Shown piece after piece: positions 1 through 64,000 of a stretch of DNA of 64,000 nucleotides. The notes under the pieces were generated by a model. That model was not told the origin of the DNA. It saw only the letters and a program-made list of their open reading frames with translations, and did no database searches. Source of the stretch: Planctomycetota bacterium (GTDB lineage: Bacteria; Planctomycetota; Phycisphaerae; UBA1845; UTPLA1); assembly GCA_015654675.1 (NCBI GenBank), contig JAATGM010000018.1, forward strand, positions 1-64,000. The letters run 5' to 3'. The position numbers and the translations under genes are program-made. The stretch's first letter is position 1; the number at the start of each line of letters is the position of its first letter.

Positions 1-2
1 CC

Positions 3-1124
3 CCGATTCGCATTCTTCTTGCCAAGGTCGGCCTTGATGGGCATGACCGCGGCGTGCGCGTGCTGGCGCGCGCTTTTCGCGACGCGGGGATGGAAGTCAT
101 TTACACCGGGCTGTGGCAGACTCCGGCGGCGGCGGTGAAGGCGGCGATCGAAGAAGACGTTGACGTGCTGGGGGTTTCGTTTCATAGCGCGGCACATCGC
201 ACCTTGGTGCCGATCATCCGGCAGGCGATGGAGAAGGCCGGGCGGCTCGATATTCCGCTGGTGCTGGGCGGGATCATCCCGCAGCAGGACTTCGCCGAGA
301 TGAAGGCGGCCGGCGTGTCGTCGGTGTTTGAGCCGGAGTCTTCGCTGGCCGATGTGATTGCGGCTTGCCGCGAGTTAGGGACGAAGTCGCAGGCGGCGCG
401 GACGGCGGCGCATGCCGCGAATCAGCAACAGAACTGGAAGCGCGACAGCGAAGCTGGCAACACGGCCGCGCTCGGGCGCTATCTGACGTATCTCGAATTA
501 CACGACAAGACGACGACGCCGCCGGATCGCGCCGGAACTTTGTGCGTCGGCGTGACGGGTTCGCCGGGCGTTGGGAAGTCGACGCTGATTGGCCAGCTTC
601 TGCGCGAGCTTCGAAAGCGGATAAAGAGCGTGGGCGTGATCGCCGTCGATCCGGCCAGCCCGATCACGGGCGGGGCGCTTTTGGGCGATCGGGCGCGGAT
701 GACCGCGTCGGTCGAGGACACGGGCGTGTTCATCCGATCGTCGGCGAGTCGCGGGGCGATGGGCGGTGTTGCGGACGCCACATCGCCGATGACCAACGCG
801 ATGCGCCGCGCGGGATTTGAGATGCTGGTCGTCGAAACGGTCGGGGCCGGGCAGAACGACGTGGTGATTCGCAAGTTCGCATCGCCGGTGGTGCTGGTGA
901 TGATGCCGGGCGCGGGCGACGACCTGCAGCTCGACAAGGCCGGCATTACCGAGATTGCGGATGTGTTCGTGATCAACAAGTCCGACCTGGCCGGGGCCGA
1001 TCGGCTGGATGCACAGATCCGGCAGACGCTCGGAGCGGACAAACCGATCGTTCACACGGTGGCGTCGCACGGGAAGGGCATTTCGGAATTGGCCGACGTA
1101 TTGCTTGGAATGAGAAAGAAATAG
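3..1124 (+). CDS. B12-binding domain fused to MeaB-type GTPase (5' partial)
   Basis: The reading frame is open from base 3, so the gene begins upstream. The first codons read LLAKVGLDGHDRG, the cobalamin-binding DxHxxG motif of the methylmalonyl-CoA mutase small domain (base-off/His-on B12 binding). A GTPase of the MeaB/ArgK family follows: P-loop GVTGSPGVGKST near bases 545-582, DRARM switch, VETVGAGQND switch II and NKSD for guanine recognition. MeaB proteins protect and reload B12-dependent acyl-CoA mutases. A B12 domain joined to the GTPase without a C-terminal mutase domain suggests a split mutase whose catalytic subunit is encoded upstream (inference). etfB follows after 9 bases, fitting acyl-CoA catabolism. 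The first in-window start codon (GTG, base 54) lies inside the B12 motif region and is not the real start. Confidence 0.85.
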   Translation, partial: PIRILLAKVGLDGHDRGVRVLARAFRDAGMEVIYTGLWQTPAAAVKAAIEEDVDVLGVSFHSAAHRTLVPIIRQAMEKAGRLDIPLVLGGIIPQQDFAEMKAAGVSSVFEPESSLADVIAACRELGTKSQAARTAAHAANQQQNWKRDSEAGNTAALGRYLTYLELHDKTTTPPDRAGTLCVGVTGSPGVGKSTLIGQLLRELRKRIKSVGVIAVDPASPITGGALLGDRARMTASVEDTGVFIRSSASRGAMGGVADATSPMTNAMRRAGFEMLVVETVGAGQNDVVIRKFASPVVLVMMPGAGDDLQLDKAGITEIADVFVINKSDLAGADRLDAQIRQTLGADKPIVHTVASHGKGISELADVLLGMRKK

Positions 1125-1133
1125 GTTGCATCG

Positions 1134-1925
1134 ATGAAGATTCTCGCACTGGCGAAGCACGTTCCGGAATCGACGACGAACATCAAGGTGAAGGCCGACG
1201 GCTCGGGGATCGAGACGGTCGGCGTCAAGTTCGTCATGAATCCGTTTTGCGAGTTCGCGGTCGAAGAGGCCCTGCGGATTCGCGAGAAGAACGCGGCGGC
1301 CGGGATCGAAGTCACGGTGCTGACGCTTGGGCCGGCGGCGGCGGCCGATGTCGTACGCACGGCCTATGCGATGGGGGCCGATCAGGGCGTGCACCTTTGC
1401 GACGACGCGTTTACCAGCATCGACGAGATTGCGGCGGCGCGGACGATTGCGGCGGCGATCAAATCGCGCGGGTTTGATCTGATTATCGCCGGCAAACACG
1501 CGATTGATTACGACTCGGGGCAAGTCGGGCCGGCGCTGGCAGAGTGCCTCGGGTGGCCGCACGTCGGGGCGGTCGTGGCGATCGAGTGGGCCGCGGATAT
1601 GAAGTCGATGACGGTTCGGCGGCGGATCGAAGGCGCCGAAGAAGTCGTCAATATCAAGCTGCCGTGTTTGCTGACATGCGAGAAGGGGCTGAACGAGGCG
1701 CGGTATCCATCGCTGCCGGGCTTGATGAAGGCCAAGAAAAAGCCGATCGAGACGTTGAATCTGGCGGCAGTGGGCGTGGCACAGGCCGACATCGCTTCGG
1801 CGACGAAGATGGGCGAGTTCGCGCCGCCGCCGCCGCGGCCGCCGGGGCGGATGCTGAAGGGGTCGCCGGAGGAAATGGCGAAAGAGCTGGCGCGGATTCT
1901 TCGCGAGGAAGAGAAGCTCATTTAG
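1134..1925 (+). CDS. etfB: Electron transfer flavoprotein beta subunit
   Basis: 263 residues, the usual EtfB length. It opens MKILALAKHVPE, has the adenine-nucleotide-binding alpha/beta fold of the family (VTVLTLGPAAAADVVRTAYA; DLIIAGKHAIDYDSGQVGP) and the EtfB signature region LPCLLTCEKGLNEARYPSL near residue 185. With EtfA it would form the FAD/AMP heterodimer that takes electrons from acyl-CoA dehydrogenases to ETF:quinone oxidoreductase. It starts 9 bases after the B12/MeaB gene, so probably the same operon. No etfA follows; it may lie upstream of the window or elsewhere. The residues after about 215 are Pro-rich (PPPPRPPGR) and less typical. Confidence 0.93.
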   Translation: MKILALAKHVPESTTNIKVKADGSGIETVGVKFVMNPFCEFAVEEALRIREKNAAAGIEVTVLTLGPAAAADVVRTAYAMGADQGVHLCDDAFTSIDEIAAARTIAAAIKSRGFDLIIAGKHAIDYDSGQVGPALAECLGWPHVGAVVAIEWAADMKSMTVRRRIEGAEEVVNIKLPCLLTCEKGLNEARYPSLPGLMKAKKKPIETLNLAAVGVAQADIASATKMGEFAPPPPRPPGRMLKGSPEEMAKELARILREEEKLI

Positions 1926-1946
1926 CGCGGCGGCTTCGAGCGATTC

Positions 1947-4070
1947 ATGCCCGGCCCATTCATTCCTGCTGAGCGCGCTGTCCGGGACCACCCCAGTCGA
2001 TTTGTCATTCCCGTCGCCGTGATGCTGATCACATTCGGCTGCTTCGCGGCATCGATTGGTTTTGGCTTTCTCAAGGGGGACGATGAGCCGCTATTGGTCG
2101 AAGCGACCGGCTATCGCGGACTCGGTGCGGAACACATCCGGTGGATGTTTGAGACGTTTCTCACCGGGCCGTACCAGCCGCTGAGTTGGTTGAGTTACGC
2201 GATCGACTGGTCGTTGTGGGGTCTGAATCCAACTGGCTTTCATCTCACGAATGTTTTGCTGCACTCGGCGACGGCTCTGGCGGTCTATTTCTTGGCGTTG
2301 CGATTGATTGGGGTCGCACGGCGGGCGGGCGGCGTAACCACGACCGCGGATCGGTTGTCGGCCGGTTTTGCCGCACTGCTGTTTGCGATTCATCCGCTGC
2401 GGGCTGAATCTGTTGCGTGGGTGACTGAACGTCGCGACGTGGTGTCGGGGCTGTTCTTTGTCCTGACGTTGATTGCCTGGATGCGTTACGCGGCTGCTCC
2501 GCGCCTGGGTTGGTATCTGCTGGCGTTTGGGCTGTTTGTGTTCTCGCTGCTGGGCAAGGCGACCGGGATGACGTTGCCGCTTTCGCTGCTCGTCCTTGAT
2601 GTTTATCCATTGCGGCGGCTGGGTCGCGGGCGCGAACCAACGGTGCCGGGCGCGGGGCGGATCATTCTGGAGAAGCTGCCGTTCTTTGGCGTGAGTATCG
2701 CGATCGCCGCGGTTGCGATTCACGGGCAGCGCATGGAGGCGATGTTTGTCAGTTCAATGCCGATCGGACACCGAATGGCGATCGCGGCTTATGCGTCGTT
2801 TTTCTATATTTGGAAGACGCTTCTGCCGTTTGGGCTGAGTCCGCTTTATGAGCGGCCTGAGCCGCTTGTGCCCACGCATTATCTGTTCGTCTTCTCCGGC
2901 GTGGCGATCACCGGTTTGACGGTTATTGCGCTCGGGTTGCGGCGACGCTGTCCCGGATTACTTGTTGCGTGGCTCTTCTATCTGATCACGCTTGCGCCGG
3001 TTTCGGGATTGGCGCAGGCGGGGTTTCAGATTGCGGCGGATCGATACTCCTATCTGCCGATGCTGGGCTTCGCGATTCTCGCGGGTGGGCTGGCTCGCGG
3101 AGCGCTTGGCGAGCGAGGCGTCGCACCCAAGCTGCTGCTCGGTGGAGTTGTGGCGATTCTGGCTGCGATGACGTTTCGGCAGGTGTCATTTTGGGCTGAT
3201 GACTACGCCGTTTGGAAACGGGCGGTGTCGGTCAGCACGCCGTTTGCGAGATCGCCGCATGCGTTGGCCAACTTTTCGGCGTTGTCGGCGGCGCGGGGAG
3301 ACCTCGAAGCGGCAGTGAGCGCGGCGGAACAGGCGACACGGGTGCGGCCGGGCGATCCGCTTTACTGGCGGAACTACGCCGTGTTCCTGAGGCAGTCGGG
3401 TCGCGGCGCCGAATCGCTGGAGGCCTATCGGCGCGGGGCGGAGTGTAGGCCGGCGAATGCCGATGCGTTGGCTGATTATGGCTGGGGGCTGGCGAGCATG
3501 GGGCGATGGGGGGAATCGGCGCCTTTGTTTCAGCAGGCGGTCGAGGTGCAGCCGACGCATCAACGGGCATTGCTGGGGGTTGGATTCAACGCGGTACAGC
3601 AGAAGCGGTTTGACGAGGCGGCGGTGACGCTCGAGCGGGCGATGTCGATCGCGCCGCTGCCGGATGATCAGGTGATCGGCGTTGCTTCAGCGTGGTTTTC
3701 GGCGGGGCAGCCGGGGCGGGCGGTGGAGGCGCTGCGCGGTGAGGTGAAGCGGCGGTCGGATGATGAGTACCTGGCGGTCATGCTGGCGTGGCCGCTGGCG
3801 ACGCATCCGGAGGCGTCGGTGCGGAATGGGGCGGAGGCGCTGCGGTTGGTGCAGCCGATCGCGGCGCGGCCGGGGGGGATGCAAGGCCAGGCGATGCGGG
3901 CGCTGGTGGCGGCGCAGGCGGAGACTGGGGATTTCGCGGGAGCGCGGGCGACGTTGGCGGAGTTGATTCGAGGCGAAACGCGCGGTGGGCAAGCGCCGGT
4001 AGCGGGCGACCTGGCGGGGATGGAGGCGGATCTGCAGGCGGGGCGGGCGATTCGGCGGCAGCCGGGGTAA
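1947..4070 (+). CDS. TMTC-like polytopic membrane protein with TPR domain (paralog 1)
   Basis: 707 residues. Roughly the first 420 form about ten membrane segments; the rest are tetratricopeptide repeats. The N-terminal half carries the layout of TMTC/GT-C-type proteins: an acidic GDDEP loop after the first helix, YQPLSWLSYAIDWSLWG, then FAIHPLRAESVAWVTERRDVVSG. Eukaryotic TMTC proteins are O-mannosyltransferases; bacterial relatives are uncharacterised, so a lipid-linked sugar transferase role is an inference. Two further paralogs occur near 53-55 kb and 60-62 kb. This copy diverges most and its TPR part is shorter on clear repeats. It begins 21 bases after etfB with no evident ribosome-binding site; an internal ATG (about base 2022) is a possible later start. 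Confidence 0.75.
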   Translation: MPGPFIPAERAVRDHPSRFVIPVAVMLITFGCFAASIGFGFLKGDDEPLLVEATGYRGLGAEHIRWMFETFLTGPYQPLSWLSYAIDWSLWGLNPTGFHLTNVLLHSATALAVYFLALRLIGVARRAGGVTTTADRLSAGFAALLFAIHPLRAESVAWVTERRDVVSGLFFVLTLIAWMRYAAAPRLGWYLLAFGLFVFSLLGKATGMTLPLSLLVLDVYPLRRLGRGREPTVPGAGRIILEKLPFFGVSIAIAAVAIHGQRMEAMFVSSMPIGHRMAIAAYASFFYIWKTLLPFGLSPLYERPEPLVPTHYLFVFSGVAITGLTVIALGLRRRCPGLLVAWLFYLITLAPVSGLAQAGFQIAADRYSYLPMLGFAILAGGLARGALGERGVAPKLLLGGVVAILAAMTFRQVSFWADDYAVWKRAVSVSTPFARSPHALANFSALSAARGDLEAAVSAAEQATRVRPGDPLYWRNYAVFLRQSGRGAESLEAYRRGAECRPANADALADYGWGLASMGRWGESAPLFQQAVEVQPTHQRALLGVGFNAVQQKRFDEAAVTLERAMSIAPLPDDQVIGVASAWFSAGQPGRAVEALRGEVKRRSDDEYLAVMLAWPLATHPEASVRNGAEALRLVQPIAARPGGMQGQAMRALVAAQAETGDFAGARATLAELIRGETRGGQAPVAGDLAGMEADLQAGRAIRRQPG

Positions 4071-4077
4071 CGCGCGG

Positions 4078-5091
4078 TCAGCGTGCGGCGTGGATCTTTT
4101 TCTCGCCGAGGAACTCGATGGCGGTGCCGGCGAGGAGGCGGGCTCGGTCAGCGGGGGTTAGTTCGGTCAGGGATTCGATCAACTCGCCGGGGCGGGATTC
4201 GCCCAGGGGGAAGGGGTAGTCGGAGCCGAGGGCCACTCGGTTTGGGCCGACCAGCTTGATCAGGCCTCTCAGTAGATCGGGGTCGTGGACGCAGGAGTCC
4301 ACGTATAGGCGATTGAGGTAGTCGCGGGGGTTGCGCTTGTTGTCTACCGCGCAGAGGTCGGGGCGGGCGAGGAAGCCGTGCTCGACGCGGCCGACGATGC
4401 TGGGGAAAGAGCCGCCGCCGTGGGCGAAGCAGACGCGCAGGTTGGGGAGCCGTTCGAAGACGCCGCCGAAGATGAGCGAGCAGATCGCAATGGCGGACTC
4501 GGTGGGCATGCCGACCAGCCACTGCAGCCAGTACTTCGACATGCGTTGCGGGGCGAGCATGTCCCACGGGTGGACGAAGACGGCGGCGCCGAGCTCGGCG
4601 GCGCGGGCGAAGACGGGGAAGAGGGCGGGCTCGTCGAGGTTCCAGTCGTTGACGTGGGTGCCAATCTCGATGCCGGCCAGGCCGAGGTCATTCATGCAGC
4701 GGTCGAGTTCGCGGCAGGCGAGGTCGGGGGCGTGGAGCGGAACGGTGCCGAGGCCGACGAAGCGCTGCGGGTGATCGCGGCAGACCGTCGCGATGTGATC
4801 ATTGAGCAGGCGCGACAGGTCGAGCGCGTGGTCGGGCTTGGCCCAGTAGCTGAACATGATGGGGACGGTGGAGAGGGCCTGCACGTCGACGCCGGCGGCG
4901 TCGCACTCTTCGATGCGGCGGGCGGGGTCCCAGCAGTTCTGCTCGATGACGCGGAAGCAGCGGTCGTCGATCATCATTTTGGCGCGGCCGGGTTCGTGGT
5001 GGTCGAGGTGGACGAAGCCGCCGTAGCCATAACGATCGTGGAGGTTGGGCCAGGTAGGGGGGAGGATGTGGGTGTGGAGGTCGATCTTCAT
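4078..5091 (-). CDS. Amidohydrolase-2 family, probable 2-amino-3-carboxymuconate-6-semialdehyde decarboxylase
   Basis: 337 residues, the typical ACMSD length. Metal-binding landmarks are visible: HTHILP at residues 6-11, HPWDML near residue 170, [10 protein letters not shown] near 220 and GSDYPFPLG near 290. These match ACMSD (EC 4.1.1.45), which decarboxylates the ring-opened product of 3-hydroxyanthranilate in tryptophan or nitrobenzoate breakdown. No other kynurenine-pathway gene is nearby, so the physiological substrate is uncertain; related decarboxylases such as gamma-resorcylate decarboxylase share the fold. It is convergent with the TMTC-like gene, with 7 bases between the stops. Confidence 0.8.
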
Positions 5092-5152
5092 TCGGGGGCG
5101 ATTGTAGCGGGGCGAGTGAGAATGCGTGATTGGCGGGGCAAATTGGTATCTG

Positions 5153-5181
5153 TGGACAGGGTGGCACGGGTCGGCTATGCT
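5153..5181 (+). promoter_or_regulatory. Sigma-70-like promoter for the RRM gene
   Basis: TGGACA (5153-5158) and TATGCT (5176-5181) are separated by 17 bases. Transcription would start near 5188, leaving a leader of about 165 nt before the RRM start at 5354, long enough for temperature- or RNA-dependent control as in cold-shock genes (inference). Confidence 0.5.
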
Positions 5182-5353
5182 CTGCTCTGGTTGGTTGACG
5201 ACCGAGTCTTCCGGGTTTGCGTCACTTCTGTTCGTACCGCACCTCGTTCGCTCTCTCGCCTGTCCTGCCGTTTGGGCCGAACCGATCGGCCTCTTTCAAC
5301 TTGACCCTGAAAGCGAAACAACGGGTCGCAGTCCTGCATGCATTGGAGAACTT

Positions 5354-5665
5354 ATGGGCAGGAAACTTTATGTTGGAAATCTGGGCTACAACGTGACCGG
5401 CTCGGACCTCGAGACTCTTTTTGCGGCGCACGGCACGGTGTCGAGCGCGCAGATCATCGCCGATCGCTCGTCCGGGACGAGCAAGGGCTTCGGCTTTGTC
5501 GAGATGAGCACCGATGACGAAGCGAAAGCCGCGATCTCGGCACTCGACGGCAAGGAGCGCGACGGCCGGATGATGAAGGTCAACGAAGCGAAGCCGAAGG
5601 AGTCGCGGCCGGGTGGCGGCGGCGGCGGCGGTTACGGTGGCGGCGGCGGTGGCCGACGCTACTAG
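5354..5665 (+). CDS. RRM-domain RNA-binding protein with Gly-rich tail
   Basis: 103 residues starting MGRKLYVGNLGYN. RNP2 (KLYVGNL, residues 4-10) and RNP1 (KGFGFVEM, near residue 42) mark a single RNA recognition motif, followed by a Gly-rich C-terminus (GGGGGGGYGGGGGG) ending GRRY. This is the architecture of bacterial Rbp proteins, which are often cold-induced and bind single-stranded RNA. The start at 5354 is chosen because GGAGA lies 6-10 bases upstream and the RRM begins there; a longer frame from 5126 has no homology-like content. A strong terminator follows 25 bases after the stop, so the gene is monocistronic. Confidence 0.92.
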   Translation: MGRKLYVGNLGYNVTGSDLETLFAAHGTVSSAQIIADRSSGTSKGFGFVEMSTDDEAKAAISALDGKERDGRMMKVNEAKPKESRPGGGGGGGYGGGGGGRRY

Positions 5666-5690
5666 TCGCATCGACTGATTAGCTAATGAA

Positions 5691-5720
5691 GGGGCGGCCT
5701 TTTCGGGCTGCCCCTTTTTT
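5691..5720 (+). terminator. Intrinsic terminator of the RRM gene
   Basis: GGGGCGGCC (5691-5699) pairs with GGGCTGCCCC (5705-5714) through a TTTTC-type loop with one G-U pair, followed by six T residues (5715-5720). Confidence 0.85.
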
Positions 5721-5769
5721 GTTGCGCTGGGCGGCGGCGAGCGACCGTGGGTGGCGGGCGGCGGCGCGG

Positions 5770-6150
5770 GTTGTGGGATTGGTGGGATTTCATTGGATAT
5801 TGGGAGTCGGAAATTGGCGCGTCCTGAGTCTTGAGTCGTGGGTCTTGAGGCCCGTGTCGTCCCAGACGGAACCCGGTCGCGGTGAGATTTGTGAGATTTG
5901 GGGCGGTCCGGTTTGTTTGGATTCGGTTTGGTCGGCCCTTGCCTGGCTGGGTGACAGGCGCTTTGTTCCAGGGGCAGCCCTTCGGCGGATGAGACGGGTC
6001 GATGAGACTGTCGCCAAAGGCGACTCCCGGACTTGAGACGCGACGGTGAGATTCTTGAGATGCGCTGCGTTTTTGAGCGAATTCGCGGGGACGCAGGTGA
6101 GATTCGTGAGATTTGGGGCGGACCGGTTTGAGCCCGATGCTGCCACGCCG
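5770..6150 (+). repeat. Composite short-unit repeat locus, copy A (7-nt and 9-nt units)
   Basis: Non-coding stretch. It contains a 7-nt-period run GTCCTGA/GTCTTGA/GTCGTGG/GTCTTGA at 5821-5848 and 9-nt units of the type GTGAGATTY at 5882-5900 and 6097-6115. The latter run into TTTGGGGCGG followed by TCCGG or ACCGG. A TCGCCaaaGGCGA hairpin lies near 6009. The same unit types recur at 35.65-36.05 kb and 44.1-44.72 kb in the same orientation. The 7-nt units resemble the short tandemly repeated repetitive sequences known from cyanobacteria. The whole gap 5721-6819 holds no gene that I can support. Confidence 0.7.
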
Positions 6151-6304
6151 TATTTGCTTTTCAAAGATCATGGGCCGATCGGCCCGGGGGAACCACTCGC
6201 TCGCGAGGCCTTCCGGCCTTCCTCACCCCGACCCCTCTCCGCTGAATGAGGAGAGGGGATTGTGGGCGGGGAATGGACGCTGGCCCCCACGTTGGGCTTT
6301 TGCG

Positions 6305-6405
6305 CAGTTTGACCCCGGATTGCCCCCATGCTCTTTTCATGGGAGTATGTTCGGGTAGTGTTTAGTCGGGCGAAAATTGGAAGTCAAGTCGGGATTCTGA
6401 ATCCC
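6305..6405 (+). repeat. Conserved end block of composite repeat, copy A
   Basis: A block reading ATTGCCCCCATGCTCTTTTC then ATGGGAGTATGTTCGGGTAG, TGTTTAG and GGAAGTCAAG. Equivalent blocks lie at 36141-36245 and 44825-44915, always downstream of the 7-nt/9-nt repeat array and in the same orientation. The function is unknown. Confidence 0.65.
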
Positions 6406-6475
6406 AGAGGCAGAATGGGGCAAGTGGTGGGCTGAGGGCGGGCGCGGTGGCAAGGGTTTGAGGACGCGGGGGGGG

Positions 6476-6495
6476 CCCGGCCGGGGACGGCCGGG
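6476..6495. repeat. REP-like palindrome, copy 1
   Basis: CCCGGCCGGGGACGGCCGGG, an 8-bp hairpin stem with a GGGA loop, followed by TT. It is identical to the copies at 11650-11669 and 42938-42957; the last lies 23 bases from the start of a Y1/RAYT-like transposase gene. Confidence 0.7.
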
Positions 6496-6731
6496 TTGGG
6501 CTCTTCGGCGCGGGGCGATGATACTGGTCGCATTGGGGGATGGCTTTGCGAGTTCGACCCACATTTCGATCCGCAAGCTGGGGCCTCTCCTGATCCCGGG
6601 GGAGGGGCGGAGAATTGGGTGGGGCGGGGTGAGGCACGGTCGGGGGTGGGCGAGCGGGATATTTCGCGAAGCGGAAGGGCGGGCGGTTGGCTGCGTTCCC
6701 TTGATGCAGGATTATCTTAGGCTTCAGTCGT

Positions 6732-6745
6732 AAAAGTAGAATGTC
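6732..6745 (+). repeat. 14-bp motif shared with the edge of copy C
   Basis: AAAAGTAGAATGTC occurs here and identically at 45159-45172. In both places it lies between the composite repeat end block and a gene cluster that looks less GC-rich than its surroundings. It could be a remnant of a mobile element end; no transposase is next to it. Confidence 0.45.
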
Positions 6746-6819
6746 ATTTTAATCTTGCCATCCGAAAATGGATTGTCGCGGACACCCGACCCGCGATTCA
6801 AGATAGCTTGCGCCTCAAG

Positions 6820-7029
6820 TCAAACCTTTGCAAACGGATACACGCGTTTAATGTGCGCGTTGAAATAGGTGCCGTGAGATGTCGCACCCATAATTCCGTC
6901 GTATTCTGACTGAGGCACGTTCGAATACTGGTATAGGGAACCGTCGTTGAACTCGATCTCCAATACGCTGGAATCGGAGTCGTAGCCGATCGACCGAATG
7001 TTTGATGACGAGACCGCTTTCCTTTCCAT
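6820..7029 (-). CDS. KTSC domain protein
   Basis: 69 residues made entirely of a KTSC domain: VSSSNIRSIGYDSDSSVLEI, then EFNDGSLYQYSNVP and GTYFNAHIKRVYPF at the C-terminus. KTSC domains are small beta-rich modules found alone or beside nucleic-acid enzymes and have no assigned reaction. The start is supported by GGAG 7 bases upstream on the minus strand. It begins 16 bases after the HerA stop, so it is probably the last gene of the DUF2130-SIR2-HerA operon. Like SIR2 and HerA it appears less GC-rich than neighbouring genes by eye. Confidence 0.88.
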   Translation of the reverse strand: MERKAVSSSNIRSIGYDSDSSVLEIEFNDGSLYQYSNVPQSEYDGIMGATSHGTYFNAHIKRVYPFAKV

Positions 7030-7045
7030 ACCTTTGCTCCAATGG

Positions 7046-8914
7046 TTAGACCGTTGGCTTTTGAGCTCGCCACGCTTTTACGAGCAATTTATAGTCCTCT
7101 GCGTAAAGCTGCTCCGTCCAGCCGATGCGAGGCCTCCGCTTGCCGTCCTTATCTCTTTGCGCAACAACTTTGGGGTCCTCGCTATCTGGGCGTCGGCCTT
7201 CTGGTGGCAAGTCAATCACCGCTCGCACTGGTAAATTGACCGCGTCGCCTACCACGAGGGCTTCACCTGTTCGCAGTATTGGAAGCATACTGAACAGCCC
7301 TTCAAGGCTATCAGACGAACATGATCGCACGTGTCCGCGATCGGCCTCATTGGTTAGTCGCATCGCTACCGTAGTGCCGCACTGCGAGAGAATTGTGCCG
7401 TCGATCTCGGACGGGCGCTGGCTGACAAGCATGAGTCCGACGCCGTACTTCCGACCTTCTTTCGCCACTTGTCGAGCCGCTATCGCAGCCCTGTTCTTGG
7501 CTTGGGTCCCGAGGTATGCGTGCGCCTCTTCAAGCACAATCAATAACGGACGATCGCGACCGCCTTCCGGCTTACATCTTCCCCAGTAAAGAGCATCATA
7601 GAGTATTCGCAGCATGGCCCCGACTAGTTCATCGAGAACCGCCTTGGGTATGCCCGAAAGATCGAACACACAAATGGGCGTTGTGGCCCCCAGCCACGAG
7701 GCTAGGAGTGAATCGAGATCTGCCGCGGTACTCCCATCTTTCCGGGCCGCCCATTGGCCTGGCTGAAATAGAAAGGCCAATCGCGGGTCGCGCAAGCGCA
7801 CCTCAAGAGTGTCGATATGTGTGCGCGCTTGCCCCGCGTATTGCCCCTTATAAACCTTCGGATTCGCAGTTTGGCTCTGATCAACAGCGAGGAATTTCGG
7901 GCGTGTTAACGTTGCGCTGTCACCAATCGAGTCAGCTGCTGGATCGCCTTCCTTTTCGTAGGCTCGCGTCGCTTCGCTTTGATTTTGGTTTTCGCTGACG
8001 GTGTGTGTAGCGCATTGGACAGAATAGAGATGTAGCCATAGTTCATGAACTGAAAATGGAAGCGGCGTGTCGATCGTTACATCTGCATCTCGGAGACCGT
8101 GGGGTCTACCACTTGGTCTTGATGCTCTCCGAGCTTTCAGCAACCACTCTTGCGCAATCGTGAGAGGTGTACCGGTGATGATTCCCATGGACACCGTCAT
8201 GAGTTCTTCCGCTGTAAGCGCCCAGAAAGGAATATTAAGCTCATTCTCCCCTTTGGATGTGTCCGCGCCTATTCGGAACACAGTCGCCCGATCTCCAAAT
8301 GCCCTAACATATTCCCCATGTAGATCGAGCAATACGACGCGAGCTGCCGGAAACTTGTTGTTGTCTGAGAGCGCGGCTAGGAGACTGGCTACGGTTGTTG
8401 ATTTTCCGGAGCCGGTGCTTCCCACCACTGCGCTGTGCCGACTGACGAGACGATTGAGGTCGATAAACGCACGGATTCCCTCGGCGCTGGCCACACGACC
8501 AATGGACACATGCGACTCTGCGTCCATTGGCGCGTACACTAGGCGAAGGTCTGTTTCGGTTACGACATGCACCGCGTCGCCGATCGATGGATACTGAGAT
8601 ACTCCGCGTTCGAACTTTCCTCCGCGTCGCCCTTCCCCTACTAGTTCGACCCGCAGCCACCTAGTACCCAATTGCGCCGCTAATTCCGGAGGGCCTGGCG
8701 CAGCGCCGGCGCCGACCTGAACGACAATGCCGAAAAGATCAACGTATCCTGCGGGAATCCGGACGAAGCTGCCGACTTGCCCTACGCGGTAACCCTCGCC
8801 GCGATAAAACAACAGCCCATGGGTAGTTGCCGCATCGAGCTTGACGCTTACGCGCGAGCCGGTGACATCCTCAACTGTGCCAAGTCTGGTCGGATCAATC
8901 GCGATTTGCGACAT
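7046..8914 (-). CDS. HerA-like hexameric ATPase/translocase (defence-type)
   Basis: 622 residues. An N-terminal HAS-barrel-like region (VDLFGIVVQVGAG near residue 60) precedes a HerA/FtsK-type ATPase: Walker A GSTGSGKST at residues 165-173, VVLLDLHGEY near 200, Walker B LLIVLEEAHAYLG near 470, then SQRPSEID and an Arg-rich sensor region. HerA proteins are DNA translocases. Fused or paired with SIR2 or DUF4297 they form the SIR2-HerA (Nezha) type antiphage systems. The ATG at 8914 is preceded by GAGGT and overlaps the SIR2 gene by 20 bases, showing translational coupling. No NurA-like nuclease gene is adjacent, arguing against the archaeal-type repair pairing. Confidence 0.88.
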   Translation of the reverse strand: MSQIAIDPTRLGTVEDVTGSRVSVKLDAATTHGLLFYRGEGYRVGQVGSFVRIPAGYVDLFGIVVQVGAGAAPGPPELAAQLGTRWLRVELVGEGRRGGKFERGVSQYPSIGDAVHVVTETDLRLVYAPMDAESHVSIGRVASAEGIRAFIDLNRLVSRHSAVVGSTGSGKSTTVASLLAALSDNNKFPAARVVLLDLHGEYVRAFGDRATVFRIGADTSKGENELNIPFWALTAEELMTVSMGIITGTPLTIAQEWLLKARRASRPSGRPHGLRDADVTIDTPLPFSVHELWLHLYSVQCATHTVSENQNQSEATRAYEKEGDPAADSIGDSATLTRPKFLAVDQSQTANPKVYKGQYAGQARTHIDTLEVRLRDPRLAFLFQPGQWAARKDGSTAADLDSLLASWLGATTPICVFDLSGIPKAVLDELVGAMLRILYDALYWGRCKPEGGRDRPLLIVLEEAHAYLGTQAKNRAAIAARQVAKEGRKYGVGLMLVSQRPSEIDGTILSQCGTTVAMRLTNEADRGHVRSCSSDSLEGLFSMLPILRTGEALVVGDAVNLPVRAVIDLPPEGRRPDSEDPKVVAQRDKDGKRRPRIGWTEQLYAEDYKLLVKAWRAQKPTV

Positions 8915-10223
8915 GATCTACCTCGGCTCTTCCTCCGTAGAGCTGCTCTAGGAAGAGAGAAAAATAGTGGAAGTCGCCCAAACGGCATTGGGCCGTCAAC
9001 GGAGCGGTTTTGTCAGCTCCGGCAGTCAGCTCATTGTAAATCCAAACATCCTCCGGGCGTGTCGCGGAATGCTGGATTATATAGGGGCCTTTGCGATTCC
9101 CAACGACGGCGCCGTCAGTGGCAAGCACAGTCATGTTGGGCTGACTACCAGCAAAATCGACTACATTCTTCGCTTTTCCAAGCGCCTGGTACTCGAGAAC
9201 GAAGCACTGCGCCGCTGGGTTTCCACGTAGGCCGTCCAGCAACACTTCATTGAGGTGATCGTCGGAAAACGAGTAGCCGCACACAACTAGGACAGGGGGG
9301 CCAAGACTCTGCACTTGCCCAATGGCGCGAAAAAAAGAGCGAAGTCGATCAATCATGGCGAGGTAAGGCAAGCGACGGCTTTGGTCGTACTTTAGGTGCG
9401 ACGGGTAGATTATCGCTTTGCCATGTGCAGCTCTCCCTTGTGCCCTGAATACTGTGCCATCATTGCGTCGTTCCCAATTTATTGATCCGTGGAGTTTCCA
9501 CAAGCGCGCCCAACGACGAGGGATGGCGTCCTGTTCAATCGAAGCGATGTCAAAGAATGGCTCTCGGGAGCCGACGAATCCGTCGAAATGTGGGATGCGC
9601 TGCCGCTCGAATGCTTCCTCGATGAGGAGATCGTAGTTAGGAGTGAATAGTTCCACCGGCGCGGCGCGCTGGAGACCTCCAATCCACGATGCGAGACGAT
9701 GGTATGAGCAGCGATGCGCGGGTAGTGATTTTCCTACGATTTCGACGATGAGGTCGCATATCGCTTCGTCGAGGCACTTTAACCTATCCTTTCCGATTCC
9801 ATCGAGAGGCTTTTGACCCTTGCGGCCAGTTAGTGCGCGTAGCTCGGTGAGGATGCTCTCAACGTTTGGTTCGGTGTCTCCTCCGTCCTTGCATGCTAGA
9901 GCCAACGAGTCCCAGCACGGAATATGGCGTTTGTCCCGCTCTAATTGTTCGTCAAGGGCCTTCAGTCGGACATAAAGTGTTTTGGTGAGCTGTGCTACAT
10001 CTGGAATCAACAGCAGGCTTCTCTCTCCCTTTTCATCATAAATACCTAGAGGACAACCGGCACCGAGGAATAGGCCGATGCGAACGCGGTCAGATTGGAG
10101 CGCGTCGCGGAGCAGATTGGACTGTCGAATTATGTCGTGGCTGTATTCGGGGTTTCCGGCGACGGGTGCAGCTGGTTGGGTAGCTGGAGATCCCGTAGCG
10201 GTAGTTTTTGTGATTGCGGTCAT
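8895..10223 (-). CDS. SIR2-family NADase-like defence protein
   Basis: 442 residues. SIR2-like signatures: GLFLGAGCPLG at 50-60 (NAD-binding GAG), TPNYD at 194-198, KLHGSINW at 243-250 with the likely catalytic His at 245, and CGYSFSDDHLNE near 316-327. The first 25 residues are a Thr/Ala/Pro-rich extension. In characterised SIR2-HerA systems the SIR2 subunit depletes NAD+ on phage infection while HerA forms the partner oligomer; that role is inferred here. The ATG overlaps the DUF2130 stop as ATGA (10220-10223) and the 3' end overlaps herA by 20 bases. Confidence 0.88.
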   Translation of the reverse strand: MTAITKTTATGSPATQPAAPVAGNPEYSHDIIRQSNLLRDALQSDRVRIGLFLGAGCPLGIYDEKGERSLLLIPDVAQLTKTLYVRLKALDEQLERDKRHIPCWDSLALACKDGGDTEPNVESILTELRALTGRKGQKPLDGIGKDRLKCLDEAICDLIVEIVGKSLPAHRCSYHRLASWIGGLQRAAPVELFTPNYDLLIEEAFERQRIPHFDGFVGSREPFFDIASIEQDAIPRRWARLWKLHGSINWERRNDGTVFRAQGRAAHGKAIIYPSHLKYDQSRRLPYLAMIDRLRSFFRAIGQVQSLGPPVLVVCGYSFSDDHLNEVLLDGLRGNPAAQCFVLEYQALGKAKNVVDFAGSQPNMTVLATDGAVVGNRKGPYIIQHSATRPEDVWIYNELTAGADKTAPLTAQCRLGDFHYFSLFLEQLYGGRAEVDHVANRD

Positions 10224-11500
10224 AGCATTTCCTTGCCGCTTGAGTCCGCTTCAAGCATTCTCACGCTCAGGCCCTCGATTTCTTGTAGCGTCTTTCCCGC
10301 AATGCCTTGAAGGTCGCCATACATGCCGGCGGTCGAATCGATCACGCCGCGAATCTGCTCTTCGCGCTTGGCCCACAGCCGAGTCATAGTCTTGCGTTCT
10401 TTGTCTAGGTCTTCCTGCATGTCGGTGAACTTTTCGACGATGGCCTGGACGCGGTGGCGGAAGCGGGGGCCGGTCAGGTAGTGGTAGACCATTTCCATTT
10501 TGGTCTGCTGGCCTTCGCCGGCGGCGCGGGCGGCGGCCAGCTCGGTCAGTGAGTGTCGCAACGCGATCGCCAGCGGGATGGCGCAGCGCGGGGCGGTGAC
10601 CCAGACGCCATCGAGCAGCGTGAATGTCTCCACGTCTTTGGGGAGGACCTGCGAGACGAGGATGGCCGCGTCGGCTTTGGCGGCGCGTTGGTCTTCGCGG
10701 AGCTTGGGGAGCCAGCCGTCGCTCCAGTTTCGGGTTCGCTTGGACTCCCAGAGGAGTGTTCCGCAGGGCTGGCCGAGCGGGCCGAGGATGCGGTGGAGGG
10801 CGTCGCCGCCGTGCTCGCCTTTGGGGACGGGCTCGATGGTGTCGCGCGGGAACGCTTCGCGGAGGAGGGCTTCGAGCTGGAGTTCCTGGACTTCGCCCTG
10901 TAGCTGCTGCGAGCCCTGCTCGGCTTTGCGCTTGAGCTCCTCGATCTGGCGCTGCATGCCGGCGATGGTCTGCTCTTTCTCCATGACTTTGAGCTTGAGT
11001 GACTCTTCGGCTTCCTTGCGGGCCTGATCGCGGGCGGTGGTGATGGTCTGCTGGACGCGTTTTTCGATGGTGAGTTCCATCTCGCGTTTGGCGTCGTCGA
11101 GTTCGCGTTGTTTGCGGATGAGGTCGGCCTGGGCTTTCTGGGCTTCGGCGAGTTTGACGTCGCGCTGCTTGAGGACGTCGTGGAGTTCGGCGAGTTCCTT
11201 TGATTTCTGGTCGAGGTCGTTGGAGAGGGCCAGCCGGGCTTTCCTGGCTTCGTCGGCGGCGATGGTGGTGCGTTCGAGTTTGAGTTTGGCGGCGACTTGT
11301 TCGTCGATGGATTCTCTTGCCTTGGCGAGGGCGGATTGCTCTTCGAGGATGGCGGCTTCGCGCTTGGCGATGTCGGCGTCTTTCTGTGCGAGTTGTTGCT
11401 GGAATTGGCGGCGGGTGGCGTCGATGAGCGGGGCGGCGAGTGACTCAGTGAGTTTGATATCGGTGTGGCAGTTTGGGCAGCGGATGATGGGTTCTGTCAT
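10220..11500 (-). CDS. DUF2130 coiled-coil protein with nuclease-like fold
   Basis: 426 residues. It begins with a CPNCH zinc-knuckle-like pair, then a charged coiled coil (about residues 25-210), then the DUF2130 core. The core has residues laid out like a PD-(D/E)xK nuclease: GGD at 231-233 and WESK at 251-254, followed by Gln/Lys-rich helices. DUF2130 proteins are widespread and uncharacterised, and are predicted to have a restriction-endonuclease-like fold. It is the first gene of the operon, with a four-base ATGA overlap to the SIR2 gene, so it is likely made in step with SIR2 and HerA. It looks more GC-rich than those genes, so it may be an older resident recruited to the operon. Confidence 0.8.
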   Translation of the reverse strand: MTEPIIRCPNCHTDIKLTESLAAPLIDATRRQFQQQLAQKDADIAKREAAILEEQSALAKARESIDEQVAAKLKLERTTIAADEARKARLALSNDLDQKSKELAELHDVLKQRDVKLAEAQKAQADLIRKQRELDDAKREMELTIEKRVQQTITTARDQARKEAEESLKLKVMEKEQTIAGMQRQIEELKRKAEQGSQQLQGEVQELQLEALLREAFPRDTIEPVPKGEHGGDALHRILGPLGQPCGTLLWESKRTRNWSDGWLPKLREDQRAAKADAAILVSQVLPKDVETFTLLDGVWVTAPRCAIPLAIALRHSLTELAAARAAGEGQQTKMEMVYHYLTGPRFRHRVQAIVEKFTDMQEDLDKERKTMTRLWAKREEQIRGVIDSTAGMYGDLQGIAGKTLQEIEGLSVRMLEADSSGKEML

Positions 11501-11649
11501 TGAGTGTTTCCGATGAGGGGGATGAGTTTAGCGGAAGTAGAGTGCGGGTGAAAAGGGGTGGGGCGCCCTTCTGCGGCGCAGAGGGAGGGCGATGCTGGAT
11601 GCGCGCGGCTGGTTGAGTGGGGATGTCTACGCTATTCGGTGGTCACCTG

Positions 11650-11669
11650 CCCGGCCGGGGACGGCCGGG
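11650..11669. repeat. REP-like palindrome, copy 2
   Basis: CCCGGCCGGGGACGGCCGGG preceded by GTCACCTG, as at copy 3. It lies just downstream (minus strand) of the esterase stop, next to a second hairpin (GTCCGCG/CGCGGAC near 11685-11705). In the 211-base gap 11501-11711 this is the only recognisable element. Confidence 0.75.
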
Positions 11670-11711
11670 TTCGCCCTCCTGCGCGGGGACGTCCGCGGCG
11701 GAGCGCGGACG

Positions 11712-13253
11712 CTACGGGGGGCTAGCTGGCTGCGACGTTGCGGCGCGGTATTTGTCGGCCATTTGTTGGTAGCGGGATTGGGATTCGGGGGCGAGGGGGA
11801 GGGTCATGTGGTCTTTGTCGGGGACGATGATGACTTCGGCGTCGCTGCCTAGTTCCTTGAGGGTCTGGGCTAGCAGCACGACCGCACCGTCGAGGTAGAA
11901 GTTGTCTTTGTCGCCGACGATGATGTGGAGCTTGCCGGCGAGTTTGGGGGCGAGCTGTTTCCAGTTTTTGCGCAGACAGAGATTGATGTCGTAGGCCTGC
12001 CACGCCTTGGCGACTTCGGGGTTGATGACGCCGGTCTTGCGGTCGAAGAGTTCCTGCGGCTGGCCGTCGGGGCCGCGCGGGCTGAAGACGGCTTCGAAGG
12101 ATCCGAGTTGTCCGCCGGGGCCTTGGGCGGTCTCCATTTTGGCGAAGTCGCGGACGGTGAGGGTGGGGACATTGTTCATGCGGGCGATGGGGCGGGCTTT
12201 GTTTTCGCGGTCTTTGAAGGCGTTCTCGCCCGAGGCGTAGAGGTTGATGCCGGTGAAGTTGCGGAAGTCGACAGGGTCGGGGGCGGAGGACCAGACGCCG
12301 GCGAAGTAGTCGGGGTGGGTGATCATGAGCCACAAGCTGGACCAGCCGCCGGAGGAGTGGCCGGTGAGGAAGCGGGCGCGCGGCTCGGGGTCCAGGCGGA
12401 ATTCTTTTTCGAGGTAGGGGATGAGTTCTTCGACGAGGGCCTGCGACCAGGGGCCGTTGTTGGCGGAGTCGGCGAAGACGTGGTGGCCGAGCGGGCAGTT
12501 GGGGTCGGGGACGATGAAGACGAAGGGCTGGTCGGTCTTGGGGGGCATGCCGCGGTAGTAGAGGACCTGTCGCGGGCCGCCGCCGAATCCGGGGATGTCG
12601 TAGACGGCGGGGTAGCGGAGCGGGCCTTTGGGGTCGTAGCCGACGGGGAGGCAGAGGGCGGCGCGGATTTTGGTGGGCTTGTTGAAGAACCTGGTGAGGA
12701 GTTTGCTTTCGATTTCAACGGACTTGATGCGTTCGTCTTCGATGAGTTTGGCGGGCGGGGCGACGCGGCGGATGCGGAGGTCGATGGTGCCGGAGGTTTT
12801 GGGGTCGATGCGCTTGTTGACGACGGAGCTATAGGCGTTGCCGGGTGCGCCGGGGTGTCTGCGGCCGTCGCCGGCGAGGTCCATGACGGCCTGGATGCGG
12901 AAGCGCTTGGCGGGCCACTCGGAGATGGGGACGGGGAAGGCGACGGCGTTGTCGGCGATTTCGAGCGGGGTGTCGGGCTTCCAGTCTTTGACTTCGACAG
13001 AGGCGAAGGGTTCGGTGAAGAACCAGTCGGGGCCGAAGCGCGGGTCGCGACGCTGGATGGTGGAGGTCATGATCCAGACGCGGCCGGTGAAAGGGGATTT
13101 TTGGACGGTTGGGTCGAAAGAGACGAGGAACTTGAGGGGGCCGGCGGGTTGGGAGGACGTGGGTTGAGAAGCGGCGGGTTGGGTGGTTGGGGCGGCGAAG
13201 GAGGGGACGAAGCTGATCAGCCCGGCGGCGATGGTGATTGAGACTCGCTTCAC
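11712..13253 (-). CDS. Secreted esterase, alpha/beta hydrolase (esterase D/Fes-like)
   Basis: 513 residues from a GTG start at 13253. A signal peptide (MKRVSITIAAGLISFVPSFA) and a TTQPAASQP linker precede an N-terminal beta-rich domain and a hydrolase domain. The hydrolase has the nucleophile elbow GHSSGGW (Ser), a GDKDN acidic segment and KDHMTL for the His. The start is chosen over the longer frame from 13358 because GGAG lies 8 bases upstream and the signal peptide begins there; the longer start would overlap the divergent aminotransferase. It probably acts on esters or peptides outside the cytoplasm; the substrate is unknown. Confidence 0.8.
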   Translation of the reverse strand: MKRVSITIAAGLISFVPSFAAPTTQPAASQPTSSQPAGPLKFLVSFDPTVQKSPFTGRVWIMTSTIQRRDPRFGPDWFFTEPFASVEVKDWKPDTPLEIADNAVAFPVPISEWPAKRFRIQAVMDLAGDGRRHPGAPGNAYSSVVNKRIDPKTSGTIDLRIRRVAPPAKLIEDERIKSVEIESKLLTRFFNKPTKIRAALCLPVGYDPKGPLRYPAVYDIPGFGGGPRQVLYYRGMPPKTDQPFVFIVPDPNCPLGHHVFADSANNGPWSQALVEELIPYLEKEFRLDPEPRARFLTGHSSGGWSSLWLMITHPDYFAGVWSSAPDPVDFRNFTGINLYASGENAFKDRENKARPIARMNNVPTLTVRDFAKMETAQGPGGQLGSFEAVFSPRGPDGQPQELFDRKTGVINPEVAKAWQAYDINLCLRKNWKQLAPKLAGKLHIIVGDKDNFYLDGAVVLLAQTLKELGSDAEVIIVPDKDHMTLPLAPESQSRYQQMADKYRAATSQPASPP

Positions 13254-13356
13254 GGTGTTGACTCCAGAGAGCGGGACAGCGTGCGCAACTTGAGACGCGT
13301 CTGGTGCAGATTTATACTCGCTTTGCAACTTTGTCTCGAACGGCTGGAGGAATGTC

Positions 13357-14490
13357 ATGCCGAAGCTTCGCTTGTTTACGCCTGGTCCGACGATGGTTCC
13401 TGACGAGATTCTGCTGGAGATGGCGCGGCCGATCGAGCATCACCGGACGCAGACTTATCGCGACTGGCTGAAGGAGGCGACTGAGAACCTGCAATACCTG
13501 TTTCAGACGAAGGGGACGTGTCTGACGATTACGGGGAGCGGGACGGCGGCGGCGGAGGGGGCGATCGTGTCGATCGTTCCGCCGGGGAAGAAGGCACTGG
13601 TTTGTCATGGCGGGAAGTTTGCGGAGCGGTGGCGCGACGTCTGCAAGCGGTTCAAGATCGAGCACGTGGAATATGAGTATGAGTATGGGCGCGGGGCGGA
13701 CCCGGCGCGGGTGGCGGAGATCCTGAAGAAGGAGGCGAACATCGCGGCGGTGATCACGGTGCACTCGGAGACGAGCACGTGCGCGGTGTCGGACGTGGCG
13801 GCGATCGCGAAGCACACGCGGGCGCATGACTGCCTGCTGATGACGGACTGCATCACGTCGGTCGGGTGTCTGCCGTTCAAGATGGATGAGTGGGGGATTG
13901 ATATCGCGATCACGGGGTCGCAGAAGGCGCTGATGCTGCCGCCGGGGCTGGGGTTTGTGGCGGTGAATGATCGGGCGTGGAAGGTAATTGATTCGTTCGA
14001 TGCGCCGATTTTCTATAACAATCTGAAGGCGTTTCGGAAGTCTCTGGCGGACTGGGATGCGCCGTGGACGCCGGCGAACACGCTGGTGCGGGCGCTGCGG
14101 ATGGCGCTGAGCATGATCAAGAAGGAAGGGCTGGAGAATATCTGGGCGCGGACGGCGCGGCTGGCGAAGGCGACGCGGTCGGCGGCGCAGGCGATGGGGC
14201 TGACGGTGTTCGCGAAGGATCCGGCCGACAGCGTGACGGGGATCAACACGCCGGCGGGCGTGGACAATGACAAGTGGCGGAAGGAGATGAAGAGCAAGTT
14301 CGGCGTGCAACTGGCGGACGGGCAGGGGCAGCTGGCGGGGAAGATGGTGCGGATTTCGCACATGGGATGGGTGGATGATTTGGACACGCTCGGGGCGATC
14401 GGGGCGATGGAGATGACGCTGCGGTCGCAGGGGCACAAGTGCGAGGTTGGGGCGGGGACGACGGCGTTTTTGAAGGGGCTTGGGGGGTAA
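13357..14490 (+). CDS. Class V aminotransferase (alanine/serine-glyoxylate type)
   Basis: 377 residues. FTPGPTMVPDEILLEMARPI at the N-terminus, GSGTAAAEGAI near residue 60 (cofactor phosphate contacts), and GSQKALMLPPGL near residue 188 with the PLP-binding Lys place it with purine catabolism/alanine-glyoxylate/serine-glyoxylate aminotransferases. CTGGAGGAA immediately upstream provides a strong ribosome-binding site. It is divergent from the secreted esterase. The amino donor cannot be told from sequence alone. Confidence 0.88.
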   Translation: MPKLRLFTPGPTMVPDEILLEMARPIEHHRTQTYRDWLKEATENLQYLFQTKGTCLTITGSGTAAAEGAIVSIVPPGKKALVCHGGKFAERWRDVCKRFKIEHVEYEYEYGRGADPARVAEILKKEANIAAVITVHSETSTCAVSDVAAIAKHTRAHDCLLMTDCITSVGCLPFKMDEWGIDIAITGSQKALMLPPGLGFVAVNDRAWKVIDSFDAPIFYNNLKAFRKSLADWDAPWTPANTLVRALRMALSMIKKEGLENIWARTARLAKATRSAAQAMGLTVFAKDPADSVTGINTPAGVDNDKWRKEMKSKFGVQLADGQGQLAGKMVRISHMGWVDDLDTLGAIGAMEMTLRSQGHKCEVGAGTTAFLKGLGG

Positions 14491-14514
14491 GGGACGGACG
14501 CGCCGCCGCGCGGG

Positions 14515-16218
14515 TCAGGCGGGTTGGCTGGCCGGGGTGGTGAAGGCGCGGCGGATGTCGGCGATGAGCTGGTCTACTTTGAAGGGTTTGAAGAGGACGC
14601 CGGCGAGGCCTTCGCGGCGGGCGCGGACGACGGAGTGGTTGGGGTCGTAGCCGAAGCCGGTCATGAGGACCACGGGGATATTGGGGTTTCGCTCTTTGAC
14701 GGCGGCGAAGATTTCGTAGCCGTTTTTGTGTGGCATTTTGATATCGGCGAGGACGAGGTCGTGGGGCTGTCGCTCGAAGAGGGCGAGGGCGGCGGCGCCG
14801 TCGGGCGCGGTTTCAACTTCGGCGCCGCGTTTCGAGAGGACGCCGGCGATGGTTTCGCGAATGGTGTCTTCGTCATCTGCCACGAGGATGCGCTTACCGG
14901 CCAGAACTGGATCTGTCTGCGGTGATTCTTCGTCGCGGCCGAGGATGCCGCCCTTGGGAGCGGTGACTTCACGGATAGAGCGCTTGATAAGCGTGACGTT
15001 GTCGCAGATGAGGTCGAGCCGGCGGCGGAGTTCGTCGTTGCCGATGTATTCTTCTTTTATTGTTGCGGCTTCGGTGAGGATGTCGTTGAGGGGGCCGGCG
15101 ATTTCGCTGGAAACGTCATCGGCGAGCTGGCCAGTGGTCTGGAAGCGCTCGGTAACGAGGAGTTCGAGGGTGTGGAGCGCGATGGCGATGTAGCGGGCCA
15201 TGATCTCGGCGAACTGGCGGTCTTCGTCGTTGAAGGCGCCGAGGCGTTCGGACTCGATGTTGAAGACGCCGACGATTTTGTCCTGGAGTCGGAGGGGGAC
15301 CGTGAGGGAGGAGCGGGCTGATTCGAGGCCGGGGAGATAACGCGGGTCGTTCTGGATGTCGCCGCAGACGTAGGACTTGCCGGTTGCGGCGACGAAGCCG
15401 CTGATTCCGCTGCCCTCGGAGGCGACGTAGAGGTTGTAGGACTGGACGCGCTCGATCATGCCGTGCTGGAGGACGAATTCGAGCTTGTTCGTTTTCTTAT
15501 CGATGAGGAGGACGGCGAAGTTGTCGAAGTGCAGCAGGTTGTGGAGGTGTTCGTAGACGGTCTGTTCGAGGAGGCGGATGCGATCGTTGATGCGGAGCTG
15601 GGCGTTGGCCTCGGTTCCGAGGGCGACGAGTTCGCGGCCAGCGAGGTCGATGGCGTCGAGTTTTTTCTGGAGGCGGCGGGCGCGGGTGACGTCCCAGATG
15701 ACGGCGATGACCTGCGACTGATGCGATTCGGATTCGGAGGCGAGGATGGGTGTGGCGGTGATTTCGAAGTATTGATCGTTGCCGGCTGTCAGTGGGAAGC
15801 GGTGAGCACGCTGGTGAGGGCTACGCTGGTCTTCGTTGCCGCCGGTGCGGGAGCCGAGCAGGACGCGCTGACAACTTTGGCAGACCTGCTGCATGAGGTC
15901 GGGCGGATAGTCGCGCATGATGGCGTTGGCGTAAACGAGGCGGCCTGACTCGTCGATGATGCAGACGCCCTGACCGAGTGATTCAAGCGCGGCGGAGGCC
16001 TGTTGAGTGACGGCGGCGCGTTCGATGGCGAGGACGTCGCCTTGCTCGCTGATGACGAGATCGAAGCGATCGTTTTTGATTGCGTTGAGGACTTCCTGGA
16101 AGGAATGTTTGATGGTCACGTCGGCCGAGGCGAGCATGGACGTGACCCAATCATTGGGGGCGTTCCGCGCTCCGCGGAACAGGAGAATCTTTTTGCCTCG
16201 CCAAGGGGTGTCCGTCAT
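14515..16218 (-). CDS. PAS-GAF-response receiver signalling protein without kinase domain
   Basis: 567 residues. The order is: an N-terminal degenerate receiver-like segment (about 1-65), a PAS domain (QGVCIIDESGRLVYANAI near 85), a GAF domain (about 195-350; SGISGFVAATGKSYVCGDIQ), a helical dimerisation-like segment lacking the phospho-accepting His and any HATPase motif, and a C-terminal receiver. The receiver has the acidic DDED pair, the phospho-acceptor Asp in LVLADIKMPHKNGYE, LMTGF and the Lys in LFKPF. It therefore receives phosphate from another kinase rather than making it. The C-terminus ends TTPASQPA. Confidence 0.82.
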   Translation of the reverse strand: MTDTPWRGKKILLFRGARNAPNDWVTSMLASADVTIKHSFQEVLNAIKNDRFDLVISEQGDVLAIERAAVTQQASAALESLGQGVCIIDESGRLVYANAIMRDYPPDLMQQVCQSCQRVLLGSRTGGNEDQRSPHQRAHRFPLTAGNDQYFEITATPILASESESHQSQVIAVIWDVTRARRLQKKLDAIDLAGRELVALGTEANAQLRINDRIRLLEQTVYEHLHNLLHFDNFAVLLIDKKTNKLEFVLQHGMIERVQSYNLYVASEGSGISGFVAATGKSYVCGDIQNDPRYLPGLESARSSLTVPLRLQDKIVGVFNIESERLGAFNDEDRQFAEIMARYIAIALHTLELLVTERFQTTGQLADDVSSEIAGPLNDILTEAATIKEEYIGNDELRRRLDLICDNVTLIKRSIREVTAPKGGILGRDEESPQTDPVLAGKRILVADDEDTIRETIAGVLSKRGAEVETAPDGAAALALFERQPHDLVLADIKMPHKNGYEIFAAVKERNPNIPVVLMTGFGYDPNHSVVRARREGLAGVLFKPFKVDQLIADIRRAFTTPASQPA

Positions 16219-16442
16219 CTGCTTTCGACGAGTCTAATCGCCCGGGGGCGTTTCCGTGAAACGGTCGGCCCCGCGCGGCGCTCGGCACACGATGCCCGCA
16301 TGGGATTCATCGACGGACCTGACTCGCCTGTCCTCACCCCATTTTAGCCAGATTGGATGGGATGATAAAGCGTTTTAGTTAGACCCGGGCCGAATTGGGG
16401 GCGGCCGATAAAGTGGCGCATGCGGGCGCGTTACATGGCATC

Positions 16443-17282
16443 TCACGGATTGTCAGAGAAGGGGCGGCGCTGTTGTTCGAGGATGAGCGGGGCGAGGTAT
16501 TTGCGCACGAAACTGCGGCTCGCCCAGCCGGTGTGGGTGCCGGGATTGCCGTAGGAGGCCATTTTGTTGGTCCATTTGATTTGGTGGAGCTTTTTGTATT
16601 CGGCGCGGGCTTCCTGGCTGAGGCCGGCGGGGATTTCGAAGCCGACCGCGCCGGCGGCCGGGCCGTGGCGGCGATCGATGTTGCCGAAGAGCGAAGTTCC
16701 GATCTGGAGGAAGCCGACGTCGGCGGGCGACCAATAGTTGAAGATGCCATACTGAGTGCGGCGGAGCGATTTGGTGAGATTGTGATCGGGGCTGACCGCG
16801 GCGGCGAGGAGGATGGCGGCGGAGAGCTTGCGGTTTTTGGGCAGGGTTTCGAGCGTCATGATAGCCATGCCGCCGCCGCCCGAGTGGCCGATGACGTGGA
16901 CAGAGCGGCCGGGGTATTTGTCCTGATAGAACATGATGCGCTTGGCGAGCTTGCGGGCCTGCTCGAGATTTCGGTCGTAGTCGGTGAGGTTGAGCAGCGC
17001 GCCGCCGGGGAGCGGCGTGTTCCAGTCGTAGATTTCGATGCCTGAGGTAACGCCGCCTTCGTCGAGGCCGCGGGCGATGTCGTAGTTCCAGCCCGACCTT
17101 CCTTCGATGCCGGGAAGGATGACGACGAGACCGCGGGCCATTCGGACGGGGGTGCCGAGGTCGCTGATGGAGCAACCGGAGCCGGCCGTGAGCAAGGCAG
17201 CCACCAGCAACAGACCGAGCGGGGCGAGGCGGCGGTTTCGAAATCGTGGAGGCGGCGGTTTCATCGAGTCTTGCTTCTGCAT
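16443..17282 (-). CDS. Lipoprotein with alpha/beta hydrolase fold
   Basis: About 279 residues. The N-terminus has basic residues, a hydrophobic stretch and the lipobox LTAGSGC. The mature part carries VVILPGIEGRSGWN and the nucleophile elbow GHSGGGG, followed by LAAAVSPDHN. It is likely a lipid-anchored serine hydrolase; the substrate is unknown. Starts at 17300, 17282 and 17264 are all possible; 17282 has AGGT 6-9 bases upstream. It looks monocistronic. Confidence 0.75.
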   Translation of the reverse strand: MQKQDSMKPPPPRFRNRRLAPLGLLLVAALLTAGSGCSISDLGTPVRMARGLVVILPGIEGRSGWNYDIARGLDEGGVTSGIEIYDWNTPLPGGALLNLTDYDRNLEQARKLAKRIMFYQDKYPGRSVHVIGHSGGGGMAIMTLETLPKNRKLSAAILLAAAVSPDHNLTKSLRRTQYGIFNYWSPADVGFLQIGTSLFGNIDRRHGPAAGAVGFEIPAGLSQEARAEYKKLHQIKWTNKMASYGNPGTHTGWASRSFVRKYLAPLILEQQRRPFSDNP

Positions 17283-17335
17283 TGTGAACCTACAGACCAT
17301 TTATTGCGGGAAAGGTTGGCCGAGCCGGTCGGCCA

Positions 17336-18508
17336 TTATTTCGCGGCGGCCGGATGTCGCAAGTGGAGCATGCTGAGGAGCACCCAGGCGAAGAATGATT
17401 GTCCGGCGGCGACACCACCAATGGCGCCCACGGCGAGGGGGGGGAAGTCGGCCTGGCGTTCGAGGACGGAGATGCCGGCGAGGGATGCGCCTGTTCCGAC
17501 GAAGATGACGGTGATGGCAGCGATGAGCCAGCGTTTGGGGTTGCTGGTGGGGCGGAGGGCGGCGAAGCCGCAAATGACTGCGACGAAGCAGCCGATCGCG
17601 AGGAAGGCGACCCAGGCGTATTTGTCCTGAAGTGTGCCGAGGACCCAGGCGGCGGCGACGCGCAAGCTTAGCAGTAACTGTGCGACCGCCGGTTGAGCGG
17701 TCGCAGGGGATATTGCGGCGATTTGCGCGCCCTGCAGGCCGATGAGCGCGCCGACGCAAACTCCGAGGCCAATGCAAACGATCGCGAACGGGGGCAAGCG
17801 CGTGGCTGTTGTGCGGAAGGCGGCCGAGATGCCGGCAACGGCGATGACGCCGGCCAGCGCGAACATCAGGAGCGTCCAGACGGCGCGGGTGCCTTCAGCG
17901 AATCCGATGGCGCGGCGCATGGCATCGGCGCGGCGGGCGTTGGGATCGTCGCCTTGAATTCCGACGGGTTGCGGGCGCACGGATGGTTCGAGATCGGTGT
18001 TCACGGTGCGACGCGGATTGATGGGCGGGAAGATGCTGAATGATTGTTGCACGCCGCGCGCGGGGGCGAGGCCACCGGGGCCGACGCCGGTAGCGGCCTG
18101 CGGAACATTGGAGGATTGCATGAGCGACATGCCTTTGGAGAGCGAGTCGCAAAGGATGAGCGTGCCGACCCAGTTGTAGATGCGGTGCGCGGCGAAGACC
18201 CAGCCGACGGCCACGAGCAGGCAGATTATTCCCTCCAGTCGGTATGACTGACGGATGGCCTGTGGAGGCCGGCGGACTGGAGCGGAGCGATAGCCGGAGG
18301 GCGCGGTGCGGCCTGGCGCCGGGACGGCGGTGGTGCGAATCGGCGTGAGCGGATAGGTCGGCGATTCGGATTTGGGCGGAGGCGCGACGGCTGCGACGAT
18401 GTTGGAACGGACTGGAGCTGGTTTGTCGTCGACCGGTGTGAGGGCGATCACCGGGACGGCAGCGGGGCGCGGTTCGGGTTGGTTCTCGTCGGTCAGTTGG
18501 TCGGCCAT
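17336..18508 (-). CDS. Pro-rich polytopic membrane protein, unrecognised
   Basis: 390 residues. A Pro/Ala-rich cytoplasmic N-terminus (about 1-90) is followed by one hydrophobic segment near 95, an extramembrane linker, and four or five further segments from about residue 215 to the end (WTLLMFALAGVIAVAGI, FAIVCIGLGVCVGALIGL, WVAFLAIGCFVAVICGF, WLIAAITVIFVGTGASL, FFAWVLLSML). I recognise no family. It overlaps the 3' end of the M16 peptidase gene by 16 bases and probably shares its transcript. Confidence 0.7.
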   Translation of the reverse strand: MADQLTDENQPEPRPAAVPVIALTPVDDKPAPVRSNIVAAVAPPPKSESPTYPLTPIRTTAVPAPGRTAPSGYRSAPVRRPPQAIRQSYRLEGIICLLVAVGWVFAAHRIYNWVGTLILCDSLSKGMSLMQSSNVPQAATGVGPGGLAPARGVQQSFSIFPPINPRRTVNTDLEPSVRPQPVGIQGDDPNARRADAMRRAIGFAEGTRAVWTLLMFALAGVIAVAGISAAFRTTATRLPPFAIVCIGLGVCVGALIGLQGAQIAAISPATAQPAVAQLLLSLRVAAAWVLGTLQDKYAWVAFLAIGCFVAVICGFAALRPTSNPKRWLIAAITVIFVGTGASLAGISVLERQADFPPLAVGAIGGVAAGQSFFAWVLLSMLHLRHPAAAK

Positions 18509-19731
18509 TTCCGGGGCCCCACACTGACGAGGTAGTGCGGTCCGTCGATCGGCCAGCGGCGGACGTAGTCGCGGATCTTGTCGGTTGAGACGGCGTCGAC
18601 GGCGGCGAGGCGCTCTTCGACGGAGCGCGGCCGACCGACCATGTCGACATCGTGGGCGATTTGCATGAGTCGATGGTAGGGGGCCTCGGCTTCAGTGGCC
18701 AGCGCGGTGCGGCGGCGGTTTTTGACGCGTTGCAACTCGTGATCCTTGACGCCGTCTTTGACGACGAGGTCGATTTCGCGGCGGATTGCTTCAGCGAGGC
18801 GTTCGCAATTGGGCGGCTCGCAGAAGCCATAGAGCATCATGATGCCGGTGTCGCAGTAGTCGATTCGATAGGCGGCGGCGACGGGGGCGACGCCGGCCTG
18901 GACGATCTTCCAGTAGAAACGCGAGTTCTGCCCGCCGAGGATGGCGGCGAGGGCTTCGGCGGTTTCGTCGTCTTCATGCGTCGCTGAGGGGGCGGGCATG
19001 ATCATGGCGATGGCCTGTTGTTTGAAGCGGTCCATCTGGGCGACGGTGACGCCATCGGTGTTGAGCTTAGGCGCGGTGCGTTGCGGGCGTGGGCCGGCCG
19101 ATGGCCAACTGCCGCAATGGCGTTCGGCAACGCGGACGGCCTCGTCGGGCGTCACTTTGCCGGCGGCGATGAGAATCATGTTGGCAGGGTTGTAGCGCTG
19201 GCTGAAATAGCCGTGCATCTGATCGCGGCTGAGATCGGAGACGGTTTTGGTTGAGCCGAGGACGGGCCATTCGAGCGGGTGGCCGGCGAAGACTTTTTCG
19301 TGGGCGATGTCGTAGAGGTGGCGATCGATTTGATCGTCGGACATCGCAATTTCTTCGAGGATGACTTTCTTTTCGGTCTCGAATTCTCCGGGTGGGATGA
19401 CGGAGCGCATCATGTCGGCCAGTAGTTCGACCTGTTTGTCGAAGTCGGCCTTGCGGACCCAGCCAAAATAGAAGGTTTTCTCTTTCGAGGTGAAGGCGTT
19501 GTAGGTGCTGCCCATGTTGTCGAAGTCGATGGTGATCTGCTGCCAGGGGCGCTTGGGCGTCCCCTTGAAGCACATGTGCTCCAAGAAGTGAGAGACGCCG
19601 GCGAGGGGCGAGGTTTCGTCGCGAGCGCCGGTGCGGACGAGGAATCCGGCGGCGGCCGACGAGACGTCGGGCATGGTTTCGACGACGACGGTGAGGCCGT
19701 TGGCGAGTTTTTGCTGGAAGAAGCTGGACAT
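18493..19731 (-). CDS. M16B zinc peptidase, active subunit
   Basis: 412 residues. It begins MSSFFQQKLANGLTVVVE and has the inverted zinc motif HFLEH (SHFLEHMCFKGTPKR near residues 45-55), with the distal Glu region about 75 residues later. The start at 19731 is chosen because the M16 fold begins there; the longer frame to 19944 overlaps the upstream partner. The neighbouring upstream gene is an M16 homolog without the zinc motif, so the two likely form a heterodimer like other bacterial M16B pairs and mitochondrial processing peptidase. Confidence 0.88.
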   Translation of the reverse strand: MSSFFQQKLANGLTVVVETMPDVSSAAAGFLVRTGARDETSPLAGVSHFLEHMCFKGTPKRPWQQITIDFDNMGSTYNAFTSKEKTFYFGWVRKADFDKQVELLADMMRSVIPPGEFETEKKVILEEIAMSDDQIDRHLYDIAHEKVFAGHPLEWPVLGSTKTVSDLSRDQMHGYFSQRYNPANMILIAAGKVTPDEAVRVAERHCGSWPSAGPRPQRTAPKLNTDGVTVAQMDRFKQQAIAMIMPAPSATHEDDETAEALAAILGGQNSRFYWKIVQAGVAPVAAAYRIDYCDTGIMMLYGFCEPPNCERLAEAIRREIDLVVKDGVKDHELQRVKNRRRTALATEAEAPYHRLMQIAHDVDMVGRPRSVEERLAAVDAVSTDKIRDYVRRWPIDGPHYLVSVGPRKWPTN

Positions 19732-19759
19732 AGGCCCTCTCGCATTCATTGATCGCGGT

Positions 19760-21043
19760 TCACGCGCCGGCCATGGCGGCCTCGGGTCCGAGCGTGACGA
19801 CGCACAATTCTTTTCGGGGGTGGTCGGCCAGATATTTCTGGATGTCCTTGATGGTAACGGCGAGGACTTCGGCGTTTTTCTCTTCGAGTCGGACAGGGCG
19901 ATTGAAGTAGAAGAGATCGGAGCCGAGTTCGCTGACGCGGGCACGGGTCATGTCGCCGTGAGTGTCGGAGCGGGCGACGATGAGGGTCTTGGCGCGATTG
20001 AGCTCGTCCTCGGTCAGGTCTTCCGCGAGGCGGTCGACTTCACGAAGAAGGGTTCGGTAGGTCTGTTCGCAGCGGGCAGGCGTGGACGACGCGCCGAGGT
20101 GGATCATGCCGCTGGTGCGCGGGTGCTCGTGCCATGCGCCGACCCAATAGACGAGGCCCTGCTTTTCGCGGACTTCGGTGAAGAGACGCGAACTCATGCC
20201 ATCGCCAAGGAGCGAGAGCATGACGCGCTCGACCGGGTGGGTTTTGTCGGTCATGGGGACGCCGGGCCAGCAGATGCCGATGTGCTGCTGTTCGAGTTCC
20301 TTGTGGTAGTGCCAGCGGCCGGTGGAGAAGTCGGGTCGCGGGTCCGGGGCGGGCGAGCCGGTTGCGGCGAGCCCGGCGAGCGCGGTTTCAAATTTGTCGG
20401 CGAGTCGATTGGGGTCGATCGGGCCGGCGATGACGATCTGCATGCGGCGCGGGGTGAAGTTGGACTTCCAGAAATCGATGATGTCGGCGCGGGTGATGCG
20501 TGCGAGGGTTTCGCGTTCGCCGTAGGCGTGGCGTCCGAGGATGGGGCCGTAGGCGTGTTTGAGCATGAGCTTGCGCGAGAGTTCGCCGGGGTCGTCTTCG
20601 AGGGCGGTTAGTTCCTGTTGAGCGAGTTCGATGCCGACGCGGCAAGAGTCTTCCGGAAAGGTTGGCGTGCGGATCATTTCGGCGGCGAGGTCGATCGATT
20701 GATCGAGGAAGTCGGGCATGCAGGTGCAGCGGAAGCCGAGGGTCTCGCGGCCGGCCCAGGTGGAATGCAGGGCGCCGATCGCATCGAAGGCATCGGAAAG
20801 CTCCGGGCCGGTGCGTTTTGCGGTGCCTTTGGAGAGGGTCTGTTCGACCTGAAATGCGAGGCCGAGTTTGTCCGCCGGTTCGGCGACCATGCCGGACAGG
20901 ATGCGAATTTCGTATGAGACGATGTGCCGGCCGGGGAGCAATTCGGCGGCGAATTCGATGCCGGAGGGCAGGCGGCGGTGATCGTAACGGGCGGGGGACG
21001 AGTCCATGAGCAAGTTATAACGCGGTGGCAGGCTCGCGGCCAC
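19760..21043 (-). CDS. M16B peptidase-like protein, inactive partner
   Basis: 427 residues, M16 fold. Where the zinc motif should be it reads GLAFQVEQTLSKGT, so the His residues are missing. The C-terminal half keeps SRLFTEVREKQGLVY, the Arg/Tyr pair that in M16B beta subunits binds substrate. This division of labour mirrors known heterodimeric pairs. The GTG at 21043 directly follows the stop of the YhbY-like gene; an ATG at 21007 is an alternative start. The active subunit begins 28 bases downstream. Confidence 0.85.
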   Translation of the reverse strand: MAASLPPRYNLLMDSSPARYDHRRLPSGIEFAAELLPGRHIVSYEIRILSGMVAEPADKLGLAFQVEQTLSKGTAKRTGPELSDAFDAIGALHSTWAGRETLGFRCTCMPDFLDQSIDLAAEMIRTPTFPEDSCRVGIELAQQELTALEDDPGELSRKLMLKHAYGPILGRHAYGERETLARITRADIIDFWKSNFTPRRMQIVIAGPIDPNRLADKFETALAGLAATGSPAPDPRPDFSTGRWHYHKELEQQHIGICWPGVPMTDKTHPVERVMLSLLGDGMSSRLFTEVREKQGLVYWVGAWHEHPRTSGMIHLGASSTPARCEQTYRTLLREVDRLAEDLTEDELNRAKTLIVARSDTHGDMTRARVSELGSDLFYFNRPVRLEEKNAEVLAVTIKDIQKYLADHPRKELCVVTLGPEAAMAGA

Positions 21044-21364
21044 TCAATCGGGGTGGGAGTCGGGGTCAGAATCGGGTTCGGCGAGGGGGTTGTTGGGGCC
21101 GGGGCTGAAGACGGTGAGGACGAACCCGACGCGGCTGACGAGGACGCAGGGGACCTGCTCGGCGAGCTTTGCGCCGATTTCGTCGATGGCGTCGCGGTCG
21201 TGGGCGCCGACGCGAACCTTGAGGAGGGAAGCGTGCTGGAGGGCGTGCCGGACCTGGGCCACGCAGGCGTCGGTCAGGCCGGCGCGCCCGATGGCGAGGC
21301 GGGCCTTGAGCTTGGTGGCGTGACTGCGAAGTTGTCGGAGCTGGCTGTTTGTCGGTTGGTTCAT
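21044..21364 (-). CDS. yhbY: YhbY-like CRM-domain RNA-binding protein
   Basis: 106 residues: NSQLRQLRSHATKLKARLAI, GRAGLTDACVAQVRHALQHA and SLLKVRVG cover a single CRS1-YhbY (CRM) domain, though the usual GxxG loop is less clear. YhbY associates with pre-50S particles in ribosome assembly. The C-terminal tail is Asp/Pro-rich (PDSDPDSHPD). The ATG overlaps the preceding gene stop by four bases and its own stop abuts the GTG of the inactive M16 subunit, making one operon from 22023 to 17336. Confidence 0.85.
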   Translation of the reverse strand: MNQPTNSQLRQLRSHATKLKARLAIGRAGLTDACVAQVRHALQHASLLKVRVGAHDRDAIDEIGAKLAEQVPCVLVSRVGFVLTVFSPGPNNPLAEPDSDPDSHPD

Positions 21365-22023
21365 TTGGGGTCCGTCCTGGTTGTGGTGTCGGTGGCCGGC
21401 TGTGATGCGGGTTGAGAGGCGGTTTGCGTTGCGGCCGGTCCGTGGCCGAAGCGGCTGAGGTTCATGCGGGCGGTGACCTTTCCGTCATGGCGGAGCTCCA
21501 TTCGGGCGACGCCGTAGACTGGGATGTCGGGGTGCATCCAGACGCGGCGCTCGCACTCGGTGGGGCCGACTTTCCAGGTGGCGACGGTATAGCGGCAATT
21601 GAGGCGGCGGCCGGCTACGTCGATGGTGTCGTGGGCGGATTTCAGCTCGGCGCCGTCGGATGCGGCGAAGTCGATGGCCCAGTCGGAGTCTTGTTTGATG
21701 GAGCGAGCGGCGGGCAGGCCGACCGGCATGCCGTCGAGGAAGGATTGGACTTCGATATCGGCGAGGAGGAGGGTGGTGTGTTCGACCCGGACGGTTTGGC
21801 GACCCTGGAGCATGTCGTAGGTGGCCCAGTCGCCGACGACGGCGGTGCGGAGGGGGGTGATTCGGGGGAGCTGGTCATCGGGTGCGGAGGTGGGCGCCTG
21901 GGAAAAAGTGAGGGGGTTTGCGATAGCCAGGACGAGGGTGACTAGTGCAAGATAGTGTCTAGTGCGAACGCACAATCGAGGCGAAATCGTCGCATTATTG
22001 ATGATCGGATCATATTGTAACAT
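21361..22023 (-). CDS. Exported protein of unknown function
   Basis: 220 residues. A hydrophobic segment (YLALVTLVLAIANPLTFSQA) looks like a signal peptide but sits behind an unusual 23-residue N-terminus, so the true start may be later. The mature part contains VVGDWATYDMLQGRQTVRVE and ECERRVWMHPDIPVYGVARM, resembling planctomycete proteins that measure an outer beta-fold, and ends in ATQTASQPASQPATD. No family recognised. It is the first gene of the yhbY-M16 operon. Confidence 0.65.
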   Translation of the reverse strand: MLQYDPIINNATISPRLCVRTRHYLALVTLVLAIANPLTFSQAPTSAPDDQLPRITPLRTAVVGDWATYDMLQGRQTVRVEHTTLLLADIEVQSFLDGMPVGLPAARSIKQDSDWAIDFAASDGAELKSAHDTIDVAGRRLNCRYTVATWKVGPTECERRVWMHPDIPVYGVARMELRHDGKVTARMNLSRFGHGPAATQTASQPASQPATDTTTRTDPK

Positions 22024-22098
22024 GTCTTATATAATGGCCTTATAGATTGCAGCGACAGTTTTTTGCGTTTGCACAATTTTCGTGTTGCGTCCGCACTA
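21960..22098. promoter_or_regulatory. Inverted pair of TAGTGCGnACGCA motifs around a TATAAT
   Basis: TAGTGCGAACGCA (21960-21972) and its inverted near-copy TTGCGTCCGCACTA (22085-22098, 12 of 13 matching) flank a TATAAT at 22030-22035. A related TGCGTTTGCACAA lies at 22064-22076. These could be operator sites for the phasin gene or for the divergent yhbY-M16 operon. No good -35 box accompanies the TATAAT. Confidence 0.4.
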
Positions 22099-22163
22099 AA
22101 CGGCCGATATCATCCGGGCAGAGTTGGCGAGCAGATATTCAGCCATATAGAGGAGCATAAGTC

Positions 22164-22634
22164 ATGGCAACCGAAATGAAAGACACGTTTGATAACTTCT
22201 TCAAGCAGGCGACCGAGACGGTTCAGAACACCGTGAACACGTCGGTGCGCTTCACCGAAGAGATGAGCAAGTTCTGGACGCGGCCGGTCGGCAGCAACCA
22301 GTCGTTCGAAGACGCGCGACGGAAGGGCGAGCAGTTCGTGACGGATGTCATCGGCCTGCTCCAGAAGAACACCGCGGAAGGCCAGAAGCTGGTCGATGCC
22401 CAGTGCCGCAATGGCATGGAGCTGAGCCGCAAGACGTTCGAGACGATCGCGACGGATGACGCCGCTGATCTTCGCGATAAGGCGATGAACCTGTGGACGA
22501 CGTCGTTCGACGCGGCCCGCAAGTCGACCGAGATCGGCATGAACGCCGGAATGCAGCTGATCGAGAACTGGACTTCGTTCGTGACGCGTGCATTCAACGC
22601 GACGGAAGTCAAGAAGCCGACGTCGGCGAAGTAA
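22164..22634 (+). CDS. Phasin-like protein
   Basis: 156 residues, helical and rich in amphipathic stretches: MKDTFDNFFKQATETVQNTV, MSKFWTRPVG, and MQLIENWTSFVTRAFNATEV at the end. This is the pattern of phasin-family proteins that coat polyhydroxyalkanoate granules or act as general amphipathic coats. GGAG lies 7-10 bases upstream of the ATG. A second phasin-like gene follows after a strongly structured intergenic region. Confidence 0.72.
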   Translation: MATEMKDTFDNFFKQATETVQNTVNTSVRFTEEMSKFWTRPVGSNQSFEDARRKGEQFVTDVIGLLQKNTAEGQKLVDAQCRNGMELSRKTFETIATDDAADLRDKAMNLWTTSFDAARKSTEIGMNAGMQLIENWTSFVTRAFNATEVKKPTSAK

Positions 22635-22658
22635 GTCGACGCTCTACAATTTGCACAC

Positions 22659-22740
22659 GGGCCTGATCTGCCCGGGCCGGAACGTCTTTCGACACCTCGT
22701 TCCGCATCGTTCTTGCCCGGGTGGAATCAGGCCCTTATTC
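22659..22740 (+). terminator. Three-tier stem-loop between the two phasin-like genes
   Basis: GGGCCTGAT (22659-22667) pairs with ATCAGGCCC (22726-22734). Inside it CCCGGG (22671-22676) pairs with CCCGGG (22716-22721), and CGGAACG (22678-22684) pairs with CGTTCCG (22698-22704). TTATTCT follows. It could be a partial terminator or RNA-processing/stability element that sets different levels of the two proteins. Confidence 0.65.
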
Positions 22741-22768
22741 TGCGCCGACATGGGTTTGGAGGCATGTC

Positions 22769-23272
22769 ATGGCGCAGTCTGATGATTCTTCCGTTTCCGG
22801 GGCAGAGTCGTTTTCGGGCTTCTGGCAGGAAATGGCCGGGTCGGCGGCGGACGCGGCTCGGGCGGGGCAGCAGATCTCGAGCGAGATGCTGGGGCAGATG
22901 CGACAGACATTCGTCGAGTCGCTGCGGAAGTACATGGACGAGTACGTCCGGTCGGGGCAGTTCTCGCAGATGATGCAAAACGTCCTGACGCAAGCGGTGA
23001 CGTTTCGCGGTCAGATGACGGATTTTCTGACGTCGGCGATGAAGACGTCCATTCTGCCCGAGGTCGATCCGGAGCGGGTTGGGGACGTGGTCCGGAAGGT
23101 GGAGCAGCGGGTGGCGGACCGCTTTGACGAGCTGGCCGAGCGAATTGGCAAGCTGGAGGCGCGGCCGAAGCCGGCGGGCAAGGGTTCGAAGAAGTCGAAG
23201 GTGAAGGCGAAGGCCGCCCGGCCCGCGAAATCAAAGCCGGCGGCGAAGAAGTCGAAGAAGCGGGGGCGGTAG
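22769..23272 (+). CDS. Phasin-like protein with Lys/Ala-rich histone-like tail
   Basis: 167 residues. The first 130 are helical (FWQEMAGSAADAARAGQQIS; MRQTFVESLRKYMDEYVRSG). The last 35 are Lys/Ala/Pro/Ser-rich (SKPAAKKSKKRGR), like the DNA-binding tail of PhaF-type phasins that tether granules to the nucleoid. GGAGG at 22757-22761 fixes the ATG at 22769; the longer frame from 22721 lies in the stem-loop. Role as a granule-nucleoid linker is inferred from architecture only. Confidence 0.72.
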   Translation: MAQSDDSSVSGAESFSGFWQEMAGSAADAARAGQQISSEMLGQMRQTFVESLRKYMDEYVRSGQFSQMMQNVLTQAVTFRGQMTDFLTSAMKTSILPEVDPERVGDVVRKVEQRVADRFDELAERIGKLEARPKPAGKGSKKSKVKAKAARPAKSKPAAKKSKKRGR

Positions 23273-23293
23273 TCGGGGGTCGGGAGGGACATT

Positions 23294-24604
23294 GTGATTC
23301 TGATTGAGCTCGTGGTCGCGGGCGTTCTGGCGTTTCAGGCGGCGGACGGGGGGCGCCCGGCGGTGCGGCTGGTCTCGCCGGCGACGGTGGGACCGACGAC
23401 GCAATTCGCGCCGCACGAGGGTTTGACACAAATTCGCTGGGATGAAGCGCGCGGGCATTTGGGCGAAAATGTGGTCGTTGTGGGGCGGGTCATCCAGGCG
23501 CGGCGGAATTCGGGTGGGGTGGCGCTGTATTTTGACGTTCCGCGATCGCGGAGTTTGCAGCTTTACATTCGGAAAGACGACCTGGCGAAGTTCAACCCGG
23601 GGCCGGAGGCGGCTTACCCGGGGCGGTGGGTGGCGGCGGCCGGATTGATCGATGAGTTTCGCGGGACGCCGCAGATTGCGGTGCATGCGCCGGATCAGTT
23701 GCGGGTTATGGCGGACGAGCCGCAGGCGGTCGCGACGTCGCGTCCGGCTGTGAAGCGCGAGACGATTCGAGTCGGCTCATTCAACACGCTGAATCTGTTT
23801 GATATCTACGACGACCCCTACACGGCGGACGAGACGACGCCGCCCAAGCCGAGGTCGGAGTTGGAGCACCTGGCGGCGACGATTCGGAAGCTGGACGCGG
23901 ACGTGTTGGCGCTGGTGGAGGTCGAGAACCGGCCGGTGCTGGAGCGATTCGTGCGGACGTTTCTCGTGGACATGGGTTACGACGATGTCATTCTGTTTGA
24001 GGGGAATGACGGGCGCGGAATCGATTGTGCGGTGTTGTCGCGGCTGCCGGTGGGGCCGGTGAGCTCGTATCGACATGTGCGATTTCCGCTACCTGGCGGG
24101 GGGAAAACGCGGTTTCGGAGGGATTTGCTGCGTGTGCGGATTGAGCCGGAAGGGGCTGCTGCGTTCGACATGTTCGTGGTGCATTTGAAGTCGAAGCGAG
24201 GCGAAACGGGGGACTCGTCGGCGATTCGGATGGCGGAAGCGCGGGAAGTCCGGGCGGTGTGCGACGACGTCTTGAAGGGGGACTCGTCGGCGCGGTTCGT
24301 GGTGTGCGGTGACTTCAACGACACGTGGGAGAGCGAGGCGCTGCGGACGATTCGCGGGACCGGCGCGGGTGAGTTGAAGAGCTTTTTCAATGAGATCCCG
24401 GAGCCGGGACGGATCACCTACAACCGGGACCCGCATCGATCGATGATTGATTTCGTTTTGTGTTCGCCCGGCATGGCAGCAAGTTACGTTCCCGGGAGTT
24501 TTCGGCTGACGGACGGGTCGATTGAGACGACGGGCTCGGATCACAATCCGGTCGTCGCGGAGTTTGGAACGGGAGTCGGGGTGACGTCGCGGCCGGCGCG
24601 TTGA
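23294..24604 (+). CDS. Endonuclease/exonuclease/phosphatase protein with N-terminal OB-like domain
   Basis: 436 residues from a GTG at 23294 with GGAGGG just upstream. A short hydrophobic N-terminus may be a signal. Residues about 50-140 resemble an OB-fold (VVVVGRVIQARRNSGGVALY, then GRWVAAAGLI). The EEP domain follows with FNTLNLFD, the catalytic Glu in LALVEVENR, DCAVLSRLP, VVHLKSKRG, VCGDFNDTWESE and SDHNPVV. EEP enzymes are Mg-dependent nucleases or phosphodiesterases; with an OB module this is probably an extracellular nuclease. Confidence 0.82.
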   Translation: MILIELVVAGVLAFQAADGGRPAVRLVSPATVGPTTQFAPHEGLTQIRWDEARGHLGENVVVVGRVIQARRNSGGVALYFDVPRSRSLQLYIRKDDLAKFNPGPEAAYPGRWVAAAGLIDEFRGTPQIAVHAPDQLRVMADEPQAVATSRPAVKRETIRVGSFNTLNLFDIYDDPYTADETTPPKPRSELEHLAATIRKLDADVLALVEVENRPVLERFVRTFLVDMGYDDVILFEGNDGRGIDCAVLSRLPVGPVSSYRHVRFPLPGGGKTRFRRDLLRVRIEPEGAAAFDMFVVHLKSKRGETGDSSAIRMAEAREVRAVCDDVLKGDSSARFVVCGDFNDTWESEALRTIRGTGAGELKSFFNEIPEPGRITYNRDPHRSMIDFVLCSPGMAASYVPGSFRLTDGSIETTGSDHNPVVAEFGTGVGVTSRPAR

Positions 24605-24806
24605 CGGCGCGTGCGGTGCGCAAGTTTTTGGTTTTTGGAAGGTTGCACGGTTGCGGAAGTTCGGTGCGCGAGTTGGTTGGATTACGAACGGCGCGTCTGC
24701 CGATATCAGATTTTGAAGGCGTTTTCAGGACTAGGAATGGCGATAATTCCGGACGTTATCTGGGTTTGCAATTGCAAAAAAAAGCCAAAAGGGGCTGAAT
24801 TTGTTG

Positions 24807-24836
24807 TTGACACCCTTAAAGAGGCGTCGTTATATT
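24807..24836 (+). promoter_or_regulatory. Consensus sigma-70-like promoter upstream of small-protein genes
   Basis: TTGACA (24807-24812), an 18-base spacer and TATATT (24831-24836). It is the best promoter match noticed in the window. Transcription would begin near 24843 and run through the first two small genes to the terminator at 25640, with a leader of about 170 nt. The gap 24605-25014 holds no gene that I can support. Confidence 0.7.
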
Positions 24837-25014
24837 CTCGCCCAAACGCTCAGGCGCGAAGCTTGAGCACCTCGTCCTTTTCGGCGCGGAGAGGCCGGGG
24901 CTCGCTGATGAAGCGGTCGACAGGTTCCCAACGACGTGCTTCAAAGTGCGGTCCGGCGAAAAACGATTTTGTTGACGTCTGTATTGGGAACAAGATAAAG
25001 GAAAGGAATCAGAC

Positions 25015-25164
25015 ATGATTCGTTGGTTCGCGTATGGTTTCCAGTCGTTCTACGAGTTGTTCGTGAGCAGCATCTTCGGTGACCTGATCACCGCCGGTCT
25101 GGCCGACACGCTTTTCGATCCGTTCGACACGGTGTTGAGCGCGTTGATCACGTTCTGGAGCTAG
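25015..25164 (+). CDS. Small hydrophobic protein 1 (49 aa), tandem family
   Basis: 49 residues beginning MIRWFAYGFQSFYEL and ending LFDPFDTVLSALITFWS. AAAGGAAAGGAA precedes the ATG. Two downstream small genes encode proteins of the same length that align without large gaps: a Gly/Ala-x-Gln motif at residues 8-11 and a C-terminal Pro-x-Asp...Ser-x-(Leu/Ile)...Phe motif. The protein has two hydrophobic stretches with acidic residues and no signal peptidase site, suggesting a membrane-associated or amphipathic helix protein. Function unknown. Its coding nature is supported by the paralogs, the ribosome-binding site and the promoter. Confidence 0.72.
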   Translation: MIRWFAYGFQSFYELFVSSIFGDLITAGLADTLFDPFDTVLSALITFWS

Positions 25165-25264
25165 TTTCTGACGGGATGCCCTTGGGGTATTCCGGCAGAT
25201 TCGAGCTCGCGCGGTGTGTGAGTTTGTCAGGCATTTAAGATTTTGGAATTGAAAGGATTTTTCA

Positions 25265-25414
25265 ATGTTGCGTGTTGGCATTTTTGGAATGCAGCAGGTT
25301 ATCGAGTGGTCGAGCAACCTCGTCACGAACTTCTTCGGATTCAGCTCACTGGATTGGCTGTTTGATCCGGTGGACGTGATCATGAGCGGTTTGCTCGCCT
25401 TCTGGTTCCGCTAA
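25265..25414 (+). CDS. Small hydrophobic protein 2 (49 aa), tandem family
   Basis: 49 residues beginning MLRVGIFGMQQVIEW and ending LFDPVDVIMSGLLAFWFR. GAAAGGA lies 9-15 bases before the ATG. The C-terminus matches small protein 1 (LFDPFDTVLSALITFW) position by position. 100 bases separate the two genes and both lie before the terminator at 25603, so they are probably one transcript. Function unknown. Confidence 0.72.
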   Translation: MLRVGIFGMQQVIEWSSNLVTNFFGFSSLDWLFDPVDVIMSGLLAFWFR

Positions 25415-25602
25415 ATCGTCGCTCGGGCGATTCTCGGTGACGCGTCGGAGCGGAGTTGCTCTGATTGCCGCCCCCAGAATGGTTGCATCTGAGAAGGTTG
25501 CGAGTGCGGCCTTCGTCGAGCAGCCGAGTCGTCTGACCGAACGAGGATCGCTAGTATCTACCGGCACTATCCGGTAGGTGCGAAGAGCAAGAAGACTGCC
25601 CC

Positions 25603-25640
25603 GAAGGGCGTACCTATCCGGTACGCCCTTCTTCTTTTTT
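25603..25640 (+). terminator. Perfect intrinsic terminator after small protein 2
   Basis: GAAGGGCGTACC (25603-25614) and GGTACGCCCTTC (25620-25631) form a perfect 12-bp stem with a TATCC loop, followed by TTCTTTTTT. Confidence 0.92.
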
Positions 25641-25651
25641 ACTTGGTTCGC

Positions 25652-25741
25652 TGTTCTGTTCTTGAACGCCGCTCAGTTTTCAAACACCGCTCTGTTCTAG
25701 ATCGCCGCACTGTTCTTGAAGTCTGTTCGGTTCTTGAGATC
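25652..25741. repeat. Five tandem 18-nt degenerate units
   Basis: Units at 25652, 25670, 25688, 25706 and 25724, each exactly 18 nt, consensus CGCTCTGTTCTTGAACGC. Each holds a near-palindromic TTCTTGAA/TTTTCAAA/TTCTAGA core. Iteron-like spacing suggests protein-binding sites. The gap 25415-26407 otherwise contains two terminator-like hairpins and no gene I can support. Confidence 0.6.
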
Positions 25742-26021
25742 GATCGAAGCTGACTTCACCTTATCCGGGGTGGGCGGATCTGTGGCTGCGATTACCTGGT
25801 GCGGTCGCCGTCAATTCACATGGGGCTGGTTGTCTTGAAGTGTCGGGCACCTATCCCTTGAGATTGTGCGGCGAGAGTGCGCGTTCGCATTCACCGATTC
25901 AGTCGCATTTTCTTTACGCAGCATGTCGCCTATCACGGGACCTGATCCACGGGAGTGATCGTTACGAGCTTTGCGAGTTTGCACTAATCCCGGTCGCAGC
26001 GGGGTTGGTGCGTCAGTATCT

Positions 26022-26050
26022 GGCCGCCGATCTCCGGATCGGCGGCCTTT
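26022..26050 (+). terminator. Hairpin with short T-run, possible end of a small transcript
   Basis: GGCCGCCGATC (26022-26032) and GATCGGCGGCC (26037-26047) form a perfect 11-bp stem with loop TCCG, followed by TTT. No convincing ORF precedes it, so it may end a non-coding RNA or be a structural element. Confidence 0.55.
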
Positions 26051-26407
26051 GGCGAATCGGTTTCGAGAAGCCGTCTCGTCGCAGCGTTTCACATGCCAAG
26101 CCGCGCACGAATGCGCGAGGCGAACTCGTTTGATTGCATGACCATAAAGCGAATTAGACGCGCGGAATCTGCGCGGGAGCGGGCTGGAGATCGGTTCCCG
26201 GACGTTGGAATACGCAGAGTTAAACTTCGGCTTGTGTGTTGGCGATAAGAGCATCAGCCGCCTTGCCGGTCCCGGCCTGGCAGCATTGTGTCGTACGCGG
26301 TTGAACTGGATCGTTCCCCTGGTCGACTCCGCAATGCGACGAAGTAGAAAGTTTGGCCCGGGAATTTCCTGGGGCGGTGGGAACGCGAGATTTTTGAAAG
26401 GGATGCG

Positions 26408-26551
26408 ATGAGTCTTAAGATTGGCACGTTCGCGCTGCAGTCGCTGCTTCAGCTGGTTTCAACCTACACCCCGATCCTGGGGCCCTTCCTGAACTGGTTC
26501 TACACGCCGCTCGACATCATTCTGTCGGGCATCCTTGGGTTCTTTGCCTAA
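26408..26551 (+). CDS. Small hydrophobic protein 3 (47 aa), tandem family
   Basis: 47 residues beginning MSLKIGTFALQSLLQL and ending FYTPLDIILSGILGFFA. GAAAGGGA precedes the start. It shares the Ala-x-Gln motif and the Pro-x-Asp...LSG...F C-terminus with small proteins 1 and 2, although about 1 kb away and on a separate transcript with its own terminator at 26621. Function unknown. Confidence 0.72.
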   Translation: MSLKIGTFALQSLLQLVSTYTPILGPFLNWFYTPLDIILSGILGFFA

Positions 26552-26620
26552 GGCGCGCGGGTTGCAAATTGACGCCGGTCCAGTAGATCGGCGGCGCAAT
26601 CCAAGAAAACGGTCGATAGT

Positions 26621-26657
26621 CAGGGCTCGCACCCGCGTGCGGGCCCTGTCTCTTTTT
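26621..26657 (+). terminator. Intrinsic terminator after small protein 3
   Basis: CAGGGCTCGCAC (26621-26632) pairs with GTGCGGGCCCTG (26637-26648; one G-U pair) over a CCGC loop, followed by TCTCTTTTT. Confidence 0.88.
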
Positions 26658-26743
26658 GCGCGGCGGGACGGTTCGGGTCAGACGCGCCCTTTCGGGCGGC
26701 CGACCGTATAATGGGCGGCTGCTGGCCAGGAGAGGTCGAACGG

Positions 26744-26902
26744 ATGGCATTGCTGGTTTTGCTCTCGCCGTTGATCGTGTTCGTGGTCGGCGATTTGTCG
26801 GCGTTGACGGGCTTGCTGTCGCTGGACGCGTTGGGAGTTCTGGCTCCGATTCGCGACGCAATTACGCAGTTGCTGTCAGGGATTGGGCTTACGATTGTCT
26901 GA
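26744..26902 (+). CDS. Small hydrophobic protein 4 (52 aa)
   Basis: 52 residues: MALLVLLSPLIVFVVG followed by DLSALTGLLSLDALG and LLSGIGLTIV. GGAGAGG at 26729-26735 supports the ATG at 26744 over the upstream ATG at 26711. A TATAAT lies at 26707-26712 but without a clear -35 box. It is very hydrophobic with one or two membrane helices. It resembles small protein 5 (MxLLI/V...TGL) and more weakly the C-terminal PxxD...LSGI pattern of proteins 1-3. Unknown function. Confidence 0.6.
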   Translation: MALLVLLSPLIVFVVGDLSALTGLLSLDALGVLAPIRDAITQLLSGIGLTIV

Positions 26903-26957
26903 TGGTTGGGGCCGACGGGTCGTTTGTTCGCCGCGGTACGGGCATTGGAGACATGGC

Positions 26958-27113
26958 ATGAGCTTGCTGATTTTCGTGGTTGGGCTTCCGTTATACCTGA
27001 CGAGCGTGGTGTCGGTCGGGACGGGACTGACGCTTTTTGAGAATACCATTAATTCGATTTTCGGGGTTTTCGCGAGCGCTCTGGCCGATCTGCGGATTCA
27101 GATTCCGGTATGA
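26958..27113 (+). CDS. Small hydrophobic protein 5 (51 aa), overlapping accD
   Basis: 51 residues beginning MSLLIFVVGLPLYLTSVV, with VGTGLTLFENTINSIF and ending RIQIPV. GGAG lies 7-10 bases before the ATG. The stop codon TGA overlaps an ATG for accD as ATGA (27110-27113), so translation of accD may depend on this frame. It aligns without gaps with the first 27 residues of small protein 4. Unknown function. Confidence 0.6.
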   Translation: MSLLIFVVGLPLYLTSVVSVGTGLTLFENTINSIFGVFASALADLRIQIPV

Positions 27114-27952
27114 GTCAGGCGGCGACATTAACAGGACGGCGAGACTCGGCCATGGCCAAGGTGGAGGTCCCTGAAGGTCTTTGGATGCGCTGCGACGCCT
27201 GCGGGAAGATGGTCTTCCGCAAGGTGTTGGAGGAGAACCTGCTGGTCTGTCCGGAATGCGGACGGCACTATCGTGTGCCGGCGCGGGTGCGGGTGGAACA
27301 GCTGGTCGATCCGGGTGCGTTTGAGGAGATGGACCCGGACCTCATTTCGACCGACCCGCTGCGCTGGAAGGATACCAAGGAGTACAAGGACCGCATCGTA
27401 GACGCTCAGCGGGCGGCGGGCGTGAGCGAGGCATGCATATACGGCAAGGCCTACATCAAGGGCCGGGCGGTGATGCTGGCGGTCATGGACCCGTTCTACA
27501 TCATGGGTTCGATGGGGTCGGTGGTCGGCGAGAAGGTGAAGCGGGCGATTGAGCGCGCGACCGACGAGGATCTGCCGGTCGTGGTGGTGACCTGCTCGGG
27601 CGGAGCCCGCATGCAGGAAGGGCTGATCAGCTTAATGCAGATGGCCAAGACGTCGGCGGCGGTAGCGCGGCACGACGCGGCCGGCGGGCTGTATATCACC
27701 GTCATGAGCGATCCGACGACGGCGGGCGTGGCGGCCAGCTTCGCGTTCCTGGGCGATGTGATTGTGGCCGAGCCGGGGGCGATGATCGGCTTCGCAGGAC
27801 CGCGCGTGATCTGGAACACGGTGAAGACCGAATTGCCCGAGGGGTTCCAGACGGCCGAGTTCATGGTCGAACATGGGTTCGTCGATCGAATCGTTCCGCG
27901 ATCAAACCTGCGGAGCGAGATTGCACGTCTGATTGATTACTGCGGAAAGTAG
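27110..27952 (+). CDS. accD: Acetyl-CoA carboxylase carboxyltransferase beta subunit
   Basis: 280 residues (266 if the ATG at 27152 is used). N-terminal zinc finger CDACGK...CPECGRHY, then the crotonase-like carboxyltransferase core with GSMGSVVGEKVKRAIERA, VVVVTCSGGARMQEG (oxyanion region), VMSDPTTAGVAASFAFLGD and IGFAGPRVI. With AccA it transfers the carboxyl group from biotin to acetyl-CoA in fatty acid synthesis. No accA or folC is adjacent; instead it follows two small hydrophobic-protein genes in an apparent operon. Confidence 0.95.
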   Translation: MSQAATLTGRRDSAMAKVEVPEGLWMRCDACGKMVFRKVLEENLLVCPECGRHYRVPARVRVEQLVDPGAFEEMDPDLISTDPLRWKDTKEYKDRIVDAQRAAGVSEACIYGKAYIKGRAVMLAVMDPFYIMGSMGSVVGEKVKRAIERATDEDLPVVVVTCSGGARMQEGLISLMQMAKTSAAVARHDAAGGLYITVMSDPTTAGVAASFAFLGDVIVAEPGAMIGFAGPRVIWNTVKTELPEGFQTAEFMVEHGFVDRIVPRSNLRSEIARLIDYCGK

Positions 27953-27987
27953 CGGACGGGGGTTACAGGCTTCCGGACGACACCGGT

Positions 27988-28602
27988 TCAGGGATGCCAT
28001 TGCGGGATGGGCCCGGTGGATGGCTGCACGGTGTTGGCGCTGGGCGGCGTGGTGAAGAGCGGTTCACTTCTGTAATTTCCGCGGATGTATCCCTCGCTGG
28101 TGTGTTCGCCGCGGATGTAGTTGTCAGACTCGCCACGATAATTTCCGGGGATATAGCCGGTGGATGTCTGTTCGCCGCGGATGAACTCGCCTTCGCGCCG
28201 ATAGGAACCGCGGATGTAGCCGGCGGAGGTGTGCTCGCCGCGGACGTAATAGGGGATGGTTGCGGTGGTGGGTTGGGGCGACGACGACCATTGAAGCGGC
28301 GTCAGATTGAGCGGGGTGGTGCCGGATGGATTGGTGCGCTGGCCCGGGCGCAGATCCAGGCGGCCGGGGATCGTCGCGGCTAATTCCGGTTGGAAGACCG
28401 GCGCTTCGGCGGAACCTTGATCCTGAATCGTATAGAGGGCCGGTTCGCTGGCGGCGGGCTGTGTCGTGGCGTTTTCGGCGACTGCTGAGCGCTCCGTGAA
28501 GCGGTCGACGACGGGTTGCTGTTCCCAGCCGGTGCAACCCACGCCGACGCCGGTTATGGCGACCAGAGTGGCCAGAAGCGAAATTAACTTCTGAGGATGC
28601 AT
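27988..28602 (-). CDS. Lipoprotein with three tandem RGEHTS..GYI repeats
   Basis: 204 residues. Signal and lipobox ITGVGVGC, a TTQPAASEP linker, then residues about 117-180 carry three copies of a roughly 20-residue repeat: YVRGEHTSAGYIRGSYRREG, FIRGEQTSTGYIPGNYRGES, YIRGEHTSEGYIRGNYRSE. The Tyr/Arg/Gly pattern suggests a surface or wall-binding segment. No family recognised. It is convergent with accD. Confidence 0.72.
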   Translation of the reverse strand: MHPQKLISLLATLVAITGVGVGCTGWEQQPVVDRFTERSAVAENATTQPAASEPALYTIQDQGSAEAPVFQPELAATIPGRLDLRPGQRTNPSGTTPLNLTPLQWSSSPQPTTATIPYYVRGEHTSAGYIRGSYRREGEFIRGEQTSTGYIPGNYRGESDNYIRGEHTSEGYIRGNYRSEPLFTTPPSANTVQPSTGPIPQWHP

Positions 28603-28712
28603 GGGGGATTCTAGCTGGCCTGCGAGTCATTTTCGCACGAAACTGGGATTGGCGAACGGGTTCACGCTCCCCTCCGCCGATGCGTGGTTGGCCCGTTTTC
28701 TTGCGAATACCA

Positions 28713-29816
28713 ATGTCAGACGAGCCCAGTGAACATGAACACGAGGCGCGCGATGCGATAGGCGAACCGCGCTGTTTGACCTGTGGTTATGTCCTGTCCG
28801 GGCTTCCGTCGCCGCACAAGTGTCCCGAGTGCGGACGACCGTTCGATCTGGATATTGCGTCGACCGTCATGACGCGCGTGCCGTTCATGGCGTGGACGTT
28901 CTGGATGCCGGCGCTGCTGACGGCGGTCGGCGGCGGCGTGCTCGGCTCGATCTTTCTGGTCTTCGCATTCGGGAATTGGGGGGTGTCGGTGTGGTTTGGC
29001 GCGCCCTTTGCCGTTGGCGCAATTCTCGGATATCGCGTTCGCGCCGCGCCGATGCTGTTAGTTCTCCTCTCGCTGGTTGGGGCGGCGGGTTTTATTACCG
29101 GCATGGTCAGTCTTCAATTGGCGGGTGCGTTCTGCGCGATGGCGTTGGGAATCATCATTCTGGCGCCTGTGCTATTGGGCTTGTTGGCGGGATGGCTTTT
29201 GCGCCGCAATTTGAAGGAGAGTCGCTTCAGTCAACGATCGTGGCTGCCGGTGCTACTTATATTTGCCGCGTTGATGGGACTGGGATTGGTTGAGCGGCTC
29301 ACGGATTCGCCCAATAGAATTGAGTCCGTCACGACCGAGGGTGTGATCGCCGCTCCGATTGAGGCGAGCTGGGATGGGCTCGTTTTCTATGAAGAGGTGA
29401 CGCACCCCGCTCCGTGGATCTTGCGAATCGGGTTGGCCCGGCCGCTCAGTGCGAGCGGGTCAGGGCGGCGCGCCGGCGATATCAAGAAATGCGTCTACAA
29501 CAAGGGACACATTTCCAAGCGAATTACGGCGGTGAATGCGCCGCGGCTGCTCGCGTTCGACGTGATCGAACAGCAAATCGGCTACGAGCGCGACGTACGG
29601 CTGGTGGATGGCTCGTTTGAGTTTGTACCCATCGGGGACGGACTGACACAAGTGCGGCTGACGACGCGTTATGTTCCGCGTCTTTCGCCGCGCTGGTGCT
29701 GGCGTCCGTTTGAAGAGATCGCGGTTCACACGCTGCACGACTATGTGATCGAGGGGATTCGGCTGCGGGCTGAATGCCCACGGCCGGCCGTGATCGCGCT
29801 GCGAGCGAGTGATTGA
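28713..29816 (+). CDS. Membrane protein with zinc ribbon and SRPBCC-like domain
   Basis: 367 residues from the ATG at 28713. The N-terminal zinc ribbon CLTCGYVLSGLP...CPECGRPF is a common planctomycete module. About five membrane segments (roughly residues 55-205) follow, then a C-terminal domain (VTTEGVIAAPIEASWDGLVF...VEF/RLTTRYVPRLSPRWCWRPF) resembling the SRPBCC/START hydrophobic-ligand fold. It overlaps the next gene by one base (TGATG), so the two are coupled; both carry the same C-terminal type of domain. Confidence 0.72.
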   Translation: MSDEPSEHEHEARDAIGEPRCLTCGYVLSGLPSPHKCPECGRPFDLDIASTVMTRVPFMAWTFWMPALLTAVGGGVLGSIFLVFAFGNWGVSVWFGAPFAVGAILGYRVRAAPMLLVLLSLVGAAGFITGMVSLQLAGAFCAMALGIIILAPVLLGLLAGWLLRRNLKESRFSQRSWLPVLLIFAALMGLGLVERLTDSPNRIESVTTEGVIAAPIEASWDGLVFYEEVTHPAPWILRIGLARPLSASGSGRRAGDIKKCVYNKGHISKRITAVNAPRLLAFDVIEQQIGYERDVRLVDGSFEFVPIGDGLTQVRLTTRYVPRLSPRWCWRPFEEIAVHTLHDYVIEGIRLRAECPRPAVIALRASD

Positions 29817-30343
29817 TGCGACTGGAGATTTCGCCGAACTGGCGGGTGCGTGCGATCACCTGGGCCGACGTGCCGTTGCCGGCCAGCGTCGTCTGGGGGC
29901 AGATGCGCGGATTGCGCCGATTTCTGACCGCCGATCCACTGCATGTCGGCGTCACTTTCGCCGATAGCGCGAATGAACATTTTCCGCCGATTGGGGGCGC
30001 GTTGGTGATTCATCATCGGATGTTCGGTGTGGCGATTGACCGAGTGGGAAAGCTCTTGAGTTGGAAGGAGGGCGTTGGATTCGCGGTGAGCGATTTGTCG
30101 CAGCGGGGGAAGGACGTCGGCTTCCCGCATGTGTGCGGGTACGAGGCGAAGGCGGTCGATGCCGGGCACAGTCGGATCACACTATCGGCGTGCGGCCGAT
30201 GGACGGCGCGCTGGGTACCGCGGCCGGTCATCAAGCTATGGCTGTGGTGGGTGATGGCAGAGACGCGGAGGAGTGTTGAGGCAGAGATGCGTCGATTCGC
30301 GAAGTGGCGATCGAGCCAGCGTGCACTAGTGCCACAGAAGTAG
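29816..30343 (+). CDS. SRPBCC-like protein
   Basis: 175 residues. RAITWADVPLPASVVWGQMR, FPHVCGYEAKAVDAGHSRIT and a Trp-rich end (VIKLWLWWVMAETRRSVEAE) resemble the C-terminal domain of the preceding protein, suggesting duplication. It has no signal peptide. The ATG overlaps the previous stop. Function unknown, perhaps binding a lipid or aromatic ligand. Confidence 0.65.
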   Translation: MRLEISPNWRVRAITWADVPLPASVVWGQMRGLRRFLTADPLHVGVTFADSANEHFPPIGGALVIHHRMFGVAIDRVGKLLSWKEGVGFAVSDLSQRGKDVGFPHVCGYEAKAVDAGHSRITLSACGRWTARWVPRPVIKLWLWWVMAETRRSVEAEMRRFAKWRSSQRALVPQK

Positions 30344-30349
30344 GGCTGG

Positions 30350-32173
30350 TCAGTGTGTGAGCGGCCAGAAAAGGGGGATGGTGGCCATTGCGACGAGGAA
30401 CCAAAGGATGGTCATCAGGGTGCCCATTTTTGCGAAATCGGCCAGGCGGTAGCCGCCGGGGCCGAAGACCATGAGGTGGGTCTGGTAGCCGGCGGGGAAG
30501 ATAAAACCGCCTGAGGCGGCGAGGGTGATGGCGACGGCGAGGGGGCGGAACTCGACTTTCGCGCTGGCGGCAGTGGCGAGGCCGATGGGGAACATCAGCG
30601 CGGCAGCGGCATTGTTGGACATCAGCTCGGTGAGGATCCAGGTCAGCAGATAGATGGCCGCGAGGATGCCGTAGGGGCCGTAGGCGCGGGCGACTTCCAG
30701 CACGCCTTTTGCGAGCAGAGCGGCTCCACCGCTTTTGTCCATTGCTTTGCTGAGGCCGATCGCGGCGCCGATCATGACGAGGATTTGCCAGTCGATATTG
30801 CGGCGGGCGGCTGAGAAGGAGAGGCAGCCGGTCGCGAGCATGGCGCCGGCGGCGAGGAATGCGAAGACGACGCGGCGATTTCCGAGCCACTCGGCGATAT
30901 CACCGGCGACTCCCATGGGGGCGAGTATGTCGGGGAGCGTGAGCAGCAGAATCATCGTGATGGTAATGATGCCGGCGAGGCGGGCCTTGTGATGGCGGGG
31001 GACGGCGGCGTCGCCGGCTTCGCTGACGAGATAGAAGTCGGGATTGTTGCGGTGGGCGCGGACGAAGCCGGGGCCGGCCAGCAGCAGTAGCGTGTCGCCG
31101 GGGTGGAGGGCGATGTCGCCGATCTTTTGTTCGAGCCGGGCGCCATTGCGATGGACGGCGATGACGGCGGCGTTGTATTTGGTGCGAAAGTTGGCCTCGC
31201 GAATGCTGTAGCCGATCAGCGGGCTGGACGAGCTGACGACCGCCTCGCAGAGGTCGGCGCGGGTGGTGGGATCGAAGATGGGGTTGTCGTCGGCGGCGGG
31301 GGCCAGGCCGGGGATCTTTTGAAGATCGACGATGGTCGACACGACGCCAGTGAAGACGAGGCGGTCGCCGAGTTCGAGCGGCTCGTTGGGCTCGACCGGG
31401 GCGATGCGGTGTCCGGCGCGTTCGATTTCGATGAGGAAGAGGCCGGGAAGGTGGCGGAGTCCGGCCTGTTCGACGGTTTTTCCAATCAGCGGACAGTCGG
31501 TGAGGACGGCCATCTCGACGAGAAATTCGCGGCGCGACTCGCCGAGTTGTTCGAGGAATTCTTTGCGATCGGGCAGTAGCTTCGGGCCGAGCCAGATGAG
31601 GAGCAGCGCGCCTGCGGCGGCGATGGGGATGCCGGCTTTTCCGAGTTCCCACATTCCAAATCCGGGCATACCGGCCGACTTCAGCATTCCGTGCACGACG
31701 AGGTTGGTGCTGGTGCCGATGAGGGTGCAGACTCCGCCGAGGATGGCGGCGTATGAGAGCGGCAGCAGGAGCTTGGAGGCCGGGATGCGCTGTTTGCGGC
31801 ACCAGTCGAGCAGGGCGGGCATGATCATCGCGACGACGGTGGTGTTATTCAGAAACGCAGAGACGCCGACCACGCCGGGGACCATTCGCTGCAAGGCCTT
31901 TCGCGGCGAGCCGGTGCGGCCCAGGAATCGGTGGCCGTAGTGGCTGACGAGGCCGGTCTCGGTGAGTCCGCCGGCGATGACGAAGAGGGCGGCGATGGTG
32001 AGCATGCCTTCGTTGGTGAATCCGGAGAAGGCGTCGTCAGGGGAGATGATGCCCAGCGCGGCGAGGAGGACGACGCCGCCCAGGAAGAGGAAGTCGGCCA
32101 GGTGCGGCGCGCGAATGAGACCGACGATGATAACTCCGACGACGACGAGAGACGTGATTGATTGCCAGTCCAA
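30350..32173 (-). CDS. SLC13/DASS-family transporter with two TrkA-C domains
   Basis: 607 residues. Two inverted membrane halves flank a cytoplasmic region with two RCK-C (TrkA-C) domains (about residues 200-370; EPNEPLELGDRLVFTGV and ALHPGDTLLLLAGPGFV). Family ion/substrate motifs are visible: FLNNTTVVAMIMPALLD, IGTSTNLVVHG, and MSNNAAAALMFPIGLATA. Such carriers take up sulfate or dicarboxylates with sodium. It is divergent from recQ. A second SLC13 relative without RCK domains lies at 50.3-51.8 kb. Confidence 0.88.
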   Translation of the reverse strand: MDWQSITSLVVVGVIIVGLIRAPHLADFLFLGGVVLLAALGIISPDDAFSGFTNEGMLTIAALFVIAGGLTETGLVSHYGHRFLGRTGSPRKALQRMVPGVVGVSAFLNNTTVVAMIMPALLDWCRKQRIPASKLLLPLSYAAILGGVCTLIGTSTNLVVHGMLKSAGMPGFGMWELGKAGIPIAAAGALLLIWLGPKLLPDRKEFLEQLGESRREFLVEMAVLTDCPLIGKTVEQAGLRHLPGLFLIEIERAGHRIAPVEPNEPLELGDRLVFTGVVSTIVDLQKIPGLAPAADDNPIFDPTTRADLCEAVVSSSSPLIGYSIREANFRTKYNAAVIAVHRNGARLEQKIGDIALHPGDTLLLLAGPGFVRAHRNNPDFYLVSEAGDAAVPRHHKARLAGIITITMILLLTLPDILAPMGVAGDIAEWLGNRRVVFAFLAAGAMLATGCLSFSAARRNIDWQILVMIGAAIGLSKAMDKSGGAALLAKGVLEVARAYGPYGILAAIYLLTWILTELMSNNAAAALMFPIGLATAASAKVEFRPLAVAITLAASGGFIFPAGYQTHLMVFGPGGYRLADFAKMGTLMTILWFLVAMATIPLFWPLTH

Positions 32174-32269
32174 GCCGCGCTCCTATGAGCGGGGAGTTTA
32201 GCAGAAAAGCGGGGGAGTTTGCCGGTGGATCGGCTGGTTTGGTTGATGATCGGTCGGTAGTCTATCGGG

Positions 32270-34168
32270 ATGCAGGCGACGAAGAGCAACGGATCGTGGC
32301 CGACGGAAGCGATTGTCGACACGGTTCGGCGTTATTGGGGATTTGATCAGCTTCGGCCATTGCAGGAAGCAGCGATTCGGGCGGGGCTTGAGCAGCGCGA
32401 TTCACTGGTGGTGCTGCCGACGGGCGGGGGCAAGTCGCTGTGCTACCAGGTGCCGCCGGTGCTGGCCGAGCGGGTCGATGTTGTTGTCTCGCCGCTAATC
32501 TCGCTGATGAAGGATCAGGTGGACGGCCTGCAGGAGTGCGGCTATCCGGCGGCGGCGCTGCACAGTGGGATGTCGCCCGCGGCGGCGGCCGACACGATGC
32601 GCGGGATCGGTGAGGGGAATTATCGACTGATCTTCGTCGCGCCCGAGCGGCTGCTGACGCCGGGGTTTTTACAGATTGTCGATCGGCTGGATGTGCGGGC
32701 CTTTGCGATCGACGAAGCGCATTGCATCAGCCACTGGGGGCATGACTTTCGGCCTGAGTATCGGCAGATGGCGCGGCTGAAGAGCCGGTTTCCGCGAGCG
32801 AGTGTGCATGCTTATACCGCGACGGCGACGCGGAGAGTGCAGCAGGACATCGTGGAGCAGCTTTCGCTGGTTGAGCCGGCCGTGCTGGTGGGCGGGTTTG
32901 ATCGGCCGAACTTGGTGTATCGAATCATTCCGCGGGAGGACGTACGGGCGCAGGTGTTGGAGGCGGTTCGGCGGCATGCGGGGCAGGCGACGATTGTTTA
33001 TTGCATCAGCCGGCGCGATACGGAGTCGATGGCGGATTATCTCAGCGAGCGCGGCGTGCGGGCCAAGCACTATCACGCCGGGCTGACGCCGGATCAGCGG
33101 CGGCGGACGCAGGATGCGTTTGCGGGCGAGCGGATCGATGTTGTGGTGGCGACGGTGGCGTTCGGGATGGGGATTGATCGCAGCGATGTGCGGTGCGTGA
33201 TTCACGCGGGAATGCCGAAGTCGATTGAGCACTATCAGCAGGAGACGGGGCGGGCCGGTCGCGACGGGTTGGAGGCGGAGTGCGTCTTGTTCTACTCAGC
33301 GGCCGACGCGATGAAGTGGGAGATGCTGATCGAGCGGAGCTCGGATGAGGCGATGGCGGACGGGAGCGTCGCGGCGGCGATGAAGGAGCTGCTGTCGCAC
33401 ATGCGGCGGTATTGCTCGACGGTGACGTGCCGGCATAAGCAACTGGTGGAGTACTTTGGGCAGAGCTATGAGCGCGAGCGGTGCGAGGCTTGCGATGTGT
33501 GCCTCGGGGATACGGAGGGAGTTGAGGACGCGACGGTGACCGCGCAGAAGATCTTGTCTTGCGTGGCGCGGGTGGGGGAGCGGTTTGGGGTGGGGCACGT
33601 GGTGGATGTGTTGCTTGGGGCAGAGACGGAGCGGATTCTGGCTTGCCGGCACACGGAGTTGAGCACACACGGATTGCTGAGGGAGACGCCGAAGAAGACG
33701 TTGACGGGAATGGTCTATCAATTGGTGGATCAGGGCTTGCTGGAGCGGAGTGCGGATGAGTATCCGGTGCTGCGGCTGAATGCCGAGTCGTGGAAGGTGA
33801 TGCGCGGGCAGCGGACCGTGCAGCTCATGCGGGCGAAGAAGGAGGGGGTGAAGAAGTCGAAGGCCGACGCGACGTCGTGGGACGGGGTGGATCGCGGGCT
33901 GTTTGAGGCACTGCGGGCGGAGCGGCGGCGGATCGCCGAGGAGCGGGGCGTGCCGGCGTTTGTGGTGTTTGGTGATGCGACGCTGCGCGACTTGGCGCGG
34001 ATGCGGCCTAGCTCGCTGGAGGCGATGCGCGGGGTGCATGGGATCGGGGAGCGCAAGCTGGGCGAGTGGGGCGAGGTGTTTCTGGCGATTGTGCTGGAGT
34101 ACTGCGCGAAGTACGGAGTCGGCCTCGATGCGGCGGAGGGTCGCGTGCGGCGGGGGCGGAAGCGGTGA
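32270..34168 (+). CDS. recQ: ATP-dependent DNA helicase RecQ
   Basis: 632 residues. Superfamily 2 motifs: FDQLRPLQEAAI, Walker A PTGGGKSLCYQ, DEAHCISHWGHDFRPEYRQ (motif II plus the RecQ aromatic loop), TATATRRVQQDI, and QETGRAGRDG. The zinc-binding segment has CxxxK...CEACDVC, followed by a winged-helix RQC and a C-terminal HRDC domain (RRIAEERGVPAFVVFGDATL). It unwinds DNA in recombination and replication repair. The last codons overlap the next gene as GTGA. Confidence 0.95.
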   Translation: MQATKSNGSWPTEAIVDTVRRYWGFDQLRPLQEAAIRAGLEQRDSLVVLPTGGGKSLCYQVPPVLAERVDVVVSPLISLMKDQVDGLQECGYPAAALHSGMSPAAAADTMRGIGEGNYRLIFVAPERLLTPGFLQIVDRLDVRAFAIDEAHCISHWGHDFRPEYRQMARLKSRFPRASVHAYTATATRRVQQDIVEQLSLVEPAVLVGGFDRPNLVYRIIPREDVRAQVLEAVRRHAGQATIVYCISRRDTESMADYLSERGVRAKHYHAGLTPDQRRRTQDAFAGERIDVVVATVAFGMGIDRSDVRCVIHAGMPKSIEHYQQETGRAGRDGLEAECVLFYSAADAMKWEMLIERSSDEAMADGSVAAAMKELLSHMRRYCSTVTCRHKQLVEYFGQSYERERCEACDVCLGDTEGVEDATVTAQKILSCVARVGERFGVGHVVDVLLGAETERILACRHTELSTHGLLRETPKKTLTGMVYQLVDQGLLERSADEYPVLRLNAESWKVMRGQRTVQLMRAKKEGVKKSKADATSWDGVDRGLFEALRAERRRIAEERGVPAFVVFGDATLRDLARMRPSSLEAMRGVHGIGERKLGEWGEVFLAIVLEYCAKYGVGLDAAEGRVRRGRKR

Positions 34169-35040
34169 GCGCGACACCGACAACAGTGCGGGCATGGTAT
34201 CGGAGGCGGGTGGTGATCTATGCGGCGCTGCTGCTGGCCGGGTATGTGGCGTGGCTGGTGCTCATTTATGTAATGCAGGATCGGATGCTGTTTCCGGGGC
34301 ATTATTCGATGCGCCGGCCGGGGGCGACGACTGTTCCGGCCGGCTTTGAACGGGTGTGGCTGGCGCTGGGGGATGAGTCGCGGGTTGAGGCGTGGTTTCT
34401 GCCGGGGACGGGGCGGTCGGCGGCGCGGCCGGGGGCGGCGGTGATCTTCACGCATGGAAATGCGGAGACGATTGAGGACTGGGTGGCGGGGGCGAAGACG
34501 TATGGGTTTCTGGGAGTGTCGGTTTTGCTGGTCGAGTATCCGGGGTATGGCGGGTCGGGTGGGGCGCCTTCGGAGCGGAGCATTACCGAGGCGATGAACC
34601 GGGCGTATGAGTGGCTGGCGGCGCGGGCGGAAGTGGATGGGGCGAAGATTGTTTTCCATGGCCGGTCGATCGGGGGTGGGGCGGCGGCGGCGCTGGCGCG
34701 GACGCATGCGCCGGCGGCGCTGATCACCGAGTCGACGCCGATGAGCGTGGCGTGGTTTGCGCGGGGGTATGGGGCGCCGGGGTTTTTGTGTCGTAATCCG
34801 TTTCGGACGGATGAGGTGATGGCGGGCCTGACCTGTCCGATTTTGATTTTCCACGGGACGACGGATGGGATCGTGCCGGTGGAGCATGCGCGCGAACTGC
34901 ATCGGATTGCGCCACAGTCGGAGCTGATTGAGATGGCGGCGGGGCACAATGATCTGCCGAGCGACGAAGATGCGTACTGGGCGGCGATCGGGGCGTTTTT
35001 GATGAAGAACGGGATCGTGCCGCAGCAGGGGAAGCGATGA
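34165..35040 (+). CDS. Membrane-anchored alpha/beta hydrolase
   Basis: 291 residues from the GTG at 34165 that overlaps the recQ stop. An N-terminal membrane anchor (VIYAALLLAGYVAWLVLIYV) precedes MLFPGHYS, THGNAETIEDW, VEYPGYGGSGG and the elbow FHGRSIGGGAAAAL; the charge-relay Asp is in FHGTTDGIVPVEHA and the His in AGHNDLP. It resembles ABHD/BEM46-type serine hydrolases. It overlaps purN by four bases. Confidence 0.82.
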   Translation: MSATPTTVRAWYRRRVVIYAALLLAGYVAWLVLIYVMQDRMLFPGHYSMRRPGATTVPAGFERVWLALGDESRVEAWFLPGTGRSAARPGAAVIFTHGNAETIEDWVAGAKTYGFLGVSVLLVEYPGYGGSGGAPSERSITEAMNRAYEWLAARAEVDGAKIVFHGRSIGGGAAAALARTHAPAALITESTPMSVAWFARGYGAPGFLCRNPFRTDEVMAGLTCPILIFHGTTDGIVPVEHARELHRIAPQSELIEMAAGHNDLPSDEDAYWAAIGAFLMKNGIVPQQGKR

Positions 35041-35648
35041 CGGCGGGGGCGAAGGTGTTGCGGCTGGGGGTGCTCGTTTCGGGCGAGGGGACGACGCTGC
35101 AGGCGCTGATCGATCGGATTGGGGATGGGCGGATTGCGGACGCGAAGATCGCGGTGGTGATTTCGTCGCGGGCGGAGGCGGGGGCGATCAGGCGGGCGGA
35201 GCGGGCGAAGATTCCGGTGGTGGTGATGCGGGTGCGGGCATATCCGAACACGGCGGCGTTCAGCGCGGCGATCGCGGCGGCGCTGGAGCAGTTTCGCGTG
35301 GGGCTGGCGGTGCAGGCGGGGTGGCTGTGCTTCTGGAAGCTGCCGCCGCGCTGGCTGGGGCGGGTGATCAATACGCATCCTTCGCTGCTGCCGGAGTTTG
35401 GCGGGAAGGGGATGTATGGGCGGCACGTGCATGAGGCCGTCTTGAAGGCGGGGCGGCGGGAGAGCGGGGCGACGGTGCACTGGGTGGATAATGAGTATGA
35501 CAAGGGAGAGGTGATTGTGCAGGAACGCTGCCCGGTCTTGCCGGGGGATACGGCGGAGATGCTGGCGGAGCGGGTGCAGGGGGTGGAGCGGGAGCTTCTG
35601 GTGCGGGGGATTGAGACTGCGAGAAGTCGGTTGGTGGGCGGGAATTGA
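35037..35648 (+). CDS. purN: Phosphoribosylglycinamide formyltransferase
   Basis: 203 residues. RLGVLVSGEGTTLQALID matches the GAR-binding N-terminus. NTHPSLLPEFGGKGMYGRHV supplies the catalytic Asn-x-His, and SGATVHWVDNEYDKGEVIVQ supplies the catalytic Asp. It transfers the formyl group from 10-formyl-THF to GAR in purine synthesis. It ends the recQ-hydrolase-purN operon, all joined by four-base overlaps. Confidence 0.92.
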   Translation: MTAGAKVLRLGVLVSGEGTTLQALIDRIGDGRIADAKIAVVISSRAEAGAIRRAERAKIPVVVMRVRAYPNTAAFSAAIAAALEQFRVGLAVQAGWLCFWKLPPRWLGRVINTHPSLLPEFGGKGMYGRHVHEAVLKAGRRESGATVHWVDNEYDKGEVIVQERCPVLPGDTAEMLAERVQGVERELLVRGIETARSRLVGGN

Positions 35649-35649
35649 A

Positions 35650-36045
35650 AAAATGGGCAATGGACAATGGAAAACTGGGGATGAGACGGCGAGTCCTGGG
35701 TCTTGAGACCTGAGTCCTGGGAGTTGAGACGCGGGTGAGACGACTCGGTGAGATTCGTGAGATTTCGTGAGACGGACGAGTCCTGAGTCTTGAGACCTGA
35801 GTCCAGGGCGATGAGACGAGGGTGAGACGGTCGCCGAGGCGAACTTCGGACATGGGTCGTCTGGATGAGATTTGTGAGATTTCGTGAGATGAGCGTGTTT
35901 TTGGGGTGAAAACGGGGGTTGTTGCGTGAGATTCGTGAGATTTGGGGCGGTCCGGATATTCTGATTTTGTTTGGGGCGGGGGAACGTGCGATGAGATTGG
36001 TGAGACGGCTCAGTGAGATTTTTGAGACGAGTTGCAAGTTGATCA
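35650..36045 (+). repeat. Composite short-unit repeat locus, copy B
   Basis: CAATGGA-type unit at 35659-35670. 7-nt-period runs of GAGTCCT/GGGTCTT/GAGACCT at 35691-35729 and 35778-35819. 9-nt GTGAGATTC/GTGAGATTT runs near 35749-35769 and 35929-35942, the latter joined to TTTGGGGCGGTCCGGA as in copies A and C. TCGCCgaGGCGA occurs near 35830. The gap 35649-36376 otherwise holds only the end block. Confidence 0.72.
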
Positions 36046-36140
36046 TCTCCTGCGGGATGCGCGCTGGCCCGGGCGCGCACTGATCAAATTTCGCGTGCGC
36101 GGGGAGTGGGCGGGTCCCTTTGAGTCGGGTTATTGCGCAC

Positions 36141-36245
36141 TTTGAGCCCGGATTGCCCTCCTCATTCCGATTCGGGGCAGTGTTCGGATAGTGTTTAGTA
36201 TCTCGAAATCATAGAATCAAGAGCCGTTGCGAATTTATTTCAGGC
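36141..36245 (+). repeat. Conserved end block of composite repeat, copy B
   Basis: TTTGAGCCCGGATTGCCCTC, then TGTTCGGATAGTGTTTAG and TTTATTTCAGGC, corresponding to the blocks at 6305-6405 and 44825-44915. The inner part has diverged (CATTCCGATTCGGGGCA instead of the CTCTTTTCATGGGAG hairpin). Confidence 0.6.
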
Positions 36246-36376
36246 ATTGGGTTTCCCGGGTCATCGTTGGGGGAATGGCGGAAATCGCTGGAGGTGCGAA
36301 TTCGACCCTCACCCCGGCCCGCTCCCTATCCAGAGAGCGGGGGCATATTCGAAAGGAGGGGACGCGTGGGGCGCGG

Positions 36377-36652
36377 TCAGTTGGGGGAGTTGGGGCGGCC
36401 GGTGTTTTGATCGATGACGCGGCCGAGAGAGTCGGTGATGAATGAGAGGGCGACTTTGAAAGTGGAGTTTTCGATTTCGAAGTCGGTGGTGCAGTGGTCG
36501 CATTGGAAACTGTAGAAGAGGTCCGTGGAGTCGGAGATGTTGATGGTGCCCTGGCATTCGCATGGGCGGGAGCAGCGGGGGCAGGGGAGGGGGCGGGCAT
36601 GGGGGCACGTCTTAGTTTCATCGGAGACGAATGGCGAACCGACGTGCGGTTC
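36377..36652 (-). pseudogene. Zinc-ribbon protein frame without a start codon
   Basis: A minus-strand frame from the stop at 36377 back to about 36652 reads a Cys-rich protein: TCPHARPLPCPRCSRPCECQ, then DLFYSFQCDHCTTDFEIENS and FITDSLGRVIDQNTGRPNSP. CxxC pairs (CPRC, CDHC) and G/C-rich third codon positions show it is or was coding. No ATG, GTG or TTG occurs in frame before an upstream TGA; an ATG at 36621 is in another frame. A small indel near the 5' end, or an unusual start, would explain this. Confidence 0.55.
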
Positions 36653-36687
36653 TCAAGCCGGGTCCAAGCGACTTTACACACGGCACG

Positions 36688-37734
36688 CTATCGATTGTCT
36701 CGGGCATCCGGCGCACTCGACGGGCCGTGACGCAATGCGTGACGAGGATCGAATTCGTCCTTTGCGAGTTGTTCGTCAAGGAGGAGCCGTAGCTGCCCAG
36801 CTTTCACGGCCTTGGCGAAGGGTATGCGTACCGCCGGTCCCCTTGGGTTGGGGCCTTCGATTGGGATTGTCGCTTGGGCACTCACAATTCCGACCAGTTT
36901 GCGGCCTTCGATGACGGGACCTCCGCTATTCCCCGGATAAATGCTCATGTCGGACCAAAAAAATGGCAGGGACGAATGAAGCATCGCGATTTTGCCAAAG
37001 GCGAAGACAGGCAATGAAACTGCTGCCGACGCCCAGTGCGCCTCCTTTCGGGAAAGCGGACGGGTTTCAAGGATGGCGGTTGCATTCGGAAATCCGACCG
37101 TAAAGACCTCTGCGCCCTCAGCAGACGGGCCTTCGTTGAATTCGTCCGATGGAATTGCCTGATAGCCCCGACTTTCGAGGTCCTGTGAGAATCGAAGCTC
37201 AGTGCCCTCGAGGGAAATGATGGCGAGGTCAGTTTCGGGATCGGAAAACGTATAGCGAATGTAGCCTCCGGCTCCGACGTTCATCAGATACTCGGGACGT
37301 CCGTCCATTGACGCGTTTGCAGTCTCGTCCAGCCCGGGTACGCGGAAGATAATTGAAAAGATCCTCTTGTTTATCCCTTCGACGATCTCGGGATCGATAT
37401 CGTCGGGCGCCGACGGCGGCGCTCCCCAACGGCCCTCAAGCTGATCTTTGATTTCCCTTTCGGCGGAGAGATCGTCGTGCAGTAGATGCCTCGCGGTCAC
37501 GAGATACCGCCGATCGTGGTGGCGGACGAAAACGGCGGTGCCACGGAACCGAACGTCTCGGCTATGTTGAACGAAGCGCTCGGAAATCTCCTCAAGGGAC
37601 ATTTTACCAAGTTCATATTGCTCCCGATCGGCATCCGATTGCTTGATCCGGTCCCACATGCCAACGCTATCGGTTGCGCACTCGAGGTGAATCACGGCTC
37701 GTTTCCAAGTTTCCAGTATCTGCCTATCGTACAT
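36688..37734 (-). CDS. Trypsin-like serine protease, cytoplasmic type
   Basis: About 348 residues from the ATG at 37734 (a TTG at 37776 and an ATG at 37764 are alternatives). The triad is visible: His in LVTARHLLHD, Asp in DPETDLAIISLE, Ser in YPGNSGGPVIEG, with GGYIRYTF and EVFTVGFPNA between. No signal peptide is evident, unlike DegP, and no PDZ domain follows. Such stand-alone trypsin-like domains are frequent in bacterial conflict systems. It seems less GC-rich than neighbouring genes. Confidence 0.75.
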   Translation of the reverse strand: MYDRQILETWKRAVIHLECATDSVGMWDRIKQSDADREQYELGKMSLEEISERFVQHSRDVRFRGTAVFVRHHDRRYLVTARHLLHDDLSAEREIKDQLEGRWGAPPSAPDDIDPEIVEGINKRIFSIIFRVPGLDETANASMDGRPEYLMNVGAGGYIRYTFSDPETDLAIISLEGTELRFSQDLESRGYQAIPSDEFNEGPSAEGAEVFTVGFPNATAILETRPLSRKEAHWASAAVSLPVFAFGKIAMLHSSLPFFWSDMSIYPGNSGGPVIEGRKLVGIVSAQATIPIEGPNPRGPAVRIPFAKAVKAGQLRLLLDEQLAKDEFDPRHALRHGPSSAPDARDNR

Positions 37735-37744
37735 AAGCCATCTT

Positions 37745-37975
37745 TCAGTTCGGGGCGATGCCATCTCGCGTTTCAAGCGTCTTTGGGTTGCCGTAGGACT
37801 TCGGCAGGCCGGGGGCGATCACATCTGCGTTGCGGTCGATGCGGTCAGCTATCTGGCGGTTGAGCGCCCGGAGTTGAGTTAGCAAGTGCCAATTGGGGTT
37901 GAAGCTGTAGGCGGCGAGGGCGGCGTAGTAGTCTTTGACGGGTTTGGCGGTGGGCTTCAGGGCGAGGTTGGGCAT
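37745..37975 (-). CDS. Small hypothetical protein, possible remnant of a type ISP restriction enzyme
   Basis: 76 residues starting MPNLALKPTAKPVKDYYAAL. The N-terminal 20-25 residues remind me of the start of type ISP restriction-modification enzymes (VKxYYxALxxY), but the sequence then switches to LLTQLRALNRQIADRIDRNA and ends soon after. It may be a deletion remnant or an independent small gene. It ends 10 bases before the preferred start of the protease, so it could be its upstream operon partner. Confidence 0.4.
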   Translation of the reverse strand: MPNLALKPTAKPVKDYYAALAAYSFNPNWHLLTQLRALNRQIADRIDRNADVIAPGLPKSYGNPKTLETRDGIAPN

Positions 37976-38046
37976 TCGGGGGTGCGCTCCGAGATTCCAG
38001 AATGGGAAGATACAGGAATTGGGGCGGGGGGTGGAAGGGCGTTATC

Positions 38047-38310
38047 GTCGTTCGCCCTCCGGGCGAATAGAAGAAGGGTGGGGAGGGGCGGCTTCCAGGG
38101 GTTGAAACCCTCGCCACGGCGAGTCATCGCTCCGCCTCGGGACGGCGGATCTCGACCTGGCAACAGTCGTTCGCCCTCCGGGCGAGCTCAGGACTGCGCG
38201 GGCTGAGGATTCGGGCCCTTCGACCCTTCGATGGGCTTTGGACTGCGCCCTTCGACACGGTTCGACATGCTTACCGACCGCTCAGGACTGCGCAAACTCA
38301 GGACTGCGGG
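38047..38310. repeat. Palindrome pair and CTCAGGACTGCG repeats
   Basis: GTCGTTCGCCCTCCGGGCGA occurs at 38047-38066 and 38166-38185, each with a TCGCCC/GGGCGA hairpin. CTCAGGACTGCG occurs at 38187, 38282 and 38296, next to CCCTTCGAC repeats. The latter resemble intergenic CTTCGAC..CTCAGGACTG elements seen in many GC-rich genomes. The gap 37976-38312 contains no gene. Confidence 0.6.
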
Positions 38311-38312
38311 GC

Positions 38313-39335
38313 TTAGGGGCAATTCGGATTGGGGTCGTTGATTCCGAGCAGCTTGGCCGCGAAAGTGGGGACGTCACCGGGCGAGATCGTCCCGCTTTCG
38401 TCGAAGTCCACGCAGCCGCACTCGCCGGCGAACTGGCCGGCCCGAATACATGCGGTGAATTGGTGGATGTCGCGGCCGTCGACGCGGTTGTCGTGGTTGA
38501 AGTCGCCGGGGCAGAACCATGCATTGCAGGAGGCGAACGGGAAGACGGCGAGGTTGATTGACCTGCTGAAGTAGATCGTTGTTGTCGTTTTAGTCGCTAG
38601 TTGCACTTCATCTCGGTATGCCCAGGCGAGATCGCCGGAGTCGGTTTGCCACGCGGTGAACACCGTGACCTGGCTGTCATTCAGGGAATCGAGCAACGGA
38701 TGATTTTCAGAGTGACCTCGGGTCACCATCATTTGTGGGGGAAAGCTGAACGTGAAGTCTTCGATGTGATCGGAACCGTCGCTGAGACGACTGGATGTGG
38801 TGTCGATGCCTGAGCCCTGCAGCTCGAAATTGTCGTTGCCGGGCGTGCCGGCGACGTCCATGTCGACGTATGAGAAAACAGTCAGCGCGAGCGGGCCGGG
38901 TGATGTGTTGGTGATAGCCAGATTCTGTGAGAGGCGGACTCCGCCTGGCAGCGGGTGGGGGAAGATGCTGGTGGTCAGCGTTGCAGAGAACTGGGCAGTT
39001 GGATTCCCGAGCGAATGCCAGACGAGGGTTGACTGGCTGCCTGAGTAATTTTCCTCGTCGGGTGGCGGGAACGGGATTTCCTGCATACCAGTGATCGCAC
39101 CACTTTCAACGCGATACCACCACCAGATTTGATGCGCGTGGTCTGGCAGGCCGTTCGATGCGCGGAAGTCGGCATTGCCCTCTGTTGCGCTGGTGGCCAG
39201 GTCGTGCCACACGAAGGAAGCTTCGCTGGAGGTGACCGTTCCGTCGCCGAAGGCGGGCGAGAAATTGGTCACGATGAGCGACGTCGAGATCGCGACGATT
39301 TGGAGTGTCGAGGTGAGTGACTGTTTTGGGAGCAT
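38313..39335 (-). CDS. Exported protein with dockerin-type C-terminus
   Basis: 340 residues. A signal peptide (LQIVAISTSLIVTNFSPAFG) is followed by a beta-rich domain of unknown type (about 30-275). The C-terminus has two calcium-loop repeats, CPGDFNHDNRVDGRDIHQFT and CVDFDESGTISPGDVPTFAA, the duplicated EF-hand layout of dockerin modules common in Phycisphaerae secreted proteins. The beta-domain may be a surface or sensor component; no family recognised. Confidence 0.78.
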   Translation of the reverse strand: MLPKQSLTSTLQIVAISTSLIVTNFSPAFGDGTVTSSEASFVWHDLATSATEGNADFRASNGLPDHAHQIWWWYRVESGAITGMQEIPFPPPDEENYSGSQSTLVWHSLGNPTAQFSATLTTSIFPHPLPGGVRLSQNLAITNTSPGPLALTVFSYVDMDVAGTPGNDNFELQGSGIDTTSSRLSDGSDHIEDFTFSFPPQMMVTRGHSENHPLLDSLNDSQVTVFTAWQTDSGDLAWAYRDEVQLATKTTTTIYFSRSINLAVFPFASCNAWFCPGDFNHDNRVDGRDIHQFTACIRAGQFAGECGCVDFDESGTISPGDVPTFAAKLLGINDPNPNCP

Positions 39336-39390
39336 GCTAGTTTCATTGTATCCGGTCTACAAGCGTCCAAGGTGATGTTTCAGTCTGATG

Positions 39391-39428
39391 AAAAAGAAAC
39401 GGAGACCGCTGGGCGCGGTCTCCGTTTT
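39391..39428 (-). terminator. Terminator of the large metalloprotease gene
   Basis: AAACGGAGACCGC (39397-39409) pairs with GCGGTCTCCGTTT (39415-39427) over a TGGGC loop. On the minus strand the stem is followed by a TTTCTTTTTC tract. Confidence 0.9.
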
Positions 39429-39457
39429 GGGCGATGGGAGTGACGGGATCGTTTTGA

Positions 39458-42232
39458 TCAGCGTCGCGGGGCTACTCTGCGCCGGAAGCGGGCCGGGACT
39501 AGTAGGGCCAACGTTAGCGGGGCCAGGGAGACCATGCCGATTCCGCAGCCGCCGCCGCCGATGGTTGGGAGCGGGTTGGCCGGGGCGGGTTGGGGTTCGG
39601 GCTGCTGGTCGGCCGGCGCGGTTTCTAGCAGGGCGAACGTGCCGAGGTTCGCGATCTGGGCGTCGACCGCGAGGGCGCCCTTGCTAAAGCGCGACGGGAT
39701 CTCGTTCCACTTGCCGGTGGCCGGGTCGTAGGCGATGACGACGAGGCGGGTGGGGTCGAGCTGGGCGAGGAGGGCGTCCTCGGACTCGAAGGGCAGGGTG
39801 AAGCGGAGGGTGGCCGGTGCGGAGAGCATCGGGCCAGCGGTGACGCAGGCGGTCGGTCCGCTGATGACGCGGCCGGTGAAGTTGTCCGGCAGCATGGCGA
39901 GCGAACCGCCGATGGCGATCTGCGTCGGCTGGGCGACTGCGCCGGCGGGGACCTTCAGTTCGATGGAGCCGTCGGAGTTGGTGAGCTCGCTCTCGATGTC
40001 GTTGGCGGCGGCGACGATGGACGCGCTGGTTGCGTACTCGGCCGACGCGCCGTTGGTATCGAGGGCGCTGACTTCGGCGACGACCGTGAAGCGGCCGGGG
40101 ACGCTGGCGAGCGTGCCGACCCAGTTGCCGGTGGCGGCGTCGAAGGACATCGTGACGGTGCGAGCGGTGGTCTCGCGATCGACCGAGCAGCGGACCGTCG
40201 GGGCCTGGGCCAGCGTGTTGCCAGCGCGGACGCGGACGATGGCCTGTCCGACGACGACGTCGGGCTCAATCTGTGCGGTCAGCGAGAATGGGAGGGCCTG
40301 GGCCTCGACGAGCTGCTGCTGCGGCTCGGGCGGCGGCTGGCCGGGGGCGGTGATGAGGATGACGTTTGCGTTGGTGCAGTCGGCGTCGGTGAAGGTTCGC
40401 GACTTCGAGAACTGCTGGGGCTGGCCGTTGATGTAGCGGGTCCAGACGGCGCTGACGCGATCGCCGATGTGCAGGCCGGTGATGTTGGTTTCGGCCGGGG
40501 GCAGACTAAAGATGACGACCTTTCCGTTGGCGTTGGTGGTTCCCTGGAGGATGGAGCGGCCGGAGGCGTCCTGGGTAAAGACGCGGGCGCCGTCGGCGAA
40601 GCCGCCGTTGTCGCGCCACTGGAAGTTCACGGGACCGCAGAGTTCGGTGTTGTTGAAGTCGTTGATTTCAACGTCGGTGTTCCAGCCGGAGACGGGGATG
40701 GTGGGGAGTTTGCCGACGATGACGCCGCGGTCGACCGGGGTGTTGAGGCGCCAGCGCGGTGCGCCGTTGGGGCCGGGGGCTTCGGCGGTGAAGTGGCGCT
40801 TGAGCTCGGACCAGCAGTCTTCGTCGCCCTGCTTGGTGCCGTGGCGGTGGGGGTTGTCGGAGTGGTTGGAACAGATCTTGGGGAGGTCCTGCTGCTGGAA
40901 CATGATGCAGGCGCCCTTCGCGCCGCCGCGGGCGAAGATGGGGTTCGACTCGTCGATGGCGGCGGTGCAGCGGGTGGAGTCGTCGTCATCGTCGTATTCG
41001 TCCTTGAGCTGCATGCCGTAGTGGCCGAACTCGTGGATGTAGGTTTTGGAGCTGTTGGAGCGGGACATGTTCATCCAACTGCTGCGGCCGAACCAGCGGT
41101 CCTCGGCTTCCCAGAAGCCCTCGGAGGGCCAGTCGACGTTGGCGCGGTGGGTGGCGTTGGCGTAGACCTTGAAGTCGGACGAGTCCCAGACTTTTCCTTC
41201 GTCAAAGAGATCGACGCGTTCGAGGAGCATCTGGCCGTCGGTGGCGTTATAGAGGAATTGGGAGGCGGCCTGCATCTTGTTGGCGAAGGCGGAGAGTTCC
41301 ATGGGGGAGGCGTCCCACTCGATCGAGCCGACGAGGTGGATGCCGATGTAGGCGGCGTCGCGATTGAGGTTGAGGGTGAAGGCGCCGTTGGGATTGGCGG
41401 CGATGACCGGTTCGAAGTGGACGTTGTCGCCGTTGGAATCGAATTTCAGCGGCAGACTGGTGATGTAGGCGCGGTATTTCCAGTTCTGGGTTGCGCCCTG
41501 GCTGTGCGAGCTGCGCTGGGATGCGCTTTCGTGGACGATGGCGCGGGCGACGAGTTCGGCGCCGGCGCTGACGGGCGGGAAGATGGTGAGCATGCCGTTG
41601 CCGTTGGTGTGCTGCGGAAAAGGCACGCCGTCGATGAAGACTTCGGCGTTGAAGGAGACGTCGCCGTTGGGGCTGCGGACGAGGATGCGCGTGCCCTCGG
41701 TGAGGCACTGGACCATGACGTCTTCGTTGACGTTGTAGACCTGCGGGTCGGCGCCGGCGCTGTAGTAGGCCGTTTGCCAGACCTGCGTGACGCCGTCGTC
41801 GTCGTAGACTTTGATGCGGACCTTTGTCTCTAACAAGCTGCAGTCGGTGGCGAGGCCGGCGTCGCTGACGAAGAACTGGACGTTGAACGAGCCGTCGGCG
41901 AGCGTCGTGCCGTGGGCGACGGACTTCTCGAAGAAGAACGGCGCGGGGATGTTGTTGGGGTCGCAGATCGGGGGTTGCTGCTTGACGCGCAGGATGACCT
42001 CGATGGGTTGATTGGCGACGGGGCGGAGCGTTCCGCAGGTTTCGCGGATGGTTCCGCGTGCGAACGACGGGATGAAGGCGCTTTGAGGAAGCGGTGGGGC
42101 GGTGCAGGGACCGCCGCCGCCGGGGCCGCCGGGGGGGATGGCGGAGGCCGAGTTGCCGAGGGCCGCGGCGATGATGAGGGCGCCGGCGGCGAGATGACTG
42201 AATCGCGAACGGAGATAGGAGCTGGCGGACAT
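39458..42232 (-). CDS. Large exported metalloprotease-like protein, CLCA-type HExxH..DE motif, C-terminal anchor
   Basis: 924 residues. Signal peptide ending near GNSASA. Beta-sandwich-like regions precede the zinc motif HEFGHYGMQLKDEY (residues 400-413), the HExxH...DEY layout of calcium-activated chloride channel regulator (CLCA) proteases. Several Ig-like/carboxypeptidase-regulatory-like domains follow. The C-terminus is GGGGCGIGMVSLAPLTLALL followed by RFRRR: a Gly/Cys motif, a hydrophobic helix and a basic end, the layout of protein-sorting (-CTERM) signals. It is likely surface-anchored and proteolytic; the substrate is unknown. Confidence 0.78.
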   Translation of the reverse strand: MSASSYLRSRFSHLAAGALIIAAALGNSASAIPPGGPGGGGPCTAPPLPQSAFIPSFARGTIRETCGTLRPVANQPIEVILRVKQQPPICDPNNIPAPFFFEKSVAHGTTLADGSFNVQFFVSDAGLATDCSLLETKVRIKVYDDDGVTQVWQTAYYSAGADPQVYNVNEDVMVQCLTEGTRILVRSPNGDVSFNAEVFIDGVPFPQHTNGNGMLTIFPPVSAGAELVARAIVHESASQRSSHSQGATQNWKYRAYITSLPLKFDSNGDNVHFEPVIAANPNGAFTLNLNRDAAYIGIHLVGSIEWDASPMELSAFANKMQAASQFLYNATDGQMLLERVDLFDEGKVWDSSDFKVYANATHRANVDWPSEGFWEAEDRWFGRSSWMNMSRSNSSKTYIHEFGHYGMQLKDEYDDDDDSTRCTAAIDESNPIFARGGAKGACIMFQQQDLPKICSNHSDNPHRHGTKQGDEDCWSELKRHFTAEAPGPNGAPRWRLNTPVDRGVIVGKLPTIPVSGWNTDVEINDFNNTELCGPVNFQWRDNGGFADGARVFTQDASGRSILQGTTNANGKVVIFSLPPAETNITGLHIGDRVSAVWTRYINGQPQQFSKSRTFTDADCTNANVILITAPGQPPPEPQQQLVEAQALPFSLTAQIEPDVVVGQAIVRVRAGNTLAQAPTVRCSVDRETTARTVTMSFDAATGNWVGTLASVPGRFTVVAEVSALDTNGASAEYATSASIVAAANDIESELTNSDGSIELKVPAGAVAQPTQIAIGGSLAMLPDNFTGRVISGPTACVTAGPMLSAPATLRFTLPFESEDALLAQLDPTRLVVIAYDPATGKWNEIPSRFSKGALAVDAQIANLGTFALLETAPADQQPEPQPAPANPLPTIGGGGCGIGMVSLAPLTLALLVPARFRRRVAPRR

Positions 42233-42405
42233 TTTCGATCACTCCCTTTGCGAGGTGAGGATGGACTGCCCGGTTGGGAGGGATATGCGTTGGGCGGCTG
42301 GGCGGGGCGTCAGGTTGTGCGAGCTGGGTGAGGCGGATTGACGTAAGTGGTTTTGGGGCGGGCGGTTGTGGAATTGGGGGAATTGCCTGATGGGTCGGCT
42401 GAGGG

Positions 42406-42914
42406 CTAGCTGGTTCGTTGGCGATGGATGTAGGTGTGGGCGGTGACGCGGTGGGCGTCTGAATGCGCGGGGCGATTTGAGCCGCCTTCGGCCCACCATT
42501 TTCGCGGGGTGTCTGGTGTCAAGTCGTTGAGGCGTTGGGTCAGCCAGCGTTTGAGCAGCGTTCGAATTGTTGCGCCGGATGATTTTCGCGGCGCGGTGCA
42601 GAGGATGTGCACGTGCGTTGAAGCGGCGGCGCAGGTTAGCAGGCGCCATCCGCCTTCGTTGCAGAGTTCTGGTAGCCATGATCGATTTTTTGGCGCTGCG
42701 TGCGAGATAGAAGCACCGGGGCGGTGCTGAGGCGAGCTTTTGAGGATTGAAGGCGAGTGGGGATTGGGGGTGAGTCAGCGGAAGTGGCTTCGCCTTGTAA
42801 TTCGTCGTCGCCTGGTAGACGTGTGCCGTGGGTTCGGATGGTGATGTGCCAGGTTGTTTCCGATTCCATTTCTCGCGTGGTTGACATCGCGGATCGCTGG
42901 GGTTGTTTGGGCAT
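42406..42914 (-). mobile_element. Y1/RAYT-like transposase split by a -1 frameshift at A6
   Basis: Frame 1 (42914 to about 42690) begins MPKQPQRSAMSTTREMESE and contains TTWHITIRTHGTRLPGDD, typical of the transposase_IS200-like/RAYT start. Frame 2 continues NEGGWRLLTCAAASTHVHIL with the HUH motif, then KWWAEGGSNRPAHSD and AHTYIHRQRTS with the likely catalytic Tyr. The two join at CAAAAAATCG (about 42685-42696), where a -1 shift on the six A residues restores one protein of about 170 residues. This could be programmed frameshifting, decay or a sequencing error. A REP-like palindrome lies 23 bases upstream of the start. Confidence 0.7.
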
Positions 42915-42937
42915 CCTTTCTGTACGCGCGTCACCTG

Positions 42938-42957
42938 CCCGGCCGGGGACGGCCGGG
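42938..42957. repeat. REP-like palindrome, copy 3
   Basis: CCCGGCCGGGGACGGCCGGG preceded by GTCACCTG, between rpsI and the RAYT-like gene. A GCCGCCGC/GCGGCGGC hairpin at 42978-42996 sits between it and the rpsI stop, so together they may serve as the rpsI terminator region. Confidence 0.75.
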
Positions 42958-43004
42958 TTTGCCTTTTTGTGGAAATCGCCGCCGCTTTGCGGCGGCTGGC
43001 TACG

Positions 43005-43454
43005 TTAGCGTTTCGTCCATTGGAAGGATTTGCGGGCGCCGGCTTTGCCGTACTTCTTGCGCTCTACCTTGCGGCTGTCGCGGGTGAGGTACTTGCCGTC
43101 TCGCAGTGGCTGCTCGTGGGCCGTGTCGAGCTTGACGAGGGCGCGGGCGATGCCGAGCGACACTGCGCCAGCCTGGCCGGAGGGGCCGCCACCGGCGACG
43201 TTGATGAAGATGTCGATCTTGTTGGTGGTGTCGGTGGCCTTGAGCGGGGCGAGGCAGGTGTTCTGCAGGTGCTCGATGGTGAAGTAGTTCTTGAACTCGC
43301 GCTTGTTGACCTGGAACTGACCTTTGCCGGGCTTGATGCGGACGCGGGCAACGGCGGTTTTGCGGCGGCCTGTGCCCCAGATGTAGGTGACCTTGGGGGG
43401 CGCGGCGTGGTGCGGAGCGGCGGGTGTTGTCGGCGTTGCGGGTGCGTCAGTCAC
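43005..43454 (-). CDS. rpsI: 30S ribosomal protein S9
   Basis: 149 residues. A 20-residue Pro/Ala/Thr-rich N-terminal extension (ATPTTPAAPHHAAPP) precedes the S9 core (WGTGRRKTAVARVRIKPGKG; VAGGGPSGQAGAVSLGIARA) and the conserved end KVERKKYGKAGARKSFQWTKR-like tail with the terminal Lys-Arg that reaches the P site. It follows rplM by 26 bases, the universal L13-S9 order. Confidence 0.96.
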   Translation of the reverse strand: MTDAPATPTTPAAPHHAAPPKVTYIWGTGRRKTAVARVRIKPGKGQFQVNKREFKNYFTIEHLQNTCLAPLKATDTTNKIDIFINVAGGGPSGQAGAVSLGIARALVKLDTAHEQPLRDGKYLTRDSRKVERKKYGKAGARKSFQWTKR

Positions 43455-43480
43455 GGTCGATGTTCCTTATCAAATACTTC

Positions 43481-43966
43481 TTAGGACCTGGCCTTGGCTT
43501 TTGCGGTGGGCTTGGACTTGGCGACGAAGGTCATGCTCTTGGGCTGCTGCGAGGCGTGAGGATGTTCGGCGCCGGGGTAGACTTTGAGCTTGGTGAGCAT
43601 GCGGCGGCCGAGGGCGGACTTGGGGAGCATTCGGCGGACGGCGTGCTCGATGACGCGCTCGGGGTTTTTCTGGAGGATGACCTTGACGGGGGTGACCTTT
43701 CGGCCGCTGGTGTAGTAGGTGTAGCGGTCGTGCTCCATGACCTCGAGCTTGTTGCCGGTGAGCTTGATCTTGCCGGCGTTGGTGACGACGACGAAGTCGC
43801 CGGTGTCGGTGCTGGGGGTATAGGCGGGCTTGTGCTTGCCCATGAGCAGGGTGGCGATGCGGGTTGCGAGGCGTCCGAGGATTTTGTCGGAGGCGTCGAC
43901 GTGCCACCATTCGCGCGGGACCTGGCCTGGTTTTGCCAGGAATGATTTGGCTGTGATGAAAGACAT
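43481..43966 (-). CDS. rplM: 50S ribosomal protein L13
   Basis: 161 residues from the ATG at 43966. WWHVDASDKILGRLATRIAT, LMGKHKPAYTP, TGDFVVVTNAGKIKLTGNK and RMLPKSALGRRMLTKLKVYP are the L13 signatures. The C-terminus is extended by a Lys/Ala-rich tail (KSKPTAKAKARS). The longer frame from 44059 lies in repeat DNA. First gene of the rplM-rpsI operon. Confidence 0.96.
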   Translation of the reverse strand: MSFITAKSFLAKPGQVPREWWHVDASDKILGRLATRIATLLMGKHKPAYTPSTDTGDFVVVTNAGKIKLTGNKLEVMEHDRYTYYTSGRKVTPVKVILQKNPERVIEHAVRRMLPKSALGRRMLTKLKVYPGAEHPHASQQPKSMTFVAKSKPTAKAKARS

Positions 43967-44107
43967 AGTGGTAACGATTCCTCTGTGAAAACCGGTCGAT
44001 TCGTAGCCCGACAAGTTTAGCGGAATGAAGGAATTCGTCAATAGGCGTTCATTAGTCATTAGTAATCAATAATTTGCGATCTCCAATTGGACGCGGGGGC
44101 GGGGGAG

Positions 44108-44717
44108 CAATGGACAATTGACAGTGGACAATGGACAACGTGGCCGGATGCGGGGGACGGCGGGAAGACGGGGGTGAATGCCAACCTGCGGCGGATGAGA
44201 TTTTTGAGACGACGCAAGTTGTTGATTTCCGGAGAGTTGCGCGGGGCCGGGGCGGCTGATTCGGCGACAATGGATGTCGGAAATCGGGAATAACGGTCGC
44301 CATCGGCTGTTGGCGATGAGGCGGGACCCAAGCTCGGGCGGGGGGCCGGACAGCAATGGACAATTGACAATGGATAACGGACAACGAGGCGGAAAGCGGT
44401 GAGCCGGGCGGGCGTGAGATTCGTGAGACGGACGAGACTTGAGACGTGAGTCCTGGGTCTTGAGACGAGGATGAGATTTTTGAGATTCGGTGAGACAACC
44501 GTCGTTTTTGGGGCGGGAACGGGGAATTGGGCGCGGGACCGGTGAGACGGGTGGATGAGATTTGTGAGACGGACGAGTCTTGAGTCTTGAGTCCTGAGTC
44601 CTGGGTCTTGAGACGGCGTGAGACGGAGTGGATGAGATTGATGAGATTCGGGGCGGTCCGGAACTGGGTTGTCCTGAGGCCTGAGTCTTGAGACCTGAGT
44701 CCTGGGTCTTGAGACGT
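44108..44717 (+). repeat. Composite short-unit repeat locus, copy C
   Basis: CAATGGA/CAATTGA 7-nt runs at 44108-44135 and 44354-44388. GAGTCYT/GAGACNT 7-nt runs at 44434-44468, 44575-44616 and 44676-44717 (six units in each of the last two). 9-nt GTGAGATTY units lie between them, with GATTCGGGGCGGTCCGGA near 44645. It is the richest of the three copies. The gap 43967-45266 otherwise contains the end block and the 18-nt doublet. Confidence 0.75.
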
Positions 44718-44824
44718 TTGAGATTCGATCGGACACATTGATGCCCCCTCCATCGATGGCACTTTCAACCGGCGCGTAGATTGAGCGGGCCCCGGTTTTT
44801 CGGGATTGGCGAGGAATCCACGCG

Positions 44825-44915
44825 GTTGCCCCCACACTCCTTTTGTTGGGAGCGTGTTTGGGTATTGTTTAGGATTGAGAAATCGGGAAGTCAAGAGTTG
44901 CTGCGGATTTTGTTT
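44825..44915 (+). repeat. Conserved end block of composite repeat, copy C
   Basis: GTTGCCCCCACACTCCTTTT then GTTGGGAGCGTGTTTGGGTA, TTGTTTAG and GGGAAGTCAAGAGTTGC. It aligns with copy A through the CTC(C)TTTT..TGGGAG segment and with copy B through the later GTTGC..GATTT..GTTTCAGG segment. Confidence 0.65.
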
Positions 44916-45158
44916 CAGGGGTTAGGTGTCCGGAATGATGGAGGGCGGAATGACGGGATTCGTTGGAATTGCGAATTCGACCCAGGCTGCTGGAGTCGTC
45001 ATAGGCCCGCTCGTCGCCAGGGCGAATCCTCCGAGACCTATCCAGGGATCGGGGGGAATCCGGGAATCGGAGGCATGTTGGGCGGGGGCAGATTGGGGAT
45101 TGGGGGATGCTTCCGGCTTTGAATTATCGCTGGACTGTCGAGTGCCGATTGGCGTTGA

Positions 45159-45200
45159 AAAAGTAGAATGTCCCCCGTGATCAGAATGTCCCCCGCGATC
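45159..45200 (+). repeat. 14-bp motif and tandem 18-nt doublet
   Basis: AAAAGTAGAATGTC (45159-45172; also at 6732-6745) leads into AGAATGTCCCCCGTGATC (45165-45182) and AGAATGTCCCCCGCGATC (45183-45200), an 18-nt duplication with one difference, followed by a GCGATCGC palindrome overlap. Multiple terminal repeats are a feature of some insertion sequences; no transposase is adjacent. Confidence 0.5.
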
Positions 45201-45266
45201 GCGGGCAAACAAGTTTGCCGCACGGCACTCAGAGGGTTGTCGCATGCACCCGGTATCTGATTCCGC

Positions 45267-45581
45267 TTATCCCTGGTTTCTCCACGTATGAAACGTGCCG
45301 ACGACTACAGTTGATCCTGATCTGCACTCAGCAACCATTTCCTTCAGGTCGGCCAAACCGCGCTCATCCTTTTGTCGCTGGTCCCAGGGTAAGGCTTCTT
45401 CCACGCGCACGACATGAAATCCAAGCTCCCTGAGCCGAATGATCGCTTGGGATTCGGCCAGCGCGCTCGATAATTCGGCGACGCAGACATTCACGAACGC
45501 CTTATCCCCGCGTTGGAATGAGTGGCATACAAGCAGAGCCTCGACTTCAATGAACAAGACCCAGACGACAGGTGTTTCCAT
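45267..45581 (-). CDS. Hypothetical protein, 104 aa
   Basis: 104 residues from the ATG at 45581, preceded by AGGGAGAT (a good ribosome-binding site). METPVVWVLFIEVEALLVCH, RELGFHVVRVEEALPWDQRQ and VVVGTFHTWRNQG look like a small alpha/beta domain. It appears less GC-rich than neighbours and lies just beyond repeat copy C, so it may be accessory. No family recognised. Confidence 0.6.
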   Translation of the reverse strand: METPVVWVLFIEVEALLVCHSFQRGDKAFVNVCVAELSSALAESQAIIRLRELGFHVVRVEEALPWDQRQKDERGLADLKEMVAECRSGSTVVVGTFHTWRNQG

Positions 45582-45805
45582 GCGATTATCTCCCTGCTGT
45601 TGCGCATCATTCGGGCTCGGCATCCTAAGCCGGGCGATCGCGAATACTATCGAGTTCAGTCTTGAGGCCTCGAAGTTCCCTCCGGCGGCGGGACGCGAGG
45701 GGGATGTCGTATGCGATGAGACTGTTTGAAATTCGGACGAATTTCCGGGCTTGCGGCGATTTCAGGGCGGGCACTCGGCGCGAGCGGGCATTAGAGTGTG
45801 GTTGC

Positions 45806-46735
45806 ATGGACGAATTTGTGCGGTTCGACAAGCACCGAGTTCTTTCGGTTGGGACGCGGGTGGTTACGCGCGTTTTGCTGACGGCTGCGGGGCGGTCTCT
45901 TCCGGCCGGGTCGGTGGGGGCGATCGTTCGCGCACCCGTAGACCACCTGCATGCTTATGGCATCAGACTCGTGGACGGCACGGACGTGACGGTTCGACGG
46001 GGGCAATTCGCGGTGTTGCGCGAAGTTCAGAATCTCGATCATCCGGATTCGCGCGAGGGTGACGCGTTTCTGCTTCGCGAGCATGTGATTTATCGGTGCG
46101 TGATCGGATCGCGGGCGTATGGACTGGATGACGAAGCGTCGGACACGGATCGGCGCGGGGTTTATCTGCCGCCGGCCGAGATGCAGTGGTCGCTTTTCGG
46201 GGTGCCGACGCAGATTGAGCTGGATGCCGAGCAGGAGTGTTATTGGGAGTTGCAGCGGTTTCTGGTGCTTGGGCTGAAGGCGAATCCGAACGTGCTCGAG
46301 TGTTTGTTCACGCCGATGGTGGAGTTTGTGTCGCCGATCGGGCAGGAGATGCTCGATTTGCGGGACGCGCTGGTTTCAAGATTGATCTATCAGACTTACA
46401 ACGGCTACGTGATCTCGCAATTCAAGAAGCTGGCGCAGGATCTTCGGAATCGGGGCGAGGTACGATGGAAGCACGCGATGCACTTGATTCGGCTGCTGCA
46501 TGGCGGGATTGCGGCGTTGCGGAGCGGGCAGATCGTGGTGGATGTTGGGGCGCATCGGGGGGAGTTGCTGGCGATACGTCGCGGTGAGGTGTCGTGGGAC
46601 GATGTGGAGGCGATGCGGCGCGGCTTGCACGAGAAGTTTGAAGCGGCGTTTCGCACGACGGGATTGCCGGAGCGGCCGGACTATGAACGAGTGGATGCTT
46701 TTTTGATTCGGGCACGGCGGAGCATGGTGTCGTGA
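45806..46735 (+). CDS. RlaP-type nucleotidyltransferase (DNA polymerase beta superfamily), first of a pair
   Basis: 309 residues from the ATG at 45806 (ATGs at 45704 and 45716 would add a basic extension). A small beta-rich N-terminal domain (GSVGAIVRAPVDHLHAYGIR) precedes the nucleotidyltransferase core CVIGSRAYGLDDEASDTDRR, with Gly-Ser and Asp-x-Asp for nucleotide and metal binding, and helical C-terminal parts. The family includes RlaP, predicted to act in RNA repair with RNA ligases. GTGA overlap with a second homolog downstream. No rtcB or RNA ligase gene is in the window. Confidence 0.8.
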   Translation: MDEFVRFDKHRVLSVGTRVVTRVLLTAAGRSLPAGSVGAIVRAPVDHLHAYGIRLVDGTDVTVRRGQFAVLREVQNLDHPDSREGDAFLLREHVIYRCVIGSRAYGLDDEASDTDRRGVYLPPAEMQWSLFGVPTQIELDAEQECYWELQRFLVLGLKANPNVLECLFTPMVEFVSPIGQEMLDLRDALVSRLIYQTYNGYVISQFKKLAQDLRNRGEVRWKHAMHLIRLLHGGIAALRSGQIVVDVGAHRGELLAIRRGEVSWDDVEAMRRGLHEKFEAAFRTTGLPERPDYERVDAFLIRARRSMVS

Positions 46736-47526
46736 GCGCGGGGACGAGGCCGGGGCTGCCGATGGATGTGCTTGCGCGGGTTGCCGCGGCTCAGCGCCAT
46801 CCGTTGTTGTTTGCGACGATTAGCGGCGCGCATTTGTATGGGTTTTCATCACCGGATTCGGATTTCGATCTTCGAGGAGTCCATATTCTTCCGGTGCGGG
46901 ATGTGGTGGGGCTGATCGAGGGAGACGAGACGATAGAGTCGACGCAGGTTGTCGATGGGTTGGAGATCGATCTAGTTACGCACGACGCGAAGAAGTTTTT
47001 CCGGTTGCTGCTGCGGCGAAATGGGTACGTGTTGGAGCAGTTGCTGTCTCCGCTGATTGTTCAGACGACGCCGGAGCACGAGGAACTCAAGCGGATTTCG
47101 AGGGGATGCCTGACGCGGCATTATTTTCATCACTACGCCGGGTTCGCGGAGACGCAATGGAAGCTGTTCATCAAGGAGGATCCGCCGCGAATCAAGCCGT
47201 TGCTGTATCTCTACCGGGTCTTGCTGACGGGCATTCATTTGATGCGGAGCGGCGAGGTGGAGGCGAATCTCGTCCAGTTGAATGAAGTGTATCGATTGCC
47301 GCAAGTGGCGGATCTGATTGCGGCAAAGACTTCAGGAATGGAGGACTCGCGCCTCGCGGTCGGCGGCATTGAGTTTCACGCTCAGGAATATCGGCGATTG
47401 CTCGGCGTGCTGGAATCTTCCGCTGCAGCGAGTGCGTTGCCTGAGCAGACGAGCGCGCAAGGCGAGCTGAATGACTTATTGATCCGGCTTCGATGCGGGG
47501 TTCCCGAAAGCGATCTGCGGTCCTAG
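46732..47526 (+). CDS. RlaP-type nucleotidyltransferase, second of a pair
   Basis: 264 residues from a GTG that overlaps the preceding stop. The core is ISGAHLYGFSSPDSDFDLRG with the Asp-x-Asp metal motif, then DGLEIDLVTHDAKKFFRLLL and CLTRHYFHHYAGFAETQWKL. It lacks the N-terminal beta domain of its partner. Two coupled homologs suggest a heteromeric enzyme or two related end-modification activities. Its stop shares the palindrome CTAG with the stop of the convergent kinase gene. Confidence 0.8.
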   Translation: MSAGTRPGLPMDVLARVAAAQRHPLLFATISGAHLYGFSSPDSDFDLRGVHILPVRDVVGLIEGDETIESTQVVDGLEIDLVTHDAKKFFRLLLRRNGYVLEQLLSPLIVQTTPEHEELKRISRGCLTRHYFHHYAGFAETQWKLFIKEDPPRIKPLLYLYRVLLTGIHLMRSGEVEANLVQLNEVYRLPQVADLIAAKTSGMEDSRLAVGGIEFHAQEYRRLLGVLESSAAASALPEQTSAQGELNDLLIRLRCGVPESDLRS

Positions 47527-50285
47527 CGGCGGAGGCCGTTGATTATTACATGGATGGGTGGGGTGCCGGGCTGCGTGCGCACAGCCAGAAAACGTTTGCT
47601 GTCGGGGGCGATTTCGATGTTTGATAGCTGGTCGGGGGATTCGAAGACTACTTGCGGTTTTGGTGGGGACTTAAAGGACTCGGGTGTTGTGAGATCGACG
47701 CCCAGCAGGACCGTTTGGTTGTCGGAGCTGTCTGATTTGGCGTCGTTCCTGGCCAGCGAGATGAAGTAGACCTTGTCGCCCTTGGGAGACCAGAAGGGGC
47801 GCGACGCGCCGAACTCCGACAACTGCACCTTGGGGCCGTGCTCGGGGAAGGATGAGAGGTAGACCTGCGACGGCTGGGTTTCGTTGGAGGTGAAGACGAC
47901 CCACTTCCCATCAGGGGAGAAGCGGGCTTCCAGCTCGATGGCGGGCGAACTGCGGAACGGCGCGGCCTGGGCCGGGTTCGCCAGCGGCACCGCGCGGAGG
48001 TCTGCGTTCGACTTGTCGAAATAGCCCCAGGCCATCAGGTACTTTCCATCGAGCGATGCGTCGCGGATGTACCATTCTCGTTGCCCGCCGGTGGGGAGCG
48101 GGCCGAGGTCGGTGTGCTGCATCGGGCCTGCGCCGTCGGGCGTCATGGAATAGACATCGAAGTTGGCGCCGCGAACGGCGGAGAAGTAGACGCGCGAGCC
48201 GTCGTGGCTCCAGGCGGGATTTCGTTCGTCGCGCGGATCGCTGGTGAGACGCGTGGCGATGGGGCGGGACGTTTCGAAGACCCAGATGTCGGCGTTTCCC
48301 GTGCGCGGATCGCGGATGGTCGCGGCGACCGCGCTGCCGTCGGGTGAGATACGCGGGTTCGAGATCGCGCCACGGGGGCCGATGGTCGCCACGGGCTTGC
48401 CGGAGAGGTCGAGCCACATCATCTGATCATCCGCCTCGATGGGTTCGTAGACGATGGTTCCGTCGCGGCTGACGCTGAGACTCGAATCTCCGTTGCCACC
48501 GTAGTAGCGAACGCCGTCGGCGAGGACGACGGGTTCGCCGGTGATCTTGAGGGCCGCGGCATCGAACGGCACGGCCTTGATGGTGCCATCTTCCACGTAT
48601 ACGAGTGTGCCGGGTTCGACAAACCAGGGTCGGGCGAGCATGTTGCCGACCAGTGTCTTTTCGTTCGAGCCGAGTTTTCCGGCAAAGAGGCGGCCAGCGA
48701 GTTGCCGGCCCTCGGGCGCGGATGGATCGGCGATTATCGCGACGTAGAGGAAGTGCTTTCCATCGGGCAGGAAGTGCGGGCTGGCGTGCATGGACTCGAA
48801 AGATGGTGCGTCGATGCGGGTGAGCGCGGCCGGCGAACCGCCAGCACCGGCCGACGCGGGAACGCTCCAGATGCGGTATTCGTCGCCCGTGTTGACCACC
48901 AGAATCGTTCCATCGGACGACCACGAACCGCCGAAGGTGCTGCCTTTGATCGGCGCGAGCAGGCGGCGGGCTCCGGTCTGCTCGACATCGACTGCGTAGA
49001 GATTGCCGGAGTCGAAGTAGGCCAACGACTTGCTGTCGGGCGACCAGAAAGGCCTGGCCGGTAAGCCGCCTTCGGTTTGCGGCAACGGGCGGGCGGTGAA
49101 GCTGTCGATCGGACGGACCCAGAGCGAGGGTCGACCTGTTTTTTCGTTGATGGCGCGGAAGGCGACGGACTTGCCGTTGGGAGAGACCGCCGATTGAAAT
49201 GCTGAGGAGTAGTCGTCGGCTTGTGAGGCGATGAGCGTGCTTGTCATGGGTGGCTGGGGGATGGGGGCGTGGCTCCAGCGTGTGGCGGCCCACCATGTTG
49301 CGGCGATGAGGGCGAGGGCGGCGAGGATGGCCGCGGCTCGCGCGGCTATGCGTGAGGTGGGTCTGGCGCTTGGCGCGATGGCGGGTGTCGTCAGCCACTC
49401 TTTCGCGTCGATGGCTCGGTCGAGTTCGAGGCGGACGTCGCCGATGTCGCGACGGCGGTTCTTCTTGTCTTTGGCGAGGCAGCCGGCGAGCAGGTCGCGA
49501 ATGCGGGCCGGGGTCTGGGGCGGCAAGCGCGTCCAGTCGGGCTCGCGATGGAGGATTGCGCCGAGCGAGTCGGTGAGGGTTTCACCGGGGAAGGGGCCTG
49601 CGCCGGTGAGCATTTCGTAGAGGACGCAGCCGAAGGAGAAGATGTCGGAACGTTTGTCGATTGGTTTGCCGCGAGCCTGCTCGGGACTCATGTAGCCGGC
49701 GGTGCCCATGATGGCGCCGGGGATAGTTGGAGAGTAGTCGCGCGCGGGGGAGGTGACGGTTGGGGCGTTTGCGAGGGCGGCTTCGCCGGTTGACGAAGCG
49801 GCGGATTCGGCGGCGCGGGCGAGGCCGAAGTCGAGGACTTTGGTGAGGCCTTCAGCCGTGACCATGATGTTGCCGGGCTTGAGGTCGCGGTGGACGATGG
49901 ATTTTTCGTGGGCGGCTTCGAGCGCCTGAGCGATCTGCGTGGCGATCTGCAGGGCTTCGTCGAGCGGGAGCGGGCCGCGCCGGAGGCGCTGCGAGAGGGT
50001 TTCGCCGTCGACGAACTCGAGGACGAGGTAGCGATGGCCGTCGGCTTGTTCGAGGCCGTAGATCGCGGCGATGTTGGGGTGGTTCAGGGCGGCGAGGAGC
50101 TTGGCTTCGCGCTCGAAGCGGGCGAGGCGGTCGGGGTCGGCGGCGAGATCGGCGGGGAGGGCCTTGAGCGCGACCTGGCGATCGAGGCGCGTGTCGGTGG
50201 CGAGGAAGACGACGCCCATGCCGCCGCGGCCGAGTTCGCGATTGATGATGTAGGGACCGATGGCGGAGCTGGGGCGAGTGGTCAC
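47523..50285 (-). CDS. Serine/threonine protein kinase with extracytoplasmic beta-propeller
   Basis: 920 residues. Kinase domain: glycine loop GRGGMG at 19-24, Lys41, HRDLKPGN from 132, DFG at 152-154 and GTAGYMSPEQARGK. A membrane helix near residues 308-332 (AAAILAALALIAATWWAA) separates it from a TolB/PD40-type propeller with many (W)SPDSKSLAYF / SPDGSAVAAT units. The propeller would sense an outside signal. It is alone on the minus strand between convergent neighbours. Confidence 0.92.
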   Translation of the reverse strand: MTTRPSSAIGPYIINRELGRGGMGVVFLATDTRLDRQVALKALPADLAADPDRLARFEREAKLLAALNHPNIAAIYGLEQADGHRYLVLEFVDGETLSQRLRRGPLPLDEALQIATQIAQALEAAHEKSIVHRDLKPGNIMVTAEGLTKVLDFGLARAAESAASSTGEAALANAPTVTSPARDYSPTIPGAIMGTAGYMSPEQARGKPIDKRSDIFSFGCVLYEMLTGAGPFPGETLTDSLGAILHREPDWTRLPPQTPARIRDLLAGCLAKDKKNRRRDIGDVRLELDRAIDAKEWLTTPAIAPSARPTSRIAARAAAILAALALIAATWWAATRWSHAPIPQPPMTSTLIASQADDYSSAFQSAVSPNGKSVAFRAINEKTGRPSLWVRPIDSFTARPLPQTEGGLPARPFWSPDSKSLAYFDSGNLYAVDVEQTGARRLLAPIKGSTFGGSWSSDGTILVVNTGDEYRIWSVPASAGAGGSPAALTRIDAPSFESMHASPHFLPDGKHFLYVAIIADPSAPEGRQLAGRLFAGKLGSNEKTLVGNMLARPWFVEPGTLVYVEDGTIKAVPFDAAALKITGEPVVLADGVRYYGGNGDSSLSVSRDGTIVYEPIEADDQMMWLDLSGKPVATIGPRGAISNPRISPDGSAVAATIRDPRTGNADIWVFETSRPIATRLTSDPRDERNPAWSHDGSRVYFSAVRGANFDVYSMTPDGAGPMQHTDLGPLPTGGQREWYIRDASLDGKYLMAWGYFDKSNADLRAVPLANPAQAAPFRSSPAIELEARFSPDGKWVVFTSNETQPSQVYLSSFPEHGPKVQLSEFGASRPFWSPKGDKVYFISLARNDAKSDSSDNQTVLLGVDLTTPESFKSPPKPQVVFESPDQLSNIEIAPDSKRFLAVRTQPGTPPIHVIINGLRR

Positions 50286-50316
50286 TCGATTATGTTACAC
50301 GGAGTGGGGGACTCGC

Positions 50317-51786
50317 TCATCCGAGCAGTGTGACGCAGGCGACTACCCATAGGAGACAGACGATGTCGATGAGGATGCCGACGACGGCCATCCAGCGGAG
50401 GGGGATGAGGCGGGTTCCGTAGACCAGGGCGTTGGGTGGGGTTGAGACCGGGAGGGCGAAGCCGAGACTGGCGGAGAGGGCGACGACCCAGATCACTTTG
50501 ACGGGGGGCATGCCGACGACGGGGGCGAGCGAGGCGGCGATGGGGACCATGAGGGCGGCGGTTGCGGTGTTGCTGGTTAGCTCGGAGAGGAGGACCGTCG
50601 CGGCGGCAAGCAGGAGGAGCAGGACTAGAGACGGGAGCGCGGCGTGGGCGACGGTTTGCGCGAGGGCGCTGGCTGCGCCGCTTTTTTCGAGCATCTTGCC
50701 GAGGCAGAGGCCGCCGGCGAAGAGGAAGATGGTGTCCCAGTCGACGAGCTGGAAGTCGTGGCGATCGAGGATGGGGCGGTGGGCGGGACCGACGCGGACG
50801 ATGAAGAGGACGAGCGCGACGGCGACGGGGACGAGCGATTCGGGGAGATAAGTTTCGACGAAGACGCGGTAAGGGTGATTAGTTGGGGTGGTGCCGACGA
50901 CGATTCCGGTGGCGATCCAGATGGCGGCGGCGGTTGCGAGTGCGGCGAGGGCCCAGCGTCGGGCGGCGCGGCGCTGCGATTCGGATTCGGGTTGGCGCTC
51001 GATGGATGGGGCGATGTCGGCGGTGACGCGCGGTTCGGACCAGCTTGCGCCTGGGTGCGGGTCGGGGGCGGGTGGGGACATGAGTTTTTGCCAGCGGCTC
51101 GCGAGCATGAGGATGAGCCAGGCGAGGATGCTCGTGCCGATCCAGACGACGAGGCCGACGCGCGTCCATGAGAGGAAGCTGACGGAGTCGTCGAGCTTTT
51201 TCATGGCGGCGTAGCCGATGAAGTTGGGCGCGGTGCCGATGGGGGTTGCCATTCCGCCGAGGGTTGCGCCGAGGGAGAGGGCGAAGAGGACGGCGGCGGG
51301 CTTTGCGGCGCGGCGGGCGGCGGCCGTGACGACGGGGAGGAGCATGGCGGTGACGGCGGTGTTGTTCTGCACGGTGGAGATGGCGCCGGAGGTGGTGAGG
51401 ACGAGTGCGGTGAGGCGGCCGGTGGGGCGGCGAGCGGCGGGGTCGTTGGTTCCCCACCAGCGTGCGGAGAGGAGCCAGTCGAAGGCGCCGTGTTTGTCCA
51501 GGGCGCGGGCGAGGAGGAAGGCGCCGAGGTTGAGGAAGATGATGCGATCGCCCCAGACGGAGAGGGCGGATTCCCAGGTGAGGATTCTGGCGAAGGTGGC
51601 GGCGATGGGGATGGCGAGGGCGATGATGCCGAGCGGGGCGATTTCGCTGATCCAGAGGATGAGGACGGCGAGGACGATTCCGGTGGCGCGGCGGATTTCG
51701 GGCTGAGTGCACCAGGGGATTTGCGCGGCGGCGACGTAGGCGGCGGCGGCGAGCGCGAGGGCGATGAAGGTGGCGCGGGGGCGCAT
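50317..51786 (-). CDS. SLC13/DASS-family sodium-coupled anion transporter
   Basis: 489 residues, about 11-12 membrane segments. STVQNNTAVTAMLLPVVTAA and ATPIGTAPNFIGYAA are the first-repeat substrate/sodium motifs; SELTSNTATAALMVPIAASL and LPVSTPPNALVYGT are those of the second repeat. The second Ser-Asn-Thr and Pro-Pro-Asn-Ala motifs fit dicarboxylate/sulfate carriers. No RCK domains, unlike the other SLC13 relative at 30-32 kb. Confidence 0.9.
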   Translation of the reverse strand: MRPRATFIALALAAAAYVAAAQIPWCTQPEIRRATGIVLAVLILWISEIAPLGIIALAIPIAATFARILTWESALSVWGDRIIFLNLGAFLLARALDKHGAFDWLLSARWWGTNDPAARRPTGRLTALVLTTSGAISTVQNNTAVTAMLLPVVTAAARRAAKPAAVLFALSLGATLGGMATPIGTAPNFIGYAAMKKLDDSVSFLSWTRVGLVVWIGTSILAWLILMLASRWQKLMSPPAPDPHPGASWSEPRVTADIAPSIERQPESESQRRAARRWALAALATAAAIWIATGIVVGTTPTNHPYRVFVETYLPESLVPVAVALVLFIVRVGPAHRPILDRHDFQLVDWDTIFLFAGGLCLGKMLEKSGAASALAQTVAHAALPSLVLLLLLAAATVLLSELTSNTATAALMVPIAASLAPVVGMPPVKVIWVVALSASLGFALPVSTPPNALVYGTRLIPLRWMAVVGILIDIVCLLWVVACVTLLG

Positions 51787-51879
51787 GGGGCGAGTCTGGC
51801 CGGGGGTTGGGTGTGGGGCAAGTCTGACGGAGTGTTGAGGGGGCGGGATGGATGTCGCTTGCCGGATATACTGGCGGAC

Positions 51880-52926
51880 ATGTCAACCAACATTTTTCCC
51901 GTTGATTTGTATTCGGACACGCTGACGAAGCCGACGGCCGGGATGCGGCAGGCGATTGCGAACGCCGAGGTGGGCGATGAACAGAAGCGCGAGGACCCGA
52001 CGGTCAACAAGCTGGAAGCGATGGTGGCCGAGCGGCTGGGGATGGGCGGGGCGGTGTTTCTTCCGACGGGGACGATGTGCAACCTGATTGCGCATGCGAT
52101 TCATTGTCGGCCGGGGGATGAGATCATCATTGAGCAGAACTCGCACCCGGTGCATTTCGAGGGCGGGGGGCCGGCGGTTCATTCGCGGGTTTCGATTCGC
52201 GGGCTGGCGACGGAGCGCGGGATTTTTTCGGCGGATCAGGTGGAGGGAGCGATCCGGCCGAACGATCCGCACTTTCCGCGGTCGCGGCTGGTGTGTCTGG
52301 AAGACACGCACAACATGGGCGGCGGGACGGTGTGGCCGATGGCGGCGATTGAGTCGGTGGCTGCGGCGGCGCGGAAGCACAAGTTGAAGATGCACCTCGA
52401 CGGGGCACGGCTTTTCAATGCGACGGTGGCGAGCGGGGTGAAGCCGGCGGCGGTCTGTAAGCACTTTGATTCGGTGTGGATTGATTTGACGAAGGGGCTG
52501 GGGTGTCCGGTGGGGGCGGTGCTGGCGGGGCCGGCGGATTTTATCGAGGAGGCGCGGCGGTTGAAGCAGCTTTATGGCGGGGCGATGCGGCAGGCGGGGA
52601 TCATCGCGGCGGCGGGCGGGTGAGCGCTCGAGCGGCATGTGGAGCGGCTGGCGGAGGACCATGCGAACGCGAAGCGGCTGGCGGAGGGGCTGGCGCAGAT
52701 TCGGGGGATTGCGATCGATCCGCGCGAGGTGGAGACGAACATCGTGATGTTTGACATTGGCGGGACTGGGATTTCGCGGGCGGAGTTTTTCGGGAGGATC
52801 GAGGAGAAGGGTGTGCGGATGTCGGGGCGTTTGACGGCGACGGGGGTTCGGGCGGTGACGCATCTGGATATTCCGAAGGATGGGGTGGAGCGGGCGCTGG
52901 GGGCGGTGCGCGGGGCGGTAGGGTGA
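51880..52926 (+). pseudogene. L-threonine aldolase interrupted by an in-frame TGA
   Basis: Codons 1-247 read a low-specificity threonine aldolase: DLYSDTLTKPTAGMRQAIAN, HLDGARLFNA at 162-171, IDLTKGLGCPVGA with the PLP Lys205. Codon 248 (52621-52623) is TGA, and the same frame then continues ALERHVERLAEDHANAKRLA to a normal end at 52926. In relatives the interrupted site is typically AAAG(L/W)YALE, so a single-base change to a stop is the simplest reading. The product would lack the C-terminal domain. Other genes here use TGA as stop, so codon reassignment is unlikely. Confidence 0.85.
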
Positions 52927-52952
52927 TGGGGCGCTGATTTCGGCGGGGGGTG

Positions 52953-54800
52953 TTACTTGTTTGATGAATGCGGCCGGACGCTGTTGCGGGATTCGGCTTC
53001 TCGCAACAGCGATTGCGCTTCTGCGTGGGTGGGGTTGAGCGCGGCGGCGGCGCGGTAGTGGTTGAGGGCTTCGGCGTTGCGTCCGAGTTTGGTGAGCGCG
53101 ACGGCGAGCTGGAGCTGGGCTTCGAAGAGGTCGGGCTGTAGCTGGATCGCGCGGTCGAGGGCTTGGGCGGCCTCGGGGTAGCGATCTTTGTGCATGAGAG
53201 CGCCGCCGAGGTTGCTGTAGGCGGCGGCGAAGTTTGGCTCGAGCGCGATGGCGCGCTCGTAGTTGGTGATGGCTTCGTCGGAGTGGTTGGTTGCGGTGAG
53301 GAGCAGGCCGGTGAGGTAGGGGACGTGGGGGTTTTTCGGATCGAGGTTGGCGGCGGCGGCGTAGATCGCGAGCACGTTGGAAGCACGATTGGGGCGGGCG
53401 GCGGCAATGTTGGCGAGGTTGTAGAGGGCCGAGGGGTCGAGCGGCGTTTGTTGGAGGGCGGCATCGTATTGAGCGATGGATTCGTCGGCCGCGCCGCGTT
53501 GCTGGAGGGCGAAGCCGAGGGCGGCATGGGCGACGGGGCTGTGCGGATTGTTGGAGAGTGTGTGGGTCCAGAGTTTTTCGGGGGATTGATAGAGGCGGGC
53601 ATGGCGGAAGGTGAGGAAAACCAGGAAGGCGCAGAGGGCGGTAGCCACTGGAAGCACGACGCGGCGTTGATCGCGAAGCAGCAGGGTGATACCGGCGGCG
53701 GCGAGGGGGAGGAGCGGGATGGCGGGGAGGTAGGCGAAGTGATCGGCTACGAACGAGAAGAGCATAAAGTTGATGTTGATGAAGCCGAGCGTTGGTGTGA
53801 GCAGGATGATGTAGATAAGTGCGGCGGCGAGCGGGCCACGGCCTAATTGGCGGCGGGCGAGGAAGAGGGCGGCGAGCGCGGCCGTGACGGTGATGGGGTA
53901 GAGCCACTGGGCCGAGCTGGCGGGGTTAATGGCCCAGCGCGGGTAGATGAAGACGAGCGGGAAGGGCCAGGCGAGCTTGGCGGCGTAGAAGCAGATGGCG
54001 CGGCTTGCGATGAGGAGGCGGTCGATCGGGCTGAAGGCGAAGTCGGCTCCGGCTGCGCCGATGTGGCGCGTTTCCATGTAGATGGTGATGACGGCTACGA
54101 GAGAAAGGACGAAGAAAGGGGCGAAGTCGCGGACGTCGCGAGGGTGGAGCCGACCGGTCCGCCACCAGATGAGGATAAGGAGGACGACGGGGAGCGTGCA
54201 GACGGCAGTCTTGGCGAGCAGGGCGGCGGCGTACGCGAGGAGTGCGATGAAGAGGTGTTCGCGTGCTCCGAATGGCGAACGGCGAAGTTCGACGAGGGGG
54301 GTATCGGTTGGCGCGAACTGGGCGTGCTTCATTGCGAACCAGGTAAGCGCTGCGTCGACCGCGAGTAGTGCGAGCAGGGTGGAAAGGACGTTTTTTCGTT
54401 CGCTGATCCAGGCGACTGATTCGACGGTGATCGGGTGGAGGGCGAACAGCGCGGCGGCCAAGTACGCGCCGGGGACGCGGAGCTTGCGCAGCAGTCGCCA
54501 GAGGGCGAGGGCGGCGGCGGCATGCAGGGCGATGTTGACGATGTGGTAGCCGGCGGGGTTGGCGCCCCAGAGATGATGCTCGATCCAGAAGGTGGTGAAA
54601 GTCAGGGGGTAATACTGCGGTGTCGCGCCGGGCTGAAGCCAGATGCGGGCGAGGCCGGCGGGGGAGTCGAGGTTTTTATTATCGAGGATGTATTCCGAGT
54701 CGTCCCAGATGAAGGCGGCGTGATAGGCGGGGGCGTAGGCGAGGGCGGTGAGTGCAATCAGTGCTAGAGATGCGAGGGCAGGGCTTTTCGAACCTTTCAT
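52953..54800 (-). CDS. TMTC-like polytopic membrane protein with TPR domain (paralog 2)
   Basis: 615 residues. About ten membrane segments in the first 390 residues, then TPR units. Family landmarks: AAFIWDDSEYILDNKNLDSP, FTTFWIEHHLWGANPAGYHI, FALHPITVESVAWISERKNV. It is closest to the paralog at 60.1-62.1 kb (same WDD.EY loop and ESVAWI.ERKN). The acidic WDD loop corresponds to the catalytic region of GT-C glycosyltransferases (inference). It faces away from the isochorismatase gene. Confidence 0.82.
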   Translation of the reverse strand: MKGSKSPALASLALIALTALAYAPAYHAAFIWDDSEYILDNKNLDSPAGLARIWLQPGATPQYYPLTFTTFWIEHHLWGANPAGYHIVNIALHAAAALALWRLLRKLRVPGAYLAAALFALHPITVESVAWISERKNVLSTLLALLAVDAALTWFAMKHAQFAPTDTPLVELRRSPFGAREHLFIALLAYAAALLAKTAVCTLPVVLLILIWWRTGRLHPRDVRDFAPFFVLSLVAVITIYMETRHIGAAGADFAFSPIDRLLIASRAICFYAAKLAWPFPLVFIYPRWAINPASSAQWLYPITVTAALAALFLARRQLGRGPLAAALIYIILLTPTLGFININFMLFSFVADHFAYLPAIPLLPLAAAGITLLLRDQRRVVLPVATALCAFLVFLTFRHARLYQSPEKLWTHTLSNNPHSPVAHAALGFALQQRGAADESIAQYDAALQQTPLDPSALYNLANIAAARPNRASNVLAIYAAAANLDPKNPHVPYLTGLLLTATNHSDEAITNYERAIALEPNFAAAYSNLGGALMHKDRYPEAAQALDRAIQLQPDLFEAQLQLAVALTKLGRNAEALNHYRAAAALNPTHAEAQSLLREAESRNSVRPHSSNK

Positions 54801-54940
54801 CTGGCTTGCGATGGTATCGACGGATGTATTGGGCCGCGATGCTTGATCACGCGGAGGAAGAAATACCGCGTGATTGCAAAGCGGGTATTCTATGCCCGAA
54901 CCAGAAGAAGCCGAGAAACCGCACGAAGGAGGATATGTTC

Positions 54941-55636
54941 ATGAGCAGCGGCCGCCCGACCCTCAGCGAGAAAGGATTGCTGACGCCTGACAACTGCGTG
55001 GTGACGATGATTGATTTGCAGCCGCAGATGCTGTTCGGCGTTTCGAACTTCGACCGGCAGATGATCATCAACAACAACGTCGCCCTGGCCAAGGCCGCGC
55101 GGGTGTTTGGGGTACCGGTGATCCTGTCCTCGGTTGAGACACAGGGATTCAGCGGGAACACCTGGCCGCAGGTGCTGGCGGCGCTGGGCAATCCGAAGCC
55201 GATCGAGCGCACGTCGATGAATTCGTGGGACGACAAGAATTTCGTGGCGGCGGTGCAGAAGAGCGGTCGCAAGAAGATTGTACTTTCGGGGCTGTGGACG
55301 GAGACCTGCGTTGCGCTGCCGTCGGTTCAGGCGATTCACGACGGCTATGAGGTCTTCGTGGTCGAGGATTGTTGCGGCGATGTGAGTGTCCTCGCGCATG
55401 ACAACGCGATGAAGCGCGTGGTTCAGGCCGGGGCGAAGCCGGTTACGGCGATGTCGACGATGCTGGAATGGCAGCGCGACTGGGCGCACAAGGGCACGTA
55501 CGACGCGGTGATGGACATCGTCCGAACGCACTTTGGTGCGTACGGCGTTGGAGTGGAATACGCGTATACGATGGTGCATAAGGCGGCGGCGACGTCGTAT
55601 CCCGAATATGTGGTGCCGGCGCCGTCGCATAAGTAA
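54941..55636 (+). CDS. Isochorismatase-family hydrolase
   Basis: 231 residues from the ATG at 54941, placed 8 bases after AAGGAGG; an ATG at 54935 is too close to that site. VVTMIDLQPQMLFG supplies the catalytic Asp, SGLWTETCVALPSVQAIHDG the cysteine nucleophile, and the Lys lies in KIVLSG. Such cysteine hydrolases cleave N-carbamoyl, nicotinamide-like or ester substrates. It precedes a YtcJ-type amidohydrolase by 29 bases, a pairing often found in amide/carbamate degradation; the substrate is unknown. Confidence 0.87.
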   Translation: MSSGRPTLSEKGLLTPDNCVVTMIDLQPQMLFGVSNFDRQMIINNNVALAKAARVFGVPVILSSVETQGFSGNTWPQVLAALGNPKPIERTSMNSWDDKNFVAAVQKSGRKKIVLSGLWTETCVALPSVQAIHDGYEVFVVEDCCGDVSVLAHDNAMKRVVQAGAKPVTAMSTMLEWQRDWAHKGTYDAVMDIVRTHFGAYGVGVEYAYTMVHKAAATSYPEYVVPAPSHK

Positions 55637-55665
55637 TTCCGGCCGGGGCTGCGGAGCGATCGAGG

Positions 55666-57495
55666 ATGGCGACCACCGCGGACTTGATAGTTTTCAACGG
55701 TGCGATCGCGACCATGGACCGCGCCAAACCGCGGGCATCGGCGATTGCGATGGCCGGCGGCAAGATCGTCGCGGTCGGCGACGACGCGGATGTCCTCAAG
55801 ATCAAGAATTCGACGTCGCGTGTGATTGACGCGGGCGGGCGAACGGTAGTGCCCGGACTCAACGATTCACATCTGCACGTCATTCGCGGCGGGCTGAACT
55901 ACAACCTGGAACTGCGCTGGGACGGCGTTCCTTCGCTTGCGGACGCCCTACGGATGCTCAAGGCGCAGGCACAGCGCACGCCCGCGCCGCAGTGGGTTCG
56001 TGTTGTCGGGGGGTTCTGTGAGCTTCAATTTGAGGAGCGACGGCTGCCGACGCTGGCTGAACTCAACGAAGCTGCGCCGGACACGCCGGTATTCGTTCTA
56101 CATCTTTACGACCGCGCGCTTCTGAATCGGGCGGCGCTGCGGGCGGTCGGCTATGGGAAGGACACGCCGGAGCCGCCCGGCGGCATGATCGAGCGCGACA
56201 AGTCGGGCAACCCGACGGGCCTTCTGCTGGCGAATCCGAACGCATGGATTCTTTACAAGACGCTGTCGCTCGGCCCGAGACTGCCGGCCGAGTATCAGAT
56301 CAACTCGACGCGGCATTTCATGCGCGAGCTCAATCGACTCGGCGTCACGAGCGTTTGCGACGCGGGAGGGGGATTTCAGAATTATCCAGAGGACTACGAA
56401 GTCATTCAGCAGCTTCAGCGGCGCGGGGAGCTCACGCTGCGGATCGCGTACAACCTTTTCACGCAGAATCCGAAGAAGGAGCGCGACGACTTCGCGCGGT
56501 GGGCTTCGGCGAACCACATGTACCAGGGGGACGAATTTCTGCGATTGAACGGGGCGGGGGAGATGCTGGTTTACTCGGCGGCCGACTTTGAGGACTTTCG
56601 GGTTACGCGGCCGGACATGCCAGGCGAGATGGAGGATGAACTCGAGCGGGTGGTCGGGCTGCTGGCGCGGAACAAGTGGGCGTTTCGGCTGCATGCGACA
56701 TACGACGAAACGATTTCTCGCGCGCTGGCGGTGTTCGAGCGGGTCAACCGCGATGCGCCGCTGGGAGATTTGCGCTGGTTTTTCGATCATGGCGAGACCG
56801 TGTCGGACCGCAATATCGAGCGCATCAAGGCGCTGGGCGGCGGGATCGCGGTGCAGCATCGCATGGCCTTTCAGGGCGAGTATTTCGTCGAGCGGTACGG
56901 CAAGCAGGCGGCCGAGCGGACTCCGCCGGTGCGACGAATGCTCGACATGGGCGTGCCGGTCGGGGCGGGGACGGATGCGACGCGGGTCGCGAGTTACAAC
57001 CCGTGGACCAGTCTGGCGTGGCTCACGACGGGCAGAACGGTCGGCGGGATGAATCTCTATCCGTACCAGAATCTGCTGAGTCGCGAGGAGGCGCTGCGGC
57101 TTTATACGGTCGGGAGCGCGTGGTTCAGCCGCGAGGAGGAACGAAAGGGCACCCTCGCGCCGGGATTCTTTGCGGATCTGGTTGTGCTTTCAGATGATTT
57201 CTTTTCGGCACCGGATGATCGCATTCGATCGATTGAATCGGTGCTGACGGTTGTGGATGGCGAGATTGTTTTTGCGGCCGGTCCGTACAAGGAGCACGAT
57301 CGTGCGCTGCCGGCGGTGATGCCGGATTGGTCGCCGGTGGCGCAATTTGGCGGAGCGTATCGGCCGGGGCGCGGCGATGCACGATCCGGAGGCGGGGGGC
57401 AGACGCCGGAAGCAGGTTGCGCCGCTCGATCGTTTCACACGCATGATCCGCTGGGGCGGGACGGGCCCGGGGGCTGCTCGTGCTTCGCGTTTTGA
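55666..57495 (+). CDS. YtcJ-type amidohydrolase
   Basis: 609 residues. Metal-dependent hydrolase of the YtcJ group: GGRTVVPGLNDSHLHVIRGG (HxH), GVTSVCDAGG, FDHGETVSDRNIERIKALGG, GTDATRVASYNPWTSLAWLT and a C-terminal beta domain. The last 45 residues (GRGDARSGGGG...CSCFAF) are not typical. It likely hydrolyses an amide or ester in the same pathway as the preceding isochorismatase-family enzyme. No signal peptide is evident, although some YtcJ relatives are exported. Confidence 0.85.
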   Translation: MATTADLIVFNGAIATMDRAKPRASAIAMAGGKIVAVGDDADVLKIKNSTSRVIDAGGRTVVPGLNDSHLHVIRGGLNYNLELRWDGVPSLADALRMLKAQAQRTPAPQWVRVVGGFCELQFEERRLPTLAELNEAAPDTPVFVLHLYDRALLNRAALRAVGYGKDTPEPPGGMIERDKSGNPTGLLLANPNAWILYKTLSLGPRLPAEYQINSTRHFMRELNRLGVTSVCDAGGGFQNYPEDYEVIQQLQRRGELTLRIAYNLFTQNPKKERDDFARWASANHMYQGDEFLRLNGAGEMLVYSAADFEDFRVTRPDMPGEMEDELERVVGLLARNKWAFRLHATYDETISRALAVFERVNRDAPLGDLRWFFDHGETVSDRNIERIKALGGGIAVQHRMAFQGEYFVERYGKQAAERTPPVRRMLDMGVPVGAGTDATRVASYNPWTSLAWLTTGRTVGGMNLYPYQNLLSREEALRLYTVGSAWFSREEERKGTLAPGFFADLVVLSDDFFSAPDDRIRSIESVLTVVDGEIVFAAGPYKEHDRALPAVMPDWSPVAQFGGAYRPGRGDARSGGGGQTPEAGCAARSFHTHDPLGRDGPGGCSCFAF

Positions 57496-57544
57496 GTTGC
57501 ATTCTGGGTTTTCACCCAGCGATCCGGTTGAATTGGAGAAGACC

Positions 57545-58312
57545 ATGAATAGCTTGATTCGCGCGGGGAAGCTCGTCGCGCTGGCGATCGCTGCTTGCGG
57601 ATCGATTGTCTTTGTGATTTCTCTGGGTGTCGCGCGGGCCGAGCCGCCGGTTGTGATGCCGAAGGTCACGGAGAAGTTGTTTGTGGGGCCGAACAACCTC
57701 AAGGTCACCGTTCGCATGGTGGCGCCGTACGCCGCGACGGCGGACTTGCAAATCATCTGCCTGTTCAAACACGACCCGGCCGGTGACAAGTATGTCGCGA
57801 GTTTGAAGGATTTCGACGACAAGGTCGGCGGAGTGTTGTCGTCGCTGCGGGATCGCGGTGACTTTGTCGGGGAACTGGGGGAGACGATTCTGTTCAAGAC
57901 GTGGCCGGGGTCGATTACGCCGAAGCGCGTGCTGGTGATTGGTCTGGGACCGGAGAAGGATCTCTCGCTGGATACGCTGCGCGTGGTGGCGCGGACGGCC
58001 GTTCGGGAGGCGATACGATTGCGGGCGGTCAATGTGGCGTTTGCTCCGACGATCCGCGATCAGGGGAACAATACGATCGACGTGGGCGAAGGTGACCGCG
58101 TCGTCGCGGAGCAGGTGTTGCTTACGTACGATACGGAGAAGCGGCTTGCGGCCGAGGGCCTTTCAGATGGTTTTTCGATCGGGGAGTGGGTGATCGAGGC
58201 CGGTCCGGCGTTTGTGGAGGGGGCGATTGCGAAGACGGGCGAAGGGGTGGAGGCGGCTTCGGCGGCGATCCGATCGCGGCTGGTTTTGCCGTATCGGAAA
58301 AGCAGCAAGTGA
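57545..58312 (+). CDS. Exported stand-alone M17 peptidase N-terminal domain
   Basis: 255 residues from the ATG at 57545, with GGAG 9-12 bases upstream. A signal peptide (LVALAIAACGSIVFVISLGV...ARA) precedes a domain with ITPKRVLVIGLGPEKDLSLD and AVREAIRLRAVNVAFAPTIR, the non-catalytic macro-like N-terminal domain of leucyl aminopeptidases. The catalytic M17 C-terminal domain (NTDAEGR) is absent. Role outside the cytoplasm unknown. It follows YtcJ by 49 bases. Confidence 0.8.
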   Translation: MNSLIRAGKLVALAIAACGSIVFVISLGVARAEPPVVMPKVTEKLFVGPNNLKVTVRMVAPYAATADLQIICLFKHDPAGDKYVASLKDFDDKVGGVLSSLRDRGDFVGELGETILFKTWPGSITPKRVLVIGLGPEKDLSLDTLRVVARTAVREAIRLRAVNVAFAPTIRDQGNNTIDVGEGDRVVAEQVLLTYDTEKRLAAEGLSDGFSIGEWVIEAGPAFVEGAIAKTGEGVEAASAAIRSRLVLPYRKSSK

Positions 58313-58543
58313 CGTGCGGCGAGCGTGTTTGCGAATCCCGGGCTTGCTCGGGGACTCTGTTGCGGTTGGGCGCGGTCGCGGGAAGCGACGCGTGGTGTGG
58401 GGCTGCGGGCTGACTCATGTAAAAGGGCGAATAACGAACGATTTCGAATTGATCTGGAAAGCGGCTCCGATGTAACTCTTTGTGATGCCGAACGGCAATT
58501 CAGGTTAGAGAATTTGGAATGCCGCCGAGCATTCTCAAGAGTT

Positions 58544-59248
58544 TCATCGCGGGTATAGGAGCCGACGCTTTATCGCGGTGCGGGCGTACGGCTTGAGGCA
58601 TTCCGTTATTGCGCGTTCAACGCAATCGTATTCCTGGCGTGCGGAGCCGTCGGCGATAGCCCCATAGGGTAGGGCGAGATTCATAGAGATCGAGAATGAA
58701 CTGCCGTAGTAGTCCGGCAAGCGTAGCGGTGCTTCAGCGGGCAGCCGGGCGAGGGCCAGACTTAGGCGGATTTGATCCGAGAAACGAGCGGGCTGTGTGG
58801 ATCTTATTGCCAGCGGCCAGTTCCTATTTCGCCGTTGGCGCTCTTCATTTGCGTTCAGGATGTGTGTGTATTCCGCGTGGGTGACAAGCGGCGTAATTTG
58901 GACCCAAAACTTGAGTTCGGTCATTCCATATTGGGGGGCCTGCGGCCTCCGACCGTGCATCCACACCATGCTCGAATAGTTTTCGACAAATCGGATCGGC
59001 TGGAGTTTTCGAAGGAGCAGCGTCATTCCGTTTGTGGTCATTTCCCAGCCAGCGGGGAGTTTTTGTTGGATTGAATCGCGATATTCGTTGAGCTCGGCAT
59101 CGGCGAATTGGGTTGTTGGAGGCGTTGCCGGAGTTGAGGCCGTTGGTGGGGCTGCGGCCGTCGTGGGGATTGGGACTGGGGTGGGTGGTTGGTGCGCGCA
59201 GCTTGCGGCCAGCGCGATGAGTGGCACGAGCGCGTAGCGGGGCGGCAT
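58544..59248 (-). CDS. Lipoprotein of unknown function, paralog of the next gene
   Basis: 234 residues from the ATG at 59248. Lipobox LIALAASC, a long Thr/Pro/Ala linker, then LNEYRDSIQQKLPAGWEMTT and LLRKLQPIRFVENY, which match the gene at 59380-59973 (YADKLQQELPTGWTLAT; VRRIVPVAYYIPE). No family recognised. 58313-58543 contains nothing I can support. Confidence 0.65.
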   Translation of the reverse strand: MPPRYALVPLIALAASCAHQPPTPVPIPTTAAAPPTASTPATPPTTQFADAELNEYRDSIQQKLPAGWEMTTNGMTLLLRKLQPIRFVENYSSMVWMHGRRPQAPQYGMTELKFWVQITPLVTHAEYTHILNANEERQRRNRNWPLAIRSTQPARFSDQIRLSLALARLPAEAPLRLPDYYGSSFSISMNLALPYGAIADGSARQEYDCVERAITECLKPYARTAIKRRLLYPR

Positions 59249-59379
59249 TGAGATAATTCCGAGCGAGGACGTGGAGTGCGAGGGCTGGACTGGTCGCGGA
59301 GTATAGGTCGGCCCGTATTGGCGTGCCAGCCGACTTGTTCGTGAGCCAGTTGGCAGTCGCGAGCCGGATGATGGGCTTG

Positions 59380-59973
59380 CTACGAACCGAAAAGTTTCGC
59401 GATGGCGCGGTCGACGGTATCGCATTGGCCCTTGATGGTGGCGTCGCGCAGCCATTCGCAGCGTACCGGGCGCTCGGAGTACACGCTGTGCGAGGCCGTT
59501 TGGAATGCGGGCAGTTCGTTCAGTTTCTGATCGGGGTGGGCTTCGAGGTAGCGGTGGACGGCGTTTCCCTTTGTGTTGGGGAACTCTTTTTCGGCGCGCT
59601 GGACGAGTTGTTCATTTTCGTGCGCGAGGCGCGTGGTTTCGGCAGGGCTAATCGGAGGGGCGAAGCGCAGGCGGATTTCGAGCACAGCGACGCGGGTGTG
59701 GCGTTCGATGTAGAGGGCTTCTTCCTCCTTGGACATTGGCGGCAGGCCGACCTCGGGAATGTAGTAGGCAACCGGAACGATCCGTCGCACGTTGATTGAG
59801 GCAGGTGTCGTCGCGAGCGTCCAGCCGGTGGGGAGTTCCTGTTGCAGCTTGTCGGCATAGGTGCGGAGTTCGAGTTCGGCGGGGCTTGAAGTTGCCGATG
59901 GTTCGGAGGATGGCTGGCGTGAGCAGCCGGTGGTGAGGGCGATTACGGTGACGAGGGCAAGGCGGGAGGGCAT
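59380..59973 (-). CDS. Lipoprotein of unknown function, paralog of the previous gene
   Basis: 197 residues from the ATG at 59973. Lipobox VIALTTGC, a Ser-rich linker, and a domain homologous to the neighbour. Its C-terminal part (CEWLRDATIKGQCDTVDRAI) also parallels the neighbour's CVERAITECLKPYARTAIKR. The pair lies directly beside TMTC-like paralog 3 and may share its transcript. Confidence 0.65.
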   Translation of the reverse strand: MPSRLALVTVIALTTGCSRQPSSEPSATSSPAELELRTYADKLQQELPTGWTLATTPASINVRRIVPVAYYIPEVGLPPMSKEEEALYIERHTRVAVLEIRLRFAPPISPAETTRLAHENEQLVQRAEKEFPNTKGNAVHRYLEAHPDQKLNELPAFQTASHSVYSERPVRCEWLRDATIKGQCDTVDRAIAKLFGS

Positions 59974-60117
59974 TGCGATCTTTCGGGGCGGTTGAATGGG
60001 TTGATTCTCCAAGAGCATATCTGTCGTGTCGTATCGTACCGCGAATGATGTCGGTTGTTCGCGGCGAGGGGCGAGACAACTGGCACAGCGTCGCAGGGCG
60101 ATGCGCTGATTCTGTAC

Positions 60118-62133
60118 CTACGTTTTCGGTTGTGTCGCGGGGCTTGAAGTGGTTGGCTGCGTCGCCGGCTGAAGGGCAAGAAGCGATTGGTAGTATTGCA
60201 GACGCTGATCGATGGCGTGGAGGGTTTGCTGGTCCTGTGCTTCGATGGCTAGTTGGGCGGCCACTCTTGAGACGCTGACCGCGCGGTCCATGCGGTTGTT
60301 GGCGACGTAGCAATCGGCGAGGGCGAGGATTCCGTTGACGTCGGTGGGCTTGAGGCGGACGGCTTCTTCAAAGTGGGGGATGGCTTCGGCTTTGCGATTG
60401 GCGCCGGAGAGGGCCACGGCCAGTTGGAATTGGATCTCGTAGAGGTCGGGGCGGGTTTTTTCAGCTTCGGTCAGGATGTCGGCGGCCTCGGCGTATTTGC
60501 CTTGCTGCAGGAGCAGCGTGGCGATGTTGCTCCGGGCTTCGGCGAAGTCGGGGCGGAGCTTGATGGCTTCGCGATAGCTGGCGATGGCGTCGTCCGGCAT
60601 GTTTCGCCAGGTTTGAAGGAGGGCGATCTGGAAGTGGGCCTGTTCGTTTTTGGGTTCGTGGGCGATGAGGTTGAGATAGGCGGCGAGGGCGCGGTCGAGC
60701 TGGCCAGTGGTGCGGGCAACGAAGGCGAGGTTATTGAGGGCGGCGGTGTCGACTGGCGAATATTTGAGCGCGGTTTCGTAGTGGTCGACGGCCTCGGGGA
60801 GGTTTTGCTCGCGCTGGAGTTCGACGCCGAGGGCGGCGTGAGCGAGAGAGGAGCGCGGGTTGCGGGCGAGGGTGTCGGTCCAGAGAGTTTTGGCGTCGGC
60901 GTAGGCGGTGGCGCGGTGGAATGTGAGGACGGCGAGGGCGAGAAGGAGGACGGCGGCGGCGATGCGGCGCGTGTTCTGGGCGAGTGAGGCGGTGGCGTTC
61001 GCGAAGAGGGCGACAAAGGCGACGATGAGGCCGAGCGAGGCGAGGTAGGCGAAGTGGTCGGCGACGAAGGAATAGACGAAGAACCAGACGTTGAAGAAGC
61101 CGAGGGCGGGGAAGAGGGTGATGATGAATAAGAGCGCGGAGGCGAATGGACCGCGGCCAATGCGATGGCGGAAATACCAGAGGGCGAAGAGGGCGAGGAG
61201 CAGGGCGATCGGGAGCATGAAGGGGCGGGCAGATGCGGCGGATATGGTCCAGCGCGGGTAGATGAAGCTGAGATTTGCGGGGAAGAGGAGCTTGCCGGCG
61301 TAGAACCAGACAGCGCGGCCGGCGATGAGGGCGCGTTCGGCGATGGAATAGTTGAACTCGGCACCGGTCGCGCCGGCGTGTTGGCGCTCGACGTAGATGG
61401 TGATGGAGGCGAGTGCGAGGCCGACGGCGAAGAAGGGGGCGAGGGGGATGAGGTCGCGGCGCGTGATGCGGCCGTGCTTCCACCAAAGGATGATGAGGAT
61501 GGCAACGGGGAGAGAGCAGGTGACGGTTTTGCTGAGGAGCGCGAGGGTGAAGGCGAGGAGGGCGAGGATGTAGCGGGTGTCGGGAATTGCGGATTTGGTC
61601 GCTTCGTGCGTAGACGGGGCTGCGTTGGGCGGTATTGGCTTTGTTGCGATGTAGTTGAGGTAGAAGTAGAGCGAGAGGAGGTAGAAGAAGCCGGAGAGGA
61701 CGTTTTTTCGTTCGGTGATCCAGGCGACGGATTCGACGTTGACCGGGTGCAGGGCGAAGACGGCGGCGGCGAGCCATGCGCCGGGGACTTCGAGGCGGCG
61801 GAGGATGCGCCAGACGAGGAGGGCGCAGGCCGCGTGAAGGAGGATGTTGACGGCGTGATAGCCGCGGGCGGTGTCTGACCAGAGGTGGTGCTCGATCCAG
61901 AAGGTGGTGAAGACGACGGGGTAGTACTGGGGGCTTGTTGAGGGCTGGGTCCAGATGCGGGCGAGGCCGGCGGCGTCTTCGAGGTTCGGATTGGCGGTGA
62001 CGTACTCTTCGTCATCCCAGATGAAGCCGGCGCGGTAGGCGGGCGCGTAGGCGATAAAAGTAATGGCGATGAGGGCGATGGCGGCGAAGATGGTGTGGAC
62101 CGGGTCGGCGGATTGCGTTGTGGGATGTCGCAT
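60118..62133 (-). CDS. TMTC-like polytopic membrane protein with TPR domain (paralog 3)
   Basis: 671 residues. Membrane part: GFIWDDEEYVTANPNLEDAA, FTTFWIEHHLWSDTARGYHA, FALHPVNVESVAWITERKNV. About 6-7 TPR units follow from residue 410 (ALKYSPVDTAALNNLAFVAR; AIKLRPDFAEARSNIATLLL). The end is LQPATQPTTSSPATQPKT. The WDD.EY loop and ESVAW motif are shared with paralog 2, with which it is most alike. GT-C-type sugar transfer to exported proteins is the likely activity (inference). Confidence 0.82.
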   Translation of the reverse strand: MRHPTTQSADPVHTIFAAIALIAITFIAYAPAYRAGFIWDDEEYVTANPNLEDAAGLARIWTQPSTSPQYYPVVFTTFWIEHHLWSDTARGYHAVNILLHAACALLVWRILRRLEVPGAWLAAAVFALHPVNVESVAWITERKNVLSGFFYLLSLYFYLNYIATKPIPPNAAPSTHEATKSAIPDTRYILALLAFTLALLSKTVTCSLPVAILIILWWKHGRITRRDLIPLAPFFAVGLALASITIYVERQHAGATGAEFNYSIAERALIAGRAVWFYAGKLLFPANLSFIYPRWTISAASARPFMLPIALLLALFALWYFRHRIGRGPFASALLFIITLFPALGFFNVWFFVYSFVADHFAYLASLGLIVAFVALFANATASLAQNTRRIAAAVLLLALAVLTFHRATAYADAKTLWTDTLARNPRSSLAHAALGVELQREQNLPEAVDHYETALKYSPVDTAALNNLAFVARTTGQLDRALAAYLNLIAHEPKNEQAHFQIALLQTWRNMPDDAIASYREAIKLRPDFAEARSNIATLLLQQGKYAEAADILTEAEKTRPDLYEIQFQLAVALSGANRKAEAIPHFEEAVRLKPTDVNGILALADCYVANNRMDRAVSVSRVAAQLAIEAQDQQTLHAIDQRLQYYQSLLALQPATQPTTSSPATQPKT

Positions 62134-62204
62134 TCGGCGGATGGTAACGCGGGGTTGGATGGCGGGGGAGGCGGGGGCGGGAGTATATTCGCGGCGGGTG
62201 CGCG

Positions 62205-64000
62205 ATGCGGTGGTGGTTGGCTGGGATGATTTTGTGCGTCGCGGCGGCGGCCGGTGAGGACGCGGGAGAGAAGGTGAGAACCATGACGACTACTTCTTCA
62301 GCACCGGCGCATACGAATCGGTTGGTTTCTGCTACTTCGCCTTATTTGTTGCAGCATGCGCACAATCCGGTGGATTGGTATCCGTGGGGTCCGGAGGCGC
62401 TGGAGAAGGCGCGGCGCGAGGACAAGCTGATCTTCCTTTCCATCGGGTACTCGGCGTGTCACTGGTGCCATGTGATGGAGCGCGAGAGCTTTGAGAATGA
62501 GTCGCTCGCGAAGGTTTTGAACGAGCACTTTGTGAGCATCAAGGTGGATCGCGAGGAGCGGCCGGACCTGGATGATCTCTATATGAAGGCGACGGTGCTC
62601 TACAACCAGGGTCAGGGCGGGTGGCCGATGTCGGTGTTTTTGACGCCGGATCGCAAGCCGTTTTTCGCGGGGACTTATTTTCCGCCGGAGAGCCGGTATG
62701 GGCGGCCGGGGTTTCGGGATGTGTTGCTGAAGATCGCGGAGGTGTGGAAGGACGAGCGGCCGAAGGTGCTGCAGGGGGCGGATTCGCTGACGGACGCGGT
62801 GAAGCGGTATGCGGTGGTGGAGCCGGGGAAGGATTTGATTCCGCATGAGGTGGTGGGGCAGTGCGCGGGGATGCTGGCGCGGGCGTTTGATCCGGACACG
62901 GGCGGGATGAGCGGGGGTGGGACGAACAAGTTTCCGCCGTCGATGGCGATGGACCTGATGTTGCGGACGCATCGGCATTCGCAGACGACGACGCAGCCGC
63001 AGGCGGGATTGATGGAAGCGGTGCGGACTACGCTGGACCATATGGCGCATGGGGGGATTTATGACCAGCTTGGGGGTGGGATTGCGCGGTATAGCACGGA
63101 CGTGCGATGGCTGGCGCCGCATTTTGAGAAGATGTTGTATGACCAGGCGCTGGTGACGGGGATTTATCTAGATGCTTATCAGGCGACGCATGATCCGCTT
63201 TATGGGCGGATCGCGCGGGAGATCTGCGAGTATGTGATTGGGGATTTGCAGTCGCCGGAGGGTGGGTATTACTCGACGCGGGATGCGGACAGCGAGGGGG
63301 TTGAGGGGAAGTATTACGTCTGGTCGAAGGCGGAGGTGATGGCGGCGCTGGGGGCGCGGGATGGAGAGCTGTTTTGCAGTTACTACGACGTGAGCGAGCA
63401 TGGGAACTGGGAGGAGCAGAACATTCTCAATGTGCCGCGCGGGGCGGACGTGGTGGCGAAGTTGAACAAGGTGAGCGAGTCCGAGTTGGCGGCGAGTCTG
63501 GCGGCTTCGCGGGTGAAGCTGCTGGCGATCCGGGGGAAGCGCGTGGAGCCGCATCTGGATGACAAGGTGCTGGCGTCGTGGAATGGGTTTATGATCGCGA
63601 GCATGGCGCGGGCGGGGTGCGTGCTGGACGAGCCGCGGTTTGTGGAGTCGGCGCGGCGGGCGGCGGAGTTTGTGCTGACGCGGATGCAGAAGGATGGCCG
63701 GCTGCTGCGGACGTATCGGGCGGGGAAGACGCATACACCGGGGTATCTGGATGACTATGCGTTTTTCATCGAGGGGTTGATCAATCTTTACGAGGCGACG
63801 TTCGACTTGCGGTGGCTGGAGGAGGCGGCGCGGCTGACGGACGTGGCGGTGAAGCACTTCCGTGATGAGAAGGGTGGGTTTTTCTTTGGGGCGGATGACG
63901 CGGAAGAGGTGCTGGTGCGGTCGAAGGATGCGGATGATGGGGCGATTCCGTCGGGCAACTCGGTGATGATGATGAACCTGCTGCGGCTTTCGGCGATGCT
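62205..64000 (+). CDS. Thioredoxin-domain DUF255 (YyaL/SSP411-like) protein, 3' partial
   Basis: Open to the window end. From the ATG at 62205 it begins [20 protein letters not shown], which looks like a signal peptide; a later in-frame ATG at 62283 would give a cytoplasmic form. Then [20 protein letters not shown], the thioredoxin-like CxxC in [26 protein letters not shown], and the alpha/alpha-barrel region ([17 protein letters not shown]). This is the thioredoxin/DUF255 family with an N-acylglucosamine-epimerase-like barrel; the reaction is not established. Divergent from TMTC paralog 3. Confidence 0.88.

What the first reader, a model, noticed from the sequence alone, without database searches (positions are those of the whole stretch)
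6820..11500. DUF2130-SIR2-HerA-KTSC operon: an extended SIR2-HerA defence system
Genes are joined by an ATGA overlap (DUF2130/SIR2), a 20-base overlap (SIR2/HerA) and a 16-base gap (HerA/KTSC). SIR2-HerA is an established antiphage pair, but a translationally coupled DUF2130 with nuclease-like residues (GGD...ESK) upstream and a KTSC protein downstream is not part of the usual description. DUF2130 might be a nuclease or a trigger module.
Basis: partly seen in the sequence, partly recalled or inferred. Interest (0 to 1): 0.78.

Follow-up and report, generated by a model that had tools for sequence, protein, structure and literature searches.

The report
Swappable defence cassettes behind DUF2130 gene
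A resident bacterial gene with a nuclease-like fold heads an operon in which foreign anti-phage defence cassettes appear to be exchanged; here the cassette is a three-gene SIR2-HerA-KTSC system, so the locus looks more like a socket for bacterial immunity than like one longer SIR2-HerA system.

Summary
SIR2-HerA-KTSC is a unit of the known SIR2-HerA (Nezha) kind: KTSC directly follows HerA in 9 of 9 plasmid records opened through SIR2 hits, and it is the fused C-terminus of a solved HerA, 8wiv. DUF2130 is not specific to SIR2-HerA. It has a CxxC, a long coiled coil and a PD-(D/E)XK fold with D233, E252 and K254 invariant in 53 of 53 sequences. In relatives it precedes OLD/Gabija-like, RloC/PrrC-like, SMC-type or SIR2-HerA genes. 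Without the 17 loci that supplied query proteins, 24 of 87 loci carry such a gene within 2.5 kb downstream on the same strand, 0 on the opposite strand. SIR2-HerA pairs with DUF2130 cluster on their own tree, while their DUF2130s are scattered among DUF2130s with other cassettes (8 changes for 9 rows). In 24 of 28 pairs compared, homology stops at the DUF2130 3' end. DUF2130 GC3 is host-like, cassette GC3 lower (37 of 38). Reading: resident first gene plus exchangeable effector slot. What the DUF2130 protein does is inferred.

The parts
10220..11500 (-). DUF2130 protein, 426 aa: N-terminal CxxC (C8, C11), coiled coil about residues 23-216, PD-(D/E)XK-type domain (D233, E252, K254), C-terminal helix and variable tail; first gene of the operon, host-like GC3
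   Evidence: Pfam E 1.8e-80; models, VIA-align to nucleases; conservation; GC3 0.785
8895..10223 (-). SIR2 effector, 442 aa, sirtuin motifs present (GAGCP at 54, N196 in TPNYD, H245 in KLHGS)
   Evidence: Pfam SIR2_2; PADLOC SIR2 E 1.2e-114; solved relative 8w9l E 1.4e-74; motif positions
7046..8914 (-). HerA/FtsK-type ATPase, 622 aa, Walker A GSTGSGKST (165-173, K171), Walker B VLEEAH (460-465)
   Evidence: Pfam DUF87; PADLOC HerA E 1.4e-150; solved relative 8wiv E 1.9e-182; motif positions
6820..7029 (-). KTSC protein, 69 aa; counterpart of the C-terminal KTSC region of HerA 8wiv (chain residues 628-696)
   Evidence: Pfam E 6.3e-26; match to 8wiv_A 628-696 E 4.7e-17 and to 7x8c E 1.6e-19
10220..10223 (-). 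ATGA junction between DUF2130 and the SIR2-HerA-KTSC cassette; composition changes here
   Evidence: sequence; GC3; junctions of relatives

Best explanation
The locus is a two-part defence operon. Part 1 is a resident DUF2130 gene; part 2 is an exchangeable cassette, here SIR2-HerA-KTSC. Shown by comparison: the cassette is a unit by itself, other defence cassettes stand in the same place behind related DUF2130 genes and on the same strand, the junction lies at the DUF2130 3' end, and the cassette looks compositionally foreign while DUF2130 does not. Inferred: SIR2 and HerA assemble as in the solved SIR2-HerA complexes, an invading-DNA signal turns on NAD+ destruction, and KTSC is the detached C-terminal domain of HerA. 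Inferred and less sure: DUF2130 is a DNA-processing or DNA-end-recognising nuclease that works in front of whichever cassette is present. Because most recurrent partners are DNA-handling ATPases (HerA, OLD/Gabija, RloC/PrrC-type, SMC-type), a shared DNA signal would explain why one front gene suits many effectors. Its promoter and translational coupling also give an incoming cassette expression at once. New cassettes probably arrive by recombination that uses the conserved DUF2130 side as one arm.
For: Directionality: with 20 query proteins, 41 of 104 loci have a related gene within 2.5 kb downstream on the same strand, 0 on the opposite strand; upstream 3 of 110 same strand, 0 opposite; without the 17 query-source loci, 24 of 87 versus 0. 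Content: of 77 non-redundant named-genome loci, 33 have an ORF of at least 200 aa starting within 120 nt; Pfam counts among the 33 are SIR2_2 8, AAA_15 9, AAA_13 5, SMC_N 12, OLD-TOPRIM 5, overlapping. Control: 52 genes more than 5 kb away, none of these families in more than one member. Trees: SIR2+HerA pairs with DUF2130 need 2 label changes (shuffled mean 9.0), whereas on the DUF2130 tree the same cassette needs 8 changes for 9 rows (shuffled mean 8.8). Junction: 24 of 28 chosen pairs lose homology in the last stretch of DUF2130. Composition: DUF2130 GC3 above the first cassette gene in 37 of 38 loci, means 0.669, 0.553, background 0.675. Fold and motif. KTSC.
Against: 43 of 77 loci have no such tight gene and 1 was too short. 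Of 8 plasmid loci opened through DUF2130 (of 46 matching records) only B. guangzhouense has a recognisable cassette downstream on the same strand, 607 nt away. 0 of 14 viral loci match the cassette queries. Most SIR2-HerA-KTSC loci lack DUF2130. Cassette types are not wholly random on the DUF2130 tree: 36 changes in all versus 44.4 in shuffles, as low in 0 of 200. Lack of co-evolution argues against a specific protein contact between DUF2130 and SIR2-HerA. No activity was measured. The sample of DUF2130+ SIR2-HerA loci is biased, as most were found through DUF2130.
Confidence: 0.6

Rival explanations
1. Expression platform only: DUF2130 has its own unrelated housekeeping or repair job; cassettes settle behind it because its promoter and translational coupling express them and its conserved sequence offers homology for recombination. 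No functional link between the proteins.
For: No co-evolution of DUF2130 with SIR2-HerA; many DUF2130 genes without a tight downstream gene; viral DUF2130 loci without these cassettes; host-like composition; junction at the 3' end.
Against: The downstream genes are concentrated in defence families; an expression platform alone would accept any cargo. DUF2130 itself lies near restriction-type helicases upstream in part of the loci (ResIII in 6 of 28).
Confidence: 0.3
2. A dedicated four-gene SIR2-HerA variant: DUF2130 is a specific subunit or trigger of this SIR2-HerA clade.
For: Same gene order in 7 distinct loci (window, L054, L058, L083, L159, L170, L227); 7 DUF2130+ pairs fall into one 12-row clade (100/100) of the SIR2+HerA tree, six of them in a 95/97 subclade.
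Against: The matching DUF2130s do not cluster (8 changes for 9 rows); the window's nearest DUF2130 relatives precede SMC, OLD or AAA_13 genes; the same SIR2-HerA clade has members without DUF2130 (L183, L184, L219, L220).
Confidence: 0.1
3. DUF2130 is the agent of exchange: its nuclease cuts DNA and promotes capture of cassettes at its own 3' end, like a homing-type mobility gene.
For: Junctions at the DUF2130 3' end; partial second copies of its 3' part downstream in L140 (244 nt, 81%) and L162 (139 nt, 95%), two of 133 sequences examined.
Against: No repeat marking a regular insertion site was found in the other loci; DUF2130 has host-like GC3; strict co-orientation is explained as well by operon coupling.
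Confidence: 0.08

Closest known systems
SIR2-HerA (Nezha) anti-phage system
   Same: SIR2 with sirtuin motifs next to a HerA ATPase; closest solved relatives are SIR2 8w9l (E 1.4e-74) and HerA 8wiv (E 1.9e-182); KTSC is fused to HerA in 8wiv
   Different: KTSC is a separate third gene here; an additional DUF2130 gene leads the operon; NCBIfam's curated cut-offs for the antiphage SIR2 and HerA equivalogs are not reached
HerA-KTSC-endoDNase variants mentioned by the authors of PMC9503650 (passages read)
   Same: HerA coupled to a KTSC gene, in prokaryotic genomes
   Different: [quoted passage not shown] here sirtuin and KTSC occur together; DUF2130 is not mentioned in the passages seen
PD-(D/E)XK nucleases (McrC, Hjc, FokI, SPARDA effector, DdmD)
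   Same: Order of strands and helices, D...ExK motif, VIA-align Z 10.2 to McrBC 6hz4_M and 8.6 to Hjc; Foldseek best 9qcc E 2.9e-3
   Different: No Foldseek hit at E <= 0.001; sequence identity 10-23%; no solved relative of the whole protein by profile; activity unknown
Accessory genes inside restriction-modification operons, such as PrrC/RloC-type genes (recalled)
   Same: Some DUF2130 units lie beside type III-like Res or N6_N4_Mtase genes, and AAA_13 genes are among the cassettes
   Different: The window has no such genes beside the operon among the ORFs read; cassettes also include SIR2-HerA and OLD-like systems

Membership tests
SIR2-HerA (Nezha) | adjacent SIR2 and HerA genes matching defence models | tested here: met
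   PADLOC SIR2 E 1.2e-114 and HerA E 1.4e-150; 20-nt overlap
SIR2-HerA (Nezha) | sirtuin NADase motif residues and HerA Walker motifs | tested here: met
   N196, H245, GAGCP54; Walker A 165, VLEEAH 460; motif meaning recalled; residues align with 8w9l
SIR2-HerA (Nezha) | NCBIfam equivalog cut-offs for SIR2_antiphage and HerA_antiphage | tested here: not met
   49 bits against cut-off 500; 247 and 169 bits against 850 and 800. So it is a divergent relative, not those equivalogs
SIR2-HerA (Nezha) | NAD+ depletion and phage protection | not testable with these tools
   needs experiment
SIR2-HerA (Nezha) | KTSC as part of the system | tested here: met
   9 of 9 plasmid records opened of 48 matching; 10 of 11 genome loci L218-L228; fused in 8wiv. 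Not seen in L226 nor in the divergent L069-type loci
PD-(D/E)XK nuclease fold (DUF2130) | alpha-beta-beta-beta-alpha-beta core with D and ExK in the usual strands | tested here: met
   model pLDDT 89.2: H2-32 E37-40 E50-55 E61-70 H79-89 E94-99; D233, E252, K254 are model residues 49, 68, 70; VIA-align Z up to 10.2
PD-(D/E)XK nuclease fold (DUF2130) | DNA cleavage | not testable with these tools
   needs experiment
Gabija | OLD-like ATPase-TOPRIM followed by UvrD-type helicase in the window | tested here: not met
   the window has SIR2-HerA instead; Gabija-like pairs occur behind DUF2130 in L046, L049, L055
RmuC-like proteins | homology of DUF2130 to RmuC | not tested
   considered from memory only; Pfam gave no RmuC hit for DUF2130 at E <= 1

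The most novel reading that the evidence does not exclude
DUF2130 is a general front-end of bacterial immunity: a resident nuclease-fold protein that turns phage attack into a common DNA signal, behind which interchangeable ATPase-effector cassettes (SIR2-HerA-KTSC, Gabija/OLD-like, RloC/PrrC-like, SMC-type) are plugged in and replaced, so that the detector stays while the killer changes.
Probability: 0.3. Interest if true: 0.88.

Novelty: new variant of a known kind. Interest (0 to 1): 0.72.

Why it matters
If right, part of the diversity of two- and three-gene defence systems is a turnover of effectors behind one fixed gene, and those systems may have been tested without their natural upstream partner. 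DUF2130 is a family of unknown function; the text searches found no paper that ties it to defence (open-licence PMC papers only). The slot also gives a way to find further defence genes: read what stands directly behind DUF2130. For SIR2-HerA itself, KTSC should be included in experiments, since it recurs as a third gene or as a fused HerA domain.

Tried and rejected
Full-length DUF2130 model: pTM 0.25, weak Foldseek matches; the domain alone gave a usable model. Regular insertion-site repeats at the DUF2130 3' end: only two partial copies found. C-terminal tails do not sort visibly by cassette (by eye). Empty site: flanking esterase and amidohydrolase were sought in 21 relatives; both occur in some but not side by side on the evidence of their places, so no empty site was obtained. 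Promoters and terminators: not above shuffles. Full texts of three SIR2-HerA structure papers were not held. A first version of my own gene caller missed SIR2 genes and a second trimmed starts badly; later counts use tblastn and a chain of downstream ORFs.

Rows dropped or mended: L095, L096, L156 (same places as L047, L050, L056) and near copies L048, L057, L059, L060 were left out of the DUF2130 tree, as were sequences under 300 aa; one search also left out L128, L148, L149. In one search L155 was labelled AAA_13 without a hit and L098 and L118 were labelled 'other'; one search repeats the count with mended labels, and those numbers are used. L155 is in the 38 loci; without it the counts are 36 of 37 and 29 of 37. 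L097 (no HerA on its contig), L100 and L153 (no match to the window SIR2) and L218 (same as L170) are not in the SIR2+HerA tree. G709 (contig end) was not opened.
Full report
Observation. The four genes are real and lie on the minus strand: DUF2130 11500-10220, SIR2 10223-8895, HerA 8914-7046, KTSC 7029-6820. PADLOC models recognise SIR2 (E 1.2e-114) and HerA (E 1.4e-150); DUF2130 has only a weak match to ZorA (E 1.7e-4), which I take to be its coiled coil, and KTSC none. NCBIfam's equivalog cut-offs are not reached by SIR2 (49 bits against 500) or HerA (247 against 850), so this is a divergent member of the SIR2-HerA kind. The genome is probably a planctomycete: two DUF2130 loci of G402, a genome of the same family, match in contig length and position those of a record titled uncultured planctomycete.

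The cassette. SIR2-HerA-KTSC is a unit of its own. I opened 9 of 48 plasmid records that match the SIR2: all 9 carry a KTSC gene directly after HerA and none has DUF2130 directly upstream; one, Bradyrhizobium sp. 41S5, has a DUF2130 gene further downstream. In genomes, SIR2 relatives were found in 10 of 398 and 2 of 198 genomes of two other phyla. Of 11 loci opened (L218-L228), 10 have KTSC after HerA and 2 have DUF2130 directly upstream (L218, L227); L218 comes from a genome chosen through DUF2130. In the window's own phylum 12 of 294 genomes matched; L083 has all four genes, L094 has KTSC but too little upstream sequence, and the nine more distant loci L005-L013 showed no DUF2130 in their 1.5-kb flanks. 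The best solved relative of HerA, 8wiv, matches the window's HerA over chain residues 11-584 and the window's KTSC over residues 628-696. KTSC is therefore the detached C-terminal part of that HerA. A link of HerA with KTSC is in print as an aside, with an endoDNase in place of the sirtuin (PMC9503650, passages).

DUF2130. The protein has a CxxC near its start, a helix predicted from residue 23 to 216 and a C-terminal domain. The domain alone (residues 185-348, 53 sequences) gives a confident model, pLDDT 89.2, with the helix-three strands-helix-strand order of PD-(D/E)XK nucleases; D233 opens the second strand and E252 and K254 close the third. VIA-align's best match is McrBC 6hz4_M (Z 10.2, 114 residues, 3.5 A); Hjc resolvases follow at Z 8.0-8.6 and FokI at 7.7; other rows at Z near 10 include a TBP-interacting protein and VC1899. 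Foldseek's best is the SPARDA filament 9qcc (E 2.9e-3), with no hit at E <= 0.001. D220, D233, E252, K254, K266 and D270 are invariant in 53 of 53 sequences and D233, E252 and K254 in 51 of 51 of another set; C8 and C11 are present in 53 of 53 and in 46 of 51. The profile finds no solved relative of the whole protein.

What stands behind DUF2130. It occurs in 51 of 298 genomes of the window's class. Relatives 77-79% identical to the window's protein precede OLD-TOPRIM plus UvrD pairs (L046, L049), OLD-like genes (L050), AAA_13 genes (L051), a PHP-SMC gene (L047) or SMC-type genes (L044 second gene, L045); L055 (68%) has an OLD-UvrD pair and L073 (50%) an OLD-like gene; a minority have unrelated genes such as adenine deaminase (L065) or a transporter (L070). 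A second set, the 80 best loci of 528 candidates from named genomes, gives 77 non-redundant loci: 33 have an ORF of at least 200 aa on the same strand within 120 nt, 43 do not, 1 is too short. Pfam finds among the 33: SMC_N 12, AAA_21 11, AAA_15 9, SIR2_2 8, AAA_13 5, OLD-like TOPRIM 5, with overlaps. In 52 genes more than 5 kb away none of these families has more than one member (25 of 109 families were printed, all with two or more among them). In 28 tight upstream genes ResIII is found in 6, SNF2 in 4, RE_endonuc in 2 and AAA_13 in 1. The orientation test is the clearest: with 20 query proteins, 41 of 104 loci have a related gene within 2.5 kb downstream on the same strand and 0 on the opposite strand; upstream 3 of 110 and 0. 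Seventeen of the 41 supplied queries and were chosen as downstream genes; without them it is 24 of 87 and 0.

Exchange. On a tree of SIR2+HerA (31 rows), pairs with DUF2130 need 2 label changes (shuffled mean 9.0, 0 of 500 as low): seven, the window among them, in a 12-row clade (100/100) that also holds four without DUF2130 and one with DUF2130 nearby, and four in a second, distant lineage without KTSC. Most of these were found through DUF2130, which favours clustering; L083 and L227 were found through SIR2. On the DUF2130 tree (125 rows) the same SIR2-HerA type needs 8 changes for 9 rows (shuffled mean 8.8) and the second type 4 for 4. OLD needs 12 for 14, SMC 8 for 10, AAA_13 6 for 7; all labels together 36 against 44.4 in shuffles (0 of 200 as low), so cassette types are somewhat clustered, but far from one origin each. 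In Candidatus Nitrotoga, four DUF2130 genes 90-91% identical in DNA (L162, L168, L169, L170) have four different downstream regions, two of them different SIR2-HerA types.

Junctions. In 24 of 28 DUF2130 pairs that I chose, DNA homology covers the gene up to its last stretch (nt 1223-1295 of about 1260-1302) and stops. In the four others it runs on; three of these share a cassette type (L111/L104, L108/L107, L097/L098). In L045/L046 4.7 kb upstream plus DUF2130 are 91% identical, then the cassettes differ, then homology resumes at 93%, 4.0 and 5.5 kb from the DUF2130 start. The gene beyond the cassette is ArdC-like in L049 and L050; N6_N4 methylases follow the cassette in L101, L107, L143 and L144 and follow DUF2130 in L105. 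Two loci, L140 and L162, carry a partial second copy of the DUF2130 3' part downstream.

Composition. In the window GC3 is 0.785 for DUF2130 against 0.553 and 0.552 for SIR2 and HerA, while neighbouring genes from 11712 to 16218 have 0.80-0.85. Across 38 loci DUF2130 exceeds the first cassette gene in 37 (means 0.669 and 0.553; background 0.675) and is nearer the background in 30 (one of the 38, L155, has no recognised cassette). DUF2130 looks native and the cassette acquired.

Mechanism. Shown by comparison: a fixed first gene, an exchangeable defence cassette on the same strand, a junction at the DUF2130 3' end. Inferred from SIR2-HerA work known to me through PMC11559045 and PMC12198126 (passages): assembly of SIR2 and HerA and NAD+ loss on infection. 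Inferred with less support: DUF2130 as a DNA-acting nuclease that provides a common signal for different DNA-handling ATPases. The plainer rival, that DUF2130 only offers a promoter and homology, is not excluded; the absence of co-evolution fits it well. Results against a universal rule: 43 of 77 loci without a tight gene; only 1 of 8 plasmid loci opened through DUF2130 (of 46 records) with a cassette downstream; 0 of 14 viral loci.

Literature. DUF2130 with HerA: 0 papers. DUF2130 alone: 3 papers; one passage was read, a correlation table; the other two were seen as listings only. COG4487: 1; PF09903: 1, both listings. SIR2 with HerA and KTSC: 2 papers, passages read. The library holds open-licence papers only, so this does not show that nobody has described it.

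Verdict. SIR2-HerA-KTSC is a new member of a known kind. The DUF2130 slot is the interesting part: a new variant of modular defence organisation, with the function of the front gene open.

Noticed in passing
L144, L159, L117 and L083 (upstream of DUF2130): Genes of about 950-1000 aa end 4 nt inside or just before DUF2130; Pfam finds ResIII and RE_endonuc (type III Res-like) in the L083 one and in part of the upstream set, so some DUF2130-cassette units are nested in restriction operons.
   Followed up: partly
L044 6369-8108 and L102 9272-11044: A 579-590 aa protein directly behind DUF2130 and before an SMC-type ATPase; the L044 protein has no Pfam match at E 1e-3 and the L102 one is 51% identical to it: a candidate unknown effector.
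   Followed up: no
L076 6148-6381: A KTSC gene directly behind DUF2130 without SIR2.
   Followed up: no
L192-L205: Fourteen viral-collection contigs encode DUF2130 of 37-60% identity without the cassette queries nearby; several Helicobacter phage records carry the C-terminal half.
   Followed up: partly
L172 9269-11617: A MutS-domain plus Smr protein overlaps DUF2130 by 4 nt, another DNA-handling ATPase in the same slot.
   Followed up: no
L100 and L153: SIR2-domain genes of 602 and 543 aa directly behind DUF2130 that do not match the window SIR2 by tblastn: possibly further SIR2 systems.
   Followed up: no
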